Shown here: piece by piece, positions 1 to 64,000 of the stretch
Numbering within the stretch: the stretch's first letter is position 1
Layout of the letters: each line of letters opens with the position of its first letter
From: Roseomonas sp.
Lineage (GTDB): Bacteria > Pseudomonadota > Alphaproteobacteria > Acetobacterales > Acetobacteraceae
Length of the DNA: 64,000 nucleotides
Assembly: GCA_020249435.1 (NCBI GenBank)
Contig: JADCFQ010000009.1
Location: 1-64,000 of the forward strand
Reading direction: 5' to 3'
Program-made: the position numbers and the translations under genes
The notes under the pieces: model-generated
What the model was told of the DNA's origin: nothing
Databases searched by the model: none
What the model saw: the letters and a program-made list of their open reading frames with translations, nothing else

Positions 1-14
1 ACCGGGGGGGACAA

Positions 15-585
15 ACTGATGCAGCGAAGCGGGAAGTAGCCAACCCTGGTCCACATCCCACGCTCGGAAGGTCTTGCTCATAAAACAAGTGAATCAGAAA
101 TAATACCAAAAAACTAGCGAATTCTCAGACAGGCTCCTAGATGGTCGTGGTAAGCCTGCCAATGGTCATGCCGGGCCTGGAGGCTTTTCAGAATTAAGCC
201 AGCCCCGCGACCGCACTTGATAATATCCGTGAAACCCTTTCGGGCGCCTCCATTGTTACTCTTCTCAGTGCGTTCAAGTTTGTTCCAATAATCATCGACA
301 AATTTTTCAGCCTCAATAATATAGTCTTCAGGTGTTGATCCTTGCATAACGTTCTCAAACTTTTCTGCCGTTTCTGCTAAAACTTTAAATCGTTCTGCAC
401 GGAACTTGGCCCCCCGCTCTCCGGTGGTGGAGTCCTTAAGGCGTACGCCCAACTCGGCTGCCAACGCTTTCAGTAATGCGCGCTTACGCTCCATGTCGCT
501 GTTGGTCATCGTCATTTTTCCCTACCTGGGCGCCGTCTGGCCTATCGAAATAAATTCCCATGGAGAAATGGTCACTGATGCAGCG
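15..585. repeat. 12-bp direct repeat bounding an AT-richer segment
   Basis: ACTGATGCAGCG occurs at 15-26 and again at 574-585, bracketing the AT-richer hypothetical gene. It could be an attachment-site core or a target duplication. An 11-base part of it (CTGATGCAGCG) also occurs inside recG at 16855-16865, so chance is a real alternative. Only the 12-mers match; the flanking bases differ. Confidence 0.3.
114..515 (-). CDS. Hypothetical protein, possible acquired gene
   Basis: A 133-residue ORF that I do not recognise. It looks soluble and mostly helical, rich in Lys, Glu and Ala in the first 90 residues, with no signal peptide, membrane segment or known motif. The base composition is unlike the rest of the window: by hand count bases 241-360 are about 41% GC, while the neighbouring genes are clearly much richer. 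It lies between two copies of the 12-mer ACTGATGCAGCG (15-26 and 574-585). No integrase or transposase is visible, and the left flank is cut off by the window. Coding status is plausible but unproven; it could be a fragment of a mobile element. Confidence 0.45.
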   Translation of the reverse strand: MTMTNSDMERKRALLKALAAELGVRLKDSTTGERGAKFRAERFKVLAETAEKFENVMQGSTPEDYIIEAEKFVDDYWNKLERTEKSNNGGARKGFTDIIKCGRGAGLILKSLQARHDHWQAYHDHLGACLRIR

Positions 586-698
586 TGGCGCAACCCTCTT
601 GTGCGAGGTTCCTGCTGAAGGATATTCTGGCTGAGCCTAGACGCCAAAATTCCAAAGAAACTGCGCGTGACCCGTCTGCCATGCCCTTAGGTGTACGA

Positions 699-1340
699 AT
701 GTCGCCTCTTTTTGCTGACCGAGCCGAGGCCGGGCGCAGCCTTGTGCCTTTGCTGCAAGCGCGCGGCTTTGCCGATCCCCTGGTCTATGCCCTGCCGCGC
801 GGTGGCGTACCTGTGGCGCTACCCATCGCACAAGGCTTGCATGCCCCGCTTGATCTGTTGCTGGTGCGCAAATTGGGTGTGCCCTGGCAGCCGGAATTGG
901 GCTTTGGGGCGATTGCCGAAGGTCTGGAAGAACCGTTGTTCAATCAGGACATCATCGCCGCCACCGGCCTGACGGAAGACATGATTGCGCCGGTGCTGGC
1001 GGCGGAAAGGCGGCAACTCGCCCGCCGCAGCGCCGTTTATGTGAAGGGCTGGCACCGGCAGGACCCCAAGGGGCGCATTGCCATTCTGGTGGATGATGGG
1101 CTCGCCACCGGCATCACGGCACGCGCGGGGCTTGCGGCGCTACGCAAGCGCAGCGCAGCGCGCCTGGTGCTCGCCGTGCCTATCGCCGCGCCCGAAAGCG
1201 TCGCGGAATTCCAGGGCCTCGCGGATGAGGTGATCACGGCCGAGACCGCCCCCATCCGCTTTGGCATTGGCGCCTTCTACCAGGATTTCCACCAGATCAG
1301 CGATGCCGAAATGCTGGAAATGCTGGCCGGCGCCCCTTGA
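699..1340 (+). CDS. Phosphoribosyltransferase-domain protein
   Basis: A 213-residue type I phosphoribosyltransferase-fold protein. The PRPP-binding signature ILVDDGLATGITARA lies in the middle, where the two acidic residues and the Gly/Thr turn bind the ribose 5-phosphate. The N-terminal YALPRGGVPVALPIA stretch is typical of the stand-alone phosphoribosyltransferase family often found beside dienelactone hydrolase or erythromycin esterase genes. The substrate base is unknown. The ATG at 699 is preferred because AGGTG precedes it by a suitable distance; the frame is open further upstream to 585. Its stop codon abuts the stop of the convergent DUF3141 gene, giving the palindrome TGATCA with no spacer. 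Confidence 0.8.
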   Translation: MSPLFADRAEAGRSLVPLLQARGFADPLVYALPRGGVPVALPIAQGLHAPLDLLLVRKLGVPWQPELGFGAIAEGLEEPLFNQDIIAATGLTEDMIAPVLAAERRQLARRSAVYVKGWHRQDPKGRIAILVDDGLATGITARAGLAALRKRSAARLVLAVPIAAPESVAEFQGLADEVITAETAPIRFGIGAFYQDFHQISDAEMLEMLAGAP

Positions 1341-3644
1341 TCACGCCGCGCGTTGCGGGCGCACCGCCAGCACTTCACGCAAGCGCTGCAAGCGCGCGCG
1401 GGCATTATCGCCCAGCTCCTCATCCGGGCCGGCGACGGTTTCCACCGCCTTCAACGCCTTCCGGCGAGAAGCCGCATCGGGCAGCAGCACGGTCAGCGCC
1501 TTGATCGCCTCTTCCGGGAAAAGCGTTGCGATCATGGTCTGCTCCCGGATCACCCCCATGCGCTCCGCCGCGCTCATTTGCGCAAAGGGTGCTTCGGTGG
1601 TGAGCAATTGGTTGGACCGCGCTAGGCGTGAACGCCGCACCGCGCCGCGCGCATCAGCCAGCAGGATCATCATGCGAATGACCGCTTCCGCATAGCCGCC
1701 TTGCGCGAGCTTTAACTCAGCCTCCGCACGCTGCGGCGCATCGGTGGTGACGGAATCACGCGCGGCTTCCGCTTCTGCCTCATAATCCTCACCGGTGACG
1801 CCAGCGGCATGCAGCGTGCCATAGACGCCATGAAAGGCGGTCTCCACCCAGGCATCGCGCAGATCGCGCATGGCGTTGAAGCCATATTCCATCGAATCCG
1901 CAAAGGCTTTTTCGAAAGCGAGGAAGGGATTATTTGCCGCGACGGGTCGGCGATTTTCTCGCGCGAGCCCCGCAAGGGATGAAACCGGCCCCATAAATGG
2001 GTTCATGTCGCTCAGCGCATAACGGCGCCAGCGCATCGGGTTCATCCGCCGGCGTGTCTCGGCACCCATTTCCGTGCTGAATTGGCGGATCACGGGGGCC
2101 ACCAGCACATCATACAAATGCTGGTTCAATTCGGAAATCTGCGCCACTGCGGGGAAGGCCTCGTTCTCGGCCTCGCCGGAAATCTCCCGCACATGGGCGA
2201 TGCTGCGTTCGACCAATTCCACCTGCCATGCGCCATCCTCATGACCTTCATGCCCGGTGATGACCATTTCATAAAGTCCCGGGGCCACGGATTCGATCAT
2301 GTCAATCGTGGTGGCGATTTCGCTGTGTTCCTTCTTCGCCACCTTGCCGGAGACGAAAATGCCGAGATGCCCGATATCCTCATGCAACAGATACACAATC
2401 GTCTGGCCCAGCGATTTGATTTCGCGTTCATCGCGATAGACATCGGCAATCCAGCGGAGCGCCTGGCCGGGCGGCGTGATATTATCGCCGGCCGAGGCAA
2501 AGACGATGACCGGCGCCTTCACTTCGCGCATATTGAAGGTCTGCCCATCGCCTGCGGCAATGCGCCCGGAAGAGAAACGATTGCCGATGAACAGATTTTC
2601 CACGATCCAGCGAATCTCATCGCGGTTCATCAGGAAATAGCCGCCCCACCAGCGTTCGAATTCCAGGAAGCGCTCGGCTTCCTGATCCACATTTTCGTAA
2701 AGGTCGAAATACTTGCGGAACCAGGTATTGGCGGGCGACAGCGCCTCAAAATTCGCGACCAGATTGGCGCCGTCAAAACGGCCATTGCCCATATCGGCCA
2801 TGAGCGCTGCGGGCCAGCCGCCACCGGCCAAGCCGCCCAGATAGCGCATGGGGTTCTTGCCCTTTTCGCCCGCCCAATAGGAAAGCGGCGCACCATTCAG
2901 GACCAGCGCGCCAAGCTGATTGGGCATAGAGGCGCCGAGCATCATCACCGCCCAACCGCCCTGGCAATTGCCAATCACAACGGGCTTCGGCGCCTTGGGG
3001 TGGGCATCGGTCACATGCTTCAGGAACACTGCTTCGGCGGCGGTGATGTCCAGAATCGTCTGGCCCGGTTCGGGGTCCCGGAAAAAAATCACGAAATACA
3101 CGGGATGCCCGCGACGCAAGGCAACACCCACCTGGCTGTCTGACTTGAAGCCGCCAATGCCCGAGCCATGGCCGGCGCGCGGGTCAATGATCAGAAAGGG
3201 GCGGAGCGTGTCATTGCTCGGCGCCATATCTTCGGGCGGCGTAATGCGGACCAGCGCGTAATTCACCGGGCGCTTCAACTTGCGGCCATCCACCACGGTT
3301 TCATAGTCAAAAATCAGCACGGGCGGGCAGCCGGCCTTTTCATGTGCGACAAAATTATTGCCCGCTTCGCGCATCGTGTCCCAGAACAGAAAGCTGCGCT
3401 GCGCCGCATCCAGCATATACGAAGCCGCATCCATCGCCAGGTTCTGCGGCGCCTGCATCAGCCCCCGGCTGGCCTTGCCCAGGCTTTCCAGCGGCGCCTT
3501 CGGGTTCAGGGCATCAGGCAGGGTGCGGGCATGGCGGCCCACCACATCTGCCATGATGCGGGATTGTTCCAGCACGCGCTGGGCGGTTGCATTGCCCTTG
3601 CTCAGCAATTCCCGACCGGGGGGGATGGGGCGCTTGGTGGTCAT
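1341..3644 (-). CDS. DUF3141 domain protein (PHA-synthase-like alpha/beta hydrolase)
   Basis: A 767-residue protein matching the DUF3141 family, which resembles class I polyhydroxyalkanoate synthases in its alpha/beta-hydrolase core. The nucleophile elbow GNCQGGW puts a cysteine at about residue 227, as in PhaC enzymes. A later PVIVFASAGDNITPP segment carries the likely acidic residue, and HEDIGHLG the histidine. A roughly 100-residue N-terminal helical part and a 250-residue C-terminal helical part flank the core. Its true reaction is not established for the family. AGGAG sits 9 bases before the ATG at 3644. No PHA genes (phaA, phaB, phasin) are nearby, so a storage role is only a suggestion. 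Confidence 0.85.
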   Translation of the reverse strand: MTTKRPIPPGRELLSKGNATAQRVLEQSRIMADVVGRHARTLPDALNPKAPLESLGKASRGLMQAPQNLAMDAASYMLDAAQRSFLFWDTMREAGNNFVAHEKAGCPPVLIFDYETVVDGRKLKRPVNYALVRITPPEDMAPSNDTLRPFLIIDPRAGHGSGIGGFKSDSQVGVALRRGHPVYFVIFFRDPEPGQTILDITAAEAVFLKHVTDAHPKAPKPVVIGNCQGGWAVMMLGASMPNQLGALVLNGAPLSYWAGEKGKNPMRYLGGLAGGGWPAALMADMGNGRFDGANLVANFEALSPANTWFRKYFDLYENVDQEAERFLEFERWWGGYFLMNRDEIRWIVENLFIGNRFSSGRIAAGDGQTFNMREVKAPVIVFASAGDNITPPGQALRWIADVYRDEREIKSLGQTIVYLLHEDIGHLGIFVSGKVAKKEHSEIATTIDMIESVAPGLYEMVITGHEGHEDGAWQVELVERSIAHVREISGEAENEAFPAVAQISELNQHLYDVLVAPVIRQFSTEMGAETRRRMNPMRWRRYALSDMNPFMGPVSSLAGLARENRRPVAANNPFLAFEKAFADSMEYGFNAMRDLRDAWVETAFHGVYGTLHAAGVTGEDYEAEAEAARDSVTTDAPQRAEAELKLAQGGYAEAVIRMMILLADARGAVRRSRLARSNQLLTTEAPFAQMSAAERMGVIREQTMIATLFPEEAIKALTVLLPDAASRRKALKAVETVAGPDEELGDNARARLQRLREVLAVRPQRAA

Positions 3645-3799
3645 GGCTTAGGCTCCTGTTTCGGGCGTCTTCCTGCGCCTCTAGCACGGGGGTTTCAAGT
3701 ATTTTTTGCGGTGCAGCAAATTTCCGAGGGGGCAGGCGCCTTGCCTTGGCGGCAGTCTCGGCGGAAGCTTGGCCGACAAGCTGAAGGGGAGAACGCCAC

Positions 3800-4483
3800 A
3801 TGTATGTCGAACAGCGCCAATATACCTTCCATCCGGGCAAGATGCCGCTTTGGATGGATGCCTATCAAAACCTCGGTGGCCCGGCTTCGGCCCGGCATAT
3901 GGGGCCATTGCTCGGCTTCTTTCAGGTGGAAGTGGGCACCATCAACCGCGTGGTCTTCTTCCGCGGCTGGGATGATATTGATACCCGCGAAGCAGGGCTG
4001 GCAGCGCGGGAGGCCGATCCCGATTGGCAGGCCTTCCGCAAGCGGTCGGCGGAAGCCGGGGCGCTCGCGCAGCAGGAAGTCAAGTTCCTGAAAACCGTGC
4101 CGTTTTCGCCCATCACCCAGGCCAAGGGCTTCCAATTCAAGCGGGAAATCGGCGGGACGGGCATGTTCGTGGATCACCGCACCTATGATTTCCACCCCGG
4201 CAAGATGGCTGGCTGGCTGGAAGCCTACGAAAAATACGGCCTGCCGGTGCAAAAGCGCATGCTGGGTCAATTGCTGCTTTTCGCGGTGACCGAGATTGGG
4301 CCGATCAACCAGGTGGTCTTCATGTGGGCCTATGAGAGCCTGGGCGACCGCGACCGCCGCCGCACTGCGATGATGAGCGATCCGGGCTGGGCCGAATTCG
4401 GCAAGGCGATTGCGCCGCTGGGGGCGCTGAAGCAGCAGACGGTGATGGAAATGAAGCCGACGGCGTTTTCGCCGGTGAAGTGA
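3800..4483 (+). CDS. NIPSNAP family protein, two tandem domains
   Basis: A 227-residue protein made of two copies of the NIPSNAP ferredoxin-like domain, at about residues 1-100 and 117-223. Both copies share the pattern Y-x-F-H-P-G-K-M near the start and a GxINxVVF strand in the middle. NIPSNAP proteins are small dimeric alpha/beta barrels with no agreed enzymatic function, and in bacteria they often sit near catabolic genes. GGGGAG precedes the ATG. The gene is divergent from DUF3141 across 155 bases that presumably hold both promoters, and it is followed by a strong hairpin at 4491-4519. Confidence 0.85.
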   Translation: MYVEQRQYTFHPGKMPLWMDAYQNLGGPASARHMGPLLGFFQVEVGTINRVVFFRGWDDIDTREAGLAAREADPDWQAFRKRSAEAGALAQQEVKFLKTVPFSPITQAKGFQFKREIGGTGMFVDHRTYDFHPGKMAGWLEAYEKYGLPVQKRMLGQLLLFAVTEIGPINQVVFMWAYESLGDRDRRRTAMMSDPGWAEFGKAIAPLGALKQQTVMEMKPTAFSPVK

Positions 4484-4490
4484 CCAGCCT

Positions 4491-4519
4491 GCGCGCCAGG
4501 GTGACACGCCCTGGCGCGC
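4491..4519. terminator. Hairpin downstream of the NIPSNAP gene
   Basis: A perfect 11-bp inverted repeat, GCGCGCCAGGG (4491-4501) and CCCTGGCGCGC (4509-4519), with a 7-base loop, begins 8 bases after the NIPSNAP stop codon. There is no T-tract after it, so it may act as an RNA-stabilising or Rho-assisted hairpin rather than a classical intrinsic terminator. Confidence 0.5.
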
Positions 4520-4562
4520 AATACGCCGCTAAATCGTTAAAAAATGATTGTTACACTTTGCT

Positions 4563-4577
4563 TTAAGAACCTGTTAA
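4563..4577. promoter_or_regulatory. CtrA-type binding site (TTAA-N7-TTAA)
   Basis: TTAAGAACCTGTTAA matches the alphaproteobacterial CtrA consensus TTAA-N7-TTAA exactly. It lies 40 bases upstream of the EAL gene start. A half-site TTAA is also present at 4537-4540. In a GC-rich genome an exact full site placed in a promoter region is unlikely by chance, though not impossible. CtrA itself is not in this window. Confidence 0.55.
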
Positions 4578-4616
4578 GGTTTTGGCCTGCGTATACTCTC
4601 GCAATTGCCGGAAGGA

Positions 4617-6233
4617 ATGATGCGAAGCGCCGCAACCCCCAAAGTCAGAAGCCTCTCTCGCAGCAGCAGGGATCGTTTTGTGATCTTTGCTTTTGCGGCG
4701 GCTGAATTATTGGTGGAAACGGATCTCCAAGGCAACATTACCTTCGCTGAAGGCGCCTTCCGTGCCCGGTTTGGTCGGCCCGCGCAGGAGTTTCTTGGCA
4801 AGCCCGTGGCTTCTCTGGTGGCGACCAGTGATCGCCCTGCCTTTGCAACCGCCTTGGGGCTTTTGCTTGAACGTGGTCGCCTAAAGCCTGCCGCCCTGAA
4901 GCTGGCGGATGATGCTGCCACTGCTTTCAGCGTAGCCGCGCTACGGCTTGATGATGCGGAGCCAAAGCTGGTCCTTACCTTTGCACCGCTGCCCCGTGAA
5001 TTGCCCGGTGGCCCGCTGCCTGGTGGGCCTGGGCTTGCCAGCCTCGCCGAAGAAATCCTGCGTTCAGGCGAACCAGGTGGTCCGGTCGGCTTTCTGGAAT
5101 TGACTGGCCCGGCGGGCCGATATGTGCCCGGCGGTGACGTCAATCAGGAAATCCAGGCTGAATTGAACAAGCAAGCGGGTGAGGGCGCCGTCGCGACAGA
5201 ACTCGCCGCCGGGCGCTACGGTGTCTTGCCGGGTCAGGCGCCGTTTGATCTGCCGGCGCTGACCTCAGCGGTTGCGGAAATCCTCAAGGATCGCGGCGTC
5301 AATGATGTCTCGGTCGGTGCCATGGCTGTGGGGCTTGAGGCAGAGGGGCTGAGCCAGGTCCAGGCCACGCGGGCGCTGCGCTTCGCGCTGGCCGCTTTTG
5401 CGCGGGGCGGCAATGATGCGCTTGAAAAGGCGGGCTTTGCCGGGGGGCTGGCGGGCTTCCTGGATAGCGCTTCGGAACGCGCTAATCTGCTCCGCCGCAG
5501 CATTGCGGAACGGCGCTTCCGCATGGCCTTCCAGCCGATTGTGGCCCTTTCCGATCGCACCCCACATCATTATGAGGCGCTGATCCGCCCCCTTCAGGCC
5601 GATGATACGGCCATGTCTCATCCTGGCGAATTCGTCGCCTTGGCCGAGGCCGTGGGCCTGACCGAGGAACTTGATTGGGCGGTGGTAAGCGCGGTGTGTG
5701 AAGCGGCTGGGGCCGCCGGCGGCACGCGGGTAGCCTGCAACCTGTCCGGGCTTTCCCTGCAAAGCCCCAAATTCCGCGAGGATATGAAGACACTGCTGGA
5801 AAACACGCCGGGTATGGCAGAACGCCTGGTAGTGGAAATCACCGAAACCGCCGAAATCGAGGATGAGGATGAGGCCGCCCGCATGATCGCCTTGCTGCGG
5901 CGGCACAAGATACCGGTCTGCCTGGATGATTTCGGCGCTGGCGCTGCGGCCTTTCGGTATTTGCGCGCCTTCAAGGTGGATTATGTGAAGGTGGATGGCA
6001 TTTATGTCGCCAATGCCTTGCAGAGCGAACGTGATCGGGGCTTTATCGCCGCCATGGTTGACCTTGCCTGCACGGTCGGCGCCCAGGTGGTGGCTGAACG
6101 CATTGAAACGGAAGAAGAAGCGGCGCTGATGCTTGAACTCGGCGTGCGCTATGGCCAGGGCTATCTTTTCGGCAAGCCGAAGATGGAATTGGCCACCCGT
6201 AAAGCAGGGCAGGCCTGGCAAGAAGAAAAGTGA
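4617..6233 (+). CDS. EAL-domain cyclic-di-GMP phosphodiesterase with N-terminal PAS-like domain
   Basis: About 538 residues with no membrane segment. Residues 20-120 resemble a PAS sensor (a VETDLQGNITFAEGAF strand-turn-strand). A linker of unclear fold follows, then an EAL domain from about residue 290 to the end. Visible catalytic elements are YEALIRP (the E near residue 320), the Asn in ACNLSG, the EITETA glutamate, CLDDFGAG, YVKVDG and GQGYLFGKP. The usual AEGVE element reads AERIETEEE. It should therefore hydrolyse c-di-GMP to pGpG, but activity is untested. No GGDEF domain is present. The start could be ATG 4617 or ATG 4620; GGAAGG is close by. Its TGA overlaps the GTG start of the next gene, so translation is probably coupled to the glycosyltransferases. 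Confidence 0.88.
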   Translation: MMRSAATPKVRSLSRSSRDRFVIFAFAAAELLVETDLQGNITFAEGAFRARFGRPAQEFLGKPVASLVATSDRPAFATALGLLLERGRLKPAALKLADDAATAFSVAALRLDDAEPKLVLTFAPLPRELPGGPLPGGPGLASLAEEILRSGEPGGPVGFLELTGPAGRYVPGGDVNQEIQAELNKQAGEGAVATELAAGRYGVLPGQAPFDLPALTSAVAEILKDRGVNDVSVGAMAVGLEAEGLSQVQATRALRFALAAFARGGNDALEKAGFAGGLAGFLDSASERANLLRRSIAERRFRMAFQPIVALSDRTPHHYEALIRPLQADDTAMSHPGEFVALAEAVGLTEELDWAVVSAVCEAAGAAGGTRVACNLSGLSLQSPKFREDMKTLLENTPGMAERLVVEITETAEIEDEDEAARMIALLRRHKIPVCLDDFGAGAAAFRYLRAFKVDYVKVDGIYVANALQSERDRGFIAAMVDLACTVGAQVVAERIETEEEAALMLELGVRYGQGYLFGKPKMELATRKAGQAWQEEK

Positions 6234-7333
6234 CCGCCGCGGCGCTGCCGCGCCTTTGCGTGGTGATCCCCTGCTTCAACGAGGCAGCGAATGTGGCGCC
6301 CATGGTGGCGCGGCTGGATGCCACGCTGTCGGGCATCGCCTGGGAAGCGATTTTTGTAGATGATGACAGCCCTGATGGCACCAGCGCTGCCGTGCGCGCC
6401 ATTGCCGCGCAGGATGCGCGCATTCGTGGCATCAGGCGCATCGGGCGGCGCGGCCTGGCTTCCGCTTGTATTGAGGGCATGCTTGCGACGTCAGCGCCTT
6501 TTCTTGCGGTGATTGATGGCGATTTGCAGCATGATGAAACCCTGCTGCCGCGCATGCTGGAAGCGCTTGAAGCAGGTGAAGCCGATATCGTGATCGGCAG
6601 CCGCAATATCGAAGGCGGCGACAAGCAGGGCGGGCTGACCGCCGCGCGGCAAATGATTTCCGATACTGGCGCGGCGCTTGCCAATGCTGCCTTGCCTATC
6701 CGCGTGAGTGACCCGATGAGCGGTTTTTTCGCCCTGCCGCGCGAGTTGTTTGAAGAAGTCGCGCCTCGTCTGACCGGTACCGGCTTCAAGATCCTATTGG
6801 ATATTTTGCTGTCAACAAAACGGCCTTTGCGGAGCCTGGAAATTCCCTATTCCTTCCGTGCGCGCGTGGCGGGCGAAAGCAAGCTGGATGCGGCGGTATT
6901 GTTGGAATTCGCGGGGCTGCTGGCGGATAAGGCTTTGGGCGGTGTGGTGCCGCTGCGCTTCCTGTCCTTCGCCGCCGTGGGGGCGATTGGTGTGCTGGTG
7001 CATCTGGCGGTGCTCGGGCTGCTGCATGGCTTGGTTGGAATGGGTTTCAACGCGGCGCAATGGGCGGCCACGCTGGTAGCGATGACCGCGAATTTTTTGC
7101 TCAATAATCGCATCACCTATCGTGATCGGCGCCTACGTGGCCCCGCGCTACTGCGTGGATTGGCGCTGTTTTATCTGGTCTGCGGATTGGGCGCGGCGGC
7201 CAATATCGGCATTGCCAATCTGCTGCTGCGTGATGGCGTGCTGGCCTGGGGTTTCGCGGGCGCCGCGGGCGCTGCGCTGACGGTGGTGTGGAATTACGCG
7301 GTTTCGGCCACGCTCGTTTGGCGCGCCAAGTGA
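6230..7333 (+). CDS. GT2 polyprenyl-phosphate glycosyltransferase fused to GtrA flippase domain
   Basis: A 367-residue fusion. The first 230 residues are a DPM1-like GT2 domain (start VVIPCFNEAANV; VDDDSPDGT; the acidic metal site DGDLQHDE), which transfers a sugar to polyprenyl phosphate on the cytoplasmic face. Residues 245-365 are a GtrA domain with four predicted membrane helices, thought to flip the lipid-linked sugar. The GTG start at 6230 overlaps the EAL stop, and its own stop overlaps the GTG of the GT39 gene. The set looks like a complete make-flip-transfer pathway for decorating lipid A, O-antigen or another envelope glycan. The sugar identity cannot be read from sequence. Confidence 0.88.
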   Translation: MTAAALPRLCVVIPCFNEAANVAPMVARLDATLSGIAWEAIFVDDDSPDGTSAAVRAIAAQDARIRGIRRIGRRGLASACIEGMLATSAPFLAVIDGDLQHDETLLPRMLEALEAGEADIVIGSRNIEGGDKQGGLTAARQMISDTGAALANAALPIRVSDPMSGFFALPRELFEEVAPRLTGTGFKILLDILLSTKRPLRSLEIPYSFRARVAGESKLDAAVLLEFAGLLADKALGGVVPLRFLSFAAVGAIGVLVHLAVLGLLHGLVGMGFNAAQWAATLVAMTANFLLNNRITYRDRRLRGPALLRGLALFYLVCGLGAAANIGIANLLLRDGVLAWGFAGAAGAALTVVWNYAVSATLVWRAK

Positions 7334-8784
7334 ATCCTTGGCTGGTTGCGCTGCTGGCGCTCACGGGTTTGCGGCTGCTGCTGGCGGCGATCCTGCCGCT
7401 TTCCCCGGATGAGGCTTATTACTGGGTCTGGTCGCGCCATCTCCAGCCAGGCTATCTGGACCACCCGCCCATGGTTGCGGTCTTCATCTGGCTCGGCACG
7501 GCGCTGGTTGGTGAAAACGCGCTTGGCGTGCGGCTTTTGGGGCCACTCTCGCTCTTCATCGGTTCCCTGATGCTGGCGCGCAGCGCGGAAGATCTTTTTC
7601 CGGGCCGAGGTGCCGGGCCTTGGGCGGCAGCGCTGATGAATGCGACGCTGTTCGCCGCCCTCGGCGCCGTCACCATGACCCCCGACACGCCCTTGCTATT
7701 CTTCTGGGTGGCGACGCTTTGGGCGGTGACGCGGGCGCACCACACGGGCGATGCGCGCTGGTGGCTGGCCGCCGGGATTTTCGCGGGCGGTGCCTTGCTG
7801 TCCAAATACACCGCCGCCTTGCTCGGCTTCGGGCTGGTGCTGTGGCTGCTGCTGCTGCCCGAGGCGCGGCGCTGGCTGCTGCGCTGGCAGCTTTGGGCGG
7901 GGGGCGCTTTGGCAGTGGCGATGTTTGCCCCCGTGATCCTGTGGAATGCCGCGCATGAATGGGCATCCTTCGCCAAGCAAGGCGGGCGCACGGCAGCCGG
8001 TGGGGCAGGGCAGAGCCTCCGCTGGCTTGGCGAATTGCTCGGTGGGCAGGTGGCACTGGTCACACCCTTGGTGTTTCTGCTGTGCCTCGTGGGCGCCGTT
8101 ATGGCGGCGCGGCAGGTCTGGCGCCTACGCGATGCCGGGGCGGGGCTGTTGCTCGCGCTGATCCTGCCAGGGGCGGCGATTTTCGTCTGGCAGGCGCTGG
8201 GCAGCCGGGTGCAGGGGAATTGGCCGGCGATCCTTTATCCCAGTGCGGCCATTGCCGCCGCTGCGCTGCTACCGGCTTCCTGGTTGCGGCTACGCATGCC
8301 GGCCTTGGTGCTGGGCTTTGCCATGGCGGGTGCGGCCTATCTGCAAGCCACCGCCGCGCCCTTGGCGCTGCCGCGCCGCCAGGACCCAACATTGGCCCGC
8401 CTCGGCGGCTGGGATGGGCTGGCGGCTGATCTGGCGCGGGCTGCGGAGCGTGAGGGTGTGGGTTTCATCGCTGCCGAGGAATATGGCCTGGCTTCCGGAA
8501 TGGCCTTTCGCCTGCCGGCTGAACTTCGCGTGGTGGCGATGGACCCGCGCTGGCGCTTCTTCACCCTGCCTAAGCCGCCCGAAGACGCATCTGGCTTGCT
8601 GATCCGCAGCGAAAGACGCGGTGAGGGGCCGCCGCTTTGGCCCGGCGCAACCCCGATTGAAGGCGATGCCGGGCGCCTGATCCGCGCCCGCCGAGGGCAG
8701 GAAGCCGAAGCCTATCGGCTGTTTCGCGTGACGACAGCGCCCGGCCAGCCGCCAAGTGCGGTTTTGCCAAGGCCGGGGCGTTAA
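7330..8784 (+). CDS. GT39-family (ArnT/PMT-like) membrane glycosyltransferase
   Basis: A 484-residue integral membrane protein with about ten hydrophobic helices. Near the start is the acidic periplasmic-loop motif LSPDEAYYWVWS followed by LDHPPMVA, the hallmark of ArnT/PMT_2-type enzymes that use polyprenyl-phosphate-sugars on the outer side of the inner membrane. A soluble tail follows at about residues 355-484. The GTG at 7330 gives a 4-base overlap with the upstream stop. A start at 7288 is possible but would overlap the GT2 gene by 46 bases. It is the expected acceptor-side partner of the GT2-GtrA protein. Confidence 0.85.
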   Translation: MNPWLVALLALTGLRLLLAAILPLSPDEAYYWVWSRHLQPGYLDHPPMVAVFIWLGTALVGENALGVRLLGPLSLFIGSLMLARSAEDLFPGRGAGPWAAALMNATLFAALGAVTMTPDTPLLFFWVATLWAVTRAHHTGDARWWLAAGIFAGGALLSKYTAALLGFGLVLWLLLLPEARRWLLRWQLWAGGALAVAMFAPVILWNAAHEWASFAKQGGRTAAGGAGQSLRWLGELLGGQVALVTPLVFLLCLVGAVMAARQVWRLRDAGAGLLLALILPGAAIFVWQALGSRVQGNWPAILYPSAAIAAAALLPASWLRLRMPALVLGFAMAGAAYLQATAAPLALPRRQDPTLARLGGWDGLAADLARAAEREGVGFIAAEEYGLASGMAFRLPAELRVVAMDPRWRFFTLPKPPEDASGLLIRSERRGEGPPLWPGATPIEGDAGRLIRARRGQEAEAYRLFRVTTAPGQPPSAVLPRPGR

Positions 8785-8789
8785 TCTTC

Positions 8790-8819
8790 TTGACCTTATG
8801 GGAGAGCGGGCCTTTATCC
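8790..8819 (+). promoter_or_regulatory. Possible sigma-70 promoter for msrP
   Basis: TTGACC (8790-8795) is followed after 17-18 bases by TTTATC/TTATCC (8813-8819). It lies in the gap between the GT39 stop and the msrP start. The -35 is good and the -10 weak, so this is a suggestion only. Confidence 0.3.
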
Positions 8820-8842
8820 GTTCCAAAGAAAGGCCGCCCGCC

Positions 8843-9775
8843 ATGCATATCCTGAAAAGCCGCCCCTGGAATCTGCCCGAAAGCAGCGCCACCCCGGAAG
8901 CGCTGGTCTTTGGTCGCCGCAAGGCGCTGGGGCTTGGCGCTGGGATGCTCGCTGCCACCCCGGCGCTTGCGCAGCAGGCTGGATTGCCGCCCGCCATGCG
9001 CAATACGCGCTATGCCCCAGGCCGCGCCATTACGGCGGAGCGTGAGGTCACCACCTACAACAATTTCTATGAATTCGGCAGCCACAAGACCATCAGCGCC
9101 GCCGCGCAGCGCATGCCTCAACGCCCCTGGACGGTGAAGGTGGAAGGCATGGTCGAAGCGCCGCGCGAATATGACATTGACGATCTGCTCCGCCGCATGC
9201 CGATTGAAGAACGCGTCTATCGCCTGCGCTGCGTCGAAGCCTGGGCCATGGTCGTGCCCTGGACCGGCTTTCCGCTTTCCGCCCTGCTGGCCGAGGTGAA
9301 GCCGCTATCCTCCGCCCGCTATGTCGTGTTTCAGACCGCGACGCTGCCGAGCGTCATGCCGGGCCTTCGGCAAAGCTGGTATCCCTGGCCCTATACGGAA
9401 GGCTGCACCATCGCCGAAGCGGGCAATGAGCTTTCCTTCATGGTGGTTGGCGCCTATGGCAAGCTGTTGCCGCCGCAAAATGGCGGGCCGCTGCGTTTCC
9501 ATCAGCCGTGGAAATACGGCTTCAAGGCGGGCAAGAGCCTGGTTTCCATCCGCCTGACCGATCAGCGCCCGGTTTCCTTCTGGGAGAAAATCCAGTCGCA
9601 GGAATATGGCTTCTGGGCCAATGTGAACCCTGCCGTGCCGCATCCGCGCTGGAGTCAGGCGCAGGAACGCATGCTGGGCACCGGGGAAAGCGTGCCAACG
9701 ATGCTGTTCAATGGCTATGGCGATTTCGTGGCTGACCTCTATACCGGGCTGCAACGCGAAAGGCTTTGGGCGTGA
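8843..9775 (+). CDS. msrP: Protein-methionine-sulfoxide reductase catalytic subunit MsrP (YedY)
   Basis: A 310-residue periplasmic molybdoenzyme of the sulfite-oxidase fold that repairs oxidised methionine in envelope proteins. It starts with a Tat-type signal (FGRRKALGLGAGM ... ALAQ). The Mo-ligand cysteine is seen in RLRCVEAWAMVVPW, near residue 130, followed by the family's TGFPLSALL. The ATG at 8843 is chosen because it places the twin-arginine region about 37 residues in; the frame is open to 8756. The usual partner msrQ, a haem-binding six-helix membrane protein, is not downstream. An unrelated 85-residue membrane protein follows after 7 bases. Confidence 0.92.
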   Translation: MHILKSRPWNLPESSATPEALVFGRRKALGLGAGMLAATPALAQQAGLPPAMRNTRYAPGRAITAEREVTTYNNFYEFGSHKTISAAAQRMPQRPWTVKVEGMVEAPREYDIDDLLRRMPIEERVYRLRCVEAWAMVVPWTGFPLSALLAEVKPLSSARYVVFQTATLPSVMPGLRQSWYPWPYTEGCTIAEAGNELSFMVVGAYGKLLPPQNGGPLRFHQPWKYGFKAGKSLVSIRLTDQRPVSFWEKIQSQEYGFWANVNPAVPHPRWSQAQERMLGTGESVPTMLFNGYGDFVADLYTGLQRERLWA

Positions 9776-9782
9776 GCATCCG

Positions 9783-10040
9783 ATGCGCCTGATTGGCCTT
9801 GCCGTGTTGGCGCTGGCCGCGGGGCTTTACCTGGGTTTCGGGAGTGATCCACTCGGCGCGGTGCTGTTCCGGCTTGACCCTGGCTTGCTCAATTTGGTGC
9901 AAGCCGTGGTGCAGCGCTATCTTCTGCCGATGTTGTGGGACAATGTGCTGCTGCCGGTTCTGGAAGCGCCCGTTTGGGTCGTGCCGCTGGTGCTGGGCGC
10001 TGCCCTGACCATCTTCGGATGGATGCGCGCGCGTGGCTGA
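9783..10040 (+). CDS. Small two-helix membrane protein, unknown
   Basis: An 85-residue protein with a hydrophobic helix at residues 2-20, an amphipathic middle (about 30-60) and a second helix at 66-81 ending in MRARG. I do not recognise a family. It starts 7 bases after the msrP stop and overlaps the GTG of the response-regulator gene by 8 bases, so it is probably expressed with both. It takes the genomic position usually held by msrQ but is far too short and lacks the histidines needed for haem ligation. It could be a membrane tether or an unrelated small protein. Confidence 0.6.
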   Translation: MRLIGLAVLALAAGLYLGFGSDPLGAVLFRLDPGLLNLVQAVVQRYLLPMLWDNVLLPVLEAPVWVVPLVLGAALTIFGWMRARG

Positions 10041-11466
10041 TGCCGCGTCGTATCACCAGCTTTTGCTGGTGGAGGATTCACCCTCACTCGCCACTGTCTA
10101 TCAGGAATATCTGCGCGCGGGGCCGTATCAGATACGCCATGCGCATTGCATTGCGGATGCGCTGAAATACGCCAATCAGGCCATGCCGGATGGCGTATTG
10201 CTCGATCTTCGTCTGCCGGATGGTGATGGGCTTTCGGTGCTGCGCGAATTGCGCGGGCGTGATCCTGATTTGCCGGTAGTGGTGATGACCGCGCATGGGT
10301 CAGTGGCGCTCGCGGTGGAAGCGATGCAGGCGGGAGCTTCGGATTTTCTCGTAAAACCCTTTGCGCCGGAACGCCTGACCGTCACGGTTGCCAATGTGAT
10401 GGAACGCGCCGCTCTCCGTCGCCAGGTGGCGGAATTGGCCGCGGTTGCGCCGCGCCAGGGTTTTGCCGGTTTCATTGGCGCTGCGCCCGCCATGCAGGCG
10501 GTCTATCGCATTCTGGAAAATGCCGCGGCGTCACGTGCGACCGTTTTCGTCACCGGTGAAAGCGGCACCGGCAAGGAATTGGCGGCCGAGGCGGTGCATA
10601 GCATCTCGCCCCGCAAGGCCGGGCCTTTTATCGCCATCAATTGCGCGGCTATCCCCAAGGATTTGATTGAAAGCGAAATCTTCGGCCATGTGCGCGGCGC
10701 CTTTACCGGGGCAGTGGCTGACCGCGTCGGCGCGGCGCGGGCAGCGGATGGCGGCACGCTGTTCCTGGATGAGATTTGCGAAATGGATTTGGCGTTACAG
10801 GGCAAGCTGCTCCGCTTCATCCAGACTGGCACCTTCCAGCCCGTGGGCAGCGGCAAGACGCTGCAAACCGATGTGCGCTTTGTCTGCGCCACCAATCGCG
10901 ACCCGCTGGAGGAGGTGCGTGCCGGGCGCTTCCGAGAGGATTTGTATTACCGCCTGCATGTCATCCCGGTGCCACTGCCGCCGCTGCGTGACCGTGGCGA
11001 TGATGTATTGGCCTTGGCTGAAGCGTTTCTGGCAAAAAGCGCCGCCGAGGAAGGCAAGCGCTTCCAGCGTTTTGATGCCGAGGCACGCGCGATGCTCATG
11101 CGCCATACCTGGCCTGGCAATGTGCGCGAATTGGAAAACGCCATCCGCACCGCCGTGGTGCTGCATGATGGCGAAGTGGTAACCGCCGGCATGCTGCCCG
11201 CGACGGTACGCGACGGTAGCGCGAAGCCCGCGCCTGCGCCGGCACCACCGCCGCCAGAACCTGAAATCGTCAAGCCCGCGCCGCCCCCGCCGGCGCCGCG
11301 CGCGGCTGAAACAACCAAACGCATCCGCCCCCTCGCCGAGACGGAGCGCGAAGCGATTGAAGAAGCGGTCAAGCTTTGCGGCGGCAATATCGCCAAGGCG
11401 GCGGCGTTTCTGGGCATCAGCCCATCCACGCTCTATCGCAAGCAGGAAAGTTGGCGGCGGCGGTAA
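10033..11466 (+). CDS. Sigma-54-dependent response regulator (NtrC family)
   Basis: A 477-residue regulator. The receiver domain (residues 5-125) has phospho-acceptor D58 in LLDLRLPDGDG and the conserved Lys in FLVKPF. The AAA+ domain (about 145-380) has Walker A GESGTGKE, the sigma-54 contact loop GAFTGA (222-227) and Walker B GGTLFLDEI. An unusually Pro/Ala-rich linker (about 395-430) follows, then a Fis-type helix-turn-helix (NIAKAAAFLGISPSTLYRKQ). No histidine kinase is next to it, so its input is unknown. It would work with the sigma-54 factor encoded at 60497-61972. The GTG start overlaps the upstream gene. Confidence 0.93.
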   Translation: MADAASYHQLLLVEDSPSLATVYQEYLRAGPYQIRHAHCIADALKYANQAMPDGVLLDLRLPDGDGLSVLRELRGRDPDLPVVVMTAHGSVALAVEAMQAGASDFLVKPFAPERLTVTVANVMERAALRRQVAELAAVAPRQGFAGFIGAAPAMQAVYRILENAAASRATVFVTGESGTGKELAAEAVHSISPRKAGPFIAINCAAIPKDLIESEIFGHVRGAFTGAVADRVGAARAADGGTLFLDEICEMDLALQGKLLRFIQTGTFQPVGSGKTLQTDVRFVCATNRDPLEEVRAGRFREDLYYRLHVIPVPLPPLRDRGDDVLALAEAFLAKSAAEEGKRFQRFDAEARAMLMRHTWPGNVRELENAIRTAVVLHDGEVVTAGMLPATVRDGSAKPAPAPAPPPPEPEIVKPAPPPPAPRAAETTKRIRPLAETEREAIEEAVKLCGGNIAKAAAFLGISPSTLYRKQESWRRR

Positions 11467-11470
11467 AGGT

Positions 11471-11914
11471 TTAGCTCAGGCCAAGCGCCAGCCGCGCCGC
11501 CGTAATTGCCTCATGCGCGGCTTCGGTCAGATCATAATCCGCAAGTTCATGCGGCAGCGCCCAGGCGACTTCGCTTACATCATCGCCGGCGCGGGCTTCG
11601 CCTTCCAGCCAATGGGCGGCGAAATCAATGATGGTGTAGTGATAAAGCGCGCGGCCATCATCATCCTGATTGATGGCATCGAAAACATAGGCAAGCGCCA
11701 TCTGGCCCACTTCAATGCTGGCTTCTTCGCGCAATTCGCGCCGCGCGGCTTCTTCCGCCCTTTCGCCGACATGCTGCGCGCCGCCGGGAAGCGACCATTG
11801 CCCGATGCGCGGCGGCTTGCCACGACGCACCAGCAGCACCGCTTCTTCGCGAAACACGATGCAGCCAATGCCGACCCAGGGGCGGTCAGGATATTCGCGC
11901 GGCGCGGTGCTCAC
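11471..11914 (-). CDS. NUDIX hydrolase
   Basis: A 147-residue protein with a complete NUDIX box: G-x5-E-x7-RE-L-x-EE in the stretch beginning GGAQHVGERAEE and ending RELREEA. The Glu residues bind the metal that cleaves nucleoside-diphosphate-X substrates. The N-terminus VGIGCIVFREEAVLLVRRGK is typical of the MutT/ADP-ribose-pyrophosphatase-like group, but the substrate cannot be assigned. The GTG start overlaps the stop of the DUF4340 gene (GTGA), placing it as the last gene of the ABC-exporter operon. It converges on the response-regulator gene with only 4 bases between. Confidence 0.88.
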   Translation of the reverse strand: MSTAPREYPDRPWVGIGCIVFREEAVLLVRRGKPPRIGQWSLPGGAQHVGERAEEAARRELREEASIEVGQMALAYVFDAINQDDDGRALYHYTIIDFAAHWLEGEARAGDDVSEVAWALPHELADYDLTEAAHEAITAARLALGLS

Positions 11915-12951
11915 CGTGGCACAATCGGCGGTTCAGCAGCGGGGGCGGGCGCATCTTCCTGCCGGCGCAAATCCTCAAGCCGGGGGATCATGGCTTTTTC
12001 TTTCCATTGCCCGATTTGATAGACCCAGCCGCGCCAACGCGCATTCAAGCGCGCTGCTTCATCATCGCCTTCCGCCGCCAGGCTTACCCAGATTTCCTCA
12101 CCCTGCTTGCGCGGACGGGCAATGATCGCCAGCCGATCGGTCAATTCAAAGCGTGTCTCCCCCAAAGCCTCACCCGGTGCATCGGCTTCGCGCCGCACAT
12201 CCAGGAAGGTCAGGAATTCGAAGCTCCGCGCGACTTCATCCAGGCTGACATCATCAGCGGGCGGTGCCTCGGCGGGCGTGGTGATGCCAAGCTTGCCATC
12301 GGGATCGCCGCTATGGGTCAGCACCAGCGCGTCTTCACCCGTGCGCGCAACCACCACGCGCTGCACACGTTCGCGCGGCAGATTGGCAATATCGCGATCC
12401 AGCCAAAGCTGCGGATCGGCATCCACCGGGATGCGCCCTTCGGCAAGCCATGCCTGGTTTTCATTGGGCCGACGCACATAGGCACTTTCCGGCACATTGC
12501 CTTGCGTGCGCACCCGCCGCCGGCCGATTACCAATTCCACCAGCGCAGCACCTTGCGCATCCAGCACGCGCAACAGCGTGGAGGTAGCACCCGCGCGCAG
12601 CGGATCTTCCAGGCCGAGCCGATCAAACATTTCAGGATTGCCAGTGCGCGGTTCCATCAGGCGCAATTCCGTGAGCCCCGTCAGCAATTCGCGCAGCTTT
12701 TCCTGCCGGATGGGATAATCGCCCTTGGTTGGCAGCACCCAGACATCGCCGCGGCGGATGATCTCCAAAGCGCCGTCATGCCGGCGCACCTCAATCCGCG
12801 CGGCAGTACCAAGCCGCTGCGCGAGACCCGGAAAGGCAAGCCCGCCCGTGCCGGCTGGTGGTGCAGGCGGCGCCGGCGGCTTGATCAGCAAGGCGCCGGC
12901 CATGGCAATCACCGCAGCGCTACCAAGCAAGATCAGGGAACGTCTTTGCAT
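11911..12951 (-). CDS. DUF4340 domain protein
   Basis: About 346 residues: one N-terminal membrane helix (residues 5-22), a Pro-rich spacer, then a large extracytoplasmic region. The segment around residues 55-100 (IEVRRHDGALEIIRRGDVWVLP) matches the repeated beta units of DUF4340. The family has no defined biochemical role but is regularly found with Gld-type ABC exporters, as here. The start is taken at the ATG at 12951 (MQRRSLIL), just before the membrane helix; the frame is open to 13023. It lies 16 bases after the GldG-like gene. Confidence 0.78.
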   Translation of the reverse strand: MQRRSLILLGSAAVIAMAGALLIKPPAPPAPPAGTGGLAFPGLAQRLGTAARIEVRRHDGALEIIRRGDVWVLPTKGDYPIRQEKLRELLTGLTELRLMEPRTGNPEMFDRLGLEDPLRAGATSTLLRVLDAQGAALVELVIGRRRVRTQGNVPESAYVRRPNENQAWLAEGRIPVDADPQLWLDRDIANLPRERVQRVVVARTGEDALVLTHSGDPDGKLGITTPAEAPPADDVSLDEVARSFEFLTFLDVRREADAPGEALGETRFELTDRLAIIARPRKQGEEIWVSLAAEGDDEAARLNARWRGWVYQIGQWKEKAMIPRLEDLRRQEDAPAPAAEPPIVPR

Positions 12952-12967
12952 AGCCCAGCCCCCCGTT

Positions 12968-14908
12968 TCAATGCCGCGCCGCCGCGCGCCGGCGCGCGCG
13001 CGCAACACCCAATAGCAGCGCAAGCACTGTCAGCAGCACCGGCACAGCAGCGATATTCAGGATACGCAGCCGCGTCTCCAAGCCCTCAATGTCGCGCCGC
13101 AATTCCAACTGCACCGCGCGCAATTGCTGGCGGGTGCGCAGAATCTCCTCACGCGCCGCATCAATTTCCGCGCGCTGTTCGGCGCTGATCACGGCATTGG
13201 TCTGGCCGCGATCACCACCCTGCGGGCCTTGGCGCAATTCACGCAGGCGGCGTTCGGTCGCTTCCAGGCGCTGCGTGAGTTCTCGTTCAGTCTGGCGGAA
13301 CCGCGCTTCCGCATCGCGGCGAATATCATCCACCACTTCAAAGGGACGCAGAGATTCACCGCGTGAGCGCAGCGAAATCAGCGCATCACCACCGGCCATG
13401 GTATCCACCAGATTGGCGATCAGCGCGCCATTGTCGCTGAATGGTGTGGCAACCTGCTGGCCAAAGAAATCTTGCACGCGCACCCAGAAGCGATCTTCCA
13501 GCACATCCGCATCATGGATCACGATGATATTGGCGGCCCCTTCACTCCGCGCACGATGCGCCGGGAAATCCGCAGGCCGTTCCGCGCCTTGCGGCAGGGT
13601 CGGCGGGCCATCGGGGAAGGCCGTGCTGACTTCCCCGCGCAGCCGCGCCGCCAGAACGCGGGTTTGCCCATCAGGGCGGAAATCCGCCAGCAATTGCGTC
13701 GGGTTCGGATTTTCGCGGACCTTGGCCGCATCCGCTTCCATGCTGCGCGGGCTTGAGGTGACGAGCGGCGTGAATTCGACCCGCGCGCCATCCTTCCGCC
13801 GCAAGAAACCCGCCGAGGCAAAGGTCACTTGATTGAGCTGCGCTGTGGCGACTTCCCCCTGCGCAATCGAATCGCCCTGTGCATTAAACCAGGCCACGTA
13901 ATCCACCGCCTGCACACGGTCCTGCGGATTGGCGCGCACGCGCCAGGCACCGCGCAGATCAAGCACCACCTTGTCTGAAGGCGCTTCAATGCCCCAGGCA
14001 TTGGTCAGGCGTTCCAGGCTTGAGGCGGTATTGGCCGGCGGCCGCCCGCCCGGGCCGGGGCGCGATGCCTGGCCTTCGGAATGCGGGTCAATCAGCAAAA
14101 TCAGCTTGCCGCCGCGCAGCACGAATTGATCCACGGCATATTGCGCGGCATCAGACAGCCCTTGGGGATGCGCCAGGATCATCACCTGGATGTCGTTTTC
14201 AATTACCTGCGCATCCAAGGGCACATCGCGCAGCGTAAAGAATTGCCTGAGGCTATTCATCACCGCGAAGGGCTGGCCCATGGCGGCCTGACGCATCATC
14301 ATCGCCCGCGGATCGCCATTCAACGGCAAGGGCGACATGACACCAATCACCAGGCGGCGCGGGTTGGAAAGCTCATAGACCAGGCGCGTCAGATCGAATT
14401 CCAGAAAGCGTTCGCGGTCCGGCTGGAAGAAGGGGATATTGCGTTCATCATCCAGCAAATTCGCGCCGACCAGGCCGAAATAAACCTGCTCACCGGATTG
14501 ATCCACCGGCACACCTTGCAGGCCGAAAGCGAGCGCGCGGTCTTCGGTTTCGCTGAAGGGCTCCGGGTCCAGCACTTCAAGGCTGAGCTTGCCGCCAGCG
14601 ACCGCGACATATTCATCCAGCATCGCCCGCACGCGTTCCGCATAGGCGCCATAGGCCGGAATCGCAGTGCCAAGCTTGCGCGAATAGAACAGCCTGAGCG
14701 TCACCGGATCCTGCAGCCCGGACAGCACGCTGCGTGTGCCATCCGACAGCGTGTAGAGTTTCTGCGCCGTGAGATCGAGCCGCGCGCGCGGCGCGAAACG
14801 CTCCACCAGCAAATTGACACCAATCGCGAGCGCCAGCGCCGCTACAATCCCCAGCGCCGAGGACCAGACGCGCCGCGTGCCGGGCTTTGCCTTGATTTGA
14901 TCAGCCAT
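12968..14908 (-). CDS. GldG-like ABC-transporter auxiliary protein
   Basis: A 646-residue protein with an N-terminal membrane helix (about 16-34), a large periplasmic part beginning LDLTAQKLYTLSDGTRSVL, and a C-terminal helix just before a basic tail. The start of the periplasmic part is the signature of the GldG/ABC_transp_aux family. A coiled coil is likely at about residues 545-610 (many Glu/Arg/Gln heptads). In Bacteroidetes GldFG works with the ATPase GldA in gliding, but in Proteobacteria the substrate is unknown. It is 3 bases from the permease stop. Its role is presumably the extracytoplasmic partner of the exporter. Confidence 0.85.
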   Translation of the reverse strand: MADQIKAKPGTRRVWSSALGIVAALALAIGVNLLVERFAPRARLDLTAQKLYTLSDGTRSVLSGLQDPVTLRLFYSRKLGTAIPAYGAYAERVRAMLDEYVAVAGGKLSLEVLDPEPFSETEDRALAFGLQGVPVDQSGEQVYFGLVGANLLDDERNIPFFQPDRERFLEFDLTRLVYELSNPRRLVIGVMSPLPLNGDPRAMMMRQAAMGQPFAVMNSLRQFFTLRDVPLDAQVIENDIQVMILAHPQGLSDAAQYAVDQFVLRGGKLILLIDPHSEGQASRPGPGGRPPANTASSLERLTNAWGIEAPSDKVVLDLRGAWRVRANPQDRVQAVDYVAWFNAQGDSIAQGEVATAQLNQVTFASAGFLRRKDGARVEFTPLVTSSPRSMEADAAKVRENPNPTQLLADFRPDGQTRVLAARLRGEVSTAFPDGPPTLPQGAERPADFPAHRARSEGAANIIVIHDADVLEDRFWVRVQDFFGQQVATPFSDNGALIANLVDTMAGGDALISLRSRGESLRPFEVVDDIRRDAEARFRQTERELTQRLEATERRLRELRQGPQGGDRGQTNAVISAEQRAEIDAAREEILRTRQQLRAVQLELRRDIEGLETRLRILNIAAVPVLLTVLALLLGVARARRRAAARH

Positions 14909-14911
14909 GAT

Positions 14912-15643
14912 CTAGTCAGCCTTCCGGTGGTCAAGCACCACCGCATTCACGAAAAGCCAAAACCCGATGAAGGAGGCGAAGAAGACAGCATCGCGCAAAG
15001 CAATCACCCCGCGCGTGAGGCCATTGAAGCGTTCCGTGAGGGAAAGCGCGCGCGCGACCTCGGCCAATACGGGCATGCGTTGGCTCAGGAAATCCGTGAC
15101 CAGGGCGCTGCCGGCGACCGCAAACAGGAAACACACGGCAACGGCAAGTACGAAGGCGATTACCTGGTTCTTCGTCATGGCCGACATGGCGGAACCGATG
15201 GCAAGGTAAGCACCCGCCATCAACAAACACGCGCCATAGCCGGCTGCGATCACACCATTATCGGGCCGGCCCAAATAATTCACCGTCAGCACCAGCGGGA
15301 AGGTCAGCGCCAGCGCTATGGCGCAAAACGCCCAGGCCGCGAGGAATTTGCCAAGCACCGCCTGCCATTGCGCCATGGGCAAGGTCAGCAGCAATTCAAT
15401 CGTGCCCAGCCGGCGTTCTTCTGCCCAAAGCCGCATCGTCAGTGCCGGCACCAGAAACAGGAACAACCACGGCACGAAGCCAAAGAAGGGGCCAAGATCA
15501 GCCTGGCCGCGATTGAAGAAACCGCCCAGGCTGAAGGTCATGGCGCCCGCCATCATCAGGAAAATCACAATGAAGACGTAAGCGACGGGGGTCGCGAAAT
15601 AGCCAGATAATTCGCGGCGAGCGACCAGCAGGGCAGCACGCAT
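14912..15643 (-). CDS. ABC-2 type permease (GldF-like)
   Basis: A 243-residue inner-membrane permease with six hydrophobic helices, starting MRAALLVARRELSGYFATPVAYV, the common opening of Gld/Nos-type ABC-2 permeases. The RRLGTIELLLTLP coupling motif sits between helices 2 and 3. Its ATG overlaps the ATPase stop (ATGA). It should form the export channel with the ATPase at 15643-16371 and the GldG-like protein. The transported molecule is unknown. Confidence 0.88.
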   Translation of the reverse strand: MRAALLVARRELSGYFATPVAYVFIVIFLMMAGAMTFSLGGFFNRGQADLGPFFGFVPWLFLFLVPALTMRLWAEERRLGTIELLLTLPMAQWQAVLGKFLAAWAFCAIALALTFPLVLTVNYLGRPDNGVIAAGYGACLLMAGAYLAIGSAMSAMTKNQVIAFVLAVAVCFLFAVAGSALVTDFLSQRMPVLAEVARALSLTERFNGLTRGVIALRDAVFFASFIGFWLFVNAVVLDHRKAD

Positions 15644-16371
15644 CAGGCGGCCTCCTGCTTCAGGGTCAAATCGCGGAAGACCTGTTCCAGTGTCTTGCCC
15701 GGTGCCTCAAGCTGTTTCGGTGTGGCATCGGCCAGCACCTTGCCGCGCGCGATGATGATGGCGCGGGTGCAGACCGCATCCACCTCCTCCAGGATATGGG
15801 TTGAAATCACGATGGCCTTTTCGGGCGCCATGCGGCGGATCAATTCCCGCACCTCATGCTTCTGGTTCGGGTCCAAGCCATCGGTTGGTTCATCCAGCAC
15901 CAGAACGGGCGGATCATGCAGCAGCGCCTGCGCCAAGCCCACGCGGCGCTTGAAACCCTTGGAGAGTGTTTCAATCGGTTGCAGCCGCACACCTTCCAAT
16001 TGCGTCATGGCCATGGCGCGGGCCATGCGTTCATGGGCCTCGGCACCGCCAAAGCCGCGAATGCGCGCGATGAAGTGCAAAAAGCCGGTGACGGTCATTT
16101 CAGGATAGGTCGGCGCGCCTTCGGGCAGATAGCCAAGGGCGCGCTTCGCCGCGACGGGCGCTTCAATCACATCCTGGCCGCAAATGCGCGCCGTGCCTGC
16201 GGAGGGCGTCACGAAGCCCGCCAGCATTTTCATGGTGGTGGATTTGCCGGCGCCATTGGGGCCGAGAAAGCCCACAACTTCCCCGCGATCCACCGTGAAG
16301 GATACATCATCAACAGCGGTGAAGGCGCCAAAGCGCTTGGTCAGGCGCTCGATTTCGATCAGCGCGGCCAA
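15643..16371 (-). CDS. ABC transporter ATP-binding protein (GldA-like)
   Basis: A 242-residue ATPase with Walker A GPNGAGKST (about residues 36-44), a signature loop degenerated to LSKGFKRRVGLAQALL, Walker B VLVLDEPTDGLDP and the switch histidine in IVISTHILEEV. The LSKGFKQR-like signature is typical of the GldA/CcmA branch of ABC-2 exporters. The start is a TTG at 16371 behind GGGGAG. It is the first gene of the five-gene minus-strand operon ATPase-permease-GldG-DUF4340-NUDIX. The 102 bases upstream (16372-16473) should hold the promoter. Confidence 0.9.
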   Translation of the reverse strand: MAALIEIERLTKRFGAFTAVDDVSFTVDRGEVVGFLGPNGAGKSTTMKMLAGFVTPSAGTARICGQDVIEAPVAAKRALGYLPEGAPTYPEMTVTGFLHFIARIRGFGGAEAHERMARAMAMTQLEGVRLQPIETLSKGFKRRVGLAQALLHDPPVLVLDEPTDGLDPNQKHEVRELIRRMAPEKAIVISTHILEEVDAVCTRAIIIARGKVLADATPKQLEAPGKTLEQVFRDLTLKQEAA

Positions 16372-16473
16372 AGCCTATCTCCCCTTATCCTTGCCTCAAA
16401 CCATTTTTTCGTAAGTTTGCGCGCGGCGATTTGACCCTTCCCGCGCTGCCTTGCAAGCCCCCGAAAGCCTGAC

Positions 16474-18591
16474 CTATCCGGCATCCAGCGGCGCCATGGA
16501 AAGATCATGGCCGAAAAGCCTGAGCAAAAGCCGCGCCGCCTGGCCGCGTGGCGACGCCAGCGCCGCATCCCGCGTCAGCAGCGCTTCCGCATCGCGGTGC
16601 GCAATCTGGACATAGCGGGCGAATTGATCCGGGTCTTCCCGCGCATCGAAAAGCCGTGCCCCTGGCAGCCCCGCCTGCCGCGCACCCAAGGCATCGCCGC
16701 CACCGCGAGATTTCAAATCCTCCTCGGCGATCACGAAGCCATCTTCCGTGTCGCGCAGCACCAGCAAGCGCCGCCTTTCGCCATCATTCAGACCCGGGGA
16801 ATGCACCAAAAGGCAGGAAGAAGCCTCCTTCCCCCGCCCAACACGGCCACGCAGCTGATGCAGCGCCGCCAGGCCAAAGCGTTCCGCCTGTTCAATCAGC
16901 ATGATGGTCGCTTCCGGCACATCCACGCCGACTTCAATGACGGTGGTCGCCACCAGGATATTGGTTCGCCCGGCGGCGAAATCGCCCAAGGCGGCTTCAC
17001 GTACCGCAACATCCTGCAAGCCATGGGCAAGGCCAACACGGCCGGGGAAATGGGCGGAAAGCTCGGCAAAGCGGTCCTCGGCGGCGACACTGTCATCCTT
17101 CTCGCTGCCGGTAATGGCGCGCACCACCCAATAGGCGCGGGCGCCGCGCGCCACTGCCTCATGCAGACGGGCCAGAATATCGGGCAGGCGTTCCTGGCTG
17201 AGGATTCGCGTCGCGATGGGCTGGCGCCCGGCGGGTTTGCCCGCCATGCGGCTCACGGCCATTTCGCCCCATTGTGTAAGCAGCAAAGTGCGCGGAATGG
17301 GCGTTGCAGTCATCACCAGCATATCCGCGGCCTGGCCCTTTTCTGCCAGCAACAGGCGTTGCGCCACGCCAAAGCGGTGCTGTTCATCCACCACGGCCAG
17401 GCCCAAATCCTTGAAGGCGACCCCTTCCTGAAACAGTGCATGGGTGCCAACCACGATGGGGAGTGTTCCATCCGCCAGCCCCTGCAATACGCGGCGCCTT
17501 TCCTTGCCCTTCACGCTGCCGGCCAGCAGCGCCACCGGCACGCCCGCCGCGCCGCAAAGCCGCTCAAAACTCCGCAAATGCTGCCGCGCGAGCAATTCCG
17601 TCGGCGCCATCAGCGCGGCCTGAGCGCCCGCTTCCACCGCGCGCAGCATGGCCATCAGCGCCACCAGCGTTTTGCCCGCGCCAACATCGCCTTGCAGCAG
17701 CCGGAGCATTCGCCGGGGGGCCGCGAGATCAGCATCTATCTCGGCCATGGCCTGAAGCTGGGAAGGCGTTGGCGCATGGCCAAAGGCGGCCAAGGCAGGG
17801 CCGCGCAGGCGTTCATTGCCCATCAGCGCGCGCCCCGGCCTTTCGCGCGACCGGCGCCGCACCAGGCCAAGGGCGATCTGGCCTGCCAGCAATTCATCAT
17901 AGCCAAGCCGGCGGCGCGGCGCCTCGGCGCTTTGACCCTGCGGCGCATGCAGGGCGCGCAGGGCCTCGGCAAAACCAGGCCAGGATTCGCGCTTCAGCAG
18001 CGGGCCATCCACCCATTCCGGCAAATCGGGCAACGCCTTCAGCGCCCCATCCAGCGCATCCGCCATATTCCGCCAGGAAAGCCCCGCCGTCAGTGGCCAC
18101 ATGGGCTGCCATAGCGGGATGCGGTGCGGCGGTTCCACCAGCGGGTCCGCCTCCAAATCCAATTGCCAGGCGCGCTGATACGCCTTGAGCCGCCCGGCCA
18201 CGCGCCTTTCAGCACCTTGGGGGAAGGCGCGGCCCAGCGCCGTGCCCGCCCAGGTGGCGCGCGAGAAGGAAATCAGCGCCACCGGATCAGTCCCACACAC
18301 CGCCGGTACCGTCCAGGGCCCGCGCCCGCCGCGCGCCGGGGCGCCGGTGATGCGAAGTTCAAGCGTCACTTCCTGGCCTTCGCTTGCCCCGGCCAGCCCG
18401 CGCAGCACCGGGCGATGCTGCACGCGTTCCGGCACATGCAGCAGCAAATCGAGCACGCGCCCGCCGCCCGCCGCGCGCGCCAGTAATTCTGGCTTGCGCA
18501 GCCCGGGTAGGCTTTCAATCGGCGCCAATAACCGCGCGAGGGGGTCCTCGGCGGTCTCGGGCAGTTCGGGGCGGGCTGACAGGATTCCCAT
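16474..18591 (-). CDS. recG: ATP-dependent DNA helicase RecG
   Basis: A 705-residue superfamily 2 helicase that remodels stalled forks and branched DNA. An OB-type wedge domain occupies about residues 50-150. Helicase domain 1 has Walker A LLQGDVGAGKT and the DEQH box VVDEQHRFGVAQR. Domain 2 carries GVDVPEATIMLIEQAERFGLAALHQLRGRVGRG. The length is normal for RecG. It is divergent from sdhE with 37 bases between the start codons. AGGCGG directly precedes the ATG. Confidence 0.96.
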   Translation of the reverse strand: MGILSARPELPETAEDPLARLLAPIESLPGLRKPELLARAAGGGRVLDLLLHVPERVQHRPVLRGLAGASEGQEVTLELRITGAPARGGRGPWTVPAVCGTDPVALISFSRATWAGTALGRAFPQGAERRVAGRLKAYQRAWQLDLEADPLVEPPHRIPLWQPMWPLTAGLSWRNMADALDGALKALPDLPEWVDGPLLKRESWPGFAEALRALHAPQGQSAEAPRRRLGYDELLAGQIALGLVRRRSRERPGRALMGNERLRGPALAAFGHAPTPSQLQAMAEIDADLAAPRRMLRLLQGDVGAGKTLVALMAMLRAVEAGAQAALMAPTELLARQHLRSFERLCGAAGVPVALLAGSVKGKERRRVLQGLADGTLPIVVGTHALFQEGVAFKDLGLAVVDEQHRFGVAQRLLLAEKGQAADMLVMTATPIPRTLLLTQWGEMAVSRMAGKPAGRQPIATRILSQERLPDILARLHEAVARGARAYWVVRAITGSEKDDSVAAEDRFAELSAHFPGRVGLAHGLQDVAVREAALGDFAAGRTNILVATTVIEVGVDVPEATIMLIEQAERFGLAALHQLRGRVGRGKEASSCLLVHSPGLNDGERRRLLVLRDTEDGFVIAEEDLKSRGGGDALGARQAGLPGARLFDAREDPDQFARYVQIAHRDAEALLTRDAALASPRGQAARLLLRLFGHDLSMAPLDAG

Positions 18592-18628
18592 CCGCCTCTA
18601 TATGCCAGCGCCTTGAGACTAGAGCGAT

Positions 18629-18901
18629 ATGTCAGACCCAACAGAACTTGATGCCCGGCGCCGCCGGCTTGTTTTTCGCGCCCAGCATCGCGGCACCAAG
18701 GAAACCGATATCCTGATCGGCGGCTTTGTCGCGCGCCATATCGCGAGCCTCACCGATGCCGATGTCGCGGCGCTCGAGGAGATTATGGAACTCTGGGATG
18801 TGGATTTGGCCGATTGGCTTTCTGGCCGCCGCCCGATTCCGCCCGAACATGACCACCCGCTCTTGCGCCGGATCATGGCGGAAGCCGGTGGCGGGCCATG
18901 A
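18629..18901 (+). CDS. sdhE: Succinate dehydrogenase assembly factor SdhE
   Basis: A 90-residue protein of the SdhE/Sdh5 family that promotes covalent FAD attachment to the SdhA flavoprotein. The key motif RGTKE (RGxxE) and the following DILIGGF are present, as are the helical EIMELWDVDLADWL and the DHPLLRRI end. It forms an operon with mfd through an ATGA overlap, the recG / sdhE-mfd arrangement common in alphaproteobacteria. Confidence 0.93.
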   Translation: MSDPTELDARRRRLVFRAQHRGTKETDILIGGFVARHIASLTDADVAALEEIMELWDVDLADWLSGRRPIPPEHDHPLLRRIMAEAGGGP

Positions 18902-21900
18902 AGCCCGTCACCATCCATGGCGCGCCTGAGGGGTTCGATGCCCTGCTGGTGGCGCGTCGGCGGGCGGAGATTGAAGCCCCCATCGCCCATGTCTGCCGCG
19001 ATGATGCGCGCATGGCCCGCATGGCAGAGGCTTTGGGCTTTTTCGCGCCTGAAATCGAGGTACTGCGTTTTCCCGCCTGGGATTGCCTGCCCTATGATCG
19101 CGTCTCCCCCAATCCGGAAATCATCGCCGAACGTGTGGCGACGCTGATGCGCCTGTTGGAAGCGGGCAAGCGCCCGCGCGTGCTGCTCACCACCATCAAT
19201 GCGCTGGTGCAGAAAGTGCCCTCCTCCAATGTGTTTGCCGGCGCGACGCTATCGCTTGCCAAGGGCGGGCGGGTTCAGCCGGAAAAGCTGACCGCCTTTC
19301 TGGAAGCCAATGGCTATCACCGCACCGGCACGGTTATGGAACATGGCGAATATGCCGTGCGCGGCGGCATTATTGATCTGTTCCCGGCGGGTGAGCCGGA
19401 ACCCATTCGCCTCGATCTTTTTGGTGATGAGATCGAAGATATGCGCCGTTTTGACACGGCCAGCCAACGCAGCGGCAAGGTTGTGCCCGCACTTTCACTT
19501 CGCCCGGTGGGTGAGGTGTTTTTGGATGAGGCGTCACGCGCGCGCTTCAGAAGCGGCTATCGCGATCTGTTCGGCGCAGCAGCAGCGGATGATCCGCTGT
19601 ATGGTGCGATCAGCGCCGGGCGGCGCTATCCCGGCATGGAACATTGGGCCGGCCTGTTCCATGAAACCATGGTGCCGCTACTGGAGTATTTGCCCGGCGC
19701 CGAAATCAGCTTCGACCACCAGGCCGAGGAAGTGCTGAAGGCGCGGCTTGAGATGATCACCGATCATTACGAAGCGCGCCGCGTACCCTCCCGCATTGGT
19801 GAGGGCGATGTGCCCTATCGCCCCGCGCCGCCTGCAACGCTTTATCTGGATGAGGCAGGCTGGGCAGCGATGCTGGCCGATTGCCGCGTGCTGCGTTTTT
19901 CACCCTTCGCGGTGCCGGATGGCATTGCCGCGGGCGGGCGCCCCGGCCCGCTTTTCGCCGAAGCACGCAGCGCGGGTGAGAATGTTTTTGCGGCCTATGC
20001 CGCCATGGTGCAGGGCGAAGCCAAGGCCAAGCGCCGGCCCATCCTCGCGGCCTGGTCGCGTGGTTCTCGTGAAAGACTTGGCAATCTGCTGCGCGAAAAT
20101 GGTGTGCGTGCGGAGGCCGCTGAGGATTGGAAAGCCGCGCGCGCGCTGCCGCCTGATGTTGTCGCCCTTGTGGTGATGGGGATTGAACGCGGCTTTATCG
20201 CGGAAGGCATCGCTGTGACGGCCGAGCAGGATTTGCTCGGCGAACGCATCGCCCGCCCGCCCCGTCGCCGCCGTCGCGCTGATCAATTCATCGCGGATGC
20301 GACCGAAATCGCCGAGGGTGATTTGGTGGTGCATCAGGATCACGGCATTGGCCGGTATGAGGGCCTGGTCACCATCGAAGTATCAGGCGCGCCGCATGAT
20401 TGCCTGAAGCTGATTTATGATGGTGGCGACAGGCTTTTTGTGCCAGTCGAGAATATCGAAATTCTCTCCCGCTTCGGCTCCGAAGGCACTGGCGTTGCGC
20501 TGGATAAGTTGGGCGGGGTTTCCTGGCAGAATCGCAAGGCCAAGGCGAAGTCGCGCATTCGCGACATGGCCGCAGAGCTGATCCGCACCGCGGCCATGCG
20601 GCGGATGAAGGATGGCACGCTGGCGACCCCGCCTGAGGGCATGTGGGATGAGTTTTGTGCCCGCTTCCCCTTTGCCGAGACGGAAGATCAATCCCGCGCC
20701 ATTGCCGATGTGCTGGAAGACCTTTCCGCCGGCCGGCCGATGGATCGGCTGATTTGCGGTGATGTTGGTTTTGGCAAAACGGAAATCGCTTTGCGTGCCG
20801 CCTTTGTAGTTGCGATGTCTGGCGCGCAGGTGGCGGTGGTGGTGCCGACCACGTTGCTCGCGCGGCAGCATCATCACGTGTTCCTGAAGCGCTTTGAAGG
20901 CTTCCCGCTGCGCATTGCGCAACTCTCGCGCCTCGTCACCGCCAAGGAAGCGGCAGAAGTGCGGGAAGGCATGAAGCGCGGCGATATCAATATCGTCATC
21001 GGCACCCATGCGTTGTTGGCCAAGGGCATAGAATTTGCCGATCTCGGCCTACTGGTGGTGGATGAGGAACAGCATTTCGGCGTGCGCCACAAGGAAGCTT
21101 TGAAGGCGCTGAAAGCCGATGTGCATGTGCTGACCCTGACCGCGACCCCCATTCCGCGCACGTTGCAATTGGCGCTAACGGGCGTGCGCGAAATGAGCGT
21201 GATCGCAACGCCGCCCGTGGATCGGCTGGCGGTGCGCACCTTCATCATGCCCTGGGACCCGGTGGTGCTGCGGGAGGCCATTCAGCGCGAACGCTTCCGG
21301 GGCGGGCAGATTTTCTGCGTGGTGCCGCGCATTGAAGACATGGCGAAGCTCGCGGAACGGCTGACCGAGATTGTGCCGGAAGCGCGCATGATCCAGGCGC
21401 ATGGCCGCATGACGCCGACCGAACTTGAACGCGTCATGACCGAATTCGGCGATGGCAAGCATGATATTCTGCTGTCCACCAATATTGTTGAAAGCGGCCT
21501 GGATATGCCGGCGGTGAATACGCTGATCATCCATCGCGCCGATATGTTTGGCCTCGCACAGCTATATCAGCTGCGCGGGCGTGTCGGGCGCGGCAAGCTG
21601 CGCGGTTATGCCTATTTGACCTGGCCGGAAGCGCATCGGCTTTCGGCGGCGGCGGAAAAGCGGCTGGAAGTGATGCAGACGCTGGATAATCTAGGCGCTG
21701 GCTTCACCTTGGCATCACATGATTTGGATATTCGCGGCGCCGGTAACCTTTTGGGTGAGGAACAATCCGGCCAAATCCGCGAAGTTGGCATCGAACTTTA
21801 CCAGCAAATGCTGGAAGAGGCGGTCGCCGATATCAAGGCCGGCGCTGAGGGCGCAGAGAGTGAGCGGGAATGGACACCGCAGATCAATCTTGGCCTGCCG

Positions 21901-22329
21901 GTACTGATCCCGGAAAACTACGTCACTGATCTGCCCGTGCGGCTTGGGCTTTATCGGCGGATCGGGGGTCTCGCGACGGATGGCGAGAATGACGCCATGG
22001 CGGCGGAATTGGCTGACCGCTTCGGCCCCCTGCCGGCTGAGGTTGAGAACCTGCTGCAAGTGGTCGCGATCAAGCGGCTCTGTCGGCAGGCAGGGGTGGA
22101 GAAGCTGGATGCCGGGCCAAAGGGGCTGGTGCTGAGCTTCCGGGGGCAGAATTTCGCCAATCCGGGCGGGCTGATTACCTGGATTCAGGGGCAGAAGGGG
22201 GCGGTGAAGCTCCGCCCCGATGCCAAGCTTGCCTTGATCCGCGATATGGACCTGGCCGAGCGCGTGCGCCGCGCGCGGGATTTGCTGCGCGTGCTGGCGC
22301 GGCTGGCTGGGGAAGCAAAGCGCGTTTGA
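18898..22329 (+). CDS. mfd: Transcription-repair coupling factor Mfd
   Basis: A 1143-residue translocase that removes RNA polymerase stalled at DNA lesions and recruits UvrA. The order is: UvrB-like N-terminal modules (LPYDRVSPNPEI; GGIIDLFPAGEPEPIRLDLFGDE), the RNA-polymerase-interacting domain starting ADQFIADATEIAEGDLVVHQ, then the RecG-like motor with Walker A ICGDVGFGKTE, the DEEQ box VVDEEQHFG, the Q-rich LYQLRGRVGRG and the TRG motif. A C-terminal regulatory domain follows. Length and motifs are complete. Confidence 0.97.
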   Translation: MKPVTIHGAPEGFDALLVARRRAEIEAPIAHVCRDDARMARMAEALGFFAPEIEVLRFPAWDCLPYDRVSPNPEIIAERVATLMRLLEAGKRPRVLLTTINALVQKVPSSNVFAGATLSLAKGGRVQPEKLTAFLEANGYHRTGTVMEHGEYAVRGGIIDLFPAGEPEPIRLDLFGDEIEDMRRFDTASQRSGKVVPALSLRPVGEVFLDEASRARFRSGYRDLFGAAAADDPLYGAISAGRRYPGMEHWAGLFHETMVPLLEYLPGAEISFDHQAEEVLKARLEMITDHYEARRVPSRIGEGDVPYRPAPPATLYLDEAGWAAMLADCRVLRFSPFAVPDGIAAGGRPGPLFAEARSAGENVFAAYAAMVQGEAKAKRRPILAAWSRGSRERLGNLLRENGVRAEAAEDWKAARALPPDVVALVVMGIERGFIAEGIAVTAEQDLLGERIARPPRRRRRADQFIADATEIAEGDLVVHQDHGIGRYEGLVTIEVSGAPHDCLKLIYDGGDRLFVPVENIEILSRFGSEGTGVALDKLGGVSWQNRKAKAKSRIRDMAAELIRTAAMRRMKDGTLATPPEGMWDEFCARFPFAETEDQSRAIADVLEDLSAGRPMDRLICGDVGFGKTEIALRAAFVVAMSGAQVAVVVPTTLLARQHHHVFLKRFEGFPLRIAQLSRLVTAKEAAEVREGMKRGDINIVIGTHALLAKGIEFADLGLLVVDEEQHFGVRHKEALKALKADVHVLTLTATPIPRTLQLALTGVREMSVIATPPVDRLAVRTFIMPWDPVVLREAIQRERFRGGQIFCVVPRIEDMAKLAERLTEIVPEARMIQAHGRMTPTELERVMTEFGDGKHDILLSTNIVESGLDMPAVNTLIIHRADMFGLAQLYQLRGRVGRGKLRGYAYLTWPEAHRLSAAAEKRLEVMQTLDNLGAGFTLASHDLDIRGAGNLLGEEQSGQIREVGIELYQQMLEEAVADIKAGAEGAESEREWTPQINLGLPVLIPENYVTDLPVRLGLYRRIGGLATDGENDAMAAELADRFGPLPAEVENLLQVVAIKRLCRQAGVEKLDAGPKGLVLSFRGQNFANPGGLITWIQGQKGAVKLRPDAKLALIRDMDLAERVRRARDLLRVLARLAGEAKRV

Positions 22330-22364
22330 TTTCCCCGGCCTTGCGGCGCTATCACGGTAGTGCT

Positions 22365-22437
22365 GGGCCTGTAGCTCAATGGTCAGAGCGGACCGCTCAT
22401 AACGGTTTGGTTGCAGGTTCGAGTCCTGCCGGGCCCA
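22365..22437 (+). tRNA. tRNA with CAT anticodon, probably tRNA-Ile2
   Basis: A full 73-base cloverleaf. The acceptor is GGGCCTG/CGGGCCC with discriminator A; D arm GCTC/GAGC; anticodon stem GACCG/CGGTT around loop CTCATAA; T arm GCAGG-TTCGAGT-CCTGC. The CCA is not encoded. The anticodon CAT fits elongator Met, initiator Met or Ile2. The CTCATAA loop with a TTGGT variable region, and no initiator-type C1 mismatch, favours Ile2, whose C34 would be modified to lysidine by TilS. Met elongator cannot be fully excluded. Confidence 0.9.
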
Positions 22438-22463
22438 TTTTTCGCCCGTAACCGGGCGAAAAA
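22438..22463. repeat. Perfect 11-bp hairpin after tRNA-Ile2
   Basis: TTTTTCGCCCG (22438-22448) and CGGGCGAAAAA (22453-22463) form a perfect stem with a TAAC loop, starting right at the tRNA 3' end. The T-run comes first and the A-run last, so it is not a standard terminator, but the hairpin may define the 3' trailer for processing. A second, shorter stem GGCAGCC-AAA-GGCTGCC follows at 22477-22493. The rest of 22464-22585 shows no gene. Confidence 0.5.
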
Positions 22464-22582
22464 TCCCCCGGAGGGTGGCAGCCAAAGGCTGCCAAGTTGA
22501 ACCCTCGCGCGGCACTGCCGTGCAAGCATGGGGATTTTGTGAGTCCCGAGACAATCAGCTTTATCGGGGGTTTCCGAGACCC

Positions 22583-22660
<78 letters not shown>

Positions 22661-22755
22661 AACGCGCGCAACCTATGAGGAGCCGTGCCGCGGGGCAAGC
22701 CTTATTGGCGCCATCGCCGCATTTTTCGTCAAAAGGTAAGGCGCCAGCAGCGTCG

Positions 22756-23154
22756 CTACAGCTTGCCCTGTTCCTTCAGCACTTCCTCTGCCACGCGCAG
22801 CGCATCAATCGCCGCCGGAAAGCCGCAATAGGCCACGGCATGGGTGAAAATCTCGGAGATTTCCTCAGCCGTGCAGCCATTATTCAGCGCCGCCACCAGA
22901 TGGATGCGCAGCTCATGCGGGCGATTAAGCGCACAGATCATCGCAAGCGTGATCAGGCTGCGTTCCCGCCGATCCAGCCCCGGCCTTTGCCATAGCGTTG
23001 CATAGGCGAATTCTTCCGACAGACGGCGCACCGCCGCGTTGAAGGGATTGGTGCCGGCATCGCGCTTTTCCATGTAAGCGCGGCCCAGCACTTCCCACAT
23101 TACCGCGCGGCCTTCGGCGCGCAGCGCATCATGGGCTTCCTGTTGATCCATCAT
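22756..23154 (-). CDS. Carboxymuconolactone decarboxylase family protein
   Basis: A 132-residue all-helical protein of the CMD family. The core RSLITLAMICALNRPHELRIHLVAALNNGCTAEEISEIFTH is the gamma-carboxymuconolactone decarboxylase-like helix pair, with Glu and His at the usual positions and a conserved Cys in VAYCGFPAA. It lacks the CxxC of AhpD peroxidases. Known members decarboxylate 4-carboxymuconolactone or act as thiol-independent lyases, but no protocatechuate genes are nearby. AAAGGAT precedes a double ATG, so the start is 23154 or 23151. It follows the MBL hydrolase in the opposite reading direction of the window, both on the minus strand. Confidence 0.82.
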   Translation of the reverse strand: MMDQQEAHDALRAEGRAVMWEVLGRAYMEKRDAGTNPFNAAVRRLSEEFAYATLWQRPGLDRRERSLITLAMICALNRPHELRIHLVAALNNGCTAEEISEIFTHAVAYCGFPAAIDALRVAEEVLKEQGKL

Positions 23155-23178
23155 CTTATCCTTTCGGGTAATATTTTT

Positions 23179-23949
23179 TCAGGTGGTAGGCTGCGCGAGG
23201 GAGAACATCGTCGTGTCCTGCAAATCCTTGCCGAACCAGGAACGTATGCCGGCGCTGTGGCTGGAAAGCGCGCGCGGCACGCCATTTTCCACCATCACCG
23301 GCACATCATGGCCGGGGATCAAGACGCAACCCGGATGGGTGCGGCAAATCTCCCAGACCATTTCAATTGTCGCGCGGCTGACGGCAGGGTCATAGGTCAT
23401 ATCCGTGGTCCGCGTGGTGAGTTCCACACGGTTCTTCACCGCATCCTGCAAAAGCACAATGGCTTGCGGCGCACCTTCAATCAGGAACAGCAAATGGCCG
23501 GGCGTATGACCGGGCGAAAGATGCGCGGTAATACCGGGCAGCACTTCCTGCCCATCATCCATCAATTGCATGGTGGGCCAACGGCTGAGCGCTTCCACCG
23601 CATGTTCCGGCACGGCGGTCTCACCCCAGCCCACACCCAGCGCCCAGGCCAATTCCTTGCGCCCGACATGAATCCGCGCATCGCGAAACATCGGCCAATT
23701 CACCACATGATCATGATGCAAATGGCTGACGAGCAGATCGGTCACATCGGATAGTTTCACGCCCTGCTTGCCAAGCGCCTCGACCAAGGGCTTGCGCATG
23801 CCATAGCCGCCACCATCCAGCACCACGATCCGGCCATGGCCGCGCAGCAGGGCAACCGTGCTCCAGCCGAGGCCGCCATGCTGGGTGGATTTCCCGGGAT
23901 AGCCCTGGATCAGCACATCAATCCGCCAATCGCCGCTGTTGAATTGCAT
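23179..23949 (-). CDS. MBL-fold metallo-hydrolase
   Basis: A 256-residue metallo-beta-lactamase-fold hydrolase. The metal motif HxHxDH is seen in SHLHHDHV, with further ligands in SPGHTPGH, the Asp in LLQDA and the His in IPGHD. The layout is that of the AHL-lactonase/glyoxalase-II-like group with one or two zinc ions. The substrate is unknown. The ATG at 23949 is preferred because GGAGG sits 8 bases before it; the frame is open to 23988. The CMD gene lies just beyond its stop (24 bases), so the two are not in the usual transcription order: this gene is upstream of CMD on the minus strand. Confidence 0.83.
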   Translation of the reverse strand: MQFNSGDWRIDVLIQGYPGKSTQHGGLGWSTVALLRGHGRIVVLDGGGYGMRKPLVEALGKQGVKLSDVTDLLVSHLHHDHVVNWPMFRDARIHVGRKELAWALGVGWGETAVPEHAVEALSRWPTMQLMDDGQEVLPGITAHLSPGHTPGHLLFLIEGAPQAIVLLQDAVKNRVELTTRTTDMTYDPAVSRATIEMVWEICRTHPGCVLIPGHDVPVMVENGVPRALSSHSAGIRSWFGKDLQDTTMFSLAQPTT

Positions 23950-24009
23950 GGCGCTTCCCTCCGACATCGCGAAGGCTACCATCCCCAAAGAATGCGCTTT
24001 GGTCCAGCC

Positions 24010-25347
24010 CTATCCCGGCACCCTGATCCGCGCCCGCAGCCCGCCCAGGGGGCTATCTTCCAGAAACACATCCCCGCCATGCGCGCGGGCAATATCGCGC
24101 GCAATCGCAAGGCCCAACCCCGTGCCACTCCCTGAAAGCGAGGTGAAAGGCTTGAAGGCGTCTTCACGCGATGCCGCCGGAATGCCCGGCCCATCATCAT
24201 CAATCGCAATATCCGCCCATATGCCATTTTGGCCGCGCGGCTGTTTCATCAGGGTCACGGTTACGCGCGCGGCATGCTTGCGCGCATTATGCAGCAGATT
24301 GCCAAAACACCGCCGCATCGCACCGGCACGAAGTTCCATCAGGAGCGATTCCGGCCCCGCAAAAGGTATCGGCGCGCCGCCACGCGCCTGTTGCGCAACA
24401 ACACCGCGCAGCAAGGCGGCAAGATCGGTTTCTTCAGGTTGCTCCATGCCCTCACCACGCGCAAAGGCAAGGTAGACGCTGATCAGCCGATCCATTTCCT
24501 CAACATCTTCCGTCATGGCCGCAGCATCTTCCCGCGCGGCTTCCGGCAACATTGCAAGCCCGAGCCTCAGTCGCGTGAGTGGCGTGCGCAAATCATGGCT
24601 GATGCCAGCCAGCATTTCCGTCCGGCTATCCACAAAACGGCTTATGCGTTCTTCCATGCGGTTGAAGGCCGTGGCCGCCTGCCGCACTTCAGCGGCACCT
24701 TCGGGCTTCATCGGCCCCACCGTGCGGCCCATGCCGAAAGCCTCGGCAGCAGCAGAAATCTTGCGTAGAGCGCGCACCTGGTTGCGCATGAAAATCGCCG
24801 CGACGAGAAACAGCAGCAGCGACGATCCCACCAGCCAAATCACGAAAAGATAAATCGTGCCGCTGAACAGCCGCTTGCGGGCCACTTCCACATGCAAAAC
24901 ACCATCAGCCATTTGTACGCGAATGATGACGCTGCGCGGGTCGCTTTGCCAATCCGCATCAAAGGGCAAGCGCACGCGTTCCTGCATCGCGGCCGCCAAA
25001 TCTTCTTCCAATGGCAACCATGGCATGGCGGCAGGCCGCGCCCCCGTCACCGCAAGCCGCGCCCCCGCTTCATAGGCAAGAGACAAATCGAGCCGCCACG
25101 CAGCTTCACGGAAAATCCAGCTGCGATCCTCGGCTTCCTTTTCGCGTTCCAATAGGCCGACCACCATCGCGATATCGCCCGCAACACCCGCCGCCAGGCG
25201 ACGCGAAATCACATCCAAATGGCTGCCATAGAAAAGCTGCAAGGCAATCGCTTGCAGGATCACCAGCGGCACCAGAATGATCAGCAGTGCACGACCCAAA
25301 AGCCCGCGCGGCACCAGCCGCCGCAAGCCCCGGTCAAGCGGAGTCAC
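24010..25347 (-). CDS. Sensor histidine kinase (EnvZ-like)
   Basis: A 445-residue membrane kinase: a membrane helix at about 17-40, a periplasmic sensor of about 110 residues, a second helix at about 165-188, a HAMP region, a dimerisation H-box AGISHDLRTPLTRLRLGL with the phospho-His, and a catalytic ATPase with N box LLHNARKHA, G1 DDDGPGIP and G2 GTGLGLAIA. The RDIARAHGG end is typical of EnvZ/RstB kinases. The GTG start overlaps the response-regulator stop (GTGA), so they form a pair. The stimulus is unknown. Confidence 0.93.
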   Translation of the reverse strand: MTPLDRGLRRLVPRGLLGRALLIILVPLVILQAIALQLFYGSHLDVISRRLAAGVAGDIAMVVGLLEREKEAEDRSWIFREAAWRLDLSLAYEAGARLAVTGARPAAMPWLPLEEDLAAAMQERVRLPFDADWQSDPRSVIIRVQMADGVLHVEVARKRLFSGTIYLFVIWLVGSSLLLFLVAAIFMRNQVRALRKISAAAEAFGMGRTVGPMKPEGAAEVRQAATAFNRMEERISRFVDSRTEMLAGISHDLRTPLTRLRLGLAMLPEAAREDAAAMTEDVEEMDRLISVYLAFARGEGMEQPEETDLAALLRGVVAQQARGGAPIPFAGPESLLMELRAGAMRRCFGNLLHNARKHAARVTVTLMKQPRGQNGIWADIAIDDDGPGIPAASREDAFKPFTSLSGSGTGLGLAIARDIARAHGGDVFLEDSPLGGLRARIRVPG

Positions 25348-26051
25348 GGCCCCGGCCTCAAGACATAACCACGATGGCGAATGGTCTGGATGAAGCGCGG
25401 CTCACGCGGGTCTGGTTCCACCTTGCGGCGGAGCCTGGTGACTTGCACATCAATCGCGCGTTCGCCGGCATCAGGTGTGCCAAGCGCTTCACCAATATCC
25501 TCACGGCTCAAAATATCACCGGCACGCCGCGCGAGGGCTTGCAGCAGCGCAGCCTCACCACCTGTCAGGCGAATAATGCCATCCGGGCCGCGCAATTCCG
25601 CGCGTTCAATGTCAAACCAGCGATTGCCGATCTGCATCGGCGCCAGGCTATGCGGCGCGGCAGGGGCGGGCGCGGCGCGGCGCAAAATCGTGCGAATGCG
25701 CAACGCCAATTCACGCGGATCGAAAGGCTTGGCCAGGTAATCATCCACGCCCTGTTCAAGCCCTGCGATGCGATCATCCGGCGCACCGCGCGCAGTCAGC
25801 ATCAGGATCGGCACTTCCTGCCCTTCGGCACGCAAGGCGGCGGTCAATTCCAACCCTGTCTCACCGGGCATCATCACATCCAAAACCAGCAGATCAAACG
25901 CCATATCCGCCAGCGCCGCACGTGCGGCGGCAGCGTTTTCTGCGGTGCTGACGCGAAAGCCCTGTTCGGTCAGAAAGCGCTGCAACAACGCGCGCAGCCG
26001 CGCATCATCATCCACCACCAGAATATGGGCGGGATCTTCCTGGCCGTTCAT
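25344..26051 (-). CDS. OmpR-family response regulator
   Basis: A 235-residue regulator: a receiver domain with the acidic pair VVDDD near residues 12-16, phospho-acceptor Asp in VLDVMMPGETG and Lys in YLAKPFDP, then a winged-helix DNA-binding domain ending in the OmpR-type RLRRKVEPDPREPRFIQTIRHRGYVL. It is the cognate partner of the downstream kinase. Its ATG overlaps the stop of the upstream MarR gene (ATGA), so all three are probably made from one transcript. Confidence 0.94.
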   Translation of the reverse strand: MNGQEDPAHILVVDDDARLRALLQRFLTEQGFRVSTAENAAAARAALADMAFDLLVLDVMMPGETGLELTAALRAEGQEVPILMLTARGAPDDRIAGLEQGVDDYLAKPFDPRELALRIRTILRRAAPAPAAPHSLAPMQIGNRWFDIERAELRGPDGIIRLTGGEAALLQALARRAGDILSREDIGEALGTPDAGERAIDVQVTRLRRKVEPDPREPRFIQTIRHRGYVLRPGP

Positions 26052-26602
26052 CGCCTGCTGCCCTCAGCCTCTGGCCCTTCCAAGCGCGCGAGGCTCGCTT
26101 GCGCGTCTTCCCCCATCAGCCCGCGCATGACGCGCCGAAAACCTTCCACCGCGGCGGGGCCGGCTTCACGATAGGCGCGCATGACAGTCTCTCGCTGGCG
26201 TTCGAACAGCTGCCGTTCCAAAGCGACACCTTTTTCCGTCAGCGTCAGGCGCCTTTGCCGCCGGTCGCTCTCACCCGGCGCCTGGACCACATAGCCATCG
26301 CTCATCAGCGGTTGCAGAACGCGCCCCAGGCTTTGCTTGGTGATCCCTAGAATGCCGAGCAATTCACCCACGGTAATGCCAGGCCGGCGCCCGACAAAAT
26401 GCAGCACACGATGATGCGCGCGGCCCATATCCAGCGTGGCGAGGATCTCATCCGCCCCGGCGGTGAAATCGCGATAGCCAAAAAACAGCAAATCCTGCGC
26501 AAGGCGGAGTTCCTCTTCGCGCAGGAACAGCAGATTGCGACCGGCCGGCAGGGCGCGTGCCTCGGCCATTTCCGCAATATTCGTGCTGCCCCGTGTCGGC
26601 AT
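26048..26602 (-). CDS. MarR-family transcriptional regulator
   Basis: About 184 residues with a winged-helix core: helices in GITVGELLGILGITKQSLGRVLQPL and the wing in ESDRRQRRLTLTEKG, both standard for MarR. It begins with the motif LFLREEELRLAQDLLFFGYRDF. The ATG at 26602 is chosen because GGGG sits at a workable distance; an ATG at 26611 or a longer frame to 26656 are alternatives. It heads the MarR-OmpR-kinase operon and is divergent from the Bug-type gene across about 130 bases, which may hold its operator. Confidence 0.87.
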   Translation of the reverse strand: MPTRGSTNIAEMAEARALPAGRNLLFLREEELRLAQDLLFFGYRDFTAGADEILATLDMGRAHHRVLHFVGRRPGITVGELLGILGITKQSLGRVLQPLMSDGYVVQAPGESDRRQRRLTLTEKGVALERQLFERQRETVMRAYREAGPAAVEGFRRVMRGLMGEDAQASLARLEGPEAEGSRR

Positions 26603-26732
26603 TGCCCGCATCCCCGTTTGGACAGGATTATTGACGCATTCGCGGCACCTGTCCAACCCAAAGCGACCGCGCTTGGCAAGGCGCGGGCAGGCTCTCTATA
26701 TGCCGCCCATCATTGATGCCGGAGAAAAACCC

Positions 26733-27704
26733 ATGATCAGCCGTCGCCCCTTGCTGGCCGCCGCCTTGCTGGCCGCTCCTTCCATCGCCCGCGCCCAGGG
26801 CGAATGGCCGGCGCGCCCGGTGCGCGTGATTGTGCCCTGGCCGCCGGGCGGGTCCACGGATGTGCTGGTGCGGATTTATTGCGAATTGATGCAGCCGATC
26901 CTGGGGCAGAATTTCATCATCGAAAACCGCCCCGGCGCGGGCGGGAATATCGGCATTGATGCGACCGCCAAGGCAGCGCCGGATGGCTATACCATGGGCA
27001 TCGCTTCCGTGGGCCATTTGGTGATCAACAACTTCCTTTATGCTCGCCTGCCTTATGACCCGGCGAGGGACCTTATGCCGGTCGGCATTGCCTGGGATTT
27101 GCCCAATGTTGTTGTCGTGTCATCCCAACATAATCCCTCGCGCAGCCTGGCGGATTTCACTGGCTGGGTGCGCGCCAAGCGTGGCGGCTTTACCTATGGC
27201 TCACCCGGTGTCGGCACCACGGGGCATTTGACCGGCGCGCTTTTCGCCGGGCGCGTGAATGTAGAAGGGACCCATGTGCCCTTCCGTGGCGCGGCGCAAA
27301 TTATCCCCGCCATGCTGTCGGGTGATCTCGATTCCGCTTTGGATAACCTCGCCTCCTATGTGCCGGTTATTCAGGAAGGGCGGATGCGGGCGCTGGCCGT
27401 AACCTCTGCGGCGCGCTGGCCGACCATGCCGGATGTGCCCACCATGGCCGAGGCAGGGCTTGCGGATTTCGTGGTTTCCTCCTGGCAGGGTTTTGTCTTT
27501 CCGGCCGGCACGCCGCGCATCGCGATTGCACGCGTGAATGGCGCGCTGCGGCGCATTGTTGCCGACCCCGCCGTGAAGGACCGTTTTCTGCGTGTGGGGG
27601 CCGAGGCCGTGTGGTCCACCCCGGAAGACATGATCGCCCGCGCGCAGCGTGAACGCCCCATTTGGCAGGAAGCGGTGCGGGTTTCCGGCGCGCGGCTGGA
27701 ATAG
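26733..27704 (+). CDS. Bug-family tripartite tricarboxylate transporter substrate-binding protein
   Basis: A 323-residue periplasmic binding protein. A signal peptide covers residues 1-22 with a Tat-like SRRPLL and the cut after ARA. The mature part opens WPARPVRVIVPWPPGGSTD and contains ENRPGAGGNIGIDATAKAAPDGYT, the ligand-contacting signature of the Bug/TctC family. Members usually bind carboxylates or related small acids. No tctA or tctB membrane partners are adjacent, which is common for the many orphan Bug proteins in this bacterial group. GGAGA precedes the ATG. Confidence 0.93.
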   Translation: MISRRPLLAAALLAAPSIARAQGEWPARPVRVIVPWPPGGSTDVLVRIYCELMQPILGQNFIIENRPGAGGNIGIDATAKAAPDGYTMGIASVGHLVINNFLYARLPYDPARDLMPVGIAWDLPNVVVVSSQHNPSRSLADFTGWVRAKRGGFTYGSPGVGTTGHLTGALFAGRVNVEGTHVPFRGAAQIIPAMLSGDLDSALDNLASYVPVIQEGRMRALAVTSAARWPTMPDVPTMAEAGLADFVVSSWQGFVFPAGTPRIAIARVNGALRRIVADPAVKDRFLRVGAEAVWSTPEDMIARAQRERPIWQEAVRVSGARLE

Positions 27705-27710
27705 CAGCGC

Positions 27711-28355
27711 GTGACGCCTACCGCCATCTGGGGCAATGCGCTGTTCATTGACCACGCCATCCTCCGCCTTGGTTGGCGCAATTGGGGCGTGGTGGCCCCT
27801 GGGCGGCTTTATCGGTCCAACCACCCGCTGCCCTGGCAAATGCGTCAGGCGGCGCGGCATCATGGCATTCGCACCATCATTAATCTGCGCGGCAATCGCG
27901 CCGATTGCGGCGCGGATGCACTCAGCCGGGCCGAAGCGGCGCGGCTTGGCCTGGCGCATATAGACGCCCCTTTCGAAAGCCGTGGTGCGCCGCATAAGGA
28001 CCGCATTCTAAGGCTTGCGGGCATTTTCCAGGATATGGAAGAACCGGCGCTGATCCATTGCAAATCCGGGGCGGATCGCACCGGGCTCGCCGCCGGCATC
28101 TGGCTTTTGCTGCAAGGCCGCCCGGTGCAGGAGGCTTTGGCCCAGCTTTCGCTCCGCCATGGCCATGTTGCCGCAGCGCGCACGGGCATTCTGGATGCCT
28201 TCTTCAAAAGCTTCGCTGCCTTCCAGCGTGAAAGCCCCGAGGTTCCCTTCCTGGATTGGCTGCGCGATACCTATTCGGAAGCGACCTTGCGTGAGAGTTT
28301 TTCCAGCAACCCTTGGGCTGATCGGCTGGTAGACCAAGTGCTGCGACGGGAATGA
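27711..28355 (+). CDS. Tyrosine / dual-specificity protein phosphatase family
   Basis: A 214-residue protein with the cysteine-phosphatase P-loop HCKSGADRTG; the catalytic Cys is near residue 117 and Arg six positions on. The GRLYRSNHPLP and IINLRGNR elements upstream match the bacterial DSP/PTP fold (DUF442/Siw14-like group). A general acid Asp may be that in HIDAPFES. The substrate may be protein phosphotyrosine or an inositol/lipid phosphate. The GTG start lies 6 bases after the Bug gene stop. The 184 AT-rich bases after it, up to lpxC, hold no gene. Confidence 0.85.
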   Translation: MTPTAIWGNALFIDHAILRLGWRNWGVVAPGRLYRSNHPLPWQMRQAARHHGIRTIINLRGNRADCGADALSRAEAARLGLAHIDAPFESRGAPHKDRILRLAGIFQDMEEPALIHCKSGADRTGLAAGIWLLLQGRPVQEALAQLSLRHGHVAAARTGILDAFFKSFAAFQRESPEVPFLDWLRDTYSEATLRESFSSNPWADRLVDQVLRRE

Positions 28356-28539
28356 TTTCGACAATCCAGCCTTTATTTCGCCTCTTTTTGCATCGCACCA
28401 ATTCAAATAAACCAATATCTTGCGATGAAACATGCAGAAACAAGGCTTGAATCGCTTTTGGCAAACCGTCATGGGAAAGTAACACTGGGTTGATGAGGAC
28501 CGCGCTTCCCGCGCAGCTTTCAGCCTGGAACAGAAGGGT

Positions 28540-29472
28540 ATGATGGACGGTTTTCTTCCCGCGGAACATGGTCGGCGAAAGACCCTCAAGGCCCCAATCG
28601 GCTGCGTGGGTGATGGGCTGCATTCCGGCCGCCGGATTTCCCTTACCATGCACCCCGCCGCCGCCGGCGCGGGCATTCAGTTCCGCCGCATCGATCTTGG
28701 TGTGGATATTCCGGCGCGCTTTGATTTCGTGACCGATACGCGGCTTTGCACGACCATCGCGGCACCCACCGCGCCGGCAGCGCGCATCGGCACCATTGAA
28801 CACATCATGGCGGCCCTTGCAGGGTCAGGCATTGATGATGCCATCATTGAAGTGGATGGGCCGGAAATTCCCATTCTGGATGGCTCCGCCGCGCCCTTCC
28901 TGTTCCTGATTGATTGCGCCGGCATCGCGACGAGCGCCGCGCCGCGCCAGATGATCGAAGTGCTGCGCCCGGTTCGCGTGGAAGATGCCCAGGGCGCCTT
29001 TGCCGAATTGCACCCGAATGCCGAACCGGCCTTCGACGCCACGGTGGAAATTGACTACCCCAATACTGCCATTGGCCATCAAGCGCTGAGTTTCCGCCTG
29101 ACGCCCGAAGCCTTCCGGGCAAATGTGGCGGATTCCCGTACTTTTGGCCTCGCGGAAGATGTCGCACGCCTGCATGAAGCCGGCCTTGCCCTTGGCGGCA
29201 GCCTGGATAATGCGGTGGTCGTGGATGGCATGACCATTCTGAACCCCGGCGGGCTCCGCCATGTGGATGAATTCATCCGCCATAAGGTGCTGGATTTGGT
29301 GGGTGATCTTGCCCTGGCCGGCGCGCCGCTCCGCGCCCGTTTCATCGGCAGCCGGTCCGGCCATGCGCTGAACAACCAGCTTTTGCGCGCCCTTTTCGCC
29401 GATGCCAGCGCCTGGCGCTGGGTGGGTGGCGCTGCCACCCCAGCCAAGCAAAAGGCCCCGGCCTTCGCCTGA
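28540..29472 (+). CDS. lpxC: UDP-3-O-acyl-N-acetylglucosamine deacetylase LpxC
   Basis: A 310-residue zinc amidase that catalyses the committed step of lipid A synthesis in the cytoplasm. Zinc ligands are His88 in GTIEHIMAAL, and His248 and Asp252 in RHKVLDLVGD. The catalytic Glu precedes His88, and the second catalytic His is in SGHALNNQL. The opening KTLKAPIGCVGDGLHSG is canonical. The start is a double ATG (28540/28543) behind AGAAGGG. In many alphaproteobacteria lpxC follows ftsZ; here it follows a phosphatase gene after a 184-base gap that should hold its own promoter. Confidence 0.96.
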   Translation: MMDGFLPAEHGRRKTLKAPIGCVGDGLHSGRRISLTMHPAAAGAGIQFRRIDLGVDIPARFDFVTDTRLCTTIAAPTAPAARIGTIEHIMAALAGSGIDDAIIEVDGPEIPILDGSAAPFLFLIDCAGIATSAAPRQMIEVLRPVRVEDAQGAFAELHPNAEPAFDATVEIDYPNTAIGHQALSFRLTPEAFRANVADSRTFGLAEDVARLHEAGLALGGSLDNAVVVDGMTILNPGGLRHVDEFIRHKVLDLVGDLALAGAPLRARFIGSRSGHALNNQLLRALFADASAWRWVGGAATPAKQKAPAFA

Positions 29473-29554
29473 ATACGCATCTTTGGCCAAGGGTGATTTC
29501 ACCCAAGGCCATTCTGCCCTATATCAACGGCGTCTTTCTGTTGAACCGGGATTC

Positions 29555-30397
29555 ATGCGCCGCTTCCTGCCGATAGCCCTGCTTCTGACCCTTGCCGCTT
29601 GCGGCGGTTCAGGCCCAACGAACACCACCGGTGCGGACCCCTCCCTCACGCGCCGCGCTACCGCCAATGCGGCGGATGAGGAGCCGCAGCAGCTCTATGC
29701 CCTTGGCATGCAAAACTTGCGCGCGCGCAACTATGCCCGCGCGGTTGAGTATTTCGATTCGATTGAGCGTGAGCACCCCTATTCCACCTGGTCCACCAGC
29801 GCCAAGCTGATGGCGGCCTATACGGAATATCTGCGCAATCGCTACACGGAAGCGATTGGCGCCTTGGATCGCTTCATTCAATTGCACCCGGCGCATCGCG
29901 ACATCGCCTACGCCTATTACCTGCGCGCGCTGTCGCAATACGAACAAATCACCGATGCGCAGCGTGACCAGCGCCAGACGACCATTGCGATTGCTTCCTT
30001 GCAGGAAGTCATCAACCGCTTCCCCGATAGCGCCTATGCCCGCGATGCCCGGCTGAAGATTGATCTCGGCCGAGACCATTTGGCCGGCAAGGAAATGACT
30101 GTTGGGCGCTTCTATCAGCGCCAGGGCCTGCATCAGGCCGCCATTGGCCGCTATCGCCGCGTGGTGGAGGATTTCCAGACCACCAACCACGTCCCCGAAG
30201 CCTTGCATCGGCTGGTGGAAATCTACCTGAATCTTGGCCTGACGGAAGAAGCGCGCCGCAATGCTGCCGTGCTTGGCTATAACTACCCCGGCAGCGATTG
30301 GTATGCCGATAGCTATGCGCTGCTGGTCGCCGCCGGCGCCGAAGCGCGTGGTGAGCGTCCCGGCTTTGTCAGCCGGATGCTGAACCGTATTTTCTGA
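29555..30397 (+). CDS. bamD: Outer membrane protein assembly factor BamD
   Basis: A 280-residue lipoprotein of the beta-barrel assembly machine. Signal peptide residues 1-15 end in the lipobox LAAC, so the mature protein is anchored through Cys16. Five TPR-like helical hairpins follow, with the characteristic YFDSIEREHPYSTWSTSAKLM near residue 70. The ATG at 29555 is chosen because it directly precedes the lipobox signal; the frame is open upstream. It sits between lpxC and recN, the usual alphaproteobacterial neighbourhood. Confidence 0.95.
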   Translation: MRRFLPIALLLTLAACGGSGPTNTTGADPSLTRRATANAADEEPQQLYALGMQNLRARNYARAVEYFDSIEREHPYSTWSTSAKLMAAYTEYLRNRYTEAIGALDRFIQLHPAHRDIAYAYYLRALSQYEQITDAQRDQRQTTIAIASLQEVINRFPDSAYARDARLKIDLGRDHLAGKEMTVGRFYQRQGLHQAAIGRYRRVVEDFQTTNHVPEALHRLVEIYLNLGLTEEARRNAAVLGYNYPGSDWYADSYALLVAAGAEARGERPGFVSRMLNRIF

Positions 30398-30415
30398 GCA
30401 CGGGGCGGCGCGCCG

Positions 30416-34209
<3,794 letters not shown>

Positions 34210-34214
34210 TCCGC

Positions 34215-34309
34215 GTAGAGCGTGTTGCGTTCACATGTGTTCACGCCACCCGCTCTACCTCGTTGTTTTTCGAGCATCTTCACACGTTCAGATTTTCCAT
34301 CTGAACGTG
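34215..34309. repeat. Intergenic palindromic unit (two nested hairpins)
   Basis: The 158-base gap between ligA and the aminopeptidase gene carries two dyads. One has GTAGAGCG (34215-34222) paired with CGCTCTAC (34251-34258). The other is a perfect 11-bp stem, CACGTTCAGAT (34283-34293) and ATCTGAACGTG (34299-34309), around a TTTCC loop. The TTCAGAT..ATCTGAA core and the AGAGC ends resemble dispersed palindromic intergenic elements known in alphaproteobacteria. Only one copy is seen here. It may also terminate ligA transcription. Confidence 0.55.
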
Positions 34310-34367
34310 ATCTGCTCTCGGTCGCATGACCGAAGCGGTGAATCAGTCGCCCAAAGCGAAATCACTT

Positions 34368-36134
34368 CTAAATCGGCGCGCAAGCCGCCCGCAACCAGGC
34401 AGCGGTTGCGCCATCCAAATGCGTCGCCACCTCAGCCGCCACACGCGCGTGATAGGCATTCAGCCAATCACTCTCAGCCACCGTCAGTAGGGCGGGTTCG
34501 ATCAGTGCGCGATCAAACGGCGCCAGCGTCAGGGTTTCGAATTCCAAAAATGGCTTGGCAGCGCCAGTAATCTCGGCCTTTTGCACCAGCAGCAGATTTT
34601 CCAGCCGAATGCCGAATTCGCCCGTGGCGTAATAGCCAGGCTCATTCGATAGAATCATGCCCTCCGCCAAAGCCACCACACGCGCCGCGCGGCTGAAAGC
34701 GGCCGGGCCTTCATGCACGGAAAGATAGGAACCAACGCCATGGCCGGTGCCGTGATCATAATCCAAGCCCGCATCCCATAACGGGCGGCGCGCCAGCGCA
34801 TCCAAATGCGGGCCGGCAACACCTGCAGGAAAGCGCAAGGTGGCCAGCGCAATATGCCCCTTCAGCACGCGCGTGACACATTCACGCAAACGCTGCGGTG
34901 CGGCGCCCGGCCCGGTCCAGAGCGTGCGCGTGATATCCGTGGTGCCGTCCAGATATTGCCCACCCGAATCGATCAAATAGCATTCATTCGGGTAGATGGC
35001 GCGATGGCTCGCCTCCGTCGCGCGGTAATGCACAATGGCGCCGTTTTCGCCGGCGCCGCTGATTGCGGGGAAGCTTTCCGCTTGGAACAACGGCACGTCG
35101 CGGCGAAACGCCAATAGCTGCGCGGCGGCGGAGATTTCATTCAAGCCGCCCTTTGGCGCTTCTTCCGCAAACCAACGCAGGAAGCGCGCCATCGCCACCG
35201 CATCGCGCTGATGCGCCGCGCGGGCACCTTGCTGTTCCACAGCATTCTTGCAGGCGCGCGGCATGCGGCAGGGGTCTTCGCCCGCGCGGATTTCAGCGCC
35301 CGCTTCACGCAGCCAATCGGTGAACCAGGCCGGCGTTGCCTCCCGGTCAATGCGCACACGCTTGCCCTTCAAGGCACGCAACGCCGCCGGCATGGCATCG
35401 CGCGGCGCGACGGCCACCGCATTGCCAAGATAGGCGCGCGTATCATGGTCCAGCTTCGCCGGGTCCATGAACAACGACACTGTTCCATCCGCAAACAGCA
35501 AGGCAAATCCAAGCGCGAGTGGCGTATGGTCCAAATCGCCGCCGCGAATATTCAACAGCCACGCGATGGAATGCGCATCGGCCAGCACCACCCCATCCTC
35601 ACCCGCCGCGCGCAATTCGGCTGCCGCTTCGGCACGCTTTTCCGGGGATGGCTTGCCGGCATAGGAAAGCGGATGCGCCCGCGCCGGCGCTTCCGGCGCG
35701 CGGGGACGGTCCGGCCAAATCGCATCAATCGGGTTTGCGGGCAGCGCGCGGAAAGTCACCCCTGGGCGGCGCAGCCGGTCCAAGGCCGGTTCGCTATGCA
35801 GCCAGGGATCATAGCCAATCACCAGCCCTTCGCCATACGCGGCGAGCCATTCGGCGGGCGGTTCTTCCGTGATGTGGCGCGGTTCCCAATGCGCGACATC
35901 AATCTGGTTGCGCAATTGCAGCGTATAGCGGCCATCAGAAAACACCGCCGCCTGGCGCGGCAGCACAATCGCCAACCCCGCACTGCCGGTGAAGCCCGTC
36001 AGCCAGGCCAGCCTTTCGGCGGAACGCGGCACATATTCGCCGAGATGCTCATCCGCGCGCGGGATCAGGAAGCCCTGCACCCCCATGCGTGCGAGTTCGG
36101 CGCGGAGTGCGCCCAAGCGTTCAGCCCTGTTCAT
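34368..36134 (-). CDS. Xaa-Pro aminopeptidase (aminopeptidase P, M24 family)
   Basis: A 588-residue two-metal peptidase that removes an N-terminal residue before proline. Two creatinase-like N-terminal domains (about 1-310) precede the pita-bread catalytic domain. Metal ligands are visible as Asp in YLIDSGGQYLDGTTDITRT, His in HGTGHGVGSYLSVHEGP, Glu in NEPGYY and Glu in IRLENLLLV. The three-domain length matches the eukaryotic-type cytosolic aminopeptidase P rather than E. coli PepP (about 440 residues). The ATG at 36134 is chosen; an upstream start at 36143 is possible. Confidence 0.92.
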   Translation of the reverse strand: MNRAERLGALRAELARMGVQGFLIPRADEHLGEYVPRSAERLAWLTGFTGSAGLAIVLPRQAAVFSDGRYTLQLRNQIDVAHWEPRHITEEPPAEWLAAYGEGLVIGYDPWLHSEPALDRLRRPGVTFRALPANPIDAIWPDRPRAPEAPARAHPLSYAGKPSPEKRAEAAAELRAAGEDGVVLADAHSIAWLLNIRGGDLDHTPLALGFALLFADGTVSLFMDPAKLDHDTRAYLGNAVAVAPRDAMPAALRALKGKRVRIDREATPAWFTDWLREAGAEIRAGEDPCRMPRACKNAVEQQGARAAHQRDAVAMARFLRWFAEEAPKGGLNEISAAAQLLAFRRDVPLFQAESFPAISGAGENGAIVHYRATEASHRAIYPNECYLIDSGGQYLDGTTDITRTLWTGPGAAPQRLRECVTRVLKGHIALATLRFPAGVAGPHLDALARRPLWDAGLDYDHGTGHGVGSYLSVHEGPAAFSRAARVVALAEGMILSNEPGYYATGEFGIRLENLLLVQKAEITGAAKPFLEFETLTLAPFDRALIEPALLTVAESDWLNAYHARVAAEVATHLDGATAAWLRAACAPI

Positions 36135-36187
36135 GCACACCACCTGACCAAATGTTTCTCAATTGTTGCATGGCTTCCTATGGAATC

Positions 36188-36202
36188 ATGCGTATGACGC
36201 AT
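36188..36202. promoter_or_regulatory. Dyad in the divergent promoter region
   Basis: ATGCGT-ATG-ACGCAT is a perfect 6-bp inverted repeat with a 3-base centre, 54 bases upstream of the aminopeptidase start and 113 bases upstream of the DUF1127 start. It is a plausible operator for a dimeric regulator of one or both genes. The regulator is unknown. Confidence 0.3.
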
Positions 36203-36257
36203 ATCTCTACTGTTGTCTTCGCGCATCACCTGTGCCCCGGAAGCCTCTATATCATCA

Positions 36258-36286
36258 CCTATCGGACAGCGATCCTGCCCTATCGG
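36258..36286. promoter_or_regulatory. Direct repeats CCTATCGG, 21 bases apart
   Basis: CCTATCGG occurs at 36258-36265 and 36279-36286, so the copies are two helical turns apart on the same DNA face, 30-57 bases upstream of the DUF1127 ATG. The arrangement suggests a tandem activator or repressor site; no known consensus is matched. Confidence 0.3.
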
Positions 36287-36314
36287 GTGGCGCCTCCGCA
36301 AAGGAAAGCTAAAC

Positions 36315-36650
36315 ATGAACACGCATTTCGCCAATCTCGAAACCAGCCTCTCGGCCCGCGCCGCGACGATTGAGGCTATTCACCGCGAAGCCGCCGCCGC
36401 CCGCGCCACCGCACGGAAGCAGGCATTCGGCCATGCCTTCAAGATGATCGGGGCCGGCATCGGCGCCGTGCTGACCGCCATCGCCACCTGGCCGACCCGC
36501 CGCGACACCTATAGGGCGCTGGATCAGCTTTCGGACAAGCAGCTTGCTGATATCGGGCTGGATCGTGGCGACATCAGCCGCGTTTTTGAACCGGGCTTCG
36601 CTTTGCAAGCCGCCAATGATGGCGCCCTGCCGGCGGGGCGCGCTGCCTAA
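36315..36650 (+). CDS. DUF1127 domain protein
   Basis: A 111-residue protein ending in a DUF1127 domain: RALDQLSDKQLADIGLDRGDI at about residues 70-91. These small Arg-rich proteins are common in alphaproteobacteria. A few have been tied to phosphate, RNA turnover or stress responses; no biochemical role is settled. An Ala-rich helical N-terminus and a moderately hydrophobic helix (about 45-60) come before it. AAAGGAAAG precedes the ATG. It is followed by a textbook intrinsic terminator inside the opposing gene. Confidence 0.88.
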   Translation: MNTHFANLETSLSARAATIEAIHREAAAARATARKQAFGHAFKMIGAGIGAVLTAIATWPTRRDTYRALDQLSDKQLADIGLDRGDISRVFEPGFALQAANDGALPAGRAA

Positions 36651-37387
36651 CCCCGAAATATCCTGCGCAGCCAGGATTTCAGGCCGCCCCCCTCGGGCGG
36701 CCTTTTTTTTGGTTGGTGTGTCACATGCGGCCGACGGGCTGGGGGGGCGATGGCGGATGCAATACTATGCCGCCCGGCATCTTCCGCCGTAATCAACCGC
36801 GCTTCCAAAGCCGCAACCTGCGCCACGGCTTCCGGCGGATCGCTCGCCGCCAGGGCTTCCGCGGCGGCTTCGGCTTCAGCGAAATCGCCCGCACGGCGCA
36901 GCGCATCAATCACGCGCACGGATTGTTCAGCATCCAAAGCGGGGCCGCTTCGCCATAGCGCGACCGCTTCGCGCCGCCAAAGCCGCGCCAGATCGTCGCG
37001 ATTGAGGTCATCCGCCACCCACGCCGCATGCAGTGTGGCCTCGGCCGCCGCATGCAGGGCGCCGGTTTCTTCCAGCACATGCGCCCAGGCCAGAAAGCGA
37101 CGCGCCAAAACTGGATGCGCCGTATCGGCGATCAGCGCGCGATAGGGTGCCGCTGCCACGGCCTGCGCGGCAGCGGGATGGGCTTCCGCAATATCGGGCG
37201 CGGCATAGCCGCAATGCGGGCAGGCTTGCAGCCAGCGCGCCATGGTGGACCGCACCGGCTCCCCAGGGCGCAAATCAAGATCGGGCGCCTGTTCCGGCAC
37301 GGGCGGGCGAAAGCCTGGTTGGCGGCTTTCTTGGCCGCATACCCCGCAGCGCTTTTCCCGCCCCGCCGATGTTGGCGCCGCTGCCAT
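36647..37387 (-). CDS. DUF2225-like zinc-ribbon protein with helical repeats
   Basis: A 246-residue protein. Residues 1-66 have two CxxC pairs (C14/C17 and C56/C59) spaced as in DUF2225, with PDLDLRP and ACPHCGYAAPDIAEA between and after them, so a zinc ribbon is likely. The rest is Ala-rich and helical, resembling TPR-like hairpins. Its ATG overlaps the ppdK stop by one base (TAATG), so translation is probably coupled and it is the last gene of the glyQ-to-ppdK unit. Its last codons overlap the DUF1127 stop and contain that gene's terminator in antisense. Function unknown. Confidence 0.7.
   Translation of the reverse strand: MAAAPTSAGREKRCGVCGQESRQPGFRPPVPEQAPDLDLRPGEPVRSTMARWLQACPHCGYAAPDIAEAHPAAAQAVAAAPYRALIADTAHPVLARRFLAWAHVLEETGALHAAAEATLHAAWVADDLNRDDLARLWRREAVALWRSGPALDAEQSVRVIDALRRAGDFAEAEAAAEALAASDPPEAVAQVAALEARLITAEDAGRHSIASAIAPPARRPHVTHQPKKRPPEGGGLKSWLRRIFRG
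36681..36710 (+). terminator. Rho-independent terminator of the DUF1127 gene
   Basis: AGGCCGCCC (36681-36689) and GGGCGGCCT (36695-36703) form a perfect 9-bp GC-rich stem with a 5-base loop, followed by an eight-T run (36703-36710). It starts 31 bases after the DUF1127 stop. It lies within the 3' coding part of the convergent gene at 36647-37387. Confidence 0.9.
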
Positions 37388-40059
37388 TATGCGGTGCGAT
37401 CAGCCCCGCCCGATTGCAGCGCCGCCTGCGCCGCCGCCAAGCGCGCCACCGGCACGCGATAGGGCGAACAGGACACGTAATCCAAACCAACGCTTTCGCA
37501 GAAATGGATGGAGGATGGATCGCCGCCATGCTCCCCACAAATGCCAAGCTTGATAGCCGGCTTCACGCTGCGGCCCTTTTCGGCGGCGATGCGCACCAGG
37601 GCGCCCACGCCATCCGGATCAATGGAGACAAACGGGTCCTTCGGGAAAATGCCCTTTTCGATGTAAAGCGGCAGGAACTTCCCGGCATCATCGCGCGAAA
37701 GGCCGAAGGTGGTTTGCGTCAGGTCATTCGTGCCGAAGGAAAAGAAATCCGCGGTGCCGGCAATCGCATCCGCCGTCAGCGCAGCACGCGGCAATTCAAT
37801 CATGGTGCCGACACTATAGACAAGGTGATAGCCGCCTTCAGCGAAAACTTCCTGCGCCACGCGATCCACCATGGCGCGGGTGATTTCCAATTCGCGCCTG
37901 GTCGCCACCAGCGGAATCATGATTTCCGGCACCGGGGCCTTATGCGTCTTGCGCCCGATCTCAGCCGCCGCTTCAAAAATCGCACGCGCCTGCATTTCAT
38001 AGATTTCCGGGAAGGAAATCCCGAGGCGGCAGCCGCGATGGCCAAGCATCGGGTTCGCTTCCGACAATTCCTGCATGCGCCGCTGCATTGCCTCAACCTC
38101 GGTGCCGAGGGACGCTGCCACTTCCGCGATTTCAAATTCGCTATGCGGCAGGAATTCATGCAAGGGCGGATCGAGCAAGCGGATCGTGACCGGCAGCCCG
38201 GCCATGATTTCGAACAGGTCAAGGAAATCCTTGCGCTGGAAGGGCAACAAGCGCGCCAATGCCGCGCGCCGACCTTCTTCCGTTTCCGCCATGATCATCT
38301 GGCGCACGGCGCCGAGGCGTTCAGGGTCGAAGAACATATGTTCGGTGCGGCAAAGCCCGATGCCTTCCGCGCCAAAGCGCCGCGCGGTTTCCGCATCCAA
38401 GGGCGTTTCGGCATTGGCGCGCACGCGCAAGCGGCGCACCTGATCGGCCCAGCCCATGAGCGTGGCGAAATCACCAGAAAGCTGCGGTTCCACCATGGCG
38501 ACGGAGCCGATGAAAACCTCACCGGTTGCGCCATCCAGCGTAATGGTCTGGCCGGCTTCGATCCGCACGCCGCCGGCGCTCAGATATTGGTTGTTGTAAT
38601 CCACCGTGATGCCGCCGCAGCCCGCCACACAGGGCCGGCCCATGCCGCGTGCCACCACCGCCGCGTGGCTGGTCATGCCGCCGCGCGTGGTCAGCACGCC
38701 GCGCGCCGCGTGCATGCCGTGAATATCCTCGGGCGAGGTTTCGATGCGCACCAGAATAACGCTTTCGCCCTTTTGCGCGCGCGCTTCCGCTTCATCCGCG
38801 CTGAAGACAACAATACCACACGCCGCACCGGGGGAGGCCGGCAGGCCCTTGGCCAGCAGCTTGCGCGGCGCCTTGGGATCAAGCGTTGGGTGCAGCAATT
38901 GATCCAGCGCTGCGGGGTTCACGCGCCGCACGGCTTCGGTGTGGTCAATCAACCCCTCACGCGCCATATCCACCGCGATTTTCAGGGACGCGGCGGCAGT
39001 GCGCTTACCATTGCGCGTTTGCAACATATAAAGCTTGTTGCTCTGCACCGTGAATTCAATGTCCTGCATGTCACGGTAATGGCGTTCCAGCGTGGCGCGC
39101 ACCTTCACCAATTCGGCATAGGCCGCCGGCATGGCCTCTTCCATGCTGCGTTCGGTGGGTTTGGAGCGTTCCTTCGCCATGGGCTGCGGTGTACGAATGC
39201 CCGCCACCACATCCTCACCCTGCGCATTGATCAGGTATTCGCCGTAGAAGATATTCTCACCGGTCGAAGGATCGCGCGTGAAGCAGACGCCCGTCGCGCA
39301 ATCCTCACCCATATTGCCAAAGACCATCGCTTGCACATTGACCGCCGTGCCCCATTCGGCCGGGATGTCATGCAGGCGGCGATAGGTCACCGCACGCTGG
39401 TTCATCCAGCTACCAAACACCGCGCCAATCGCGCCCCAAAGCTGCGTTTCCGGATCCTGCGGGAAGGGCTTGCCTGTAACCTCGGCCACCATTTCCTTAT
39501 AGCCATCCACCACGCGATGCCATTCCGCGGCGGTGAGTTCCGTATCCTCATTCTTCCCGGTGTCGAGCTTCACATGCTCGATAATTTCCTCAAAGCGATG
39601 ATGATCAACATCGAGCACGACGGACCCATACATCTGAATGAAGCGCCGATAGGAATCCCAGGCGAAGCGCGCATCGCCGGAAGCCGTGACCAGGCCTTCA
39701 ACGGTTTGATCATTGAGGCCAAGGTTCAGCACCGTATCCATCATGCCCGGCATGGAAACCCGCGCGCCGGAGCGGACGGATACCAGCAAGGGGCGGTGAT
39801 GATCGCCGAAGCGATTGCCCACCGCTTCTTCCACACGCGCCAATGCCGCGCGCACCTGAGCGGCCAGATCGGCCGGGTATTTCTGCCCGCCTTCGTAATA
39901 GGCCGTGCAGACTTCGGTCGTGATGGTGAAGCCGGGCGGTACCGGCAAACCAATCGAGGCCATTTCGGCCAAGTTGGCGCCTTTGCCACCCAGAAGATTC
40001 CGCATATCGGCACGGCCTTCATTGTGGCCGGCACCGAAGCTATAGACCCATTGTGTCAT
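37387..40059 (-). CDS. ppdK: Pyruvate, phosphate dikinase
   Basis: An 890-residue enzyme interconverting pyruvate, ATP and phosphate with phosphoenolpyruvate, AMP and pyrophosphate. The nucleotide-binding domain opens with LLGGKGANLAEMASIGLPVPPGF. The swivelling domain carries the phospho-His in GGMTSHAAVVARGMGRPCV, next to the regulatory Thr. The PEP/pyruvate barrel ends with the catalytic Cys in GICGEHGGDP. Full length. GAGGA precedes the ATG. It lies 11 bases after glyS. The regulator gene ppsR is elsewhere in the window (47885-48775). Confidence 0.97.
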   Translation of the reverse strand: MTQWVYSFGAGHNEGRADMRNLLGGKGANLAEMASIGLPVPPGFTITTEVCTAYYEGGQKYPADLAAQVRAALARVEEAVGNRFGDHHRPLLVSVRSGARVSMPGMMDTVLNLGLNDQTVEGLVTASGDARFAWDSYRRFIQMYGSVVLDVDHHRFEEIIEHVKLDTGKNEDTELTAAEWHRVVDGYKEMVAEVTGKPFPQDPETQLWGAIGAVFGSWMNQRAVTYRRLHDIPAEWGTAVNVQAMVFGNMGEDCATGVCFTRDPSTGENIFYGEYLINAQGEDVVAGIRTPQPMAKERSKPTERSMEEAMPAAYAELVKVRATLERHYRDMQDIEFTVQSNKLYMLQTRNGKRTAAASLKIAVDMAREGLIDHTEAVRRVNPAALDQLLHPTLDPKAPRKLLAKGLPASPGAACGIVVFSADEAEARAQKGESVILVRIETSPEDIHGMHAARGVLTTRGGMTSHAAVVARGMGRPCVAGCGGITVDYNNQYLSAGGVRIEAGQTITLDGATGEVFIGSVAMVEPQLSGDFATLMGWADQVRRLRVRANAETPLDAETARRFGAEGIGLCRTEHMFFDPERLGAVRQMIMAETEEGRRAALARLLPFQRKDFLDLFEIMAGLPVTIRLLDPPLHEFLPHSEFEIAEVAASLGTEVEAMQRRMQELSEANPMLGHRGCRLGISFPEIYEMQARAIFEAAAEIGRKTHKAPVPEIMIPLVATRRELEITRAMVDRVAQEVFAEGGYHLVYSVGTMIELPRAALTADAIAGTADFFSFGTNDLTQTTFGLSRDDAGKFLPLYIEKGIFPKDPFVSIDPDGVGALVRIAAEKGRSVKPAIKLGICGEHGGDPSSIHFCESVGLDYVSCSPYRVPVARLAAAQAALQSGGADRTA

Positions 40060-40070
40060 GGGGGGGTTCC

Positions 40071-42299
40071 TCAGGCTTCAATCTTGGAGAAATCCGCCAC
40101 GGCATCCATGGCGGCACGAAGACGGGCGAGCAGTCGCAGACGATTGCGGCGAAGTTCCGGCGCTGGATCGTTCACGATCACTTTTTCGAAAAAAGCATCC
40201 ACCGGGGCGCGGAGCCCGGCCATGGCCTCCATGGCACGTTCAAAATCCTCGGCTTCGATATCGAGGCGGATGCGGCTGCCGGCTTCCTCAAGCGCGGCGG
40301 CGAGGGCGGCTTCTTCCGGCAGTTTCAGCAAATGCGCTTCATTGCCGGTGTCAAAGGCGTGGCCGTCTCGCTTTTCCTCAATACGGAGGATATTCACCGC
40401 GCGGCGATGGGCGGCGAGGAGATTGGCGCCGGCGTCTGATTCGACAAAGCCGCGCACCGCATCGGCGCGGGCGAGCAGGCGGTTGAGGTCATCCTCGGCG
40501 ACGCCTGCTTTGCGCTCGCCGAAGGCTGCACCGGTTTCGCCCTGTGCCGCGAAAGCGGCCGCGACGATATCATAGCGCTGACCGTCTGCCCGCATCTGCA
40601 CACGCAGGCGGTCCGCGATGAAGGCGACGACTTCCTCGATAGTCTGCGTGATTTCTGAAATCCCGATGCAAAGAATGTCGGCCCATTCGACCAGCGCACT
40701 GTAAATCAAATCACGAAGCGATAGGCGCAGCCCATTTTCGCGAATGATGCGAATGATGCCTAACGCGGCGCGGCGGAGCGCGAATGGATCACCGCTGCCT
40801 GTGGGCTTCTCACCCACGGCGAAGAACCCTGTGATGGTTTGAAGCTTATCCGCCAGCGCCACCGCAATCGCCACCGGTTCCGTCGGCACGGCATCCCCGG
40901 CACCCGCCGGGCGGTAATGCGCGGCGATGGCGTCCGCCACGCGGGCATCCTCACCCTGACCCAGCGCGTAATAGCGGCCCATGACGCCTTGCAATTCCGG
41001 GAATTCACCGACCATGCCGGAAGCAAGGTCAGCCTTGGCCAAGCGCGCCGCGCGCCGCGCCAGCGCCGCATCTGCGCCGAGTTTCTCCGCAATCAGCCCG
41101 GCAAGGTTTTCAAGCCGCGCTACACGCTGGCCTTGTGTGCCAAGCTTCGCGTGAAACACCACGCTATCCAGCTTGGGCAGAAAGCTTTCCAGCTTTTGCT
41201 TGCGGTCCAAATCCCAGAAGAAGCGCGCATCCGCCAAACGCGCACGCAGTACGCGTTCATTGCCGGCGATAATCGCGGCACCCCCATCGGGGGCGGCGAT
41301 ATTCGCCACCAGCGCAAAGCGCGGCGCCGCGGAGCCATCTTTCTTACGCAAGGCGAAATAGCGCTGATTGACGCGCATGGTGGTGCGCATCACCTCAGGC
41401 GGTAAATCCATGAAGGCATCATCAATCCGCGCGAGCAAAGGCACTGGCCATTCGACCAGCCCCGCCACTTCGGCAATCAAAGCCTCATCCGGCACCGCGT
41501 TCACGCCTTCGGCGGCGGCGAGCGCGGTGATGCCATCACGGATCATGCGCGCACGGTCTTCCGCTTCCAGCACAACCTGGCGCTCGGCAAGTTCGGCCTT
41601 ATACTCGGCAAAGTCCCGCACGCTGAAAGCGCCCGGCGACATGATGCGATGGCCTTCGGTCAAATTGCCACTCGCCAAGCCATGCCCATCATCAGCGCCT
41701 TGCGCCAGGGTGAAGGGCACGACGGCGCCATCCAGCACGCAGAGGATGCGCTTCAAGGGCCGCACCCAAACCATGGAAGATGTACCGCCCCAACGCATGG
41801 ATTTCGGCCAGGGGAAGGCACGGATCAGCACAGGCAATTCGCGCGCCAAGACGGATGCAGGTGCCTCGCCAGTCAGGGTTCGCCGCATGAAGACATGCGT
41901 TGCTTTTCCTGCCTGGGTAGCTTCGAACCGCAGTTGTGAAGGTCCGCCTACATCGAAGATCCCTCCGCTTTTTAGCGTTGCCAAGCCCTGTTTCGCCCAA
42001 GCCCTCGGGTCCTCGCCACGCGGCAAGTGGCTTGTAAGGAAAGCTAATAACGCCTCATCGGGAGCATCCATACGAGGCCCCCGCTTTTCGTCTTCCCGTG
42101 AGGGGATCGCAGTGCGGATTTCTGCGCGATAGGTGATCCGCCTAGGCCCGAATGCGCGATGCTCGTGTCGGGGGGGTGATATGCTTTTTCCCAAGAAGTT
42201 ACGCATTGAATCGCAGAAGCGGTCAGCCGCCGTTTCCTGCATACGCGCAGGTATTTCTTCGGAAAATAGTTCAATCAGCAGTTCAGCAAATTCAGCCAT
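40071..42299 (-). CDS. glyS: Glycine-tRNA ligase beta subunit
   Basis: A 742-residue beta subunit of the tetrameric bacterial glycyl-tRNA synthetase, needed for tRNA recognition and aminoacylation with GlyQ. It starts AEFAELLIELFSEEIPARMQ, the usual GlyS opening (LLxExxxEELPA), and contains the HD-like and C-terminal anticodon-binding regions. No convincing ribosome-binding site precedes the ATG, and its first 8 bases overlap the end of vapC. Translation may therefore depend on ribosomes finishing vapC. This is unusual because glyQ and glyS are normally adjacent. Confidence 0.95.
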   Translation of the reverse strand: MAEFAELLIELFSEEIPARMQETAADRFCDSMRNFLGKSISPPRHEHRAFGPRRITYRAEIRTAIPSREDEKRGPRMDAPDEALLAFLTSHLPRGEDPRAWAKQGLATLKSGGIFDVGGPSQLRFEATQAGKATHVFMRRTLTGEAPASVLARELPVLIRAFPWPKSMRWGGTSSMVWVRPLKRILCVLDGAVVPFTLAQGADDGHGLASGNLTEGHRIMSPGAFSVRDFAEYKAELAERQVVLEAEDRARMIRDGITALAAAEGVNAVPDEALIAEVAGLVEWPVPLLARIDDAFMDLPPEVMRTTMRVNQRYFALRKKDGSAAPRFALVANIAAPDGGAAIIAGNERVLRARLADARFFWDLDRKQKLESFLPKLDSVVFHAKLGTQGQRVARLENLAGLIAEKLGADAALARRAARLAKADLASGMVGEFPELQGVMGRYYALGQGEDARVADAIAAHYRPAGAGDAVPTEPVAIAVALADKLQTITGFFAVGEKPTGSGDPFALRRAALGIIRIIRENGLRLSLRDLIYSALVEWADILCIGISEITQTIEEVVAFIADRLRVQMRADGQRYDIVAAAFAAQGETGAAFGERKAGVAEDDLNRLLARADAVRGFVESDAGANLLAAHRRAVNILRIEEKRDGHAFDTGNEAHLLKLPEEAALAAALEEAGSRIRLDIEAEDFERAMEAMAGLRAPVDAFFEKVIVNDPAPELRRNRLRLLARLRAAMDAVADFSKIEA

Positions 42300-42693
42300 G
42301 GGTTTTGATCGCCGGCTCTATATCGGTTGCGGCGAAATCATCGCCCTTGAACAGCAAGGCCTGGCCGCGTTCCTTGGCCAGCGCATAAGCAAAACAATCG
42401 CCCAGATTGAGCCCTGCCTTGTGGCGCCCCTTGCCGAAGCGGCGCCAGGCATCGCGGGCAATGGCCGCGTGCAGCGCCGTGAATGGCACGATCTCCGCGC
42501 CCGCGGCTGCAATCAGCGCATCGAGTTTTTCAGCCATGCCGGGCCGGGTCCGACCTTCGGCGACAATGGCAGTCTCAAGCAAGGTTGGCGCGGCAATCGC
42601 CGTGGCGTCTGCATCCCGAATCATAGCTGCAAGGCGCTCTGCCTCAGGCTCCTTGAACAGGATCGCGACCAGTGCTGACGAATCAAGGATCAT
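42292..42693 (-). CDS. vapC: VapC-type PIN-domain toxin (ribonuclease)
   Basis: A 133-residue PIN-domain protein. The acidic metal site is seen as Asp4 (MILDSSALVAI), Glu40 (TLLETAIV), Asp99 (LNLGDCFAYALA) and Asp118/119 (KGDDF), all in the VapC pattern. VapC toxins cleave tRNA or rRNA when released from VapB. The start overlaps the vapB stop (ATGA), and the end overlaps the glyS start by 8 bases. The catalytic residues look intact, so it is not obviously decayed. Confidence 0.92.
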   Translation of the reverse strand: MILDSSALVAILFKEPEAERLAAMIRDADATAIAAPTLLETAIVAEGRTRPGMAEKLDALIAAAGAEIVPFTALHAAIARDAWRRFGKGRHKAGLNLGDCFAYALAKERGQALLFKGDDFAATDIEPAIKTHG

Positions 42694-42938
42694 CGCGGCA
42701 GGCCATGTTCATCATACAGGTCGCGGTGATCACTGGTCACGCCTGGTGGGACGAGTTTGGAGGCTTCCTCCGCAATCGCCATGATGGCGTCGAATTTACA
42801 CTGCCGCGCTGCCTTTTCCCGCGCCAGTTTTTCAGCCACGGCCTCTCGCACCGCGCCGGTCGCTGTCGTGCCGAGCATAGCCGCAAGTTCCTTCGCCTCG
42901 GCAATCAGGGCGGCATCCTTGATGTTCAACTGGCCCAT
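42690..42938 (-). CDS. vapB: VapB-type antitoxin
   Basis: An 82-residue protein of the VapB/PSK (Rv0623-like) group. The N-terminus MGQLNIKDAALIAEAKELAAMLGTTATGAVREAV is the ribbon-helix-helix-like DNA-binding part. The C-terminal tail with YDEHGLPR would wrap the toxin. The start is taken at 42938 because this methionine begins the conserved QLNIKD strand; the frame is open to 43028. It begins 58 bases after the glyQ stop, a gap that may hold an autoregulated promoter. Confidence 0.88.
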   Translation of the reverse strand: MGQLNIKDAALIAEAKELAAMLGTTATGAVREAVAEKLAREKAARQCKFDAIMAIAEEASKLVPPGVTSDHRDLYDEHGLPR

Positions 42939-42996
42939 GGCGCATCCTTGGTAGAAACCCAACCAAATATGGTAGAAACCCCCCGAAAGCGCAAGG

Positions 42997-43860
42997 TTAC
43001 GCCCCCTCGCCCGCCAGCCAGGCCTCACAACAGCCCTTCGCCAGCGCCCGCACCCGGCCGATATAAGCAGCGCGTTCCGTCACGCTGATGGCACCCCGGG
43101 CATCCAGCAGATTGAAGCGATGCGATGCCTTGATGCATTGGTCATAGGCCGGTAGGGCGAGGTTCCGTTCCAGCAGCGCGGCGCATTCGGCTTCCGCATC
43201 CTCAAAATGGCGGAACAGCATTTTGGTGTCGGCGGCTTCGAAATTATGCGCGCTATATTCGCGTTCGGCGCGTAAGAACACCTCGCCGTATTTCACCCCA
43301 TCATTGTTGAAATCAAGGTCATAAACATTCTCGACCCCCTGGATATACATGGCCAGGCGTTCCAGGCCGTAGGTGAGTTCGGCGCTCGGCTTGTCGCAGG
43401 CAATGCCGCCGACCTGCTGGAAATAGGTGAATTGCGTCACCTCCATCCCATCGCACCATACCTCCCAGCCGAGGCCCCAGGCGCCAAGCGTCGGGCTTTC
43501 CCAATCATCCTCAACAAAGCGGATGTCATGCAAAGCGGGGTCAATGCCAAGCGCTCGGTAGCTTTCAATCAGCAGCGCCTGCGGGTCGGCTGGGGATGGC
43601 TTCAGGATCACCTGGTATTGGTAATAATGCTGTAGCCGATTGGGGTTTTCGCCATAGCGGCCATCGGCGGGGCGGCGCGATGGCTGCACATAGGCGGCCT
43701 TCCAGGGGTTCGGGCCAAGCGCGCGCAGAGTTGTTGCCGGGTGGAAAGTGCCCGCGCCCACTTCCATGTCATAGGGCTGCAGAATGACGCAGCCCTGATC
43801 CGCCCAAAAGCGATGCAAGCGCAGGATGATGTCCTGAAAACTGGGGGGCTTGGCGGTCAT
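42997..43860 (-). CDS. glyQ: Glycine-tRNA ligase alpha subunit
   Basis: A 287-residue class II synthetase alpha subunit that activates glycine. It opens with [36 protein letters not shown] and has motif 2 around [21 protein letters not shown], both nearly invariant in GlyQ. The ATG at 43860 gives the normal N-terminus; the frame is open to 43962. It heads the minus-strand unit glyQ-vapB-vapC-glyS-ppdK-DUF2225-like and is divergent from the NTF2-like gene across 79 bases. Confidence 0.97.
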
Positions 43861-43939
43861 GGCGGTTCCGGGCTCTGGCGCTGGGCTCGTGCGGGATGCT
43901 CTATAGGCAGGGGACCGAAACCGGGCAAGGAAAGCCAGC

Positions 43940-44344
43940 ATGACGACCACGCAAGATATCATCAGCGCCTATCTGGCTGCCTTTAATCGCGGGGATTGGC
44001 CCGGCATGCTGGCGCTGTTGGCCGATGATGTGGTGCATGACATCAACCAGGGCGGGGCCGAGCATGGCAAACCGGCCTTTGCCGCCTTTCTGGACCGGAT
44101 GGCGCGCTGCTACCGGGAAGAATTGCGCGATATCGTCATTATGGTCAGCCTCGATGGCGCCCGCGCCGCAGCGGAATTTCAGGTGCATGGGGCATATTTG
44201 GCGCAGGATAGCGGCCTGCCGTCGGCGCGCGGCCAGCGCTATGCCCTGCCAGCCGGGGCGTTTTTCACGCTCAAGGATGGGCGGATCAGCCGCGTTACCA
44301 TGTACTATAATTTACAGGAATGGCTGCGTCAGATTGGCGCCTGA
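43940..44344 (+). CDS. NTF2-like (SnoaL/ketosteroid-isomerase-related) protein
   Basis: A 134-residue cone-shaped NTF2-fold protein. The opening [31 protein letters not shown] and the closing [17 protein letters not shown] are typical of the SnoaL-like isomerase-related family. Such proteins isomerise, cyclise or simply bind small ligands; no ligand is indicated here. GGAAAG precedes the ATG. It may share a short transcript with aroE, 39 bases on. Confidence 0.82.
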
Positions 44345-44383
44345 ACGCTTGCTTTCCCCCCGCCCACAGTGCTTTCTGGCGTT

Positions 44384-45232
44384 ATGAAGCTGCTTTCCGG
44401 TCATGCCCGGCTGGCCGGGGTTTTCGGCCATCCGGTCACCCATTCCCGCTCGCCACGGCTGCACGGGTTTTGGCTGCAACGCTATGGCATTGATGGCGCC
44501 TATATCCCGCTTGGCGTGCCGCCGGAGCGCTTCGGCGCGGCGGTGCGGTCGCTCATGGATCTCGGCTTTCGCGGCGCCAATGTGACCATCCCCCATAAGC
44601 TCGCAGCCTTTGAGATTTGTGATGAGGTGGCGCCCTTCGCGCGCCGCGCGGGTGCGGTGAATACGTTGGTCTTCCGCGATGGGCGGATTGAAGGCTCCAA
44701 CACCGATGGCTTCGGCTTTCTGGAAAGCATCCGTGAAGCAGCGCCTGGTTGGCGCGCCGATGCCGGCCCTGCCGTGCTGTTGGGGGCCGGCGGTGCGGCG
44801 CGGGCCATTGCGGCGGCCTTGCTCGATGCCGGCGCGCCGCGCGTGACTTTGGTGAACCGCACGGCTCAGAAGGCCGAAGCCCTGGCGCGTGATCTTGGCG
44901 GCCCGATCCAAGTCGCGGATCGCGCGCCGCTGGAAGACGCAGCCTTGTTGGTGAATACCACCTCACTCGGCATGCAGGGGCAGCCTGCGCTGACATTGGA
45001 TTTGGCGCCTTTGCCGGCCAGCGCGGTCGTGGCCGATATTGTCTATGTACCGCTGGAAACTCGGCTTTTGGCGGCGGCACGGGCGCGGGGCCTAGTTGCG
45101 GTGGATGGGCTTGGCATGTTGCTGCATCAGGCGCGGCCTGGTTTTGAGGCCTGGTTCGGTGTGGCGCCGCAGGTGGATCAGGCGTTGCGCGATGTGGTGG
45201 CGGCCGATATCCCAAAGCGGGATAGCGCATGA
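44384..45232 (+). CDS. aroE: Shikimate dehydrogenase AroE
   Basis: A 282-residue NADPH-dependent dehydrogenase of the shikimate pathway. Substrate-binding SRSPRLHGFWL is near the start. The catalytic Lys is in VTIPHK and Asp in NTDGFGF. The nucleotide site is GAGGAARAIA. The ATG at 44384 is chosen; a GTG at 44369 is an alternative. It overlaps coaE by 4 bases (ATGA). Aro-coaE-dnaQ is a conserved origin-side cluster in alphaproteobacteria. Confidence 0.95.
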   Translation: MKLLSGHARLAGVFGHPVTHSRSPRLHGFWLQRYGIDGAYIPLGVPPERFGAAVRSLMDLGFRGANVTIPHKLAAFEICDEVAPFARRAGAVNTLVFRDGRIEGSNTDGFGFLESIREAAPGWRADAGPAVLLGAGGAARAIAAALLDAGAPRVTLVNRTAQKAEALARDLGGPIQVADRAPLEDAALLVNTTSLGMQGQPALTLDLAPLPASAVVADIVYVPLETRLLAAARARGLVAVDGLGMLLHQARPGFEAWFGVAPQVDQALRDVVAADIPKRDSA

Positions 45233-45822
45233 AGATCATCGGCCTCACTGGTGGGATTGGCATGGGGAAATCCACCGCCTCCGCTACGTTTCGCCGTCAT
45301 CGCGTGCCGATATTTGATGCTGATCGCGCCGTGCATGATTTGCAGGCGGTGGGTGGCCGCGCAGTGCGGCCGATTGAAGCGGCCTTTCCGGGCACGACAC
45401 GCGATGGCGCAGTGGATCGGGAAGCACTACGCCGGGCTGTACTCGGCAATCCAGCCGCGTTGAAGCTTCTGGAGCGCATAGTGCATCCGCTGGTGCGTGA
45501 TGCGGAGAAGCGTTTTTTGGCGGCGGCGCGCCGCGCCGGGAAATCCCTGGTCGTCTTGGATATCCCCTTGCTCTTGGAAACCGGGGGCGAAAAGCGCGTG
45601 GATCAGGTTGTGGTTGTCTCGGCCCCCGCTGCGGTGCAGGCAGTGCGCGTGATGCGGCGCCCTGGCATGACGCGCGAACGCCTCGCCGCCATTCGCGCGC
45701 GGCAAATGCCGGATGCGGCCAAGCGGCGCAAAGCGGATGTTGTCATTCATAGCGGCTTGTCGCGGCATTTCGCAGTGGCCGCGATCAGGCGCCTGATGCA
45801 TCGACTGAGGGAAGCCGCCTGA
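45229..45822 (+). CDS. coaE: Dephospho-CoA kinase
   Basis: A 197-residue kinase catalysing the last step of coenzyme A synthesis. The P-loop is GLTGGIGMGKST at residues 4-15, followed by IFDADRAVHDLQ (substrate Asp) and a lid containing MTRERLAAIRARQMP. Full length for the family. It overlaps aroE at its start and dnaQ at its stop (TGATG). Confidence 0.96.
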   Translation: MKIIGLTGGIGMGKSTASATFRRHRVPIFDADRAVHDLQAVGGRAVRPIEAAFPGTTRDGAVDREALRRAVLGNPAALKLLERIVHPLVRDAEKRFLAAARRAGKSLVVLDIPLLLETGGEKRVDQVVVVSAPAAVQAVRVMRRPGMTRERLAAIRARQMPDAAKRRKADVVIHSGLSRHFAVAAIRRLMHRLREAA

Positions 45823-46523
45823 TGCGCCAGATTGTGCTGGATACGGAAACCACCGGGCTTGATCCGCTAACCGGTGATCGCGTGATCGAGGTGGCGGCGG
45901 TGGAGCTATTCAACCTGCTGCCAACCGGCGAGGTATTTCACAGCCTGATTGACCCGGAACGCGATATCCCCGCTGAGGCATCGCGCATTCATGGCTTCAC
46001 CAATGGCGATGTCGCCGACAAGCCAAAATTCCCTGATATCGCTGAGGCGCTGATGGTGTTTCTCGGCGATTCCGACATCATTGCCCATAACGCGCCCTTC
46101 GATTTCGGCTTTCTGGATGCGGAGTTTTTTCGCTGCAATCGGCCGGCGCTGGATCGGCGCCGCATGATTGACAGCCTGGCGATGGCGAAAACGCGCTATC
46201 CAGGCATGCCGAATAATCTTGATGCGCTGTGCCGGCGGCTCGGCGTGGATAATTCCATGCGCGGTAGCCACAACGCCATCCTCGACTGCCAATTGCTGGC
46301 GCAGGTCTATCTGGAAATGATGGGCGGCAAGCAGCCTGGCTTGGAATTGGCGGCGAAGGCGGCACCTCGGCTGGTGACGCTGAAAGTTGAAAAGGTGGAG
46401 CGCGCCGCGTTGGTGATTACGCCGCCCACGGAAGCGCTGGCGGCGCATGAGGCCTTCGTCAAAGGCAAAATCAAGGAAGCGATTTGGCTGAAGCCGCCCT
46501 TCTCATCTGAAGAAACGGCCTGA
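45822..46523 (+). CDS. dnaQ: DNA polymerase III epsilon subunit
   Basis: A 233-residue 3'-5' proofreading exonuclease of the DEDDh type. Exo I is LDTETTGLDP, Exo II AHNAPFDFGFLDAE and Exo III HNAILDCQLLAQVY, so all acidic ligands and the His are present. The C-terminal tail (from about residue 180) is where the polymerase core binds. Its stop is 6 bases before the convergent hemE stop, and a hairpin spans the junction. Confidence 0.95.
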   Translation: MRQIVLDTETTGLDPLTGDRVIEVAAVELFNLLPTGEVFHSLIDPERDIPAEASRIHGFTNGDVADKPKFPDIAEALMVFLGDSDIIAHNAPFDFGFLDAEFFRCNRPALDRRRMIDSLAMAKTRYPGMPNNLDALCRRLGVDNSMRGSHNAILDCQLLAQVYLEMMGGKQPGLELAAKAAPRLVTLKVEKVERAALVITPPTEALAAHEAFVKGKIKEAIWLKPPFSSEETA

Positions 46524-46528
46524 TCTGC

Positions 46529-46556
46529 CTCATGCGCTTCGGATGATGCGCATGAG
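46529..46556. terminator. Hairpin at the dnaQ/hemE convergent junction
   Basis: CTCATGCGC (46529-46537) and GCGCATGAG (46548-46556) form a perfect 9-bp stem with a 10-base loop, overlapping the 3' end of hemE just after the dnaQ stop. There is no T-tract. It may limit read-through in both directions. Confidence 0.4.
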
Positions 46557-47588
46557 CTGCGCAACATGCTCGGGCGGTGTGGGCGGGATGATGCCGTGGC
46601 CCAGATTGAAGATAAAAGGCCGGCCGCGCATGGCCGCGAGGATGCTGCGCGCCTCCGCCTCCAAAGCGGCACCGCCCGCCACCAAAGCGAGCGGGTCGAG
46701 ATTGCCCTGCAGCGGCATGGTGGCGGGCACGGCCTGGGCCGCCCAGCGCGGGTCCATGCTGGTATCCATGGCAACCCCATCCACCGCTGCGCGGGCAGCG
46801 TAATCGGGCAGCATGGGGCCGGCCAGGCGCGGGAAACCGATGATGGGGGTGGTGGGGCAGCGCTTGCGCACGACGCGGGCAATCGCGGCAGAGGGTTCGA
46901 TCACCCAGCGGCGGAACTGGCTCGGTGGCAGCAGACCAGCCCAGGTATCGAATAGCATCAGCGCCTCGGCGCCGGCTTCGACTTGCGCCACGAGATATTC
47001 GGTTGTCGCATCCTGCAAAATGCGGATCAGGCGGCCAAAGCTGGTGGGGTCACTGAAGGCCATGCCGCGGGTCGCCGCGAAATCCTTGCTGCCGCGGCCT
47101 TCCACCATGTAGCAGGCGACAGTGAAGGGTGAGCCGGCAAAACCGATCAACGCGGTTTTAGGGTGATGTTCATCCAGGCCAGCCCTGGTCAGGCGCACGG
47201 TCTCAAAAATCGGCGCGGCCTTGGCCAGCACGCCGTCCAAATTGAGTGCGGCAATACCCTCGGGCGAGCGAATGGGGTCAAGTAGGGGCCCTTCGCCCTC
47301 GGCAAAGCGGAGCCCCTGGCCCAAGGCCCAGGGCACCATCAGGATATCGGAAAACAGAATGGCAGCATCCATGCCATAGCGGCGGATGGGTTGCAGCGTG
47401 ACCTCAGCCGCCAGATCTGGCGTGGTGCAGAGCGAGATGAAATTCCCGGCCTTGGTACGCGTGGCGCGATATTCGGGCAGATAACGCCCGGCCTGCCGCA
47501 TGAGCCATACGGGCGGCGGCCAGACGGCCTCTCCGGCCAGAACGCGCAAAAAGGGTTTGGCCCGGCTGGGCTCGGTTTCCGTTTCCAT
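46530..47588 (-). CDS. hemE: Uroporphyrinogen decarboxylase
   Basis: A 352-residue haem-pathway enzyme that decarboxylates the four acetate side chains of uroporphyrinogen III. The substrate-clamp motif PPVWLMRQAGRYLPEYR is at about residues 20-36, ILFSDILMVPWALG is the conserved Asp region, and GFAGSPFTVACYMVEG follows. Full length. It diverges from ppsR across the candidate replication origin. Confidence 0.97.
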   Translation of the reverse strand: METETEPSRAKPFLRVLAGEAVWPPPVWLMRQAGRYLPEYRATRTKAGNFISLCTTPDLAAEVTLQPIRRYGMDAAILFSDILMVPWALGQGLRFAEGEGPLLDPIRSPEGIAALNLDGVLAKAAPIFETVRLTRAGLDEHHPKTALIGFAGSPFTVACYMVEGRGSKDFAATRGMAFSDPTSFGRLIRILQDATTEYLVAQVEAGAEALMLFDTWAGLLPPSQFRRWVIEPSAAIARVVRKRCPTTPIIGFPRLAGPMLPDYAARAAVDGVAMDTSMDPRWAAQAVPATMPLQGNLDPLALVAGGAALEAEARSILAAMRGRPFIFNLGHGIIPPTPPEHVAQLMRIIRSA

Positions 47589-47884
47589 GACACGAAGCTA
47601 AGCATTGAATCTAAGATTCTGAAAGATGAGGGTGATTGTAGGGCCTGTGGATGATGGGGAGGCAAGTGTTCCCAATTCCATCCACAGTCTTGTCCCGAGC
47701 AAGCCACCAAAGGGTTTGCTGGTATTATCTGATGGGACGCGAATTGCGCCTGTATCGGGGTATGCCCGCGAAAAATCATTCAGGCTTGCGCCGAGGCTGG
47801 GTTATGTCCCCATTATAGGTCAGGGCGGGACCGGTGCTGGAATCCACCCCCGTTATCCACATTGATTCACGGAATTCTCCCGCC
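47589..47884. other. oriC: Candidate chromosomal replication origin (oriC)
   Basis: This 296-base gap between hemE and the DUF299 gene ppsR is where the Caulobacter origin lies. It contains one perfect DnaA box TTATCCACA (47853-47861), an 8/9 box on the minus strand (TCATCCACA, 47646-47654) and a 7/9 box (CCATCCACA, 47678-47686). TCCCCA W-box-like hexamers are at 47807-47812 (plus) and 47655-47660 (minus, touching the 8/9 box). Four GANTC sites for CcrM-type methylation are at 47607, 47615, 47840 and 47864. The first 50 bases after the hemE start are about 62% AT, a possible unwinding element. No ORF fits here. parAB and parS sites are 4-10 kb away. Confidence 0.7.
47853..47861 (+). promoter_or_regulatory. 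Perfect DnaA box
   Basis: TTATCCACA, identical to the high-affinity consensus, 24 bases upstream of the ppsR start within the candidate origin. A GANTC site begins 3 bases after it. Confidence 0.75.
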
Positions 47885-48775
47885 ATGCCCCACAGGCAAA
47901 TTGATCTGCACTTGGTATCCGATTCAACGGGTGAGACGCTGCAATCCATCGCGCGGGCCACGCTCGCGCGGTTTGATGATCATCACGTGGTGGATCATCG
48001 CTGGAGCCTGATCCGATCCCGCCTGCAATTGGACCGCGTGCTGGAAGGCATCCAGCAGGAACCAGGGCCGGTGCTCTATACGCTGGTGGATTCAAGCTTG
48101 CGGCACGTTTTGGAAGAAGCCTGCCAGCGCATGGGTGTGCCGTGTCTTTCGCCGCTTGATCCGGTGATGGCGCTTTTGCAGGAGGCAACCGGCGTCAGGG
48201 CGCGCGAAAAACGCGCTGCGCAGCATGTGATGGATGCGGATTACTTCCGGCGCATTGACGCGATGCATTACGTGCTGTCGCATGATGATGGGCAGGGCAC
48301 GGTCGGCATTCGCAATGCCGATGTGGTGCTGGTGGGCGTATCACGCAGCAGCAAGACACCGACCTGCTTTTATTTGGCCAATCGCGGCATCAAGGCAGCG
48401 AATGTGCCGATTGTCCCTGGTGCAAGCCTGCCAGAGATTTTGAACGATCCACCCTGTCCCGTTGTAGGCCTCTACATCGAAGCCAACGCGCTGATTGATA
48501 TTCGCCGCCACCGCTTGAAGATCATTGGCGGCCAAGGTGTGCGACATGACACCACCGAATATATTGATCCCGAAGCGGTGAAGGCTGAAATCATCGCCGC
48601 GCGGCGCCTTTGTACCTCGCAAGGTTGGCCGGTGATTGATGTGACACGGCGGAGTATTGAGGAAACCGCAGCGACGGTGCTGCAATTGATGGAAGCCTGG
48701 CATGCGCGTCGGCGAGAAGCGAAGGCTGCCCCAGCACCTGAAGATCCCGCCGCTGGTGTGATCGGCAAGGTGTAG
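47885..48775 (+). CDS. ppsR: Pyruvate, phosphate dikinase regulatory protein (DUF299 kinase/phosphorylase)
   Basis: A 296-residue bifunctional ADP-dependent kinase/Pi-dependent phosphorylase that switches PPDK (or PEP synthase) off and on by threonine phosphorylation. It opens with [17 protein letters not shown]. The P-loop GVSRSSKT is at residues 151-158, and IGLYIE- and LYIEAN-like strands follow. The ATG at 47885 is chosen because the conserved HLVSDSTG follows directly. The target ppdK is present in this window at 37387-40059. It is the homologue of Rickettsia RP001, the classic origin-side marker. Confidence 0.94.
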
Positions 48776-48777
48776 CA

Positions 48778-49560
48778 ATGTCTGCTGAGAAAATGCCTGA
48801 TGTCGCGGCGCTGGAACGCGCCTGCCTGACAGCCGTGCCGGCGCAGCGTGTTGCCTTCGATGGTAGCTTTGTGGTGCGGAGCTTTTTGGGCGGTACGGGG
48901 CGGGCCAATGCGGCGAGCTCACTGTCGCCCTCAGATGATCCCGAGCTAGGCACGCGTGTTGCGCGGATTGAGGCCAGGTATGAGGCGCAGGGTTTGCCGG
49001 TGCGGTTTCGGTCCGTGCCACTCGACCCGCCTGGCTTGGCGGCAATGCTCTCGGCGCGCGGCTATGTGACAAAGGACGAGACCATCATTTTTGTTGTGCC
49101 GGCTGACGATATCGCGCGCGCGGATATGGATGCGCGGGTATTGCCGGCGCCCGATGCGGACTGGATGGCAGTGACCGCAACAGCCGAACATCAGGTGCCA
49201 GCGCGGCGCGCGGAGAAAGAGCGTGCGGTTGGCATGATGATGGTGCCGGCGGCCTGGCTGGTCTTGCATGAGGCCGGCAAGCCGGTTGCCTGTATCTCAG
49301 CCGTTGCGGATGGCGATCTGGCCGGGTTTTTCGATCTGGCTGTGGTGCCAGAGGCGCGCCGTCGCGGCCTCTCGGCCCGCATCACCCGCGCCGCGGCGCA
49401 TTGGGCCAAGGCGCAAGGGGCGCGCTGGATATGGGCGCAAGTGGCGGCAAGCAATCAGGCATCCTGCGCGGCGCAGCAAAGCCTCGGCATGCGGGAAGCC
49501 TATCGGTACGTTTATTACGTGCGTCCCCAGGATAAGGCGCCGGCGATGCGCTTTGGGTAA
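48778..49560 (+). CDS. GNAT-family N-acetyltransferase
   Basis: A 260-residue protein. The C-terminal half carries the GNAT acetyl-CoA signature: FFDLAVVPEARRRGLSARITRAAAHWAKAQGARWIWAQV, with the R-x-x-G-x-A-like loop in RRRGLS, and a final strand SLGMREAYRYVYYV. The N-terminal half is a degenerate GNAT-like domain. It starts 2 bases after the ppsR stop, so the two are cotranscribed. In Caulobacter this place next to DUF299 is held by maf. The substrate is unknown. Confidence 0.85.
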   Translation: MSAEKMPDVAALERACLTAVPAQRVAFDGSFVVRSFLGGTGRANAASSLSPSDDPELGTRVARIEARYEAQGLPVRFRSVPLDPPGLAAMLSARGYVTKDETIIFVVPADDIARADMDARVLPAPDADWMAVTATAEHQVPARRAEKERAVGMMMVPAAWLVLHEAGKPVACISAVADGDLAGFFDLAVVPEARRRGLSARITRAAAHWAKAQGARWIWAQVAASNQASCAAQQSLGMREAYRYVYYVRPQDKAPAMRFG

Positions 49561-49571
49561 TGGGTAGGGCG

Positions 49572-49607
49572 GGCTGGGCCTTGATGGAACACCACCAAGG
49601 CCCAGCC
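49572..49607. terminator. Convergent hairpin between GNAT and quinone oxidoreductase genes
   Basis: GGCTGGGCCTTG (49572-49583) and CAAGGCCCAGCC (49596-49607) form a perfect 12-bp stem with a 12-base loop that can pair further. It lies in the 54-base gap between two convergent genes. No T-run follows on either strand. It is likely a bidirectional end-of-transcript structure. Confidence 0.55.
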
Positions 49608-49614
49608 GCATTCA

Positions 49615-50601
49615 TCACGGAATGAGGATGGTGCTGCCTGTCGTCTTGCGCGCTTCCAGCGCAATATGCGCGGAAGCCGCATCCTTCAGCGCATAGCTTT
49701 GATTGACGCGGATCTTGACGGCGCCTGATGCCACAACCTCAAACAAGTCATTGGCGCGCGCCACCAGATCATCACGCTGCGCGGTATAGGTCGCGAGGGT
49801 GGGGCGCGTGACATAGAGCGAGCCCTTGGCGGCCAGAATGCCAAGATCCGGAATGGCAACCGGGCCGGAGGCATTGCCGTAGGAAATCATCAGCCCGTAA
49901 GGGGCGAGGCAATCGAGCGAGGTGAGGAAACTATCCTTGCCGACACTGTCATAGACAACCGGCAGCATCGCGCCCTTGGTGATGTCCTTCACACGTGCGG
50001 GGATATCATCGGTGGTGAGCAGTGCGTGGTCCACGCCGTGTTGCTGCACGAGCGCAGCCTTTTCCGGCGTGCTGACAACGCCAATGACGGTGCAGCCAAG
50101 GTGCTTGGCCCATTGGCTGAGAATGAGCCCAACGCCGCCGGCAGCGGCATGGATCAACACTGTCTGACCAGCCTTGGCAGCGTAGCATTTCTTGATGAGG
50201 AAGGCCGCCGTCATGCCTTGCAGCATCATCGCGGCACCCTGTTCGAAGCTGATCGCGTCTGGCATTTTCACTAGGCGATCAGCCTTGATGGTGCGCGCTT
50301 CAGCATAGGCGCCAATCGGCCCGGTGGCGTAGGCAACACGGTCACCGATTTTTACCTCGGTAACACCTTCGCCAATCGCTTCCACAATGCCGGAGGCTTC
50401 CATGCCAATAATGGCCGGCATGCTCGGCGCCTTATAGAGGCCGGTGCGGAAATACACGTCAATGTAATTCAGGCCGACGGCCTTATGGCGTACCAGCGCC
50501 TCGCCGGGCTTGGGCGAGGGAAGGGGCACTTCTTCCCAAACCATTTTCTCCGGGCCGCCGGTTTCATGGATGCGGATGGCGTGATTCATGGGGGTATCCA
50601 T
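49615..50601 (-). CDS. Quinone oxidoreductase (zinc-independent MDR family)
   Basis: A 328-residue medium-chain NADPH:quinone reductase of the QOR1/crystallin-zeta type. The opening IRIHETGGPEKMVWEEVPLPSPKPGEALV and GLNYIDVYFRTGLY are typical. The NADPH site is HAAAGGVGLILSQWAK. Zinc-binding cysteines of alcohol dehydrogenases are absent. The ATG at 50601 shares a base with the upstream stop (TGATG), favouring coupling; an ATG at 50589 is an alternative start. Confidence 0.92.
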   Translation of the reverse strand: MDTPMNHAIRIHETGGPEKMVWEEVPLPSPKPGEALVRHKAVGLNYIDVYFRTGLYKAPSMPAIIGMEASGIVEAIGEGVTEVKIGDRVAYATGPIGAYAEARTIKADRLVKMPDAISFEQGAAMMLQGMTAAFLIKKCYAAKAGQTVLIHAAAGGVGLILSQWAKHLGCTVIGVVSTPEKAALVQQHGVDHALLTTDDIPARVKDITKGAMLPVVYDSVGKDSFLTSLDCLAPYGLMISYGNASGPVAIPDLGILAAKGSLYVTRPTLATYTAQRDDLVARANDLFEVVASGAVKIRVNQSYALKDAASAHIALEARKTTGSTILIP

Positions 50602-51089
50602 CAGGGGCGCTTACGGGGCGCCGGGGGGTTGAGAGGGAGAAGAAGCGCTCGGCTTTCAAGGTCCAAAAGAAAGCGCTTTGTAGCCGGTCCGTCGCCGCCG
50701 GAATAGCCGCCGAGCGATCCATCCGCCGCCACGACACGGTGGCAGGGAATGATGATGGGAATGGGATTGGCGCCATTGGCCCCGCCGACCGCGCGCGGGG
50801 CGGAACCGATGGCGCGGGCGATATCCGCATAACTTCGGGTCTCGCCGGGCGGGATGGCGCAAAGCGCTGTCCAGACGCGTTTTTGGAAATCAGAGCCATG
50901 GGGTGCCAAGGGTAGGTCAAAGGTCAGGCACTTGCCGTCGAAATAATCCTGCAGCTGATCCCGGGCGCGGCAGAGCAGGGGGGTTTCTTCCTGATCTCGC
51001 CCGCGACCCCAGTCAAGCGCAACAATGGCGCCATCATCTTCCGAGATGGTGAGATCGCCGAGATTGGTCAGGAGAGAAAGTTGCGGCAT
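50601..51089 (-). CDS. Methylated-DNA-protein cysteine methyltransferase
   Basis: About 162 residues of the Ogt/MGMT family, which removes O6-methylguanine by transferring the alkyl group to its own cysteine. The active site PCHRVV lies in NPIPIIIPCHRVVAADG, after the DNA-binding helix-turn-helix region DFQKRVWTALCAIPPGETRSYADIA. It ends LGGYSGGDGPATKRFLLDLE. The start may be 51089 (MPQLSLL) or 51110. It is cotranscribed with the quinone oxidoreductase. Confidence 0.93.
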   Translation of the reverse strand: MPQLSLLTNLGDLTISEDDGAIVALDWGRGRDQEETPLLCRARDQLQDYFDGKCLTFDLPLAPHGSDFQKRVWTALCAIPPGETRSYADIARAIGSAPRAVGGANGANPIPIIIPCHRVVAADGSLGGYSGGDGPATKRFLLDLESRALLLPLNPPAPRKRP

Positions 51090-51161
51090 GACGCGGGGGC
51101 GAAGTGGCATTATGGCTGGGCAGCGTCAAGCGGTGGCGTGTTTAAAGAAGGTGTAGGTGGG

Positions 51162-51545
51162 ATGCCCGTAGATGAGATGAAAGCTGACGCGCAGCAGGTG
51201 GCTGATCCGCCGCTCTATTTTCAGGCGCATGTGTTCGTCTGCTGTAATCGGCGGCCTGATGGGCACAAGCGTGGCTCCTGCGCCGCGCGCGGCAGTGAGA
51301 GCCTGCGCGATTACATGAAGGCGCGCGCCAAGGAGCTGGGGCTGCCCGGGGTGCGGGTGAATATGGCGGGCTGCCTGGACCGCTGTGGATTCGGGCCGAC
51401 CATGGTGATTTACCCCGAGGGTATTTGGTATAAAATCGAAACGAAATCAGATATTGATGAGGTTCTTGAGGTACATCTGCGGCAGAGGGGGCGTGTAGCC
51501 CGGCTGATGCTGACGGAGCGCGATGTTCCGCCCGGGAAGGGTTGA
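51162..51545 (+). CDS. Thioredoxin-like [2Fe-2S] ferredoxin
   Basis: About 127 residues. Cluster cysteines are seen as HVFVCCNRRPDGHKRGSCAARG and NMAGCLDRCGFGPTMVIYP. The C-x8-12-C plus C-x3-C spacing is that of the shethna-type thioredoxin-fold ferredoxin, as in the NuoE C-terminus. It probably carries electrons in the cytoplasm; the partner is unknown. The start is taken at ATG 51162; ATG 51177 is possible and the frame is open to 51081. It is divergent from the methyltransferase gene and upstream of mnmE. Confidence 0.88.
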   Translation: MPVDEMKADAQQVADPPLYFQAHVFVCCNRRPDGHKRGSCAARGSESLRDYMKARAKELGLPGVRVNMAGCLDRCGFGPTMVIYPEGIWYKIETKSDIDEVLEVHLRQRGRVARLMLTERDVPPGKG

Positions 51546-51556
51546 GGTCGGTCAGG

Positions 51557-51572
51557 TGTTTCACGTGAAACG
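51557..51572. promoter_or_regulatory. parS centromere site 1
   Basis: TGTTTCACGTGAAACG matches the universal parS consensus TGTTTCACGTGAAACA at 15 of 16 positions, with a perfect 14-bp palindrome at 51558-51571. It sits between the ferredoxin stop and the mnmE start, 6 bases before the GTG. It should be bound by the ParB encoded at 56174-57031. Confidence 0.92.
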
Positions 51573-51578
51573 AGGTCA

Positions 51579-52898
51579 GTGTTGAGCGCCGCCGATACGA
51601 TCTATGCCTTGGCGAGTGGTGCCGCAGCCGGCGCGGTTGCGGTGCTGCGGCTATCAGGACCCCGTTCCGCTGAGGCCGTGAAGCGTTTGGCTGGTCGCTT
51701 GCCGCCCCCGCGGCATGCGAGCCTGCGCCGGTTGCGTGCTGCCGATGGCGAAACCCTGGATCATGCCTTGGTGCTGTGGTTCCCCGGCCCGGCTTCCTAT
51801 ACGGGTGAGGACGCAGCTGAGTTTCATCTGCATGGTGGGCGGAGCGTCATTGCTGGGGTGATGGATGCGCTGGCCGCGGCTGGGCTGCGCCAAGCCGAGC
51901 CAGGCGAATTCACCCGCCGCGCTTTTCTGCATGGCAAGATGGACCTGACCGCAGCCGAGGGCATCGCCGATCTGATCGCTGCCGAGACTGCAGCGCAACG
52001 CCGCCAGGCGCTGCATCAGGCGGGTGGCGGCCTGGCCAAGCTTTACGGTGCGTGGGCTGAGCGTCTGGCACGGCTACTGGCCCATCAGGAAGCGGCGATC
52101 GAGTTTGCCGAGGATGGCCTTCCGACCGATCTGGATGCAAAGGCACGCGCCGGGGCAGGGGAGCTACGTGCGGAAATTGCGGCGCATCTGGCCGATGCAA
52201 GGCGCGGCGAATTGCTGCGTGAGGGCTTGGTCTTTGCCATCATTGGCGCCCCAAATACCGGAAAATCATCGCTTCTCAATGCCTTGGTGGGCAGGGAGGC
52301 GGCCATTGTCTCCGCCCGCGCTGGCACGACCCGCGATATTGTGGAGGCGCGGCTGGATTTGGCGGGCGTTCCTGTAACCCTGTCCGACACCGCTGGCTTG
52401 AGAGAAGCCGGCGACGAGATTGAGGCAGAGGGCATCAAGCGCGCGGAGCGTCGGGCAGAGGAAGCGCAGCTTGTCATCACGGTCTTCGCCGCCGATCAGC
52501 CGCCCGATGCCGAGACGCTGCGTTGGGTAAGGCCAGAGGCGCTTGTGCTGGTCAATAAATGCGACCTTCAAGCTGGGCCTGCCGAGATTGGCGGCGTGCC
52601 CGCCATGGCGGTTTCGGCGCGGGAGGGTACTGGGCTGGACGCGTTGAAAAGCCGGCTTACCGAGGCAGCGCTCCGGCTAGCGGGTGCGGGTGAGGGTAAT
52701 CAGCTTACGCGCCCTAGGCACCGCGCCATTCTGACCGAAGCAGCCGCGCTGCTGGCTGATGCCGAGGCAGCCAAATTGCCGGAACTGACCGCCGAAGCGC
52801 TGCGGGCCGCGCTTTTCGCCCTTGGTCGGCTGACAGGGCGCGTGGGTGTTGAGGAAATTCTCGATATTGTTTTCCGGGACTTCTGTATCGGCAAGTAA
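51579..52898 (+). CDS. mnmE: tRNA uridine-5-carboxymethylaminomethyl GTPase MnmE
   Basis: A 439-residue GTPase that, with MnmG, modifies U34 of several tRNAs. An N-terminal folate-binding domain opens ADTIYALASGAAAGAVAVLRLSG. The G domain has GAPNTGKSSLLNALVG, AGTTRDIVEA, DTAGLRE and NKCDL. The C-terminal FCIGK (CxGK) carries the essential Cys. The start is GTG 51579 or TTG 51582; GAGG overlaps the end of parS. It leads mnmE-mnmG-rsmG-parA-parB. Confidence 0.97.
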   Translation: MLSAADTIYALASGAAAGAVAVLRLSGPRSAEAVKRLAGRLPPPRHASLRRLRAADGETLDHALVLWFPGPASYTGEDAAEFHLHGGRSVIAGVMDALAAAGLRQAEPGEFTRRAFLHGKMDLTAAEGIADLIAAETAAQRRQALHQAGGGLAKLYGAWAERLARLLAHQEAAIEFAEDGLPTDLDAKARAGAGELRAEIAAHLADARRGELLREGLVFAIIGAPNTGKSSLLNALVGREAAIVSARAGTTRDIVEARLDLAGVPVTLSDTAGLREAGDEIEAEGIKRAERRAEEAQLVITVFAADQPPDAETLRWVRPEALVLVNKCDLQAGPAEIGGVPAMAVSAREGTGLDALKSRLTEAALRLAGAGEGNQLTRPRHRAILTEAAALLADAEAAKLPELTAEALRAALFALGRLTGRVGVEEILDIVFRDFCIGK

Positions 52899-52916
52899 TG
52901 CTGATATAGGCAGCGC

Positions 52917-54794
52917 ATGACGGGTGCGGATTTGACCTTTGACGTTGTGGTGGTGGGTGGCGGCCATGCCGGCTGTGAGGCGGCGGCAGCCGCAGCGCGC
53001 TGTGGTGCGCGCACGCTGCTGCTGACCCATAAGATTGAAACCATTGGCGAAATGTCCTGCAACCCAGCCATTGGTGGGGTGGGCAAAGGGCATCTGGTCC
53101 GCGAAATTGACGCGCTTGATGGCATTATGGCCCGCGCGGCGGATGCGGCGGCCATTCACGTCAAGATGCTCAATCTGTCCAAAGGTCCGGCGGTCCGCGG
53201 TCCGCGCGCCCAGGCGGATCGGCGGCTTTATCGGGAGGCAGTGCAGGCGCTGCTGCGGGCTCAGCCGGGCCTTACGATCATGGCTGGCGGTGCTGAGGGG
53301 CTGGAACTTGATGAAGCAGGCGCCCTTGCTGCCATCCTTACGGGTGATGGCCAGCGTATCCGTTGTGGGGCGGCCATCATCACGACAGGCACCTTCCTTC
53401 GTGGTGAAATCCATATTGGCGAAAAGCGTTTCCCGGCGGGCCGGGTAGGGGATGCGCCGGCGATTGGCCTCGCCTTGGCTTTTGAGCGCTTGGGCTTGCC
53501 GCTCGCGCGGCTCAAGACCGGTACGCCGCCCAGGCTGGATGGCCGCACCATTGATTGGGCGGCGCTGGAAGCGCAACCGGGGGATGACCCGCCAGAGCCA
53601 CTCTCCTGGCTGACCGAGCGGATCGGCAATCGCCAGGTGACTTGCGGCATCACGGCGACGACGCCCGAAACCCACGCCATCATCCGGGATAATCTTCAAT
53701 CAAGTGCTGTCTATGGCGGGCGCATTCAGGGTGTGGGGCCGCGCTACTGCCCTTCCATTGAAGATAAGGTGGTGCGCTTTGCCGAACGCGAACGGCACCA
53801 GATTTTCCTGGAACCTGAAGGGCTTGATGACCCGACGGTCTATCCGAACGGCATTTCCACCAGCCTTTCGGAAGCGGTGCAGGAACGGGTGGTGGCGTCT
53901 ATCCCCGGCCTGGCCCGCGCCCGCATCCTGCGCCCGGGCTACGCGATTGAGTATGATCACATCGACCCCCGCGCGCTGACCCCTATGTTGGAACTGTGCC
54001 AGGTGCCGCGCCTGTTCCTGGCCGGCCAGATCAATGGCACCACGGGGTATGAGGAAGCCGGCGCCCAGGGCCTCATGGCCGGAATCAATGCTGCCCGCCG
54101 TGCTTCGGGTGCTGCGCCCGAGGCGGTCTTTACCCGTAGTGAGGCCTATATCGGTGTGCTGGTGGATGATTTGACCCTTCAGGGGGTGTCCGAACCCTAT
54201 CGGATGCTGACGGCGCGGGCCGAGCATCGCTTGTCACTCCGGGCGGATAATGCAGGGCTCAGGCTCACTGACCGTGGAATTGCCTGGGGGTGCGTGGGTG
54301 CTGATCGGGCGGCGCACCATCGTGCCTTTGCCAAGGCCGTTACTCAAGCCCTGGTGCGTGCCACCGCCGACGGGGCGACACCAGCCGCGCTTTCCGGGTT
54401 TGGCATTACCGTCAATCAGGATGGCAGGCGGCGGTCAGTGCTTGAAGCGCTGGCTTTGCCCGCTGTGGCGATGGAAAGGGTTGAAGCCGCCTTTCCCTGG
54501 TTGCGGTACGTTCCCCCCGCCATACGCACGCAGCTCGAAGCCGAAGCACTCTACGCGCCTTATCTGCGGCGTCAGGAAGCCGAGCGGCGCCTTCTGGAAC
54601 GCGAGGAAAAGGCAGCCATCACGGAAACGCTCGACTTCGATGCCGTGGATGGGCTTTCCGCTGAAATGCGCCAGCGCCTGAAGGCCGCGCGCCCCGCCAC
54701 TTTGGGCGCTGCTGGCCGGATTCAGGGCGTCACCCCAGCCGCCCTGGCGGCGCTTGCGGTGCATCTGCGGCGCGACGTTCAACGTTTCACGTGA
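52917..54794 (+). CDS. mnmG: tRNA uridine-5-carboxymethylaminomethyl FAD enzyme MnmG
   Basis: A 625-residue FAD/NADH enzyme, partner of MnmE. The FAD motif VVVGGGHAGCEAA is at residues 10-22, then the invariant MSCNPAIGGVGKGHLVREIDALDG. Redox Cys and insertion domains follow. The C-terminal helical domain includes AEHRLSLRADNAGLRLTD. Full length. Its last codons and TGA stop are written inside parS site 2, and the stop overlaps the rsmG GTG. Confidence 0.97.
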   Translation: MTGADLTFDVVVVGGGHAGCEAAAAAARCGARTLLLTHKIETIGEMSCNPAIGGVGKGHLVREIDALDGIMARAADAAAIHVKMLNLSKGPAVRGPRAQADRRLYREAVQALLRAQPGLTIMAGGAEGLELDEAGALAAILTGDGQRIRCGAAIITTGTFLRGEIHIGEKRFPAGRVGDAPAIGLALAFERLGLPLARLKTGTPPRLDGRTIDWAALEAQPGDDPPEPLSWLTERIGNRQVTCGITATTPETHAIIRDNLQSSAVYGGRIQGVGPRYCPSIEDKVVRFAERERHQIFLEPEGLDDPTVYPNGISTSLSEAVQERVVASIPGLARARILRPGYAIEYDHIDPRALTPMLELCQVPRLFLAGQINGTTGYEEAGAQGLMAGINAARRASGAAPEAVFTRSEAYIGVLVDDLTLQGVSEPYRMLTARAEHRLSLRADNAGLRLTDRGIAWGCVGADRAAHHRAFAKAVTQALVRATADGATPAALSGFGITVNQDGRRRSVLEALALPAVAMERVEAAFPWLRYVPPAIRTQLEAEALYAPYLRRQEAERRLLEREEKAAITETLDFDAVDGLSAEMRQRLKAARPATLGAAGRIQGVTPAALAALAVHLRRDVQRFT

Positions 54795-54798
54795 AACA
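54783..54798. promoter_or_regulatory. parS centromere site 2, across the mnmG/rsmG junction
   Basis: CGTTTCACGTGAAACA matches parS at 15 of 16 positions. The palindrome 54784-54797 spells the last sense codons and the TGA of mnmG and also the GTG start of rsmG. It is 3.2 kb from parS site 1 and 0.6 kb from parA. Confidence 0.93.
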
Positions 54799-55378
54799 CG
54801 CGCAGGAAACCTCTGAAAGGCTTGCAGCCTATCGCAGCCTGCTGCTCCGTTGGAATGCTCGGATCAATTTGATTTCCGGGGAAACCGCTGCCGAAATAGA
54901 TCAGCGCCACATTGCCGATTGCGCGCAGTTAGGGCCGCTGCTGCCGAGGCAAGGCCCGGTCGCGGATATTGGCTCGGGCGCCGGCTTGCCGGGCATAGTG
55001 CTCGCGATCATGCAGCCGGACCGCGAGTTCCATTTGGTGGAGTCAGACAAGCGCAAGGCTGCCTTTCTTGTTGAAGCAAGCGCCCAATTGAAGCTGCCCA
55101 TGGTTCGCGTGCATGCCTGCCGCGCCGAAGCTGCAAAGCTCCCCCCCCTTGCCGCGATCACCGCCCGCGCCCTTGCCCCACTGGCGTCCCTACTGCCTTA
55201 TGCCGCTAAGTTCCTGGCGCCGGGCGGCGTCGCATTATTTCCCAAAGGCAAGACCGCCGAGAAAGAGTTGACGGAAGCCGCCCAGGACTGGCACTTCACC
55301 CTTGCGCGTCTTCCAAGTGCCACCAGCCCCGAAGCAACCATCCTGCGCCTGAGCAATATCCAACGTGTCCAGCCCTAG
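54791..55378 (+). CDS. rsmG: 16S rRNA (guanine527-N7)-methyltransferase RsmG
   Basis: A 195-residue methyltransferase that modifies G527 in 16S rRNA. The SAM site is VADIGSGAGLPGIVLAI. WNARINLISGETAAEIDQRHIADC upstream is typical of GidB. ARALAPLASLLPYA and LFPKGK follow. The GTG start overlaps the mnmG stop, and the end overlaps parA by 14 bases. Its first codons are part of parS site 2. Confidence 0.96.
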   Translation: MKHAQETSERLAAYRSLLLRWNARINLISGETAAEIDQRHIADCAQLGPLLPRQGPVADIGSGAGLPGIVLAIMQPDREFHLVESDKRKAAFLVEASAQLKLPMVRVHACRAEAAKLPPLAAITARALAPLASLLPYAAKFLAPGGVALFPKGKTAEKELTEAAQDWHFTLARLPSATSPEATILRLSNIQRVQP

Positions 55379-56177
55379 CCCCGCCCGGCCGAAAATCATC
55401 GCCATCGCCAATCAAAAGGGCGGGGTCGGTAAGACCACGACGGCGATCAATCTTGCCACGGCGCTTGCTACCACGCGCAAGGTTCTGCTGATTGACCTGG
55501 ACCCACAAGGCAATGCCTCCACCGGCCTTGGCCTGCCGCGTCAGGAACGGGGCCAGGGCAGCTATGCTTTGCTGGTCGGTGCCGCGCCCTTGGCCGAACT
55601 AGTGAAGCCATCACGTATTCCGCAACTGGATCTGCTGCCGGCCGACGCCGATTTGGCCGGCGCTGAGATTGAACTGATTGATGTCGAAGCCCGCGAAAGG
55701 CGCCTCCTGAATGCCTTGGAAGCCGCTGGCGAGACGCTGGCCGACACGGACCTGATCATCATTGATTGCCCGCCATCGCTGGGCCTGATCACACTGAATG
55801 CCCTGGTCGCGGCGGATGAGGTTTTGGTGCCATTGCAATGCGAATTCTTCGCGCTTGAGGGCGTTTCCCAGATTACACGTACCATTGAACGTGTCAGCAA
55901 AAGCTTGAACCCGAACCTTAAGCTTGGTGGCATCATCCTGACAATGTTTGATAAACGTAACAATCTCTCGGAACTTGTTGCTGCTGATGTGCGCGAATTT
56001 TTCGGCGAAAAGGTCTATGATACGGTGATTCCTCGTAACATTCGCATCACTGAAGCGCCATCCCATGGCCTGCCGGTGCTGGTCTATGATCATCGCTCTG
56101 CGGGTGCGGAAGCCTATGTCGCGCTCGCGCAGGAATGGATCCGCCGCGAAAAGCAACCAAAGGAAACGGCGCAATGA
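55365..56177 (+). CDS. parA: Chromosome-partitioning ATPase ParA
   Basis: A 270-residue deviant-Walker ATPase that moves the origin region. The motif NQKGGVGKTTTAINLATALA has the extra signature Lys of the ParA/Soj group. LLIDLDPQGNAS, DLIIIDCPPSLGLIT and PLQCEFFALEGV follow. It lacks the N-terminal DNA-binding domain of plasmid type Ia ParA, so it is the chromosomal Soj-type. The GTG start lies inside rsmG. It is coupled to parB by ATGA. Confidence 0.97.
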   Translation: MSSPSPARPKIIAIANQKGGVGKTTTAINLATALATTRKVLLIDLDPQGNASTGLGLPRQERGQGSYALLVGAAPLAELVKPSRIPQLDLLPADADLAGAEIELIDVEARERRLLNALEAAGETLADTDLIIIDCPPSLGLITLNALVAADEVLVPLQCEFFALEGVSQITRTIERVSKSLNPNLKLGGIILTMFDKRNNLSELVAADVREFFGEKVYDTVIPRNIRITEAPSHGLPVLVYDHRSAGAEAYVALAQEWIRREKQPKETAQ

Positions 56178-57031
56178 AAAAGCCCGCCCGGCTCGGCATG
56201 GGCCTTTCCGCCCTGATGGGTGATGCGCCACCGCCGCCAAGCGCGCCCCAAGCCGGCCCGCCGCGCAGCCTGCCAATTACCATGATCGAACCAGGCCCAT
56301 TTCAGCCGCGCATGGAACCTGACCGGCAGGGGCTTCAGGAACTCGCGGCCTCCATTACCGAACACGGTATCTTGCAGCCCTTGCTTGTGCGCCCGAAGCC
56401 AGGTGAGGCGGGGCGCTATCAGATCATTGGCGGCGAACGCCGCTGGCGTGCCGCGCAAATCGCGAAGCTGCATGACGTTCCTGTGGTCATCCGGGATTTT
56501 GACGATCGCATGGCAATGGCCGCCGGGTTGGTCGAAAACCTGCAGCGCGAGGATTTGAACGCGATTGAGGAAGCGGAAGGCTTTGCCCGCCTCATTGACC
56601 AATTCGGCCTCAATCAGGAAAGCCTGGCGCGCGCGGTCGGCAAATCGCGCAGCCACATCGCCAACACGCTCCGCTTGCTCAACCTGCCGCCTGCCATTCG
56701 CGAGCATTTGCGCGCCGGGCGTCTCAGCGCTGGCCATGCCCGCGCGCTCCTAGGCGCGGAGGAGCCGGAAAAGCTTGCGACACAAATCCTCACGCGCGGC
56801 CTTTCCGTCCGTCAGGCGGAAGCCATGGCCGCAGCGCAGCCAAAGAACCCAGAATCTCGACGGAGCAATGCCAAGGATAGTGATACATTGGCCCTTGAAC
56901 GCCAATTGTTGGAACGCCTCGGCTTGCAAGTCGCCATCAAGCATTTCGGCAAGGGCGGGCAGGTTACCATCAGCTATAATGACCTTGATCAGCTTGATGG
57001 CCTGATCCGCCTTTTGATGCCCGAAGCATGA
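56174..57031 (+). CDS. parB: Chromosome-partitioning protein ParB
   Basis: A 285-residue CTP-dependent clamp that loads at parS. The N-terminal ParA-stimulating peptide is KKPARLGMGLSALMGD. Box II GGERRWRAAQIA is in the CTPase domain, followed by the ENLQREDLNAIEEAEG box and the helix-turn-helix SLARAVGKSRSHIANTLRLL. The C-terminal dimerisation part ends in LDGLIRLL. The ATG at 56174 overlaps the parA stop. Confidence 0.97.
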   Translation: MKKPARLGMGLSALMGDAPPPPSAPQAGPPRSLPITMIEPGPFQPRMEPDRQGLQELAASITEHGILQPLLVRPKPGEAGRYQIIGGERRWRAAQIAKLHDVPVVIRDFDDRMAMAAGLVENLQREDLNAIEEAEGFARLIDQFGLNQESLARAVGKSRSHIANTLRLLNLPPAIREHLRAGRLSAGHARALLGAEEPEKLATQILTRGLSVRQAEAMAAAQPKNPESRRSNAKDSDTLALERQLLERLGLQVAIKHFGKGGQVTISYNDLDQLDGLIRLLMPEA

Positions 57032-57058
57032 CGCAGCCCTTTTGGGCGGGAGGCCACC

Positions 57059-57529
57059 TTGTCCAAGCCAAATGATCTGGATGCCACTGACCTTGCCATC
57101 CTGCGCCTGATTCAGGCCGATGCCTCACTCTCGCTGGGTGACATCGCGAAGGAGGTCGGGCTGACGCAAACCCCATGCTGGAAGCGCATCCGCCGCATGG
57201 AGGAAACCGGCATCATCACCGGCCGTGTCACGCTGGTGAATGCCGAAAAACTCGGCCTTGGCATTTCGGTTTTTGTCGCCATCGAAACCGGCGATCATTC
57301 CGCCACCTGGATCGAAAGCTTTGCCAAAACTGTCGCGGATTTGCCGGAGATTGTGGAATGCTGGCGGCTTGGCGGCGATGTGGATTATCTGCTCCGCGTC
57401 GTTGTTTCAGACATGACAGCCTATGATGTCTTTTACCGCAAGCTGACGGCCCGCGTTTCCAGCCTGCGCAAGGTGACATCCCGCTTTGCCATGGAATGCG
57501 TGAAATCCACCACCGCTTTACCACTCTGA
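57059..57529 (+). CDS. Lrp/AsnC-family transcriptional regulator
   Basis: A 156-residue regulator. The N-terminal winged helix (DLAILRLIQADASLSLGDIAKEVGLTQTPCWKRIRRME) binds DNA, and the C-terminal RAM domain (about 70-150) senses an amino acid or related ligand. The start is a TTG at 57059 with GGGAGG well placed upstream. It lies just before the UxaA-type lyase genes, with 78 bases between, and probably controls them or the LysE exporter. Confidence 0.92.
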   Translation: MSKPNDLDATDLAILRLIQADASLSLGDIAKEVGLTQTPCWKRIRRMEETGIITGRVTLVNAEKLGLGISVFVAIETGDHSATWIESFAKTVADLPEIVECWRLGGDVDYLLRVVVSDMTAYDVFYRKLTARVSSLRKVTSRFAMECVKSTTALPL

Positions 57530-57543
57530 TGTCGCGTCCCTGA

Positions 57544-57572
57544 TTGACCCGGACGGGGCCGCGCCCTAGCTT
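57544..57572 (+). promoter_or_regulatory. Possible promoter for the UxaA-type lyase operon
   Basis: TTGACC at 57544-57549, a 17-base spacer, and TAGCTT at 57567-57572 lie in the gap before the small lyase subunit gene. The -35 is good and the -10 weak, so confidence is low. Confidence 0.3.
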
Positions 57573-57607
57573 TCCAACCATTATCAAAAGAGGGAGGATA
57601 TGCCGGC

Positions 57608-57892
57608 ATGACCGTGCATTTCTGTGTGCATGACGAAGGCGATTCCGTCGGCGTCGTGGTTGTCGAAGGGATCAAATCCGGCCAGGCGCTGAATGGCTGG
57701 ATCATGGATCAGGACAAGATGATCACCTTCAACGCCAAGTCGGATATCCCGATTGGGCATAAGCTTGCCATTCGCGCCATCGCTGCCGGTGACACCATCA
57801 TCAAATACGGCATTGATATCGGCAAGGCGGTGAAGGACATCTCCGCCGGCGAGCATCTGCATGTCCACAACGTCAAAACGAAGCGGTGGTAA
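57608..57892 (+). CDS. UxaA-family hydro-/sulfo-lyase small subunit (SuyA-like)
   Basis: A 94-residue stand-alone SAF domain. The sequence [23 protein letters not shown] and the second half [28 protein letters not shown] match the N-terminal domain of altronate and galactarate dehydratases. Split two-subunit forms include (2R)-sulfolactate sulfo-lyase SuyAB. The large subunit follows 5 bases later. The substrate (sulfolactate or a sugar acid) cannot be told from sequence alone. GGGAGG precedes the ATG. Confidence 0.85.
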
Positions 57893-57897
57893 GCGCC

Positions 57898-59073
57898 ATG
57901 GGCATCAATCTGAAAAACGCTGCCTTTGAAGGCTGGCGCCGCGAAAATGGCCGCATGGGTGTGCGCAACCACGTCATCATCCTGCCGGTGGATGATCTTT
58001 CCAACGCTGCCTGCGAAGCGGTGGCGAACAATATCAAGGGCGCGCTCGCGATCCCGCACGCCTATGGCCGCCTGCAATTCGGCGCCGATCTGGATTTGCA
58101 TTTCCGCACGCTGATCGGCACTGGCACCAACCCCAATGTCGCCGGCGTGGTGGTGATTGGCATTGAACCTGGCTGGACTGGGCGCATTGTTGAAGGCATC
58201 GCCAAATCCGGCAAGCCGGTGGAAGGCTTCGCCATTGAACAGAATGGCGATATCAAAACCATCGCCAATGCGTCCCGCGCGGCCTATCGCATGGTGAAGC
58301 ACGCATCGCGCCTGAAGAAATCCCGTGCCTCCATCCAGGAGCTGTGGGTTTCCACCAAATGCGGTGAAAGTGATACCACATCGGGCCTCGCTTCCTGCCC
58401 TACAGTCGGCAATTCCTTCGACAAGCTTTGGGAAAACGGCAATACGCTCGTTTTCGGTGAAACCACCGAACTCACGGGTGGTGAGCATCTGGTCGCAGAG
58501 CGTTGTCGCACACCGGAAATCCGCGCCCAATTCCAGGCGATGTTTGACCGCTACCAGCGTGTCGTGGAAGCGAACAAGACCAACGATCTTTCCGAAAGCC
58601 AGCCCACCAAGGGCAATATCGAAGGCGGTCTCACCACCATCGAAGAAAAGGCGCTCGGCAATATCCAAAAGATCGGGAAGAAGTGCTTGGTGGATGGCGT
58701 TCTGGACAAGGCGGAGGCGCCGACGCATTCCGGCCTTTGGTTCATGGATTCAAGCTCAGCCGCGGCCGAGATGGTGACCCTTTGCGCCGCTTCGGGCTTT
58801 GCCGTGCATACCTTCCCGACCGGGCAGGGCAATGTCATCGGCAATCCAATCCTGCCGGTGATCAAACTCACCGCCAATCCGCGTACCCAGCGCACCATGT
58901 CTGAACATATTGATGTGGACGTAACGGGGCTCTTGCAGCGGCAGATGAATATGGATGATGCCGGTGAGGCTTTGCTTGATTGCATTATCCGCACCGCGGA
59001 TGGCGAATTGACCGCGGCTGAATTGCTCGGCCACCGCGAATTCAGCCTGACGCGACTTTACGAAAGCGCGTAA
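57898..59073 (+). CDS. UxaA-family hydro-/sulfo-lyase large subunit (SuyB-like)
   Basis: A 391-residue catalytic subunit of the UxaA/GarD family. [20 protein letters not shown] is the usual opening of the large domain, [20 protein letters not shown] is the conserved metal/substrate region with two Cys, and [23 protein letters not shown] is near the end. Size and split layout best fit SuyB-like sulfolactate sulfo-lyase, but GarD- or altronate-type activity remains open. The ATG at 57898 is chosen; the frame is open to 57886. Confidence 0.85.
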
Positions 59074-59078
59074 CAGGA

Positions 59079-59113
59079 TTGGGCGGTGCGCGGGTTTCCG
59101 GCGCACCGCCCAA
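59079..59113. terminator. Convergent hairpin between lyase and LysE genes
   Basis: TTGGGCGGTGCGC (59079-59091) and GCGCACCGCCCAA (59101-59113) form a perfect 13-bp stem with a 9-base loop, filling the 45-base gap between convergent stops. A short T-containing stretch follows on the plus strand. It is likely a bidirectional terminator. Confidence 0.65.
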
Positions 59114-59118
59114 CAAAT

Positions 59119-59763
59119 TTACTGCCGCTTCGCCAGCGCCAAGCCGACCCCCAAGGCAATCATTGACGCGCCAGAGATTTCGCGCAGCCGGCGGATGAAG
59201 GCGGGCCGCGTCGCCGCACCTTCGCGGATACGGCTGGCGCCAATCGCCACAACAATATCCGCCAGCGTATTGAGCACCACCGAAATCGAACCCAACAGAA
59301 TGAAGGGCACCGCCACCGCGCCCGCGCTGGGGTCCAAAAACTGCGGAATAAAGGCCAGGAAGAAGGCAGCGGTTTTCGGGTTCAGCGCCTCAACCACCAC
59401 ACCTTCCCGGAAGGCTCGCGCTGCACCCATGGCAGGGGCCGGATCAGCGCCGGCCAAAGCCTGCACAGCATCCCGCCGCGCAGCGATTATGGTCCGCACC
59501 CCAAGCCATACCAGATACGCCGCGCCAAGCCATTTCAGCGCCGTGAACAGCTCCGCACTCGCCAGCACAATCGCTGAAACGCCAAGCGCCCCGGCCAGCA
59601 CATGCACCAGGCCGCCAAGGGCAGTGCCAAAGCTGGAGGCAATACCCTCAGCCCGCCCACCTGCCAGGCTGCGCGCGGCGACATAGAAAATCCCGGGGCC
59701 GGGTGTCACCGCCAGCAGCAAAGCGGCGGCAAGATAAAGGGCGAATTGGTTGATATCTGGCAT
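59119..59763 (-). CDS. LysE/RhtB-family amino-acid exporter
   Basis: A 214-residue inner-membrane protein with about six helices. It opens FALYLAAALLLAVTPGPGIFYVAARSLAGG, the LysE signature (TPGP), and has ALNPKTAAFFLAFIPQFLDP in the middle, also diagnostic. It exports amino acids or related small molecules; the substrate is unknown. GGAGAG precedes the ATG. The nearby Lrp regulator is a natural candidate to control it. The 53 bases between it and hpf hold a weak hairpin only. Confidence 0.92.
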   Translation of the reverse strand: MPDINQFALYLAAALLLAVTPGPGIFYVAARSLAGGRAEGIASSFGTALGGLVHVLAGALGVSAIVLASAELFTALKWLGAAYLVWLGVRTIIAARRDAVQALAGADPAPAMGAARAFREGVVVEALNPKTAAFFLAFIPQFLDPSAGAVAVPFILLGSISVVLNTLADIVVAIGASRIREGAATRPAFIRRLREISGASMIALGVGLALAKRQ

Positions 59764-59816
59764 GGCGCTCTCCTACGCCATGCCAGCCCTATTGCCGAGG
59801 GCTAGGGATTCACGAG

Positions 59817-60401
59817 CTACCCCTCCCCCGGATCAATCCAGCCGATATTCCCATCGGCACGGCGATAGACAACATTCAGCCCGCCGCCCTTCTTGTTGCG
59901 GAACATCAGCGCCTGAGCCTGGGCCAGATCAAGCCGCATCACCGCCTCACCCACGCTTAGTTTTTCAACATAGGTCGGGTTTTCGGCAATGATCGCGCCA
60001 TGGTCGCCATTCTCTGGCGCTTCCTCATCCGCTGGGGCCTCGATCACATAACGGCGGCCGCGCGGCGCCTCTTCTGCCGGGGCTTCGCGTTCGCCGGCGA
60101 AGGATCGCGCATGTTCATTCACACGCCGGCGATAGCGGCGCAGGCGCTTGGCCAGATGCTCCGCCGCGACCTCAAAAGCGCGATGCGCATCGGCGCCCTC
60201 ACCTTCGGCGCGCATCATCAGCCCGCGCCCGGCTTTCAGGTTGATGTCGCAACTGAACTGGCTTCGATGCTTGTGGAAGGTCACATTGGCTTCAAGCGCG
60301 TGATCAAAATACTTGCCCGTAATCGCGGCCAGACCGTCGCTCACATGGGTCTTCAGCGCTTCACCGGTTTCAACCTGTTTGCCGGCAACCGTAATATGCA
60401 T
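59817..60401 (-). CDS. hpf: Ribosome hibernation promoting factor, long form
   Basis: A 194-residue protein of the long HPF type. The N-terminal domain (about 1-105), opening MHITVAGKQVETGEALKTHV, binds the 30S decoding region. The linker is Glu/Ala-rich. The C-terminal domain (about 135-190; KLSVGEAVMRLDLAQAQALMFRNKKGGGLNVVYRR) dimerises ribosomes into 100S particles. The ATG at 60401 matches the family start. It follows rpoN in the order conserved in proteobacteria; ptsN is not present after it. Confidence 0.94.
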   Translation of the reverse strand: MHITVAGKQVETGEALKTHVSDGLAAITGKYFDHALEANVTFHKHRSQFSCDINLKAGRGLMMRAEGEGADAHRAFEVAAEHLAKRLRRYRRRVNEHARSFAGEREAPAEEAPRGRRYVIEAPADEEAPENGDHGAIIAENPTYVEKLSVGEAVMRLDLAQAQALMFRNKKGGGLNVVYRRADGNIGWIDPGEG

Positions 60402-60496
60402 GGGGCTATGCCCTCCCTTTTGCAAAGCGGATGGGCCGCCCCTGGGCGACCGGGCGCGCGACCCTTCCTTCCTGCCGGGTCGCCCTTGTGTCCGGA

Positions 60497-61972
60497 TCAG
60501 GCCGAGGCGGCCTTCTCCCGTTTGCGCTGCACGGATGATGGAATGCGCAACGCGTCCCGGTATTTGGCCACAGTTCGCCGGGCAATGTCCACGCCTTCTT
60601 CACGCAACCGGGCCACAATCGTATCATCGGACAGGATATCATCCGGGCTTTCGGCATCCACCATGGCCTTGATGCGGTAACGCACGGCTTCGGCGCTATG
60701 CGCCTCCCCACCGCGCGTGCCGGAAATGGCGGTGGTGAAGAAATACTTAAGCTCAAACGTACCGCGCGGGGTGGCGATCGCCTTGTTCGATGTCACGCGG
60801 GATACGGTGCTTTCATGCAGCGAAACCTCATCCGCCACATCGCGCAGGATCAGCGGGCGGAGATGCCCAACACCATGGCGGAAAAAACCATCCTGCCGGC
60901 GCACAATTTCGGCCGCCACTTTCAGGATGGTATTGGCGCGCTGTTCCAGCGACTTCACCAACCATGACGCGGTCTGGAAACGCTCCGCGATCCAGTTCTT
61001 GTCATCCTTGCCTCGTGCGCTGACATTGGCCGAGGCGAAGAAACCCCTATTCACCAGAACGCGCGGCAGAGTTTCCAGATTGAGCTCCACAATCCAATCA
61101 TCATTGGGTCCGCGGCGCATCAGCACATCCGGCACAAGTGTGGGCGCAGGCGGCGCATCAAAGGAAGCGCCTGGTTTTGGGTCCAGCCGCCGGAGTTCCG
61201 CGACCATCTCCGCCATGTCTTCCGCATCCACGCCGCAGATTTGCTGCAAGCCCTTCAAATCTCGCTTGGCGAGCAATTCCAGATTGGCGAGAAGCGCCGC
61301 CATGGCTGGGTCATAGCGATTGCGATCCTGCAATTGCACCGCGAGACACTCGGCCAGATCGTGGCAAAACATGCCGACAGGATCGAAACGCGCCATGGCA
61401 AGGCGCACGCGTTCCACCAGCGCTTCCTCACAACCCAGCGCATCGGCTATGACTTGTGCGCGCACATGCAAGCGCCCGGCCTGATCCACCAGCGCCAGAA
61501 GATTGCCGGCGATCAGCCGTTCCTGAGGTTGCGTGAAATTCAGCCTGATCTGTTCCGCCAGATGATCACGCAAGGATCGTTCCGGCGCTTCCATGGCGTC
61601 TATGCCGGAAAGATCATCCTCAAAATCGCTGCGCCCGCCTCGGCCAATCGGCGGCAGGCCATTGTCATAAACATTATCCCACTCGGCATCGAGCGGCGCG
61701 GCGTTTTCCGAAGGCAGCGCATCGGAAGCGGCAGCGCTGGCGGCATCGGCGGGCTCGGGCGTTGCTGGCAAAGGATCCGTGCTGCGCCCGGCATCCGGCC
61801 CGGCGATGGGGCGTTCATCGCGTTCCAAAAGCGGGTTGCGTTCCAGCTCTTCCTCGACAAAGGCCAAGACTTCAAGATTGGAAGATTGCAGCAGCTTGAT
61901 CGCCTGGCGCAGCTGCGGTGTCATCACCAGCTGCTGCGATTGCCTCAGATCGAGACGCGGGCCGAGCGCCAT
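60497..61972 (-). CDS. rpoN: RNA polymerase sigma-54 factor RpoN
   Basis: A 491-residue alternative sigma factor. Region I is LRQSQQLVMTPQLRQAIKLLQSSNLEVLAFVEEELERNPLLE, contacting activators. An acidic linker (about 55-125), a core-binding domain, a helix-turn-helix (DVADEVSLHESTVSRVTSNKAI) and the RpoN box ARRTVAKYRDALRIP at the end follow. Full length. It is needed by the NtrC-type regulator at 10033-11466. It sits between lptB and hpf, the standard order. Confidence 0.97.
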   Translation of the reverse strand: MALGPRLDLRQSQQLVMTPQLRQAIKLLQSSNLEVLAFVEEELERNPLLERDERPIAGPDAGRSTDPLPATPEPADAASAAASDALPSENAAPLDAEWDNVYDNGLPPIGRGGRSDFEDDLSGIDAMEAPERSLRDHLAEQIRLNFTQPQERLIAGNLLALVDQAGRLHVRAQVIADALGCEEALVERVRLAMARFDPVGMFCHDLAECLAVQLQDRNRYDPAMAALLANLELLAKRDLKGLQQICGVDAEDMAEMVAELRRLDPKPGASFDAPPAPTLVPDVLMRRGPNDDWIVELNLETLPRVLVNRGFFASANVSARGKDDKNWIAERFQTASWLVKSLEQRANTILKVAAEIVRRQDGFFRHGVGHLRPLILRDVADEVSLHESTVSRVTSNKAIATPRGTFELKYFFTTAISGTRGGEAHSAEAVRYRIKAMVDAESPDDILSDDTIVARLREEGVDIARRTVAKYRDALRIPSSVQRKREKAASA

Positions 61973-62033
61973 CAGCCTTGCTCTAATTCAACAGCGCGGG
62001 GGAAGGCTGGGAACATGCGGCGTAATTCTTATG

Positions 62034-62792
62034 CTAGAGGCTGAATTTTTCGCCAAGATAGACGCGGCGCACTTCCTCATTCGCCACGATTTCCTGCGGG
62101 TTGCCTTCCATCAGCACCTTGCCATCATGCAGGATATAGGCGCGGTCAATGATTTCCAGCGTTTCGCGCACATTATGGTCGGTGATCAGCACGCCAATGC
62201 CGCGATCCTTCAAATGCTTGACCAGATCACGAATTTCGCCAACGGCGATGGGGTCAATACCGGCGAGCGGTTCATCCAACAGGATATAAGAAGGGTGGGT
62301 TGCGAGCGCGCGGGCGATTTCGCAGCGCCGGCGTTCACCACCTGAAAGCGCCAGCGCGGGCGCGCGGCGCAAATGCGCAATGCCGAATTCCGCCAGCAAT
62401 TCATCCAGCATCGCGGCGCGCCGATCCGCTTCCGGCTCCACGACTTCCAAAGCGGCGCGAATATTCTGTTCCACCGTCAGGCCACGAAAGATACTGGCTT
62501 CCTGCGGCAAATAGCCAAGCCCCAGCCGCGCGCGGCGATACATGGGCAGCATGGTGACATCATGCCCATCCATCATCACGCGCCCTTCATCGGGCTGCAC
62601 CAGACCGGTGATCATATAGAACGTTGTTGTCTTGCCGGCGCCATTCGGGCCGAGCAGCCCAACGGCTTCGCCGCGCTGCAATGACAGCGACACATTGCGC
62701 ACCACAGGCCGCTTCTTGTAGCGCTTGCCAAGCCCGGTGGCGTAAAGCCCGCCGGAACCCGGAACCACTTTCATCTGCGGTGCGTCGTTCAT
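62034..62792 (-). CDS. lptB: LPS export ABC transporter ATPase LptB
   Basis: A 252-residue cytoplasmic ATPase powering lipopolysaccharide extraction with LptFG. Walker A is LLGPNGAGKTTTFYMITG, signature LSGGERRRCEIARAL, Walker B YILLDEPLAGIDP and switch His in LITDHNVRETL. The C-terminal YILHDGKVLMEGNPQEIVANEEVRRVYLGEKF is LptB-specific. Its ATG overlaps the lptA stop (ATGA). Confidence 0.97.
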   Translation of the reverse strand: MNDAPQMKVVPGSGGLYATGLGKRYKKRPVVRNVSLSLQRGEAVGLLGPNGAGKTTTFYMITGLVQPDEGRVMMDGHDVTMLPMYRRARLGLGYLPQEASIFRGLTVEQNIRAALEVVEPEADRRAAMLDELLAEFGIAHLRRAPALALSGGERRRCEIARALATHPSYILLDEPLAGIDPIAVGEIRDLVKHLKDRGIGVLITDHNVRETLEIIDRAYILHDGKVLMEGNPQEIVANEEVRRVYLGEKFSL

Positions 62793-63697
62793 CGTGCAGG
62801 AGCCCCAGGAGCGGGAAGACCCTGACCCTCACCGGGCACGATGATGCCGCGCACCCTTTCATTCGGGCAGGCGATAAGCCGCGAAATGCCCGTGTTCATA
62901 TTCACAAGCGCCTCGCACCCGGTCAGCGTATTCTCGCCGCGCACCACGGTCACATTGCCAAGCAACCGCGCAAGCCCATTGGGCGGCGTATAGACGCCAC
63001 TATCCCCGCGAATGACTTCCTCAGCAGTGCGGATTTCAACCCGGCCATAGGCTTCAACCTTTTCCAGGTTGCTGCCTTCCCCCGGCGTGCCCGCGCCCAC
63101 ACCAGGCGCCGGCTGCGGGCGCGGTGCAGCAGCCGGTTCCGTGGGCGCTTCCTTGAAATAGGCCACCAGCACATCAGCGCGCACGCGCTTGTCATCCTTG
63201 GTCACCACCACCGCATCGCCACGCGCTACTGCCATGCGCTTTTGCGGCCAATATTCCACGCTGTCGCGCGCGGTCAGCACATTATCGGGCGAGGTCAGGC
63301 GCAGATTGCGCCCGGTCAGCACCATCACCGCTTGATCGAGATCATAGATCGCGCGATCACCCTCGGCACGGTCGGTTGCCGAGGTGATCACGACATTGCC
63401 TTCGGCTTCCAGGCGCCAAATCTCACTGGCGCCGCCGGGGCCTTCACTCGGCGGCCTGGTTTCCGCCGGTGCGCCGCCACGCGGGCGATAGCGCGCCAGC
63501 AGCAGATCAGCATCAATCGTGACACCGCCGCGCACCGCCCGCGCCGCACCGCGCGCGATCACCAATTGTTCATTCTGGCGCCATTCAATGCCATCACGCG
63601 CTGTGACATCAATCGGCCCGCCTTGGTTGAGCTCAGCCATTTGCGCCGAGGCAACGCCGGCAACAACACAAAACGCCAAGGCGATACGGCGGATCAT
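62789..63697 (-). CDS. lptA: LPS transport periplasmic protein LptA
   Basis: A 302-residue periplasmic bridge protein. A signal peptide (residues 1-18, ending VASAQ) precedes an OstA-type beta-jellyroll: GPIDVTARDGIEWRQNEQLVIARGAARAVRGGVTIDADLLLARYRP. Repeats of the AEGNVVITS kind follow. It is longer than E. coli LptA (about 185), as is common in alphaproteobacteria, with a Pro/Ala-rich insertion near residues 185-205. Its start overlaps the lptC stop. Confidence 0.9.
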   Translation of the reverse strand: MIRRIALAFCVVAGVASAQMAELNQGGPIDVTARDGIEWRQNEQLVIARGAARAVRGGVTIDADLLLARYRPRGGAPAETRPPSEGPGGASEIWRLEAEGNVVITSATDRAEGDRAIYDLDQAVMVLTGRNLRLTSPDNVLTARDSVEYWPQKRMAVARGDAVVVTKDDKRVRADVLVAYFKEAPTEPAAAPRPQPAPGVGAGTPGEGSNLEKVEAYGRVEIRTAEEVIRGDSGVYTPPNGLARLLGNVTVVRGENTLTGCEALVNMNTGISRLIACPNERVRGIIVPGEGQGLPAPGAPAR

Positions 63698-64000
63698 TGC
63701 CGGCCTTCCAACAGGGCGCGCGATTGGCCGGTAAAGACCACTACCGCGCCCTTGTCATAAAGGCGGAAACCTTCACTCACCAAGGTACCGAAGGGGCCTT
63801 GTGCCGCAACGGGCTTGTCGCCGGAAGCCGCCCCTTCCTTCAATTCAATCGCGGCTTCTTCGGTCACCAGCAGATTGCCGCCATCATGCCAGAGCGTGAC
63901 CTCACCGCGCAGATCAAGGTGATTGCGCGCCTTGTCCAGCCGGCCTTCGCGCGATTCCAACAACACCCACCCATCGGTCATCAGCAAATCTGCGCGTGGT
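63694..64000 (-). CDS. lptC: LptC, C-terminal part (cut by window edge)
   Basis: The last 102 residues of an LptC-type protein; the reading frame stays open to base 64000 and continues outside. The visible part (ADLLMTDGWVLLESREGRLD ... GEVTLWHDGGNLLVTEEAAI) is beta-rich and resembles the LptC jellyroll. LptC hands LPS from the inner-membrane complex to LptA. The order lptC-lptA-lptB supports the call. The N-terminal membrane helix is not visible. Confidence 0.82.
   Translation of the reverse strand, partial: PRADLLMTDGWVLLESREGRLDKARNHLDLRGEVTLWHDGGNLLVTEEAAIELKEGAASGDKPVAAQGPFGTLVSEGFRLYDKGAVVVFTGQSRALLEGRQ

Follow-up and report, generated by a model that had tools for sequence, protein, structure and literature searches.

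A probable hemE-type replication origin between hemE and ppsR in a freshwater Roseomonas-group member of the Acetobacteraceae

INTRODUCTION

Among the described systems closest to the locus analyzed here is Cori, the chromosomal origin of Caulobacter crescentus, which lies between hemE and COG1806 (PMC1914354) and whose W-boxes are weak DnaA sites that need a neighboring stronger box (PMC4468827, PMC4285127). In Hyphomonas neptunium, marker frequency peaks near hemE; parAB is ~7 kb distant, and there are two parS sites (PMC6650430). For Sphingopyxis, a prediction places oriC beside hemE and gives it a DUE as well as conserved boxes (PMC4741004). The basal unwinding system (BUS) of Bacillus subtilis and other oriCs starts with a DnaA box, which is followed by a short spacer rich in GC, a 3'-GAT-5' trio, and the unwinding region (PMC8287927). 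In Rhodospirillales, dnaA is described as not conserved near ori (PMC8116508). In searches of mostly non-subscription literature on origins of Acetobacteraceae and on DnaA titration in Alphaproteobacteria, no title among those listed concerns an origin of this family, which does not prove that none exists.

RESULTS

The hemE-ppsR gap and its contents

The DNA studied is a stretch of 64 kb (the window) within contig C62 (80,232 bp) of a 3.80-Mb draft genome that is 99% complete and divided into 62 contigs. Judged by PpsR identity, the closest named relatives (94-99%) are genomes from metagenomes, many of which bear the label Roseomonas sp.; Neoroseomonas and similar species follow at ~81-86%. 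Contigs labelled as Asaia bogorensis MAGs (L046, L047, L048, L051) encode a PpsR 94-96% identical to the Roseomonas-group protein, so this label is probably wrong.

The gap between hemE and ppsR covers 47589-47884 (296 bp) and is exactly bounded by the hemE start at 47588 on the minus strand and the ppsR ATG at 47885 on the plus strand. An earlier note on this DNA had proposed the gap as oriC on the grounds, among others, that hemE and a DUF299 gene bracket it as they do the Caulobacter origin; both genes are named as such by NCBIfam, and PMC1914354 gives the same pair. The G+C content of the gap is 53% against 62% for the window. That no gene fits within it, as the note also held, agrees with our results, since the two open reading frames that intrude, among those of at least 120 amino acids, are one at 47339-47779 on the hemE strand, out of frame, and a doubtful GTG extension of ppsR from 47834. 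The GTG start was set aside because the box-to-ATG distance varies among Neoroseomonas-like relatives, being 1-3 bp longer in most of them, which argues against a coding extension. An RNA gene was set aside as well, as an Rfam search of 47400-48100 gave no family reaching E 1. The features of the gap and its borders are as follows.

46530-47588, minus strand: hemE, boundary gene (NCBIfam TIGR01464, above cut-off)
47589-47884, no strand: probable oriC, the whole hemE-ppsR intergenic region (gene calls, synteny, alignment; 296 bp in 18/18 close relatives)
47591-47640, no strand: candidate DNA unwinding element, AT-rich (lowest stability of any 50 bp in the gap; conserved alignment block)
47607-47611, no strand: GANTC, CcrM site (motif scan)
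47615-47619, no strand: GANTC, CcrM site (motif scan)
47639-47641, minus strand: box-proximal DnaA-trio, CTA on the minus and 3'-GAT-5' on the plus strand (CTA 4 bases past the box)
47642-47645, minus strand: GGCC spacer from box to trio (compare the GC-rich BUS spacer, PMC8287927)
47646-47654, minus strand: left DnaA box TCATCCACA, 8/9 (motif scan, alignment)
47646-47660, minus strand: fused DnaA box/W-box unit TCCCCATCATCCACA (sole TCCCCNTNATCCACA match in the 3.80-Mb genome)
47655-47660, minus strand: W-box-like hexamer TCCCCA, abutting the left box (motif scan)
47678-47686, plus strand: weak DnaA box CCATCCACA, 7/9 (motif scan; retained in some close relatives)
47807-47812, plus strand: second TCCCCA hexamer (motif scan; present only in most close relatives)
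47840-47844, no strand: GANTC, CcrM site (motif scan)
47853-47861, plus strand: right DnaA box TTATCCACA, perfect (motif scan, alignment)
47864-47868, no strand: GANTC, CcrM site (motif scan)
47885-48775, plus strand: ppsR/DUF299/COG1806, boundary gene (NCBIfam NF003742, PPDK/PEPS regulator, above cut-off)

The motif scan recovered every site on which the earlier note had drawn: the perfect, 8/9, and 7/9 DnaA boxes, the four GANTC sites in fewer than 300 bases (at 47607, 47615, 47840, and 47864), and the two TCCCCA hexamers, the left one abutting the 8/9 box. The hexamers proved unequal, however, with the left conserved as part of the fused unit and the right, at 47807, confined to the closest relatives. 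No second perfect box occurs in the window. When up to one mismatch is allowed, DnaA boxes number two in the gap versus eight in the other 63.7 kb, a 54-fold density; the corresponding figures are 4 versus 58 for GANTC (15-fold) and 2 versus 15 for TCCCCA (29-fold). The two outer boxes, left and right, face each other ~200 bp apart, and alignment shows that both ends of the gap are forms of one unit, TCCCC-N-T-N-ATCCACA.

Across the genome, the fused pattern TCCCCNTNATCCACA has no second occurrence outside the gap, and the reversed-pattern control gave 0 matches. Perfect DnaA boxes are found 21 times, 5 of them (gap included) with a second box within 300 bp, so a box pair alone is not special. 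The comparison of clusters covered places with a perfect box. Of these 21, all but L295, which is near a contig end, could be judged, and the gap is the only one whose central 300 bp also include three GANTC sites. The dnaA gene sits on contig C14, and its locus has one 1-mismatch box in 4.3 kb.

Conservation of the gap among relatives

A divergent hemE adjoins ppsR in 110 of 111 Acetobacteraceae loci, a set that includes the window twice and some genomes twice, and the remaining locus stops at a contig edge; hemE is also beside ppsR in 29 of 30 class-level loci, these being the best of 137 genomes with a match among 193 searched. Of 80 ppsR loci on named contigs, 79 have both genes, in 18 close, 15 Neoroseomonas-like, and 46 other relatives, and it is these that we compared further.

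Gap length is 296 bp in all 18 close relatives and 295-300 bp in the 15 Neoroseomonas-like ones. In an alignment of 34 sequences, window included, both ends of the gap are conserved and the middle varies. At the left are an AT-rich block and, in most sequences, CTGTGGATGA-N-GGGGA or a close variant, and the right end reads CCCC-G-T-Y-ATCCACA, mostly followed by GATTCACG. The left unit is present within 2 mismatches in 18/18 close, 15/15 Neoroseomonas-like, and 32/46 other relatives, being missing from the gap in 14 of those 46, and shuffling of the 46 gaps produced it at the same tolerance in 1 of 2300 cases. The right unit, with up to 3 mismatches to TCCCCGTCATCCACA, is found in 18/18, 15/15, and 16/46, respectively. 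The left box itself varies among the 18 close relatives, where it is TGATCCACA, exactly the Caulobacter G-box, in 10, TGATTCACA in 4, TCATCCACA in 3, and TTATCCACA in 1.

DnaA boxes (at most one mismatch) are enriched in the gap over the flanks in all three groups. Close relatives (n = 18) have 38 boxes in 5,346 bp of gap versus 45 in 258,152 bp of flank (41-fold), Neoroseomonas-like relatives (n = 15) have 28 in 4,491 bp versus 5 in 264,626 bp (330-fold), and the others (n = 46) have 63 in 15,650 bp versus 20 in 798,103 bp (161-fold), with a box at this tolerance absent from the gap in 7 of the 46. GANTC is enriched 15-fold, 11-fold, and 22-fold in the same three groups.

In the region corresponding to 47870-47885, Neoroseomonas-like relatives have a TATTCT-like hexamer separated by 6-8 bases from the ppsR ATG, with no recognizable ribosome-binding site. 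The ppsR message may thus be leaderless, with a -35 element over the right DnaA box.

Segregation genes and cell-cycle sites

To the right of ppsR, the window contains a chromosome segregation locus, with parAB and two parS sites within 10 kb of the gap, as the earlier note had it.

51558-51571, no strand: parS 1, GTTTCACGTGAAAC, perfect (motif scan; 3.7 kb from the gap)
54784-54797, no strand: parS 2, GTTTCACGTGAAAC, perfect (motif scan; 6.9 kb from the gap)
55365-56177, plus strand: parA, ParA-type ATPase (below the NCBIfam equivalog cut-off)
56135-57031, plus strand: parB (TIGR00180, above cut-off)

Since the annotated parB ATG falls within parA, translation of parB probably begins slightly downstream of it. 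The genome encodes GcrA and a RAMA-domain protein of the kind typical of CcrM, and the GANTC sites are therefore probably methylatable. Exact CtrA sites (TTAA-N7-TTAA) number zero in the window gap and one across the gaps of the 79 relatives. The IHF consensus is WATCAANNNNTTR, and scoring of exact matches found none in the gap.

Strand asymmetry in relatives

The GC-skew check put forward with the origin proposal was run on relatives, because the genome itself is a draft in 62 contigs. Agreement with an origin at the gap is clear in one complete chromosome (G100) and weak in two others (G088 and G045), but in G102 the KOPS switch lies off the gap, and a same-genus contig (G104:C12) gave no clear switch.

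G100 is 2,738,877 bp long and was sampled in 19 stretches. Its GC skew is positive in 10/10 samples from 0-1.28 Mb and negative in 9/9 from 1.40-2.54 Mb, with the gap at ~2.6-3.0 kb. A two-switch KOPS fit places the origin between sample mid-points 2.53 and 0.01 Mb, with no rival fit within 2 log-likelihood units, and GC skew and KOPS put the opposite switch at 1.27-1.41 Mb. In G088, where ppsR is at 0.567 Mb, the best switch falls at 0.53-0.57 Mb by KOPS and at 0.57-0.61 Mb by GC skew. Half a chromosome separates the two KOPS switches, but an origin as far along as 1.9 Mb fits within 2 log-likelihood units. In G045, KOPS switches best between mid-points 1.57 and 1.60 Mb, and ppsR, at 1.607 Mb, belongs to the second of these two stretches; alternative KOPS switches at 1.27-1.99 Mb are within 2 log-likelihood units, and a weak GC skew prefers 1.69-1.81 Mb.

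G102 has its KOPS switch at 4.21-4.23 Mb, 58-78 kb from the gap (4.152 Mb), and every other fit is worse by more than 2 log-likelihood units. Its GC skew points to 0.36-0.51 Mb and explains little variance. In this genome (L146-L185), mnmE lies apart from mnmG, and parAB has a changed orientation with respect to ppsR, which suggests that a local rearrangement may have moved the KOPS switch. Over the 0.80 Mb sampled in G102, two boxes less than 300 bp apart occur nowhere except in the hemE-ppsR gap.

Several other measures of asymmetry say little. The cumulative GC skew of the window has its minimum at 42-44 kb, ~4-5 kb left of the gap, and was given no weight because it tracks coding strands and turns down again after ~54 kb. 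GC3 skew averaged over strands is noisy in the relatives except G100. Forward:reverse KOPS counts on the hemE and ppsR sides of the gap are 9:10 and 58:10 in close relatives, 19:31 and 25:30 in Neoroseomonas-like ones, and 81:70 and 93:90 in the others, and carry little weight because the sequences are related and show no general pattern.

The AT-rich stretch and the left unit

The AT-rich stretch of 50 bases noted earlier was borne out as the least stable 50 bp of the gap, starting at 47591, and 0.2% of window positions are equally unstable. The minus-strand sequence of the left unit is TCCCCATCATCCACA-GGCC-CTA and leads into this stretch, so that a DnaA box, a 4-bp GC-rich spacer, a box-proximal 3'-GAT-5' trio, and AT-rich DNA follow one another as in BUS. 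CTA stands exactly 4 bases after the left box in the window and in 18/18 close, 17/32 wider, and 3/15 Neoroseomonas-like relatives, and 3-5 bases after it in 24/32 wider relatives. Unlike BUS, the first trio is CAA instead of CTA in 9/15 Neoroseomonas-like relatives, and in the window a strict run of three NAN trios begins only 15 bases from the box (the BUS rule being a spacer of at most 16 bp and at least three trios); across the gap set, such runs are no commoner than in shuffled sequence.

DnaA boxes upstream of dnaB and at a plsC-like gene

DnaA boxes recur at two other places in the family. Upstream of dnaB (L299-L316; L304 in the genome studied), 15/18 Acetobacteraceae genomes, including this one, have a box (up to one mismatch) 99-137 bases ahead of the start of the DnaB match. 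Orientation is the same throughout, and the 18 genomes have 20 boxes in 5,400 bp here versus 1 in 74,262 bp of flank; in G088, G121, and G124, the box includes the fused TCCCC-N-T-N-ATCCACA unit. The conserved boxes suggest DnaA control of the replicative helicase gene.

The second is a cluster at the 3' end of a plsC-like gene (L334-L356), with 36 boxes in 8,800 bp versus 3 in 72,068 bp of flank. Among 23 hand-chosen genomes, of which 22 were judged, 17 have at least one box and 13 at least two, the outer boxes being 225-273 bp apart in 10 of these 13; no cluster was found at the plsC-like gene of the genome studied (L344). Because the plsC-like frame converges on chaC in 8 of 14 chaC loci examined, the boxes there lie outside the promoters of either gene. 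In G104, probably Neoroseomonas marina, a plsC-linked pair of perfect boxes (L232 3636-3749, equivalent to G104:C12:309636-309749) lies at a distance of 37 kb from the hemE-ppsR gap, with mnmE/parS 5.5 kb away. The simplest guess is that the cluster is a site of DnaA titration or reactivation.

DISCUSSION

We propose that the hemE-ppsR gap is the oriC of this freshwater Roseomonas-group Acetobacteraceae chromosome, at a probability of roughly 0.93. The origin claim of the earlier note is thereby supported, by gene context, the conserved footprint, the enrichment of boxes, a fused unit unique in the genome, and skew or KOPS switches in complete relatives. We observed the anatomy of the gap, its conservation and synteny, skew in relatives, and genes for GcrA and a CcrM-type RAMA-domain protein. 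The origin type is already known, and the gap adds one more hemE-type oriC.

The gap and Cori share hemE and COG1806/DUF299 borders, a few DnaA boxes with TCCCCA W-boxes, and an AT-rich block (PMC1914354, PMC4468827, PMC4285127). The window gap differs in being 296 bp long rather than 404 bp, in having TCATCCACA as its left box and the perfect TTATCCACA as its right, in the fusion of a W-box to the left box, and in its lack of exact CtrA sites, of which Cori has five, and of an exact WATCAANNNNTTR for IHF; in addition, its genome has dnaA on another contig. As with the peak measured in Hyphomonas, the gap is near hemE, with parAB and two parS sites in the neighborhood. The Sphingopyxis oriC, a prediction only, resembles the gap in its position beside hemE, its conserved boxes, and its DUE and differs in the order of elements.

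From this arrangement we infer DnaA binding, a direction of opening, and a role for methylation. DnaA would load on the two outer, facing boxes ~200 bp apart. From the left box, backed by TCCCCA, DnaA-ATP would spread over the GGCC spacer onto the CTA trio and into the AT-rich stretch, so that the duplex would open at ~47591-47641 beside hemE and the helicase would be loaded there. Opening from the left box toward hemE is likely, a grade set by the finding that three-trio runs are no commoner than in shuffles. The middle of the gap may supply weak sites and spacing that change rapidly in evolution. CcrM methylation of the four GANTC sites probably couples the origin or the hemE promoter to fork passage, and ParB-parS, 4-9 kb away, would segregate the origin.

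Divergent genes need promoters, and hemE and ppsR must have theirs in the gap, where the two left GANTC sites belong to the block nearest hemE and the right box coincides with the expected position of a ppsR -35; DnaA boxes do precede another gene, dnaB, in Acetobacteraceae. That the gap is merely this double promoter, kept through DnaA and GcrA/CcrM regulation of both genes, is nevertheless very improbable, as it leaves unexplained the chromosome-wide skew switch at hemE-ppsR in G100, the survival of the pair across the class with parABS nearby, and the location of the Caulobacter origin at the pair (PMC1914354) and of the Hyphomonas marker-frequency peak near hemE (PMC6650430). Extremely unlikely is a true origin elsewhere, at a dnaA-linked site or the plsC 3'-end cluster, with the gap an old or secondary site: the inexact KOPS switch of G102, the placement of dnaA on another contig, and clusters of 2-4 boxes at plsC in 13/22 genomes judged speak for it, but the cluster was not found at the plsC-like gene of this genome and, at 3.33 Mb in G102 (deep within one arm) and 157 kb in G100, is away from the switch and so not the origin there, while the single 1-mismatch box at the dnaA locus and the reported lack of dnaA conservation near ori in Rhodospirillales (PMC8116508) argue against a dnaA-linked site.

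With the gap as oriC, a broader and more tentative picture is possible, in which an Acetobacteraceae hemE origin without CtrA sites has two facing DnaA/W-box units ~200 bp apart and a trio-type unwinding element next to hemE. Further targets of DnaA would be dnaB and, across many lineages, a mobile plsC-like 3'-end cluster that behaves like datA or DARS of E. coli. We consider this combination doubtful as a whole. If it is true, the genome studied, apparently without a plsC-linked cluster, should show altered initiation control.

Our analysis places the origin, at the strength given above, in an uncultured freshwater group of Acetobacteraceae. The signature of a fused TCCCC-DnaA box, GGCC spacer, and CTA trio offers a way to search for origins in draft genomes, where skew is unusable, and origins located in drafts would aid estimates of growth rate from read coverage. 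Retention of the Caulobacter gene pair without CtrA sites helps to separate the ancestral origin from regulation that came later.
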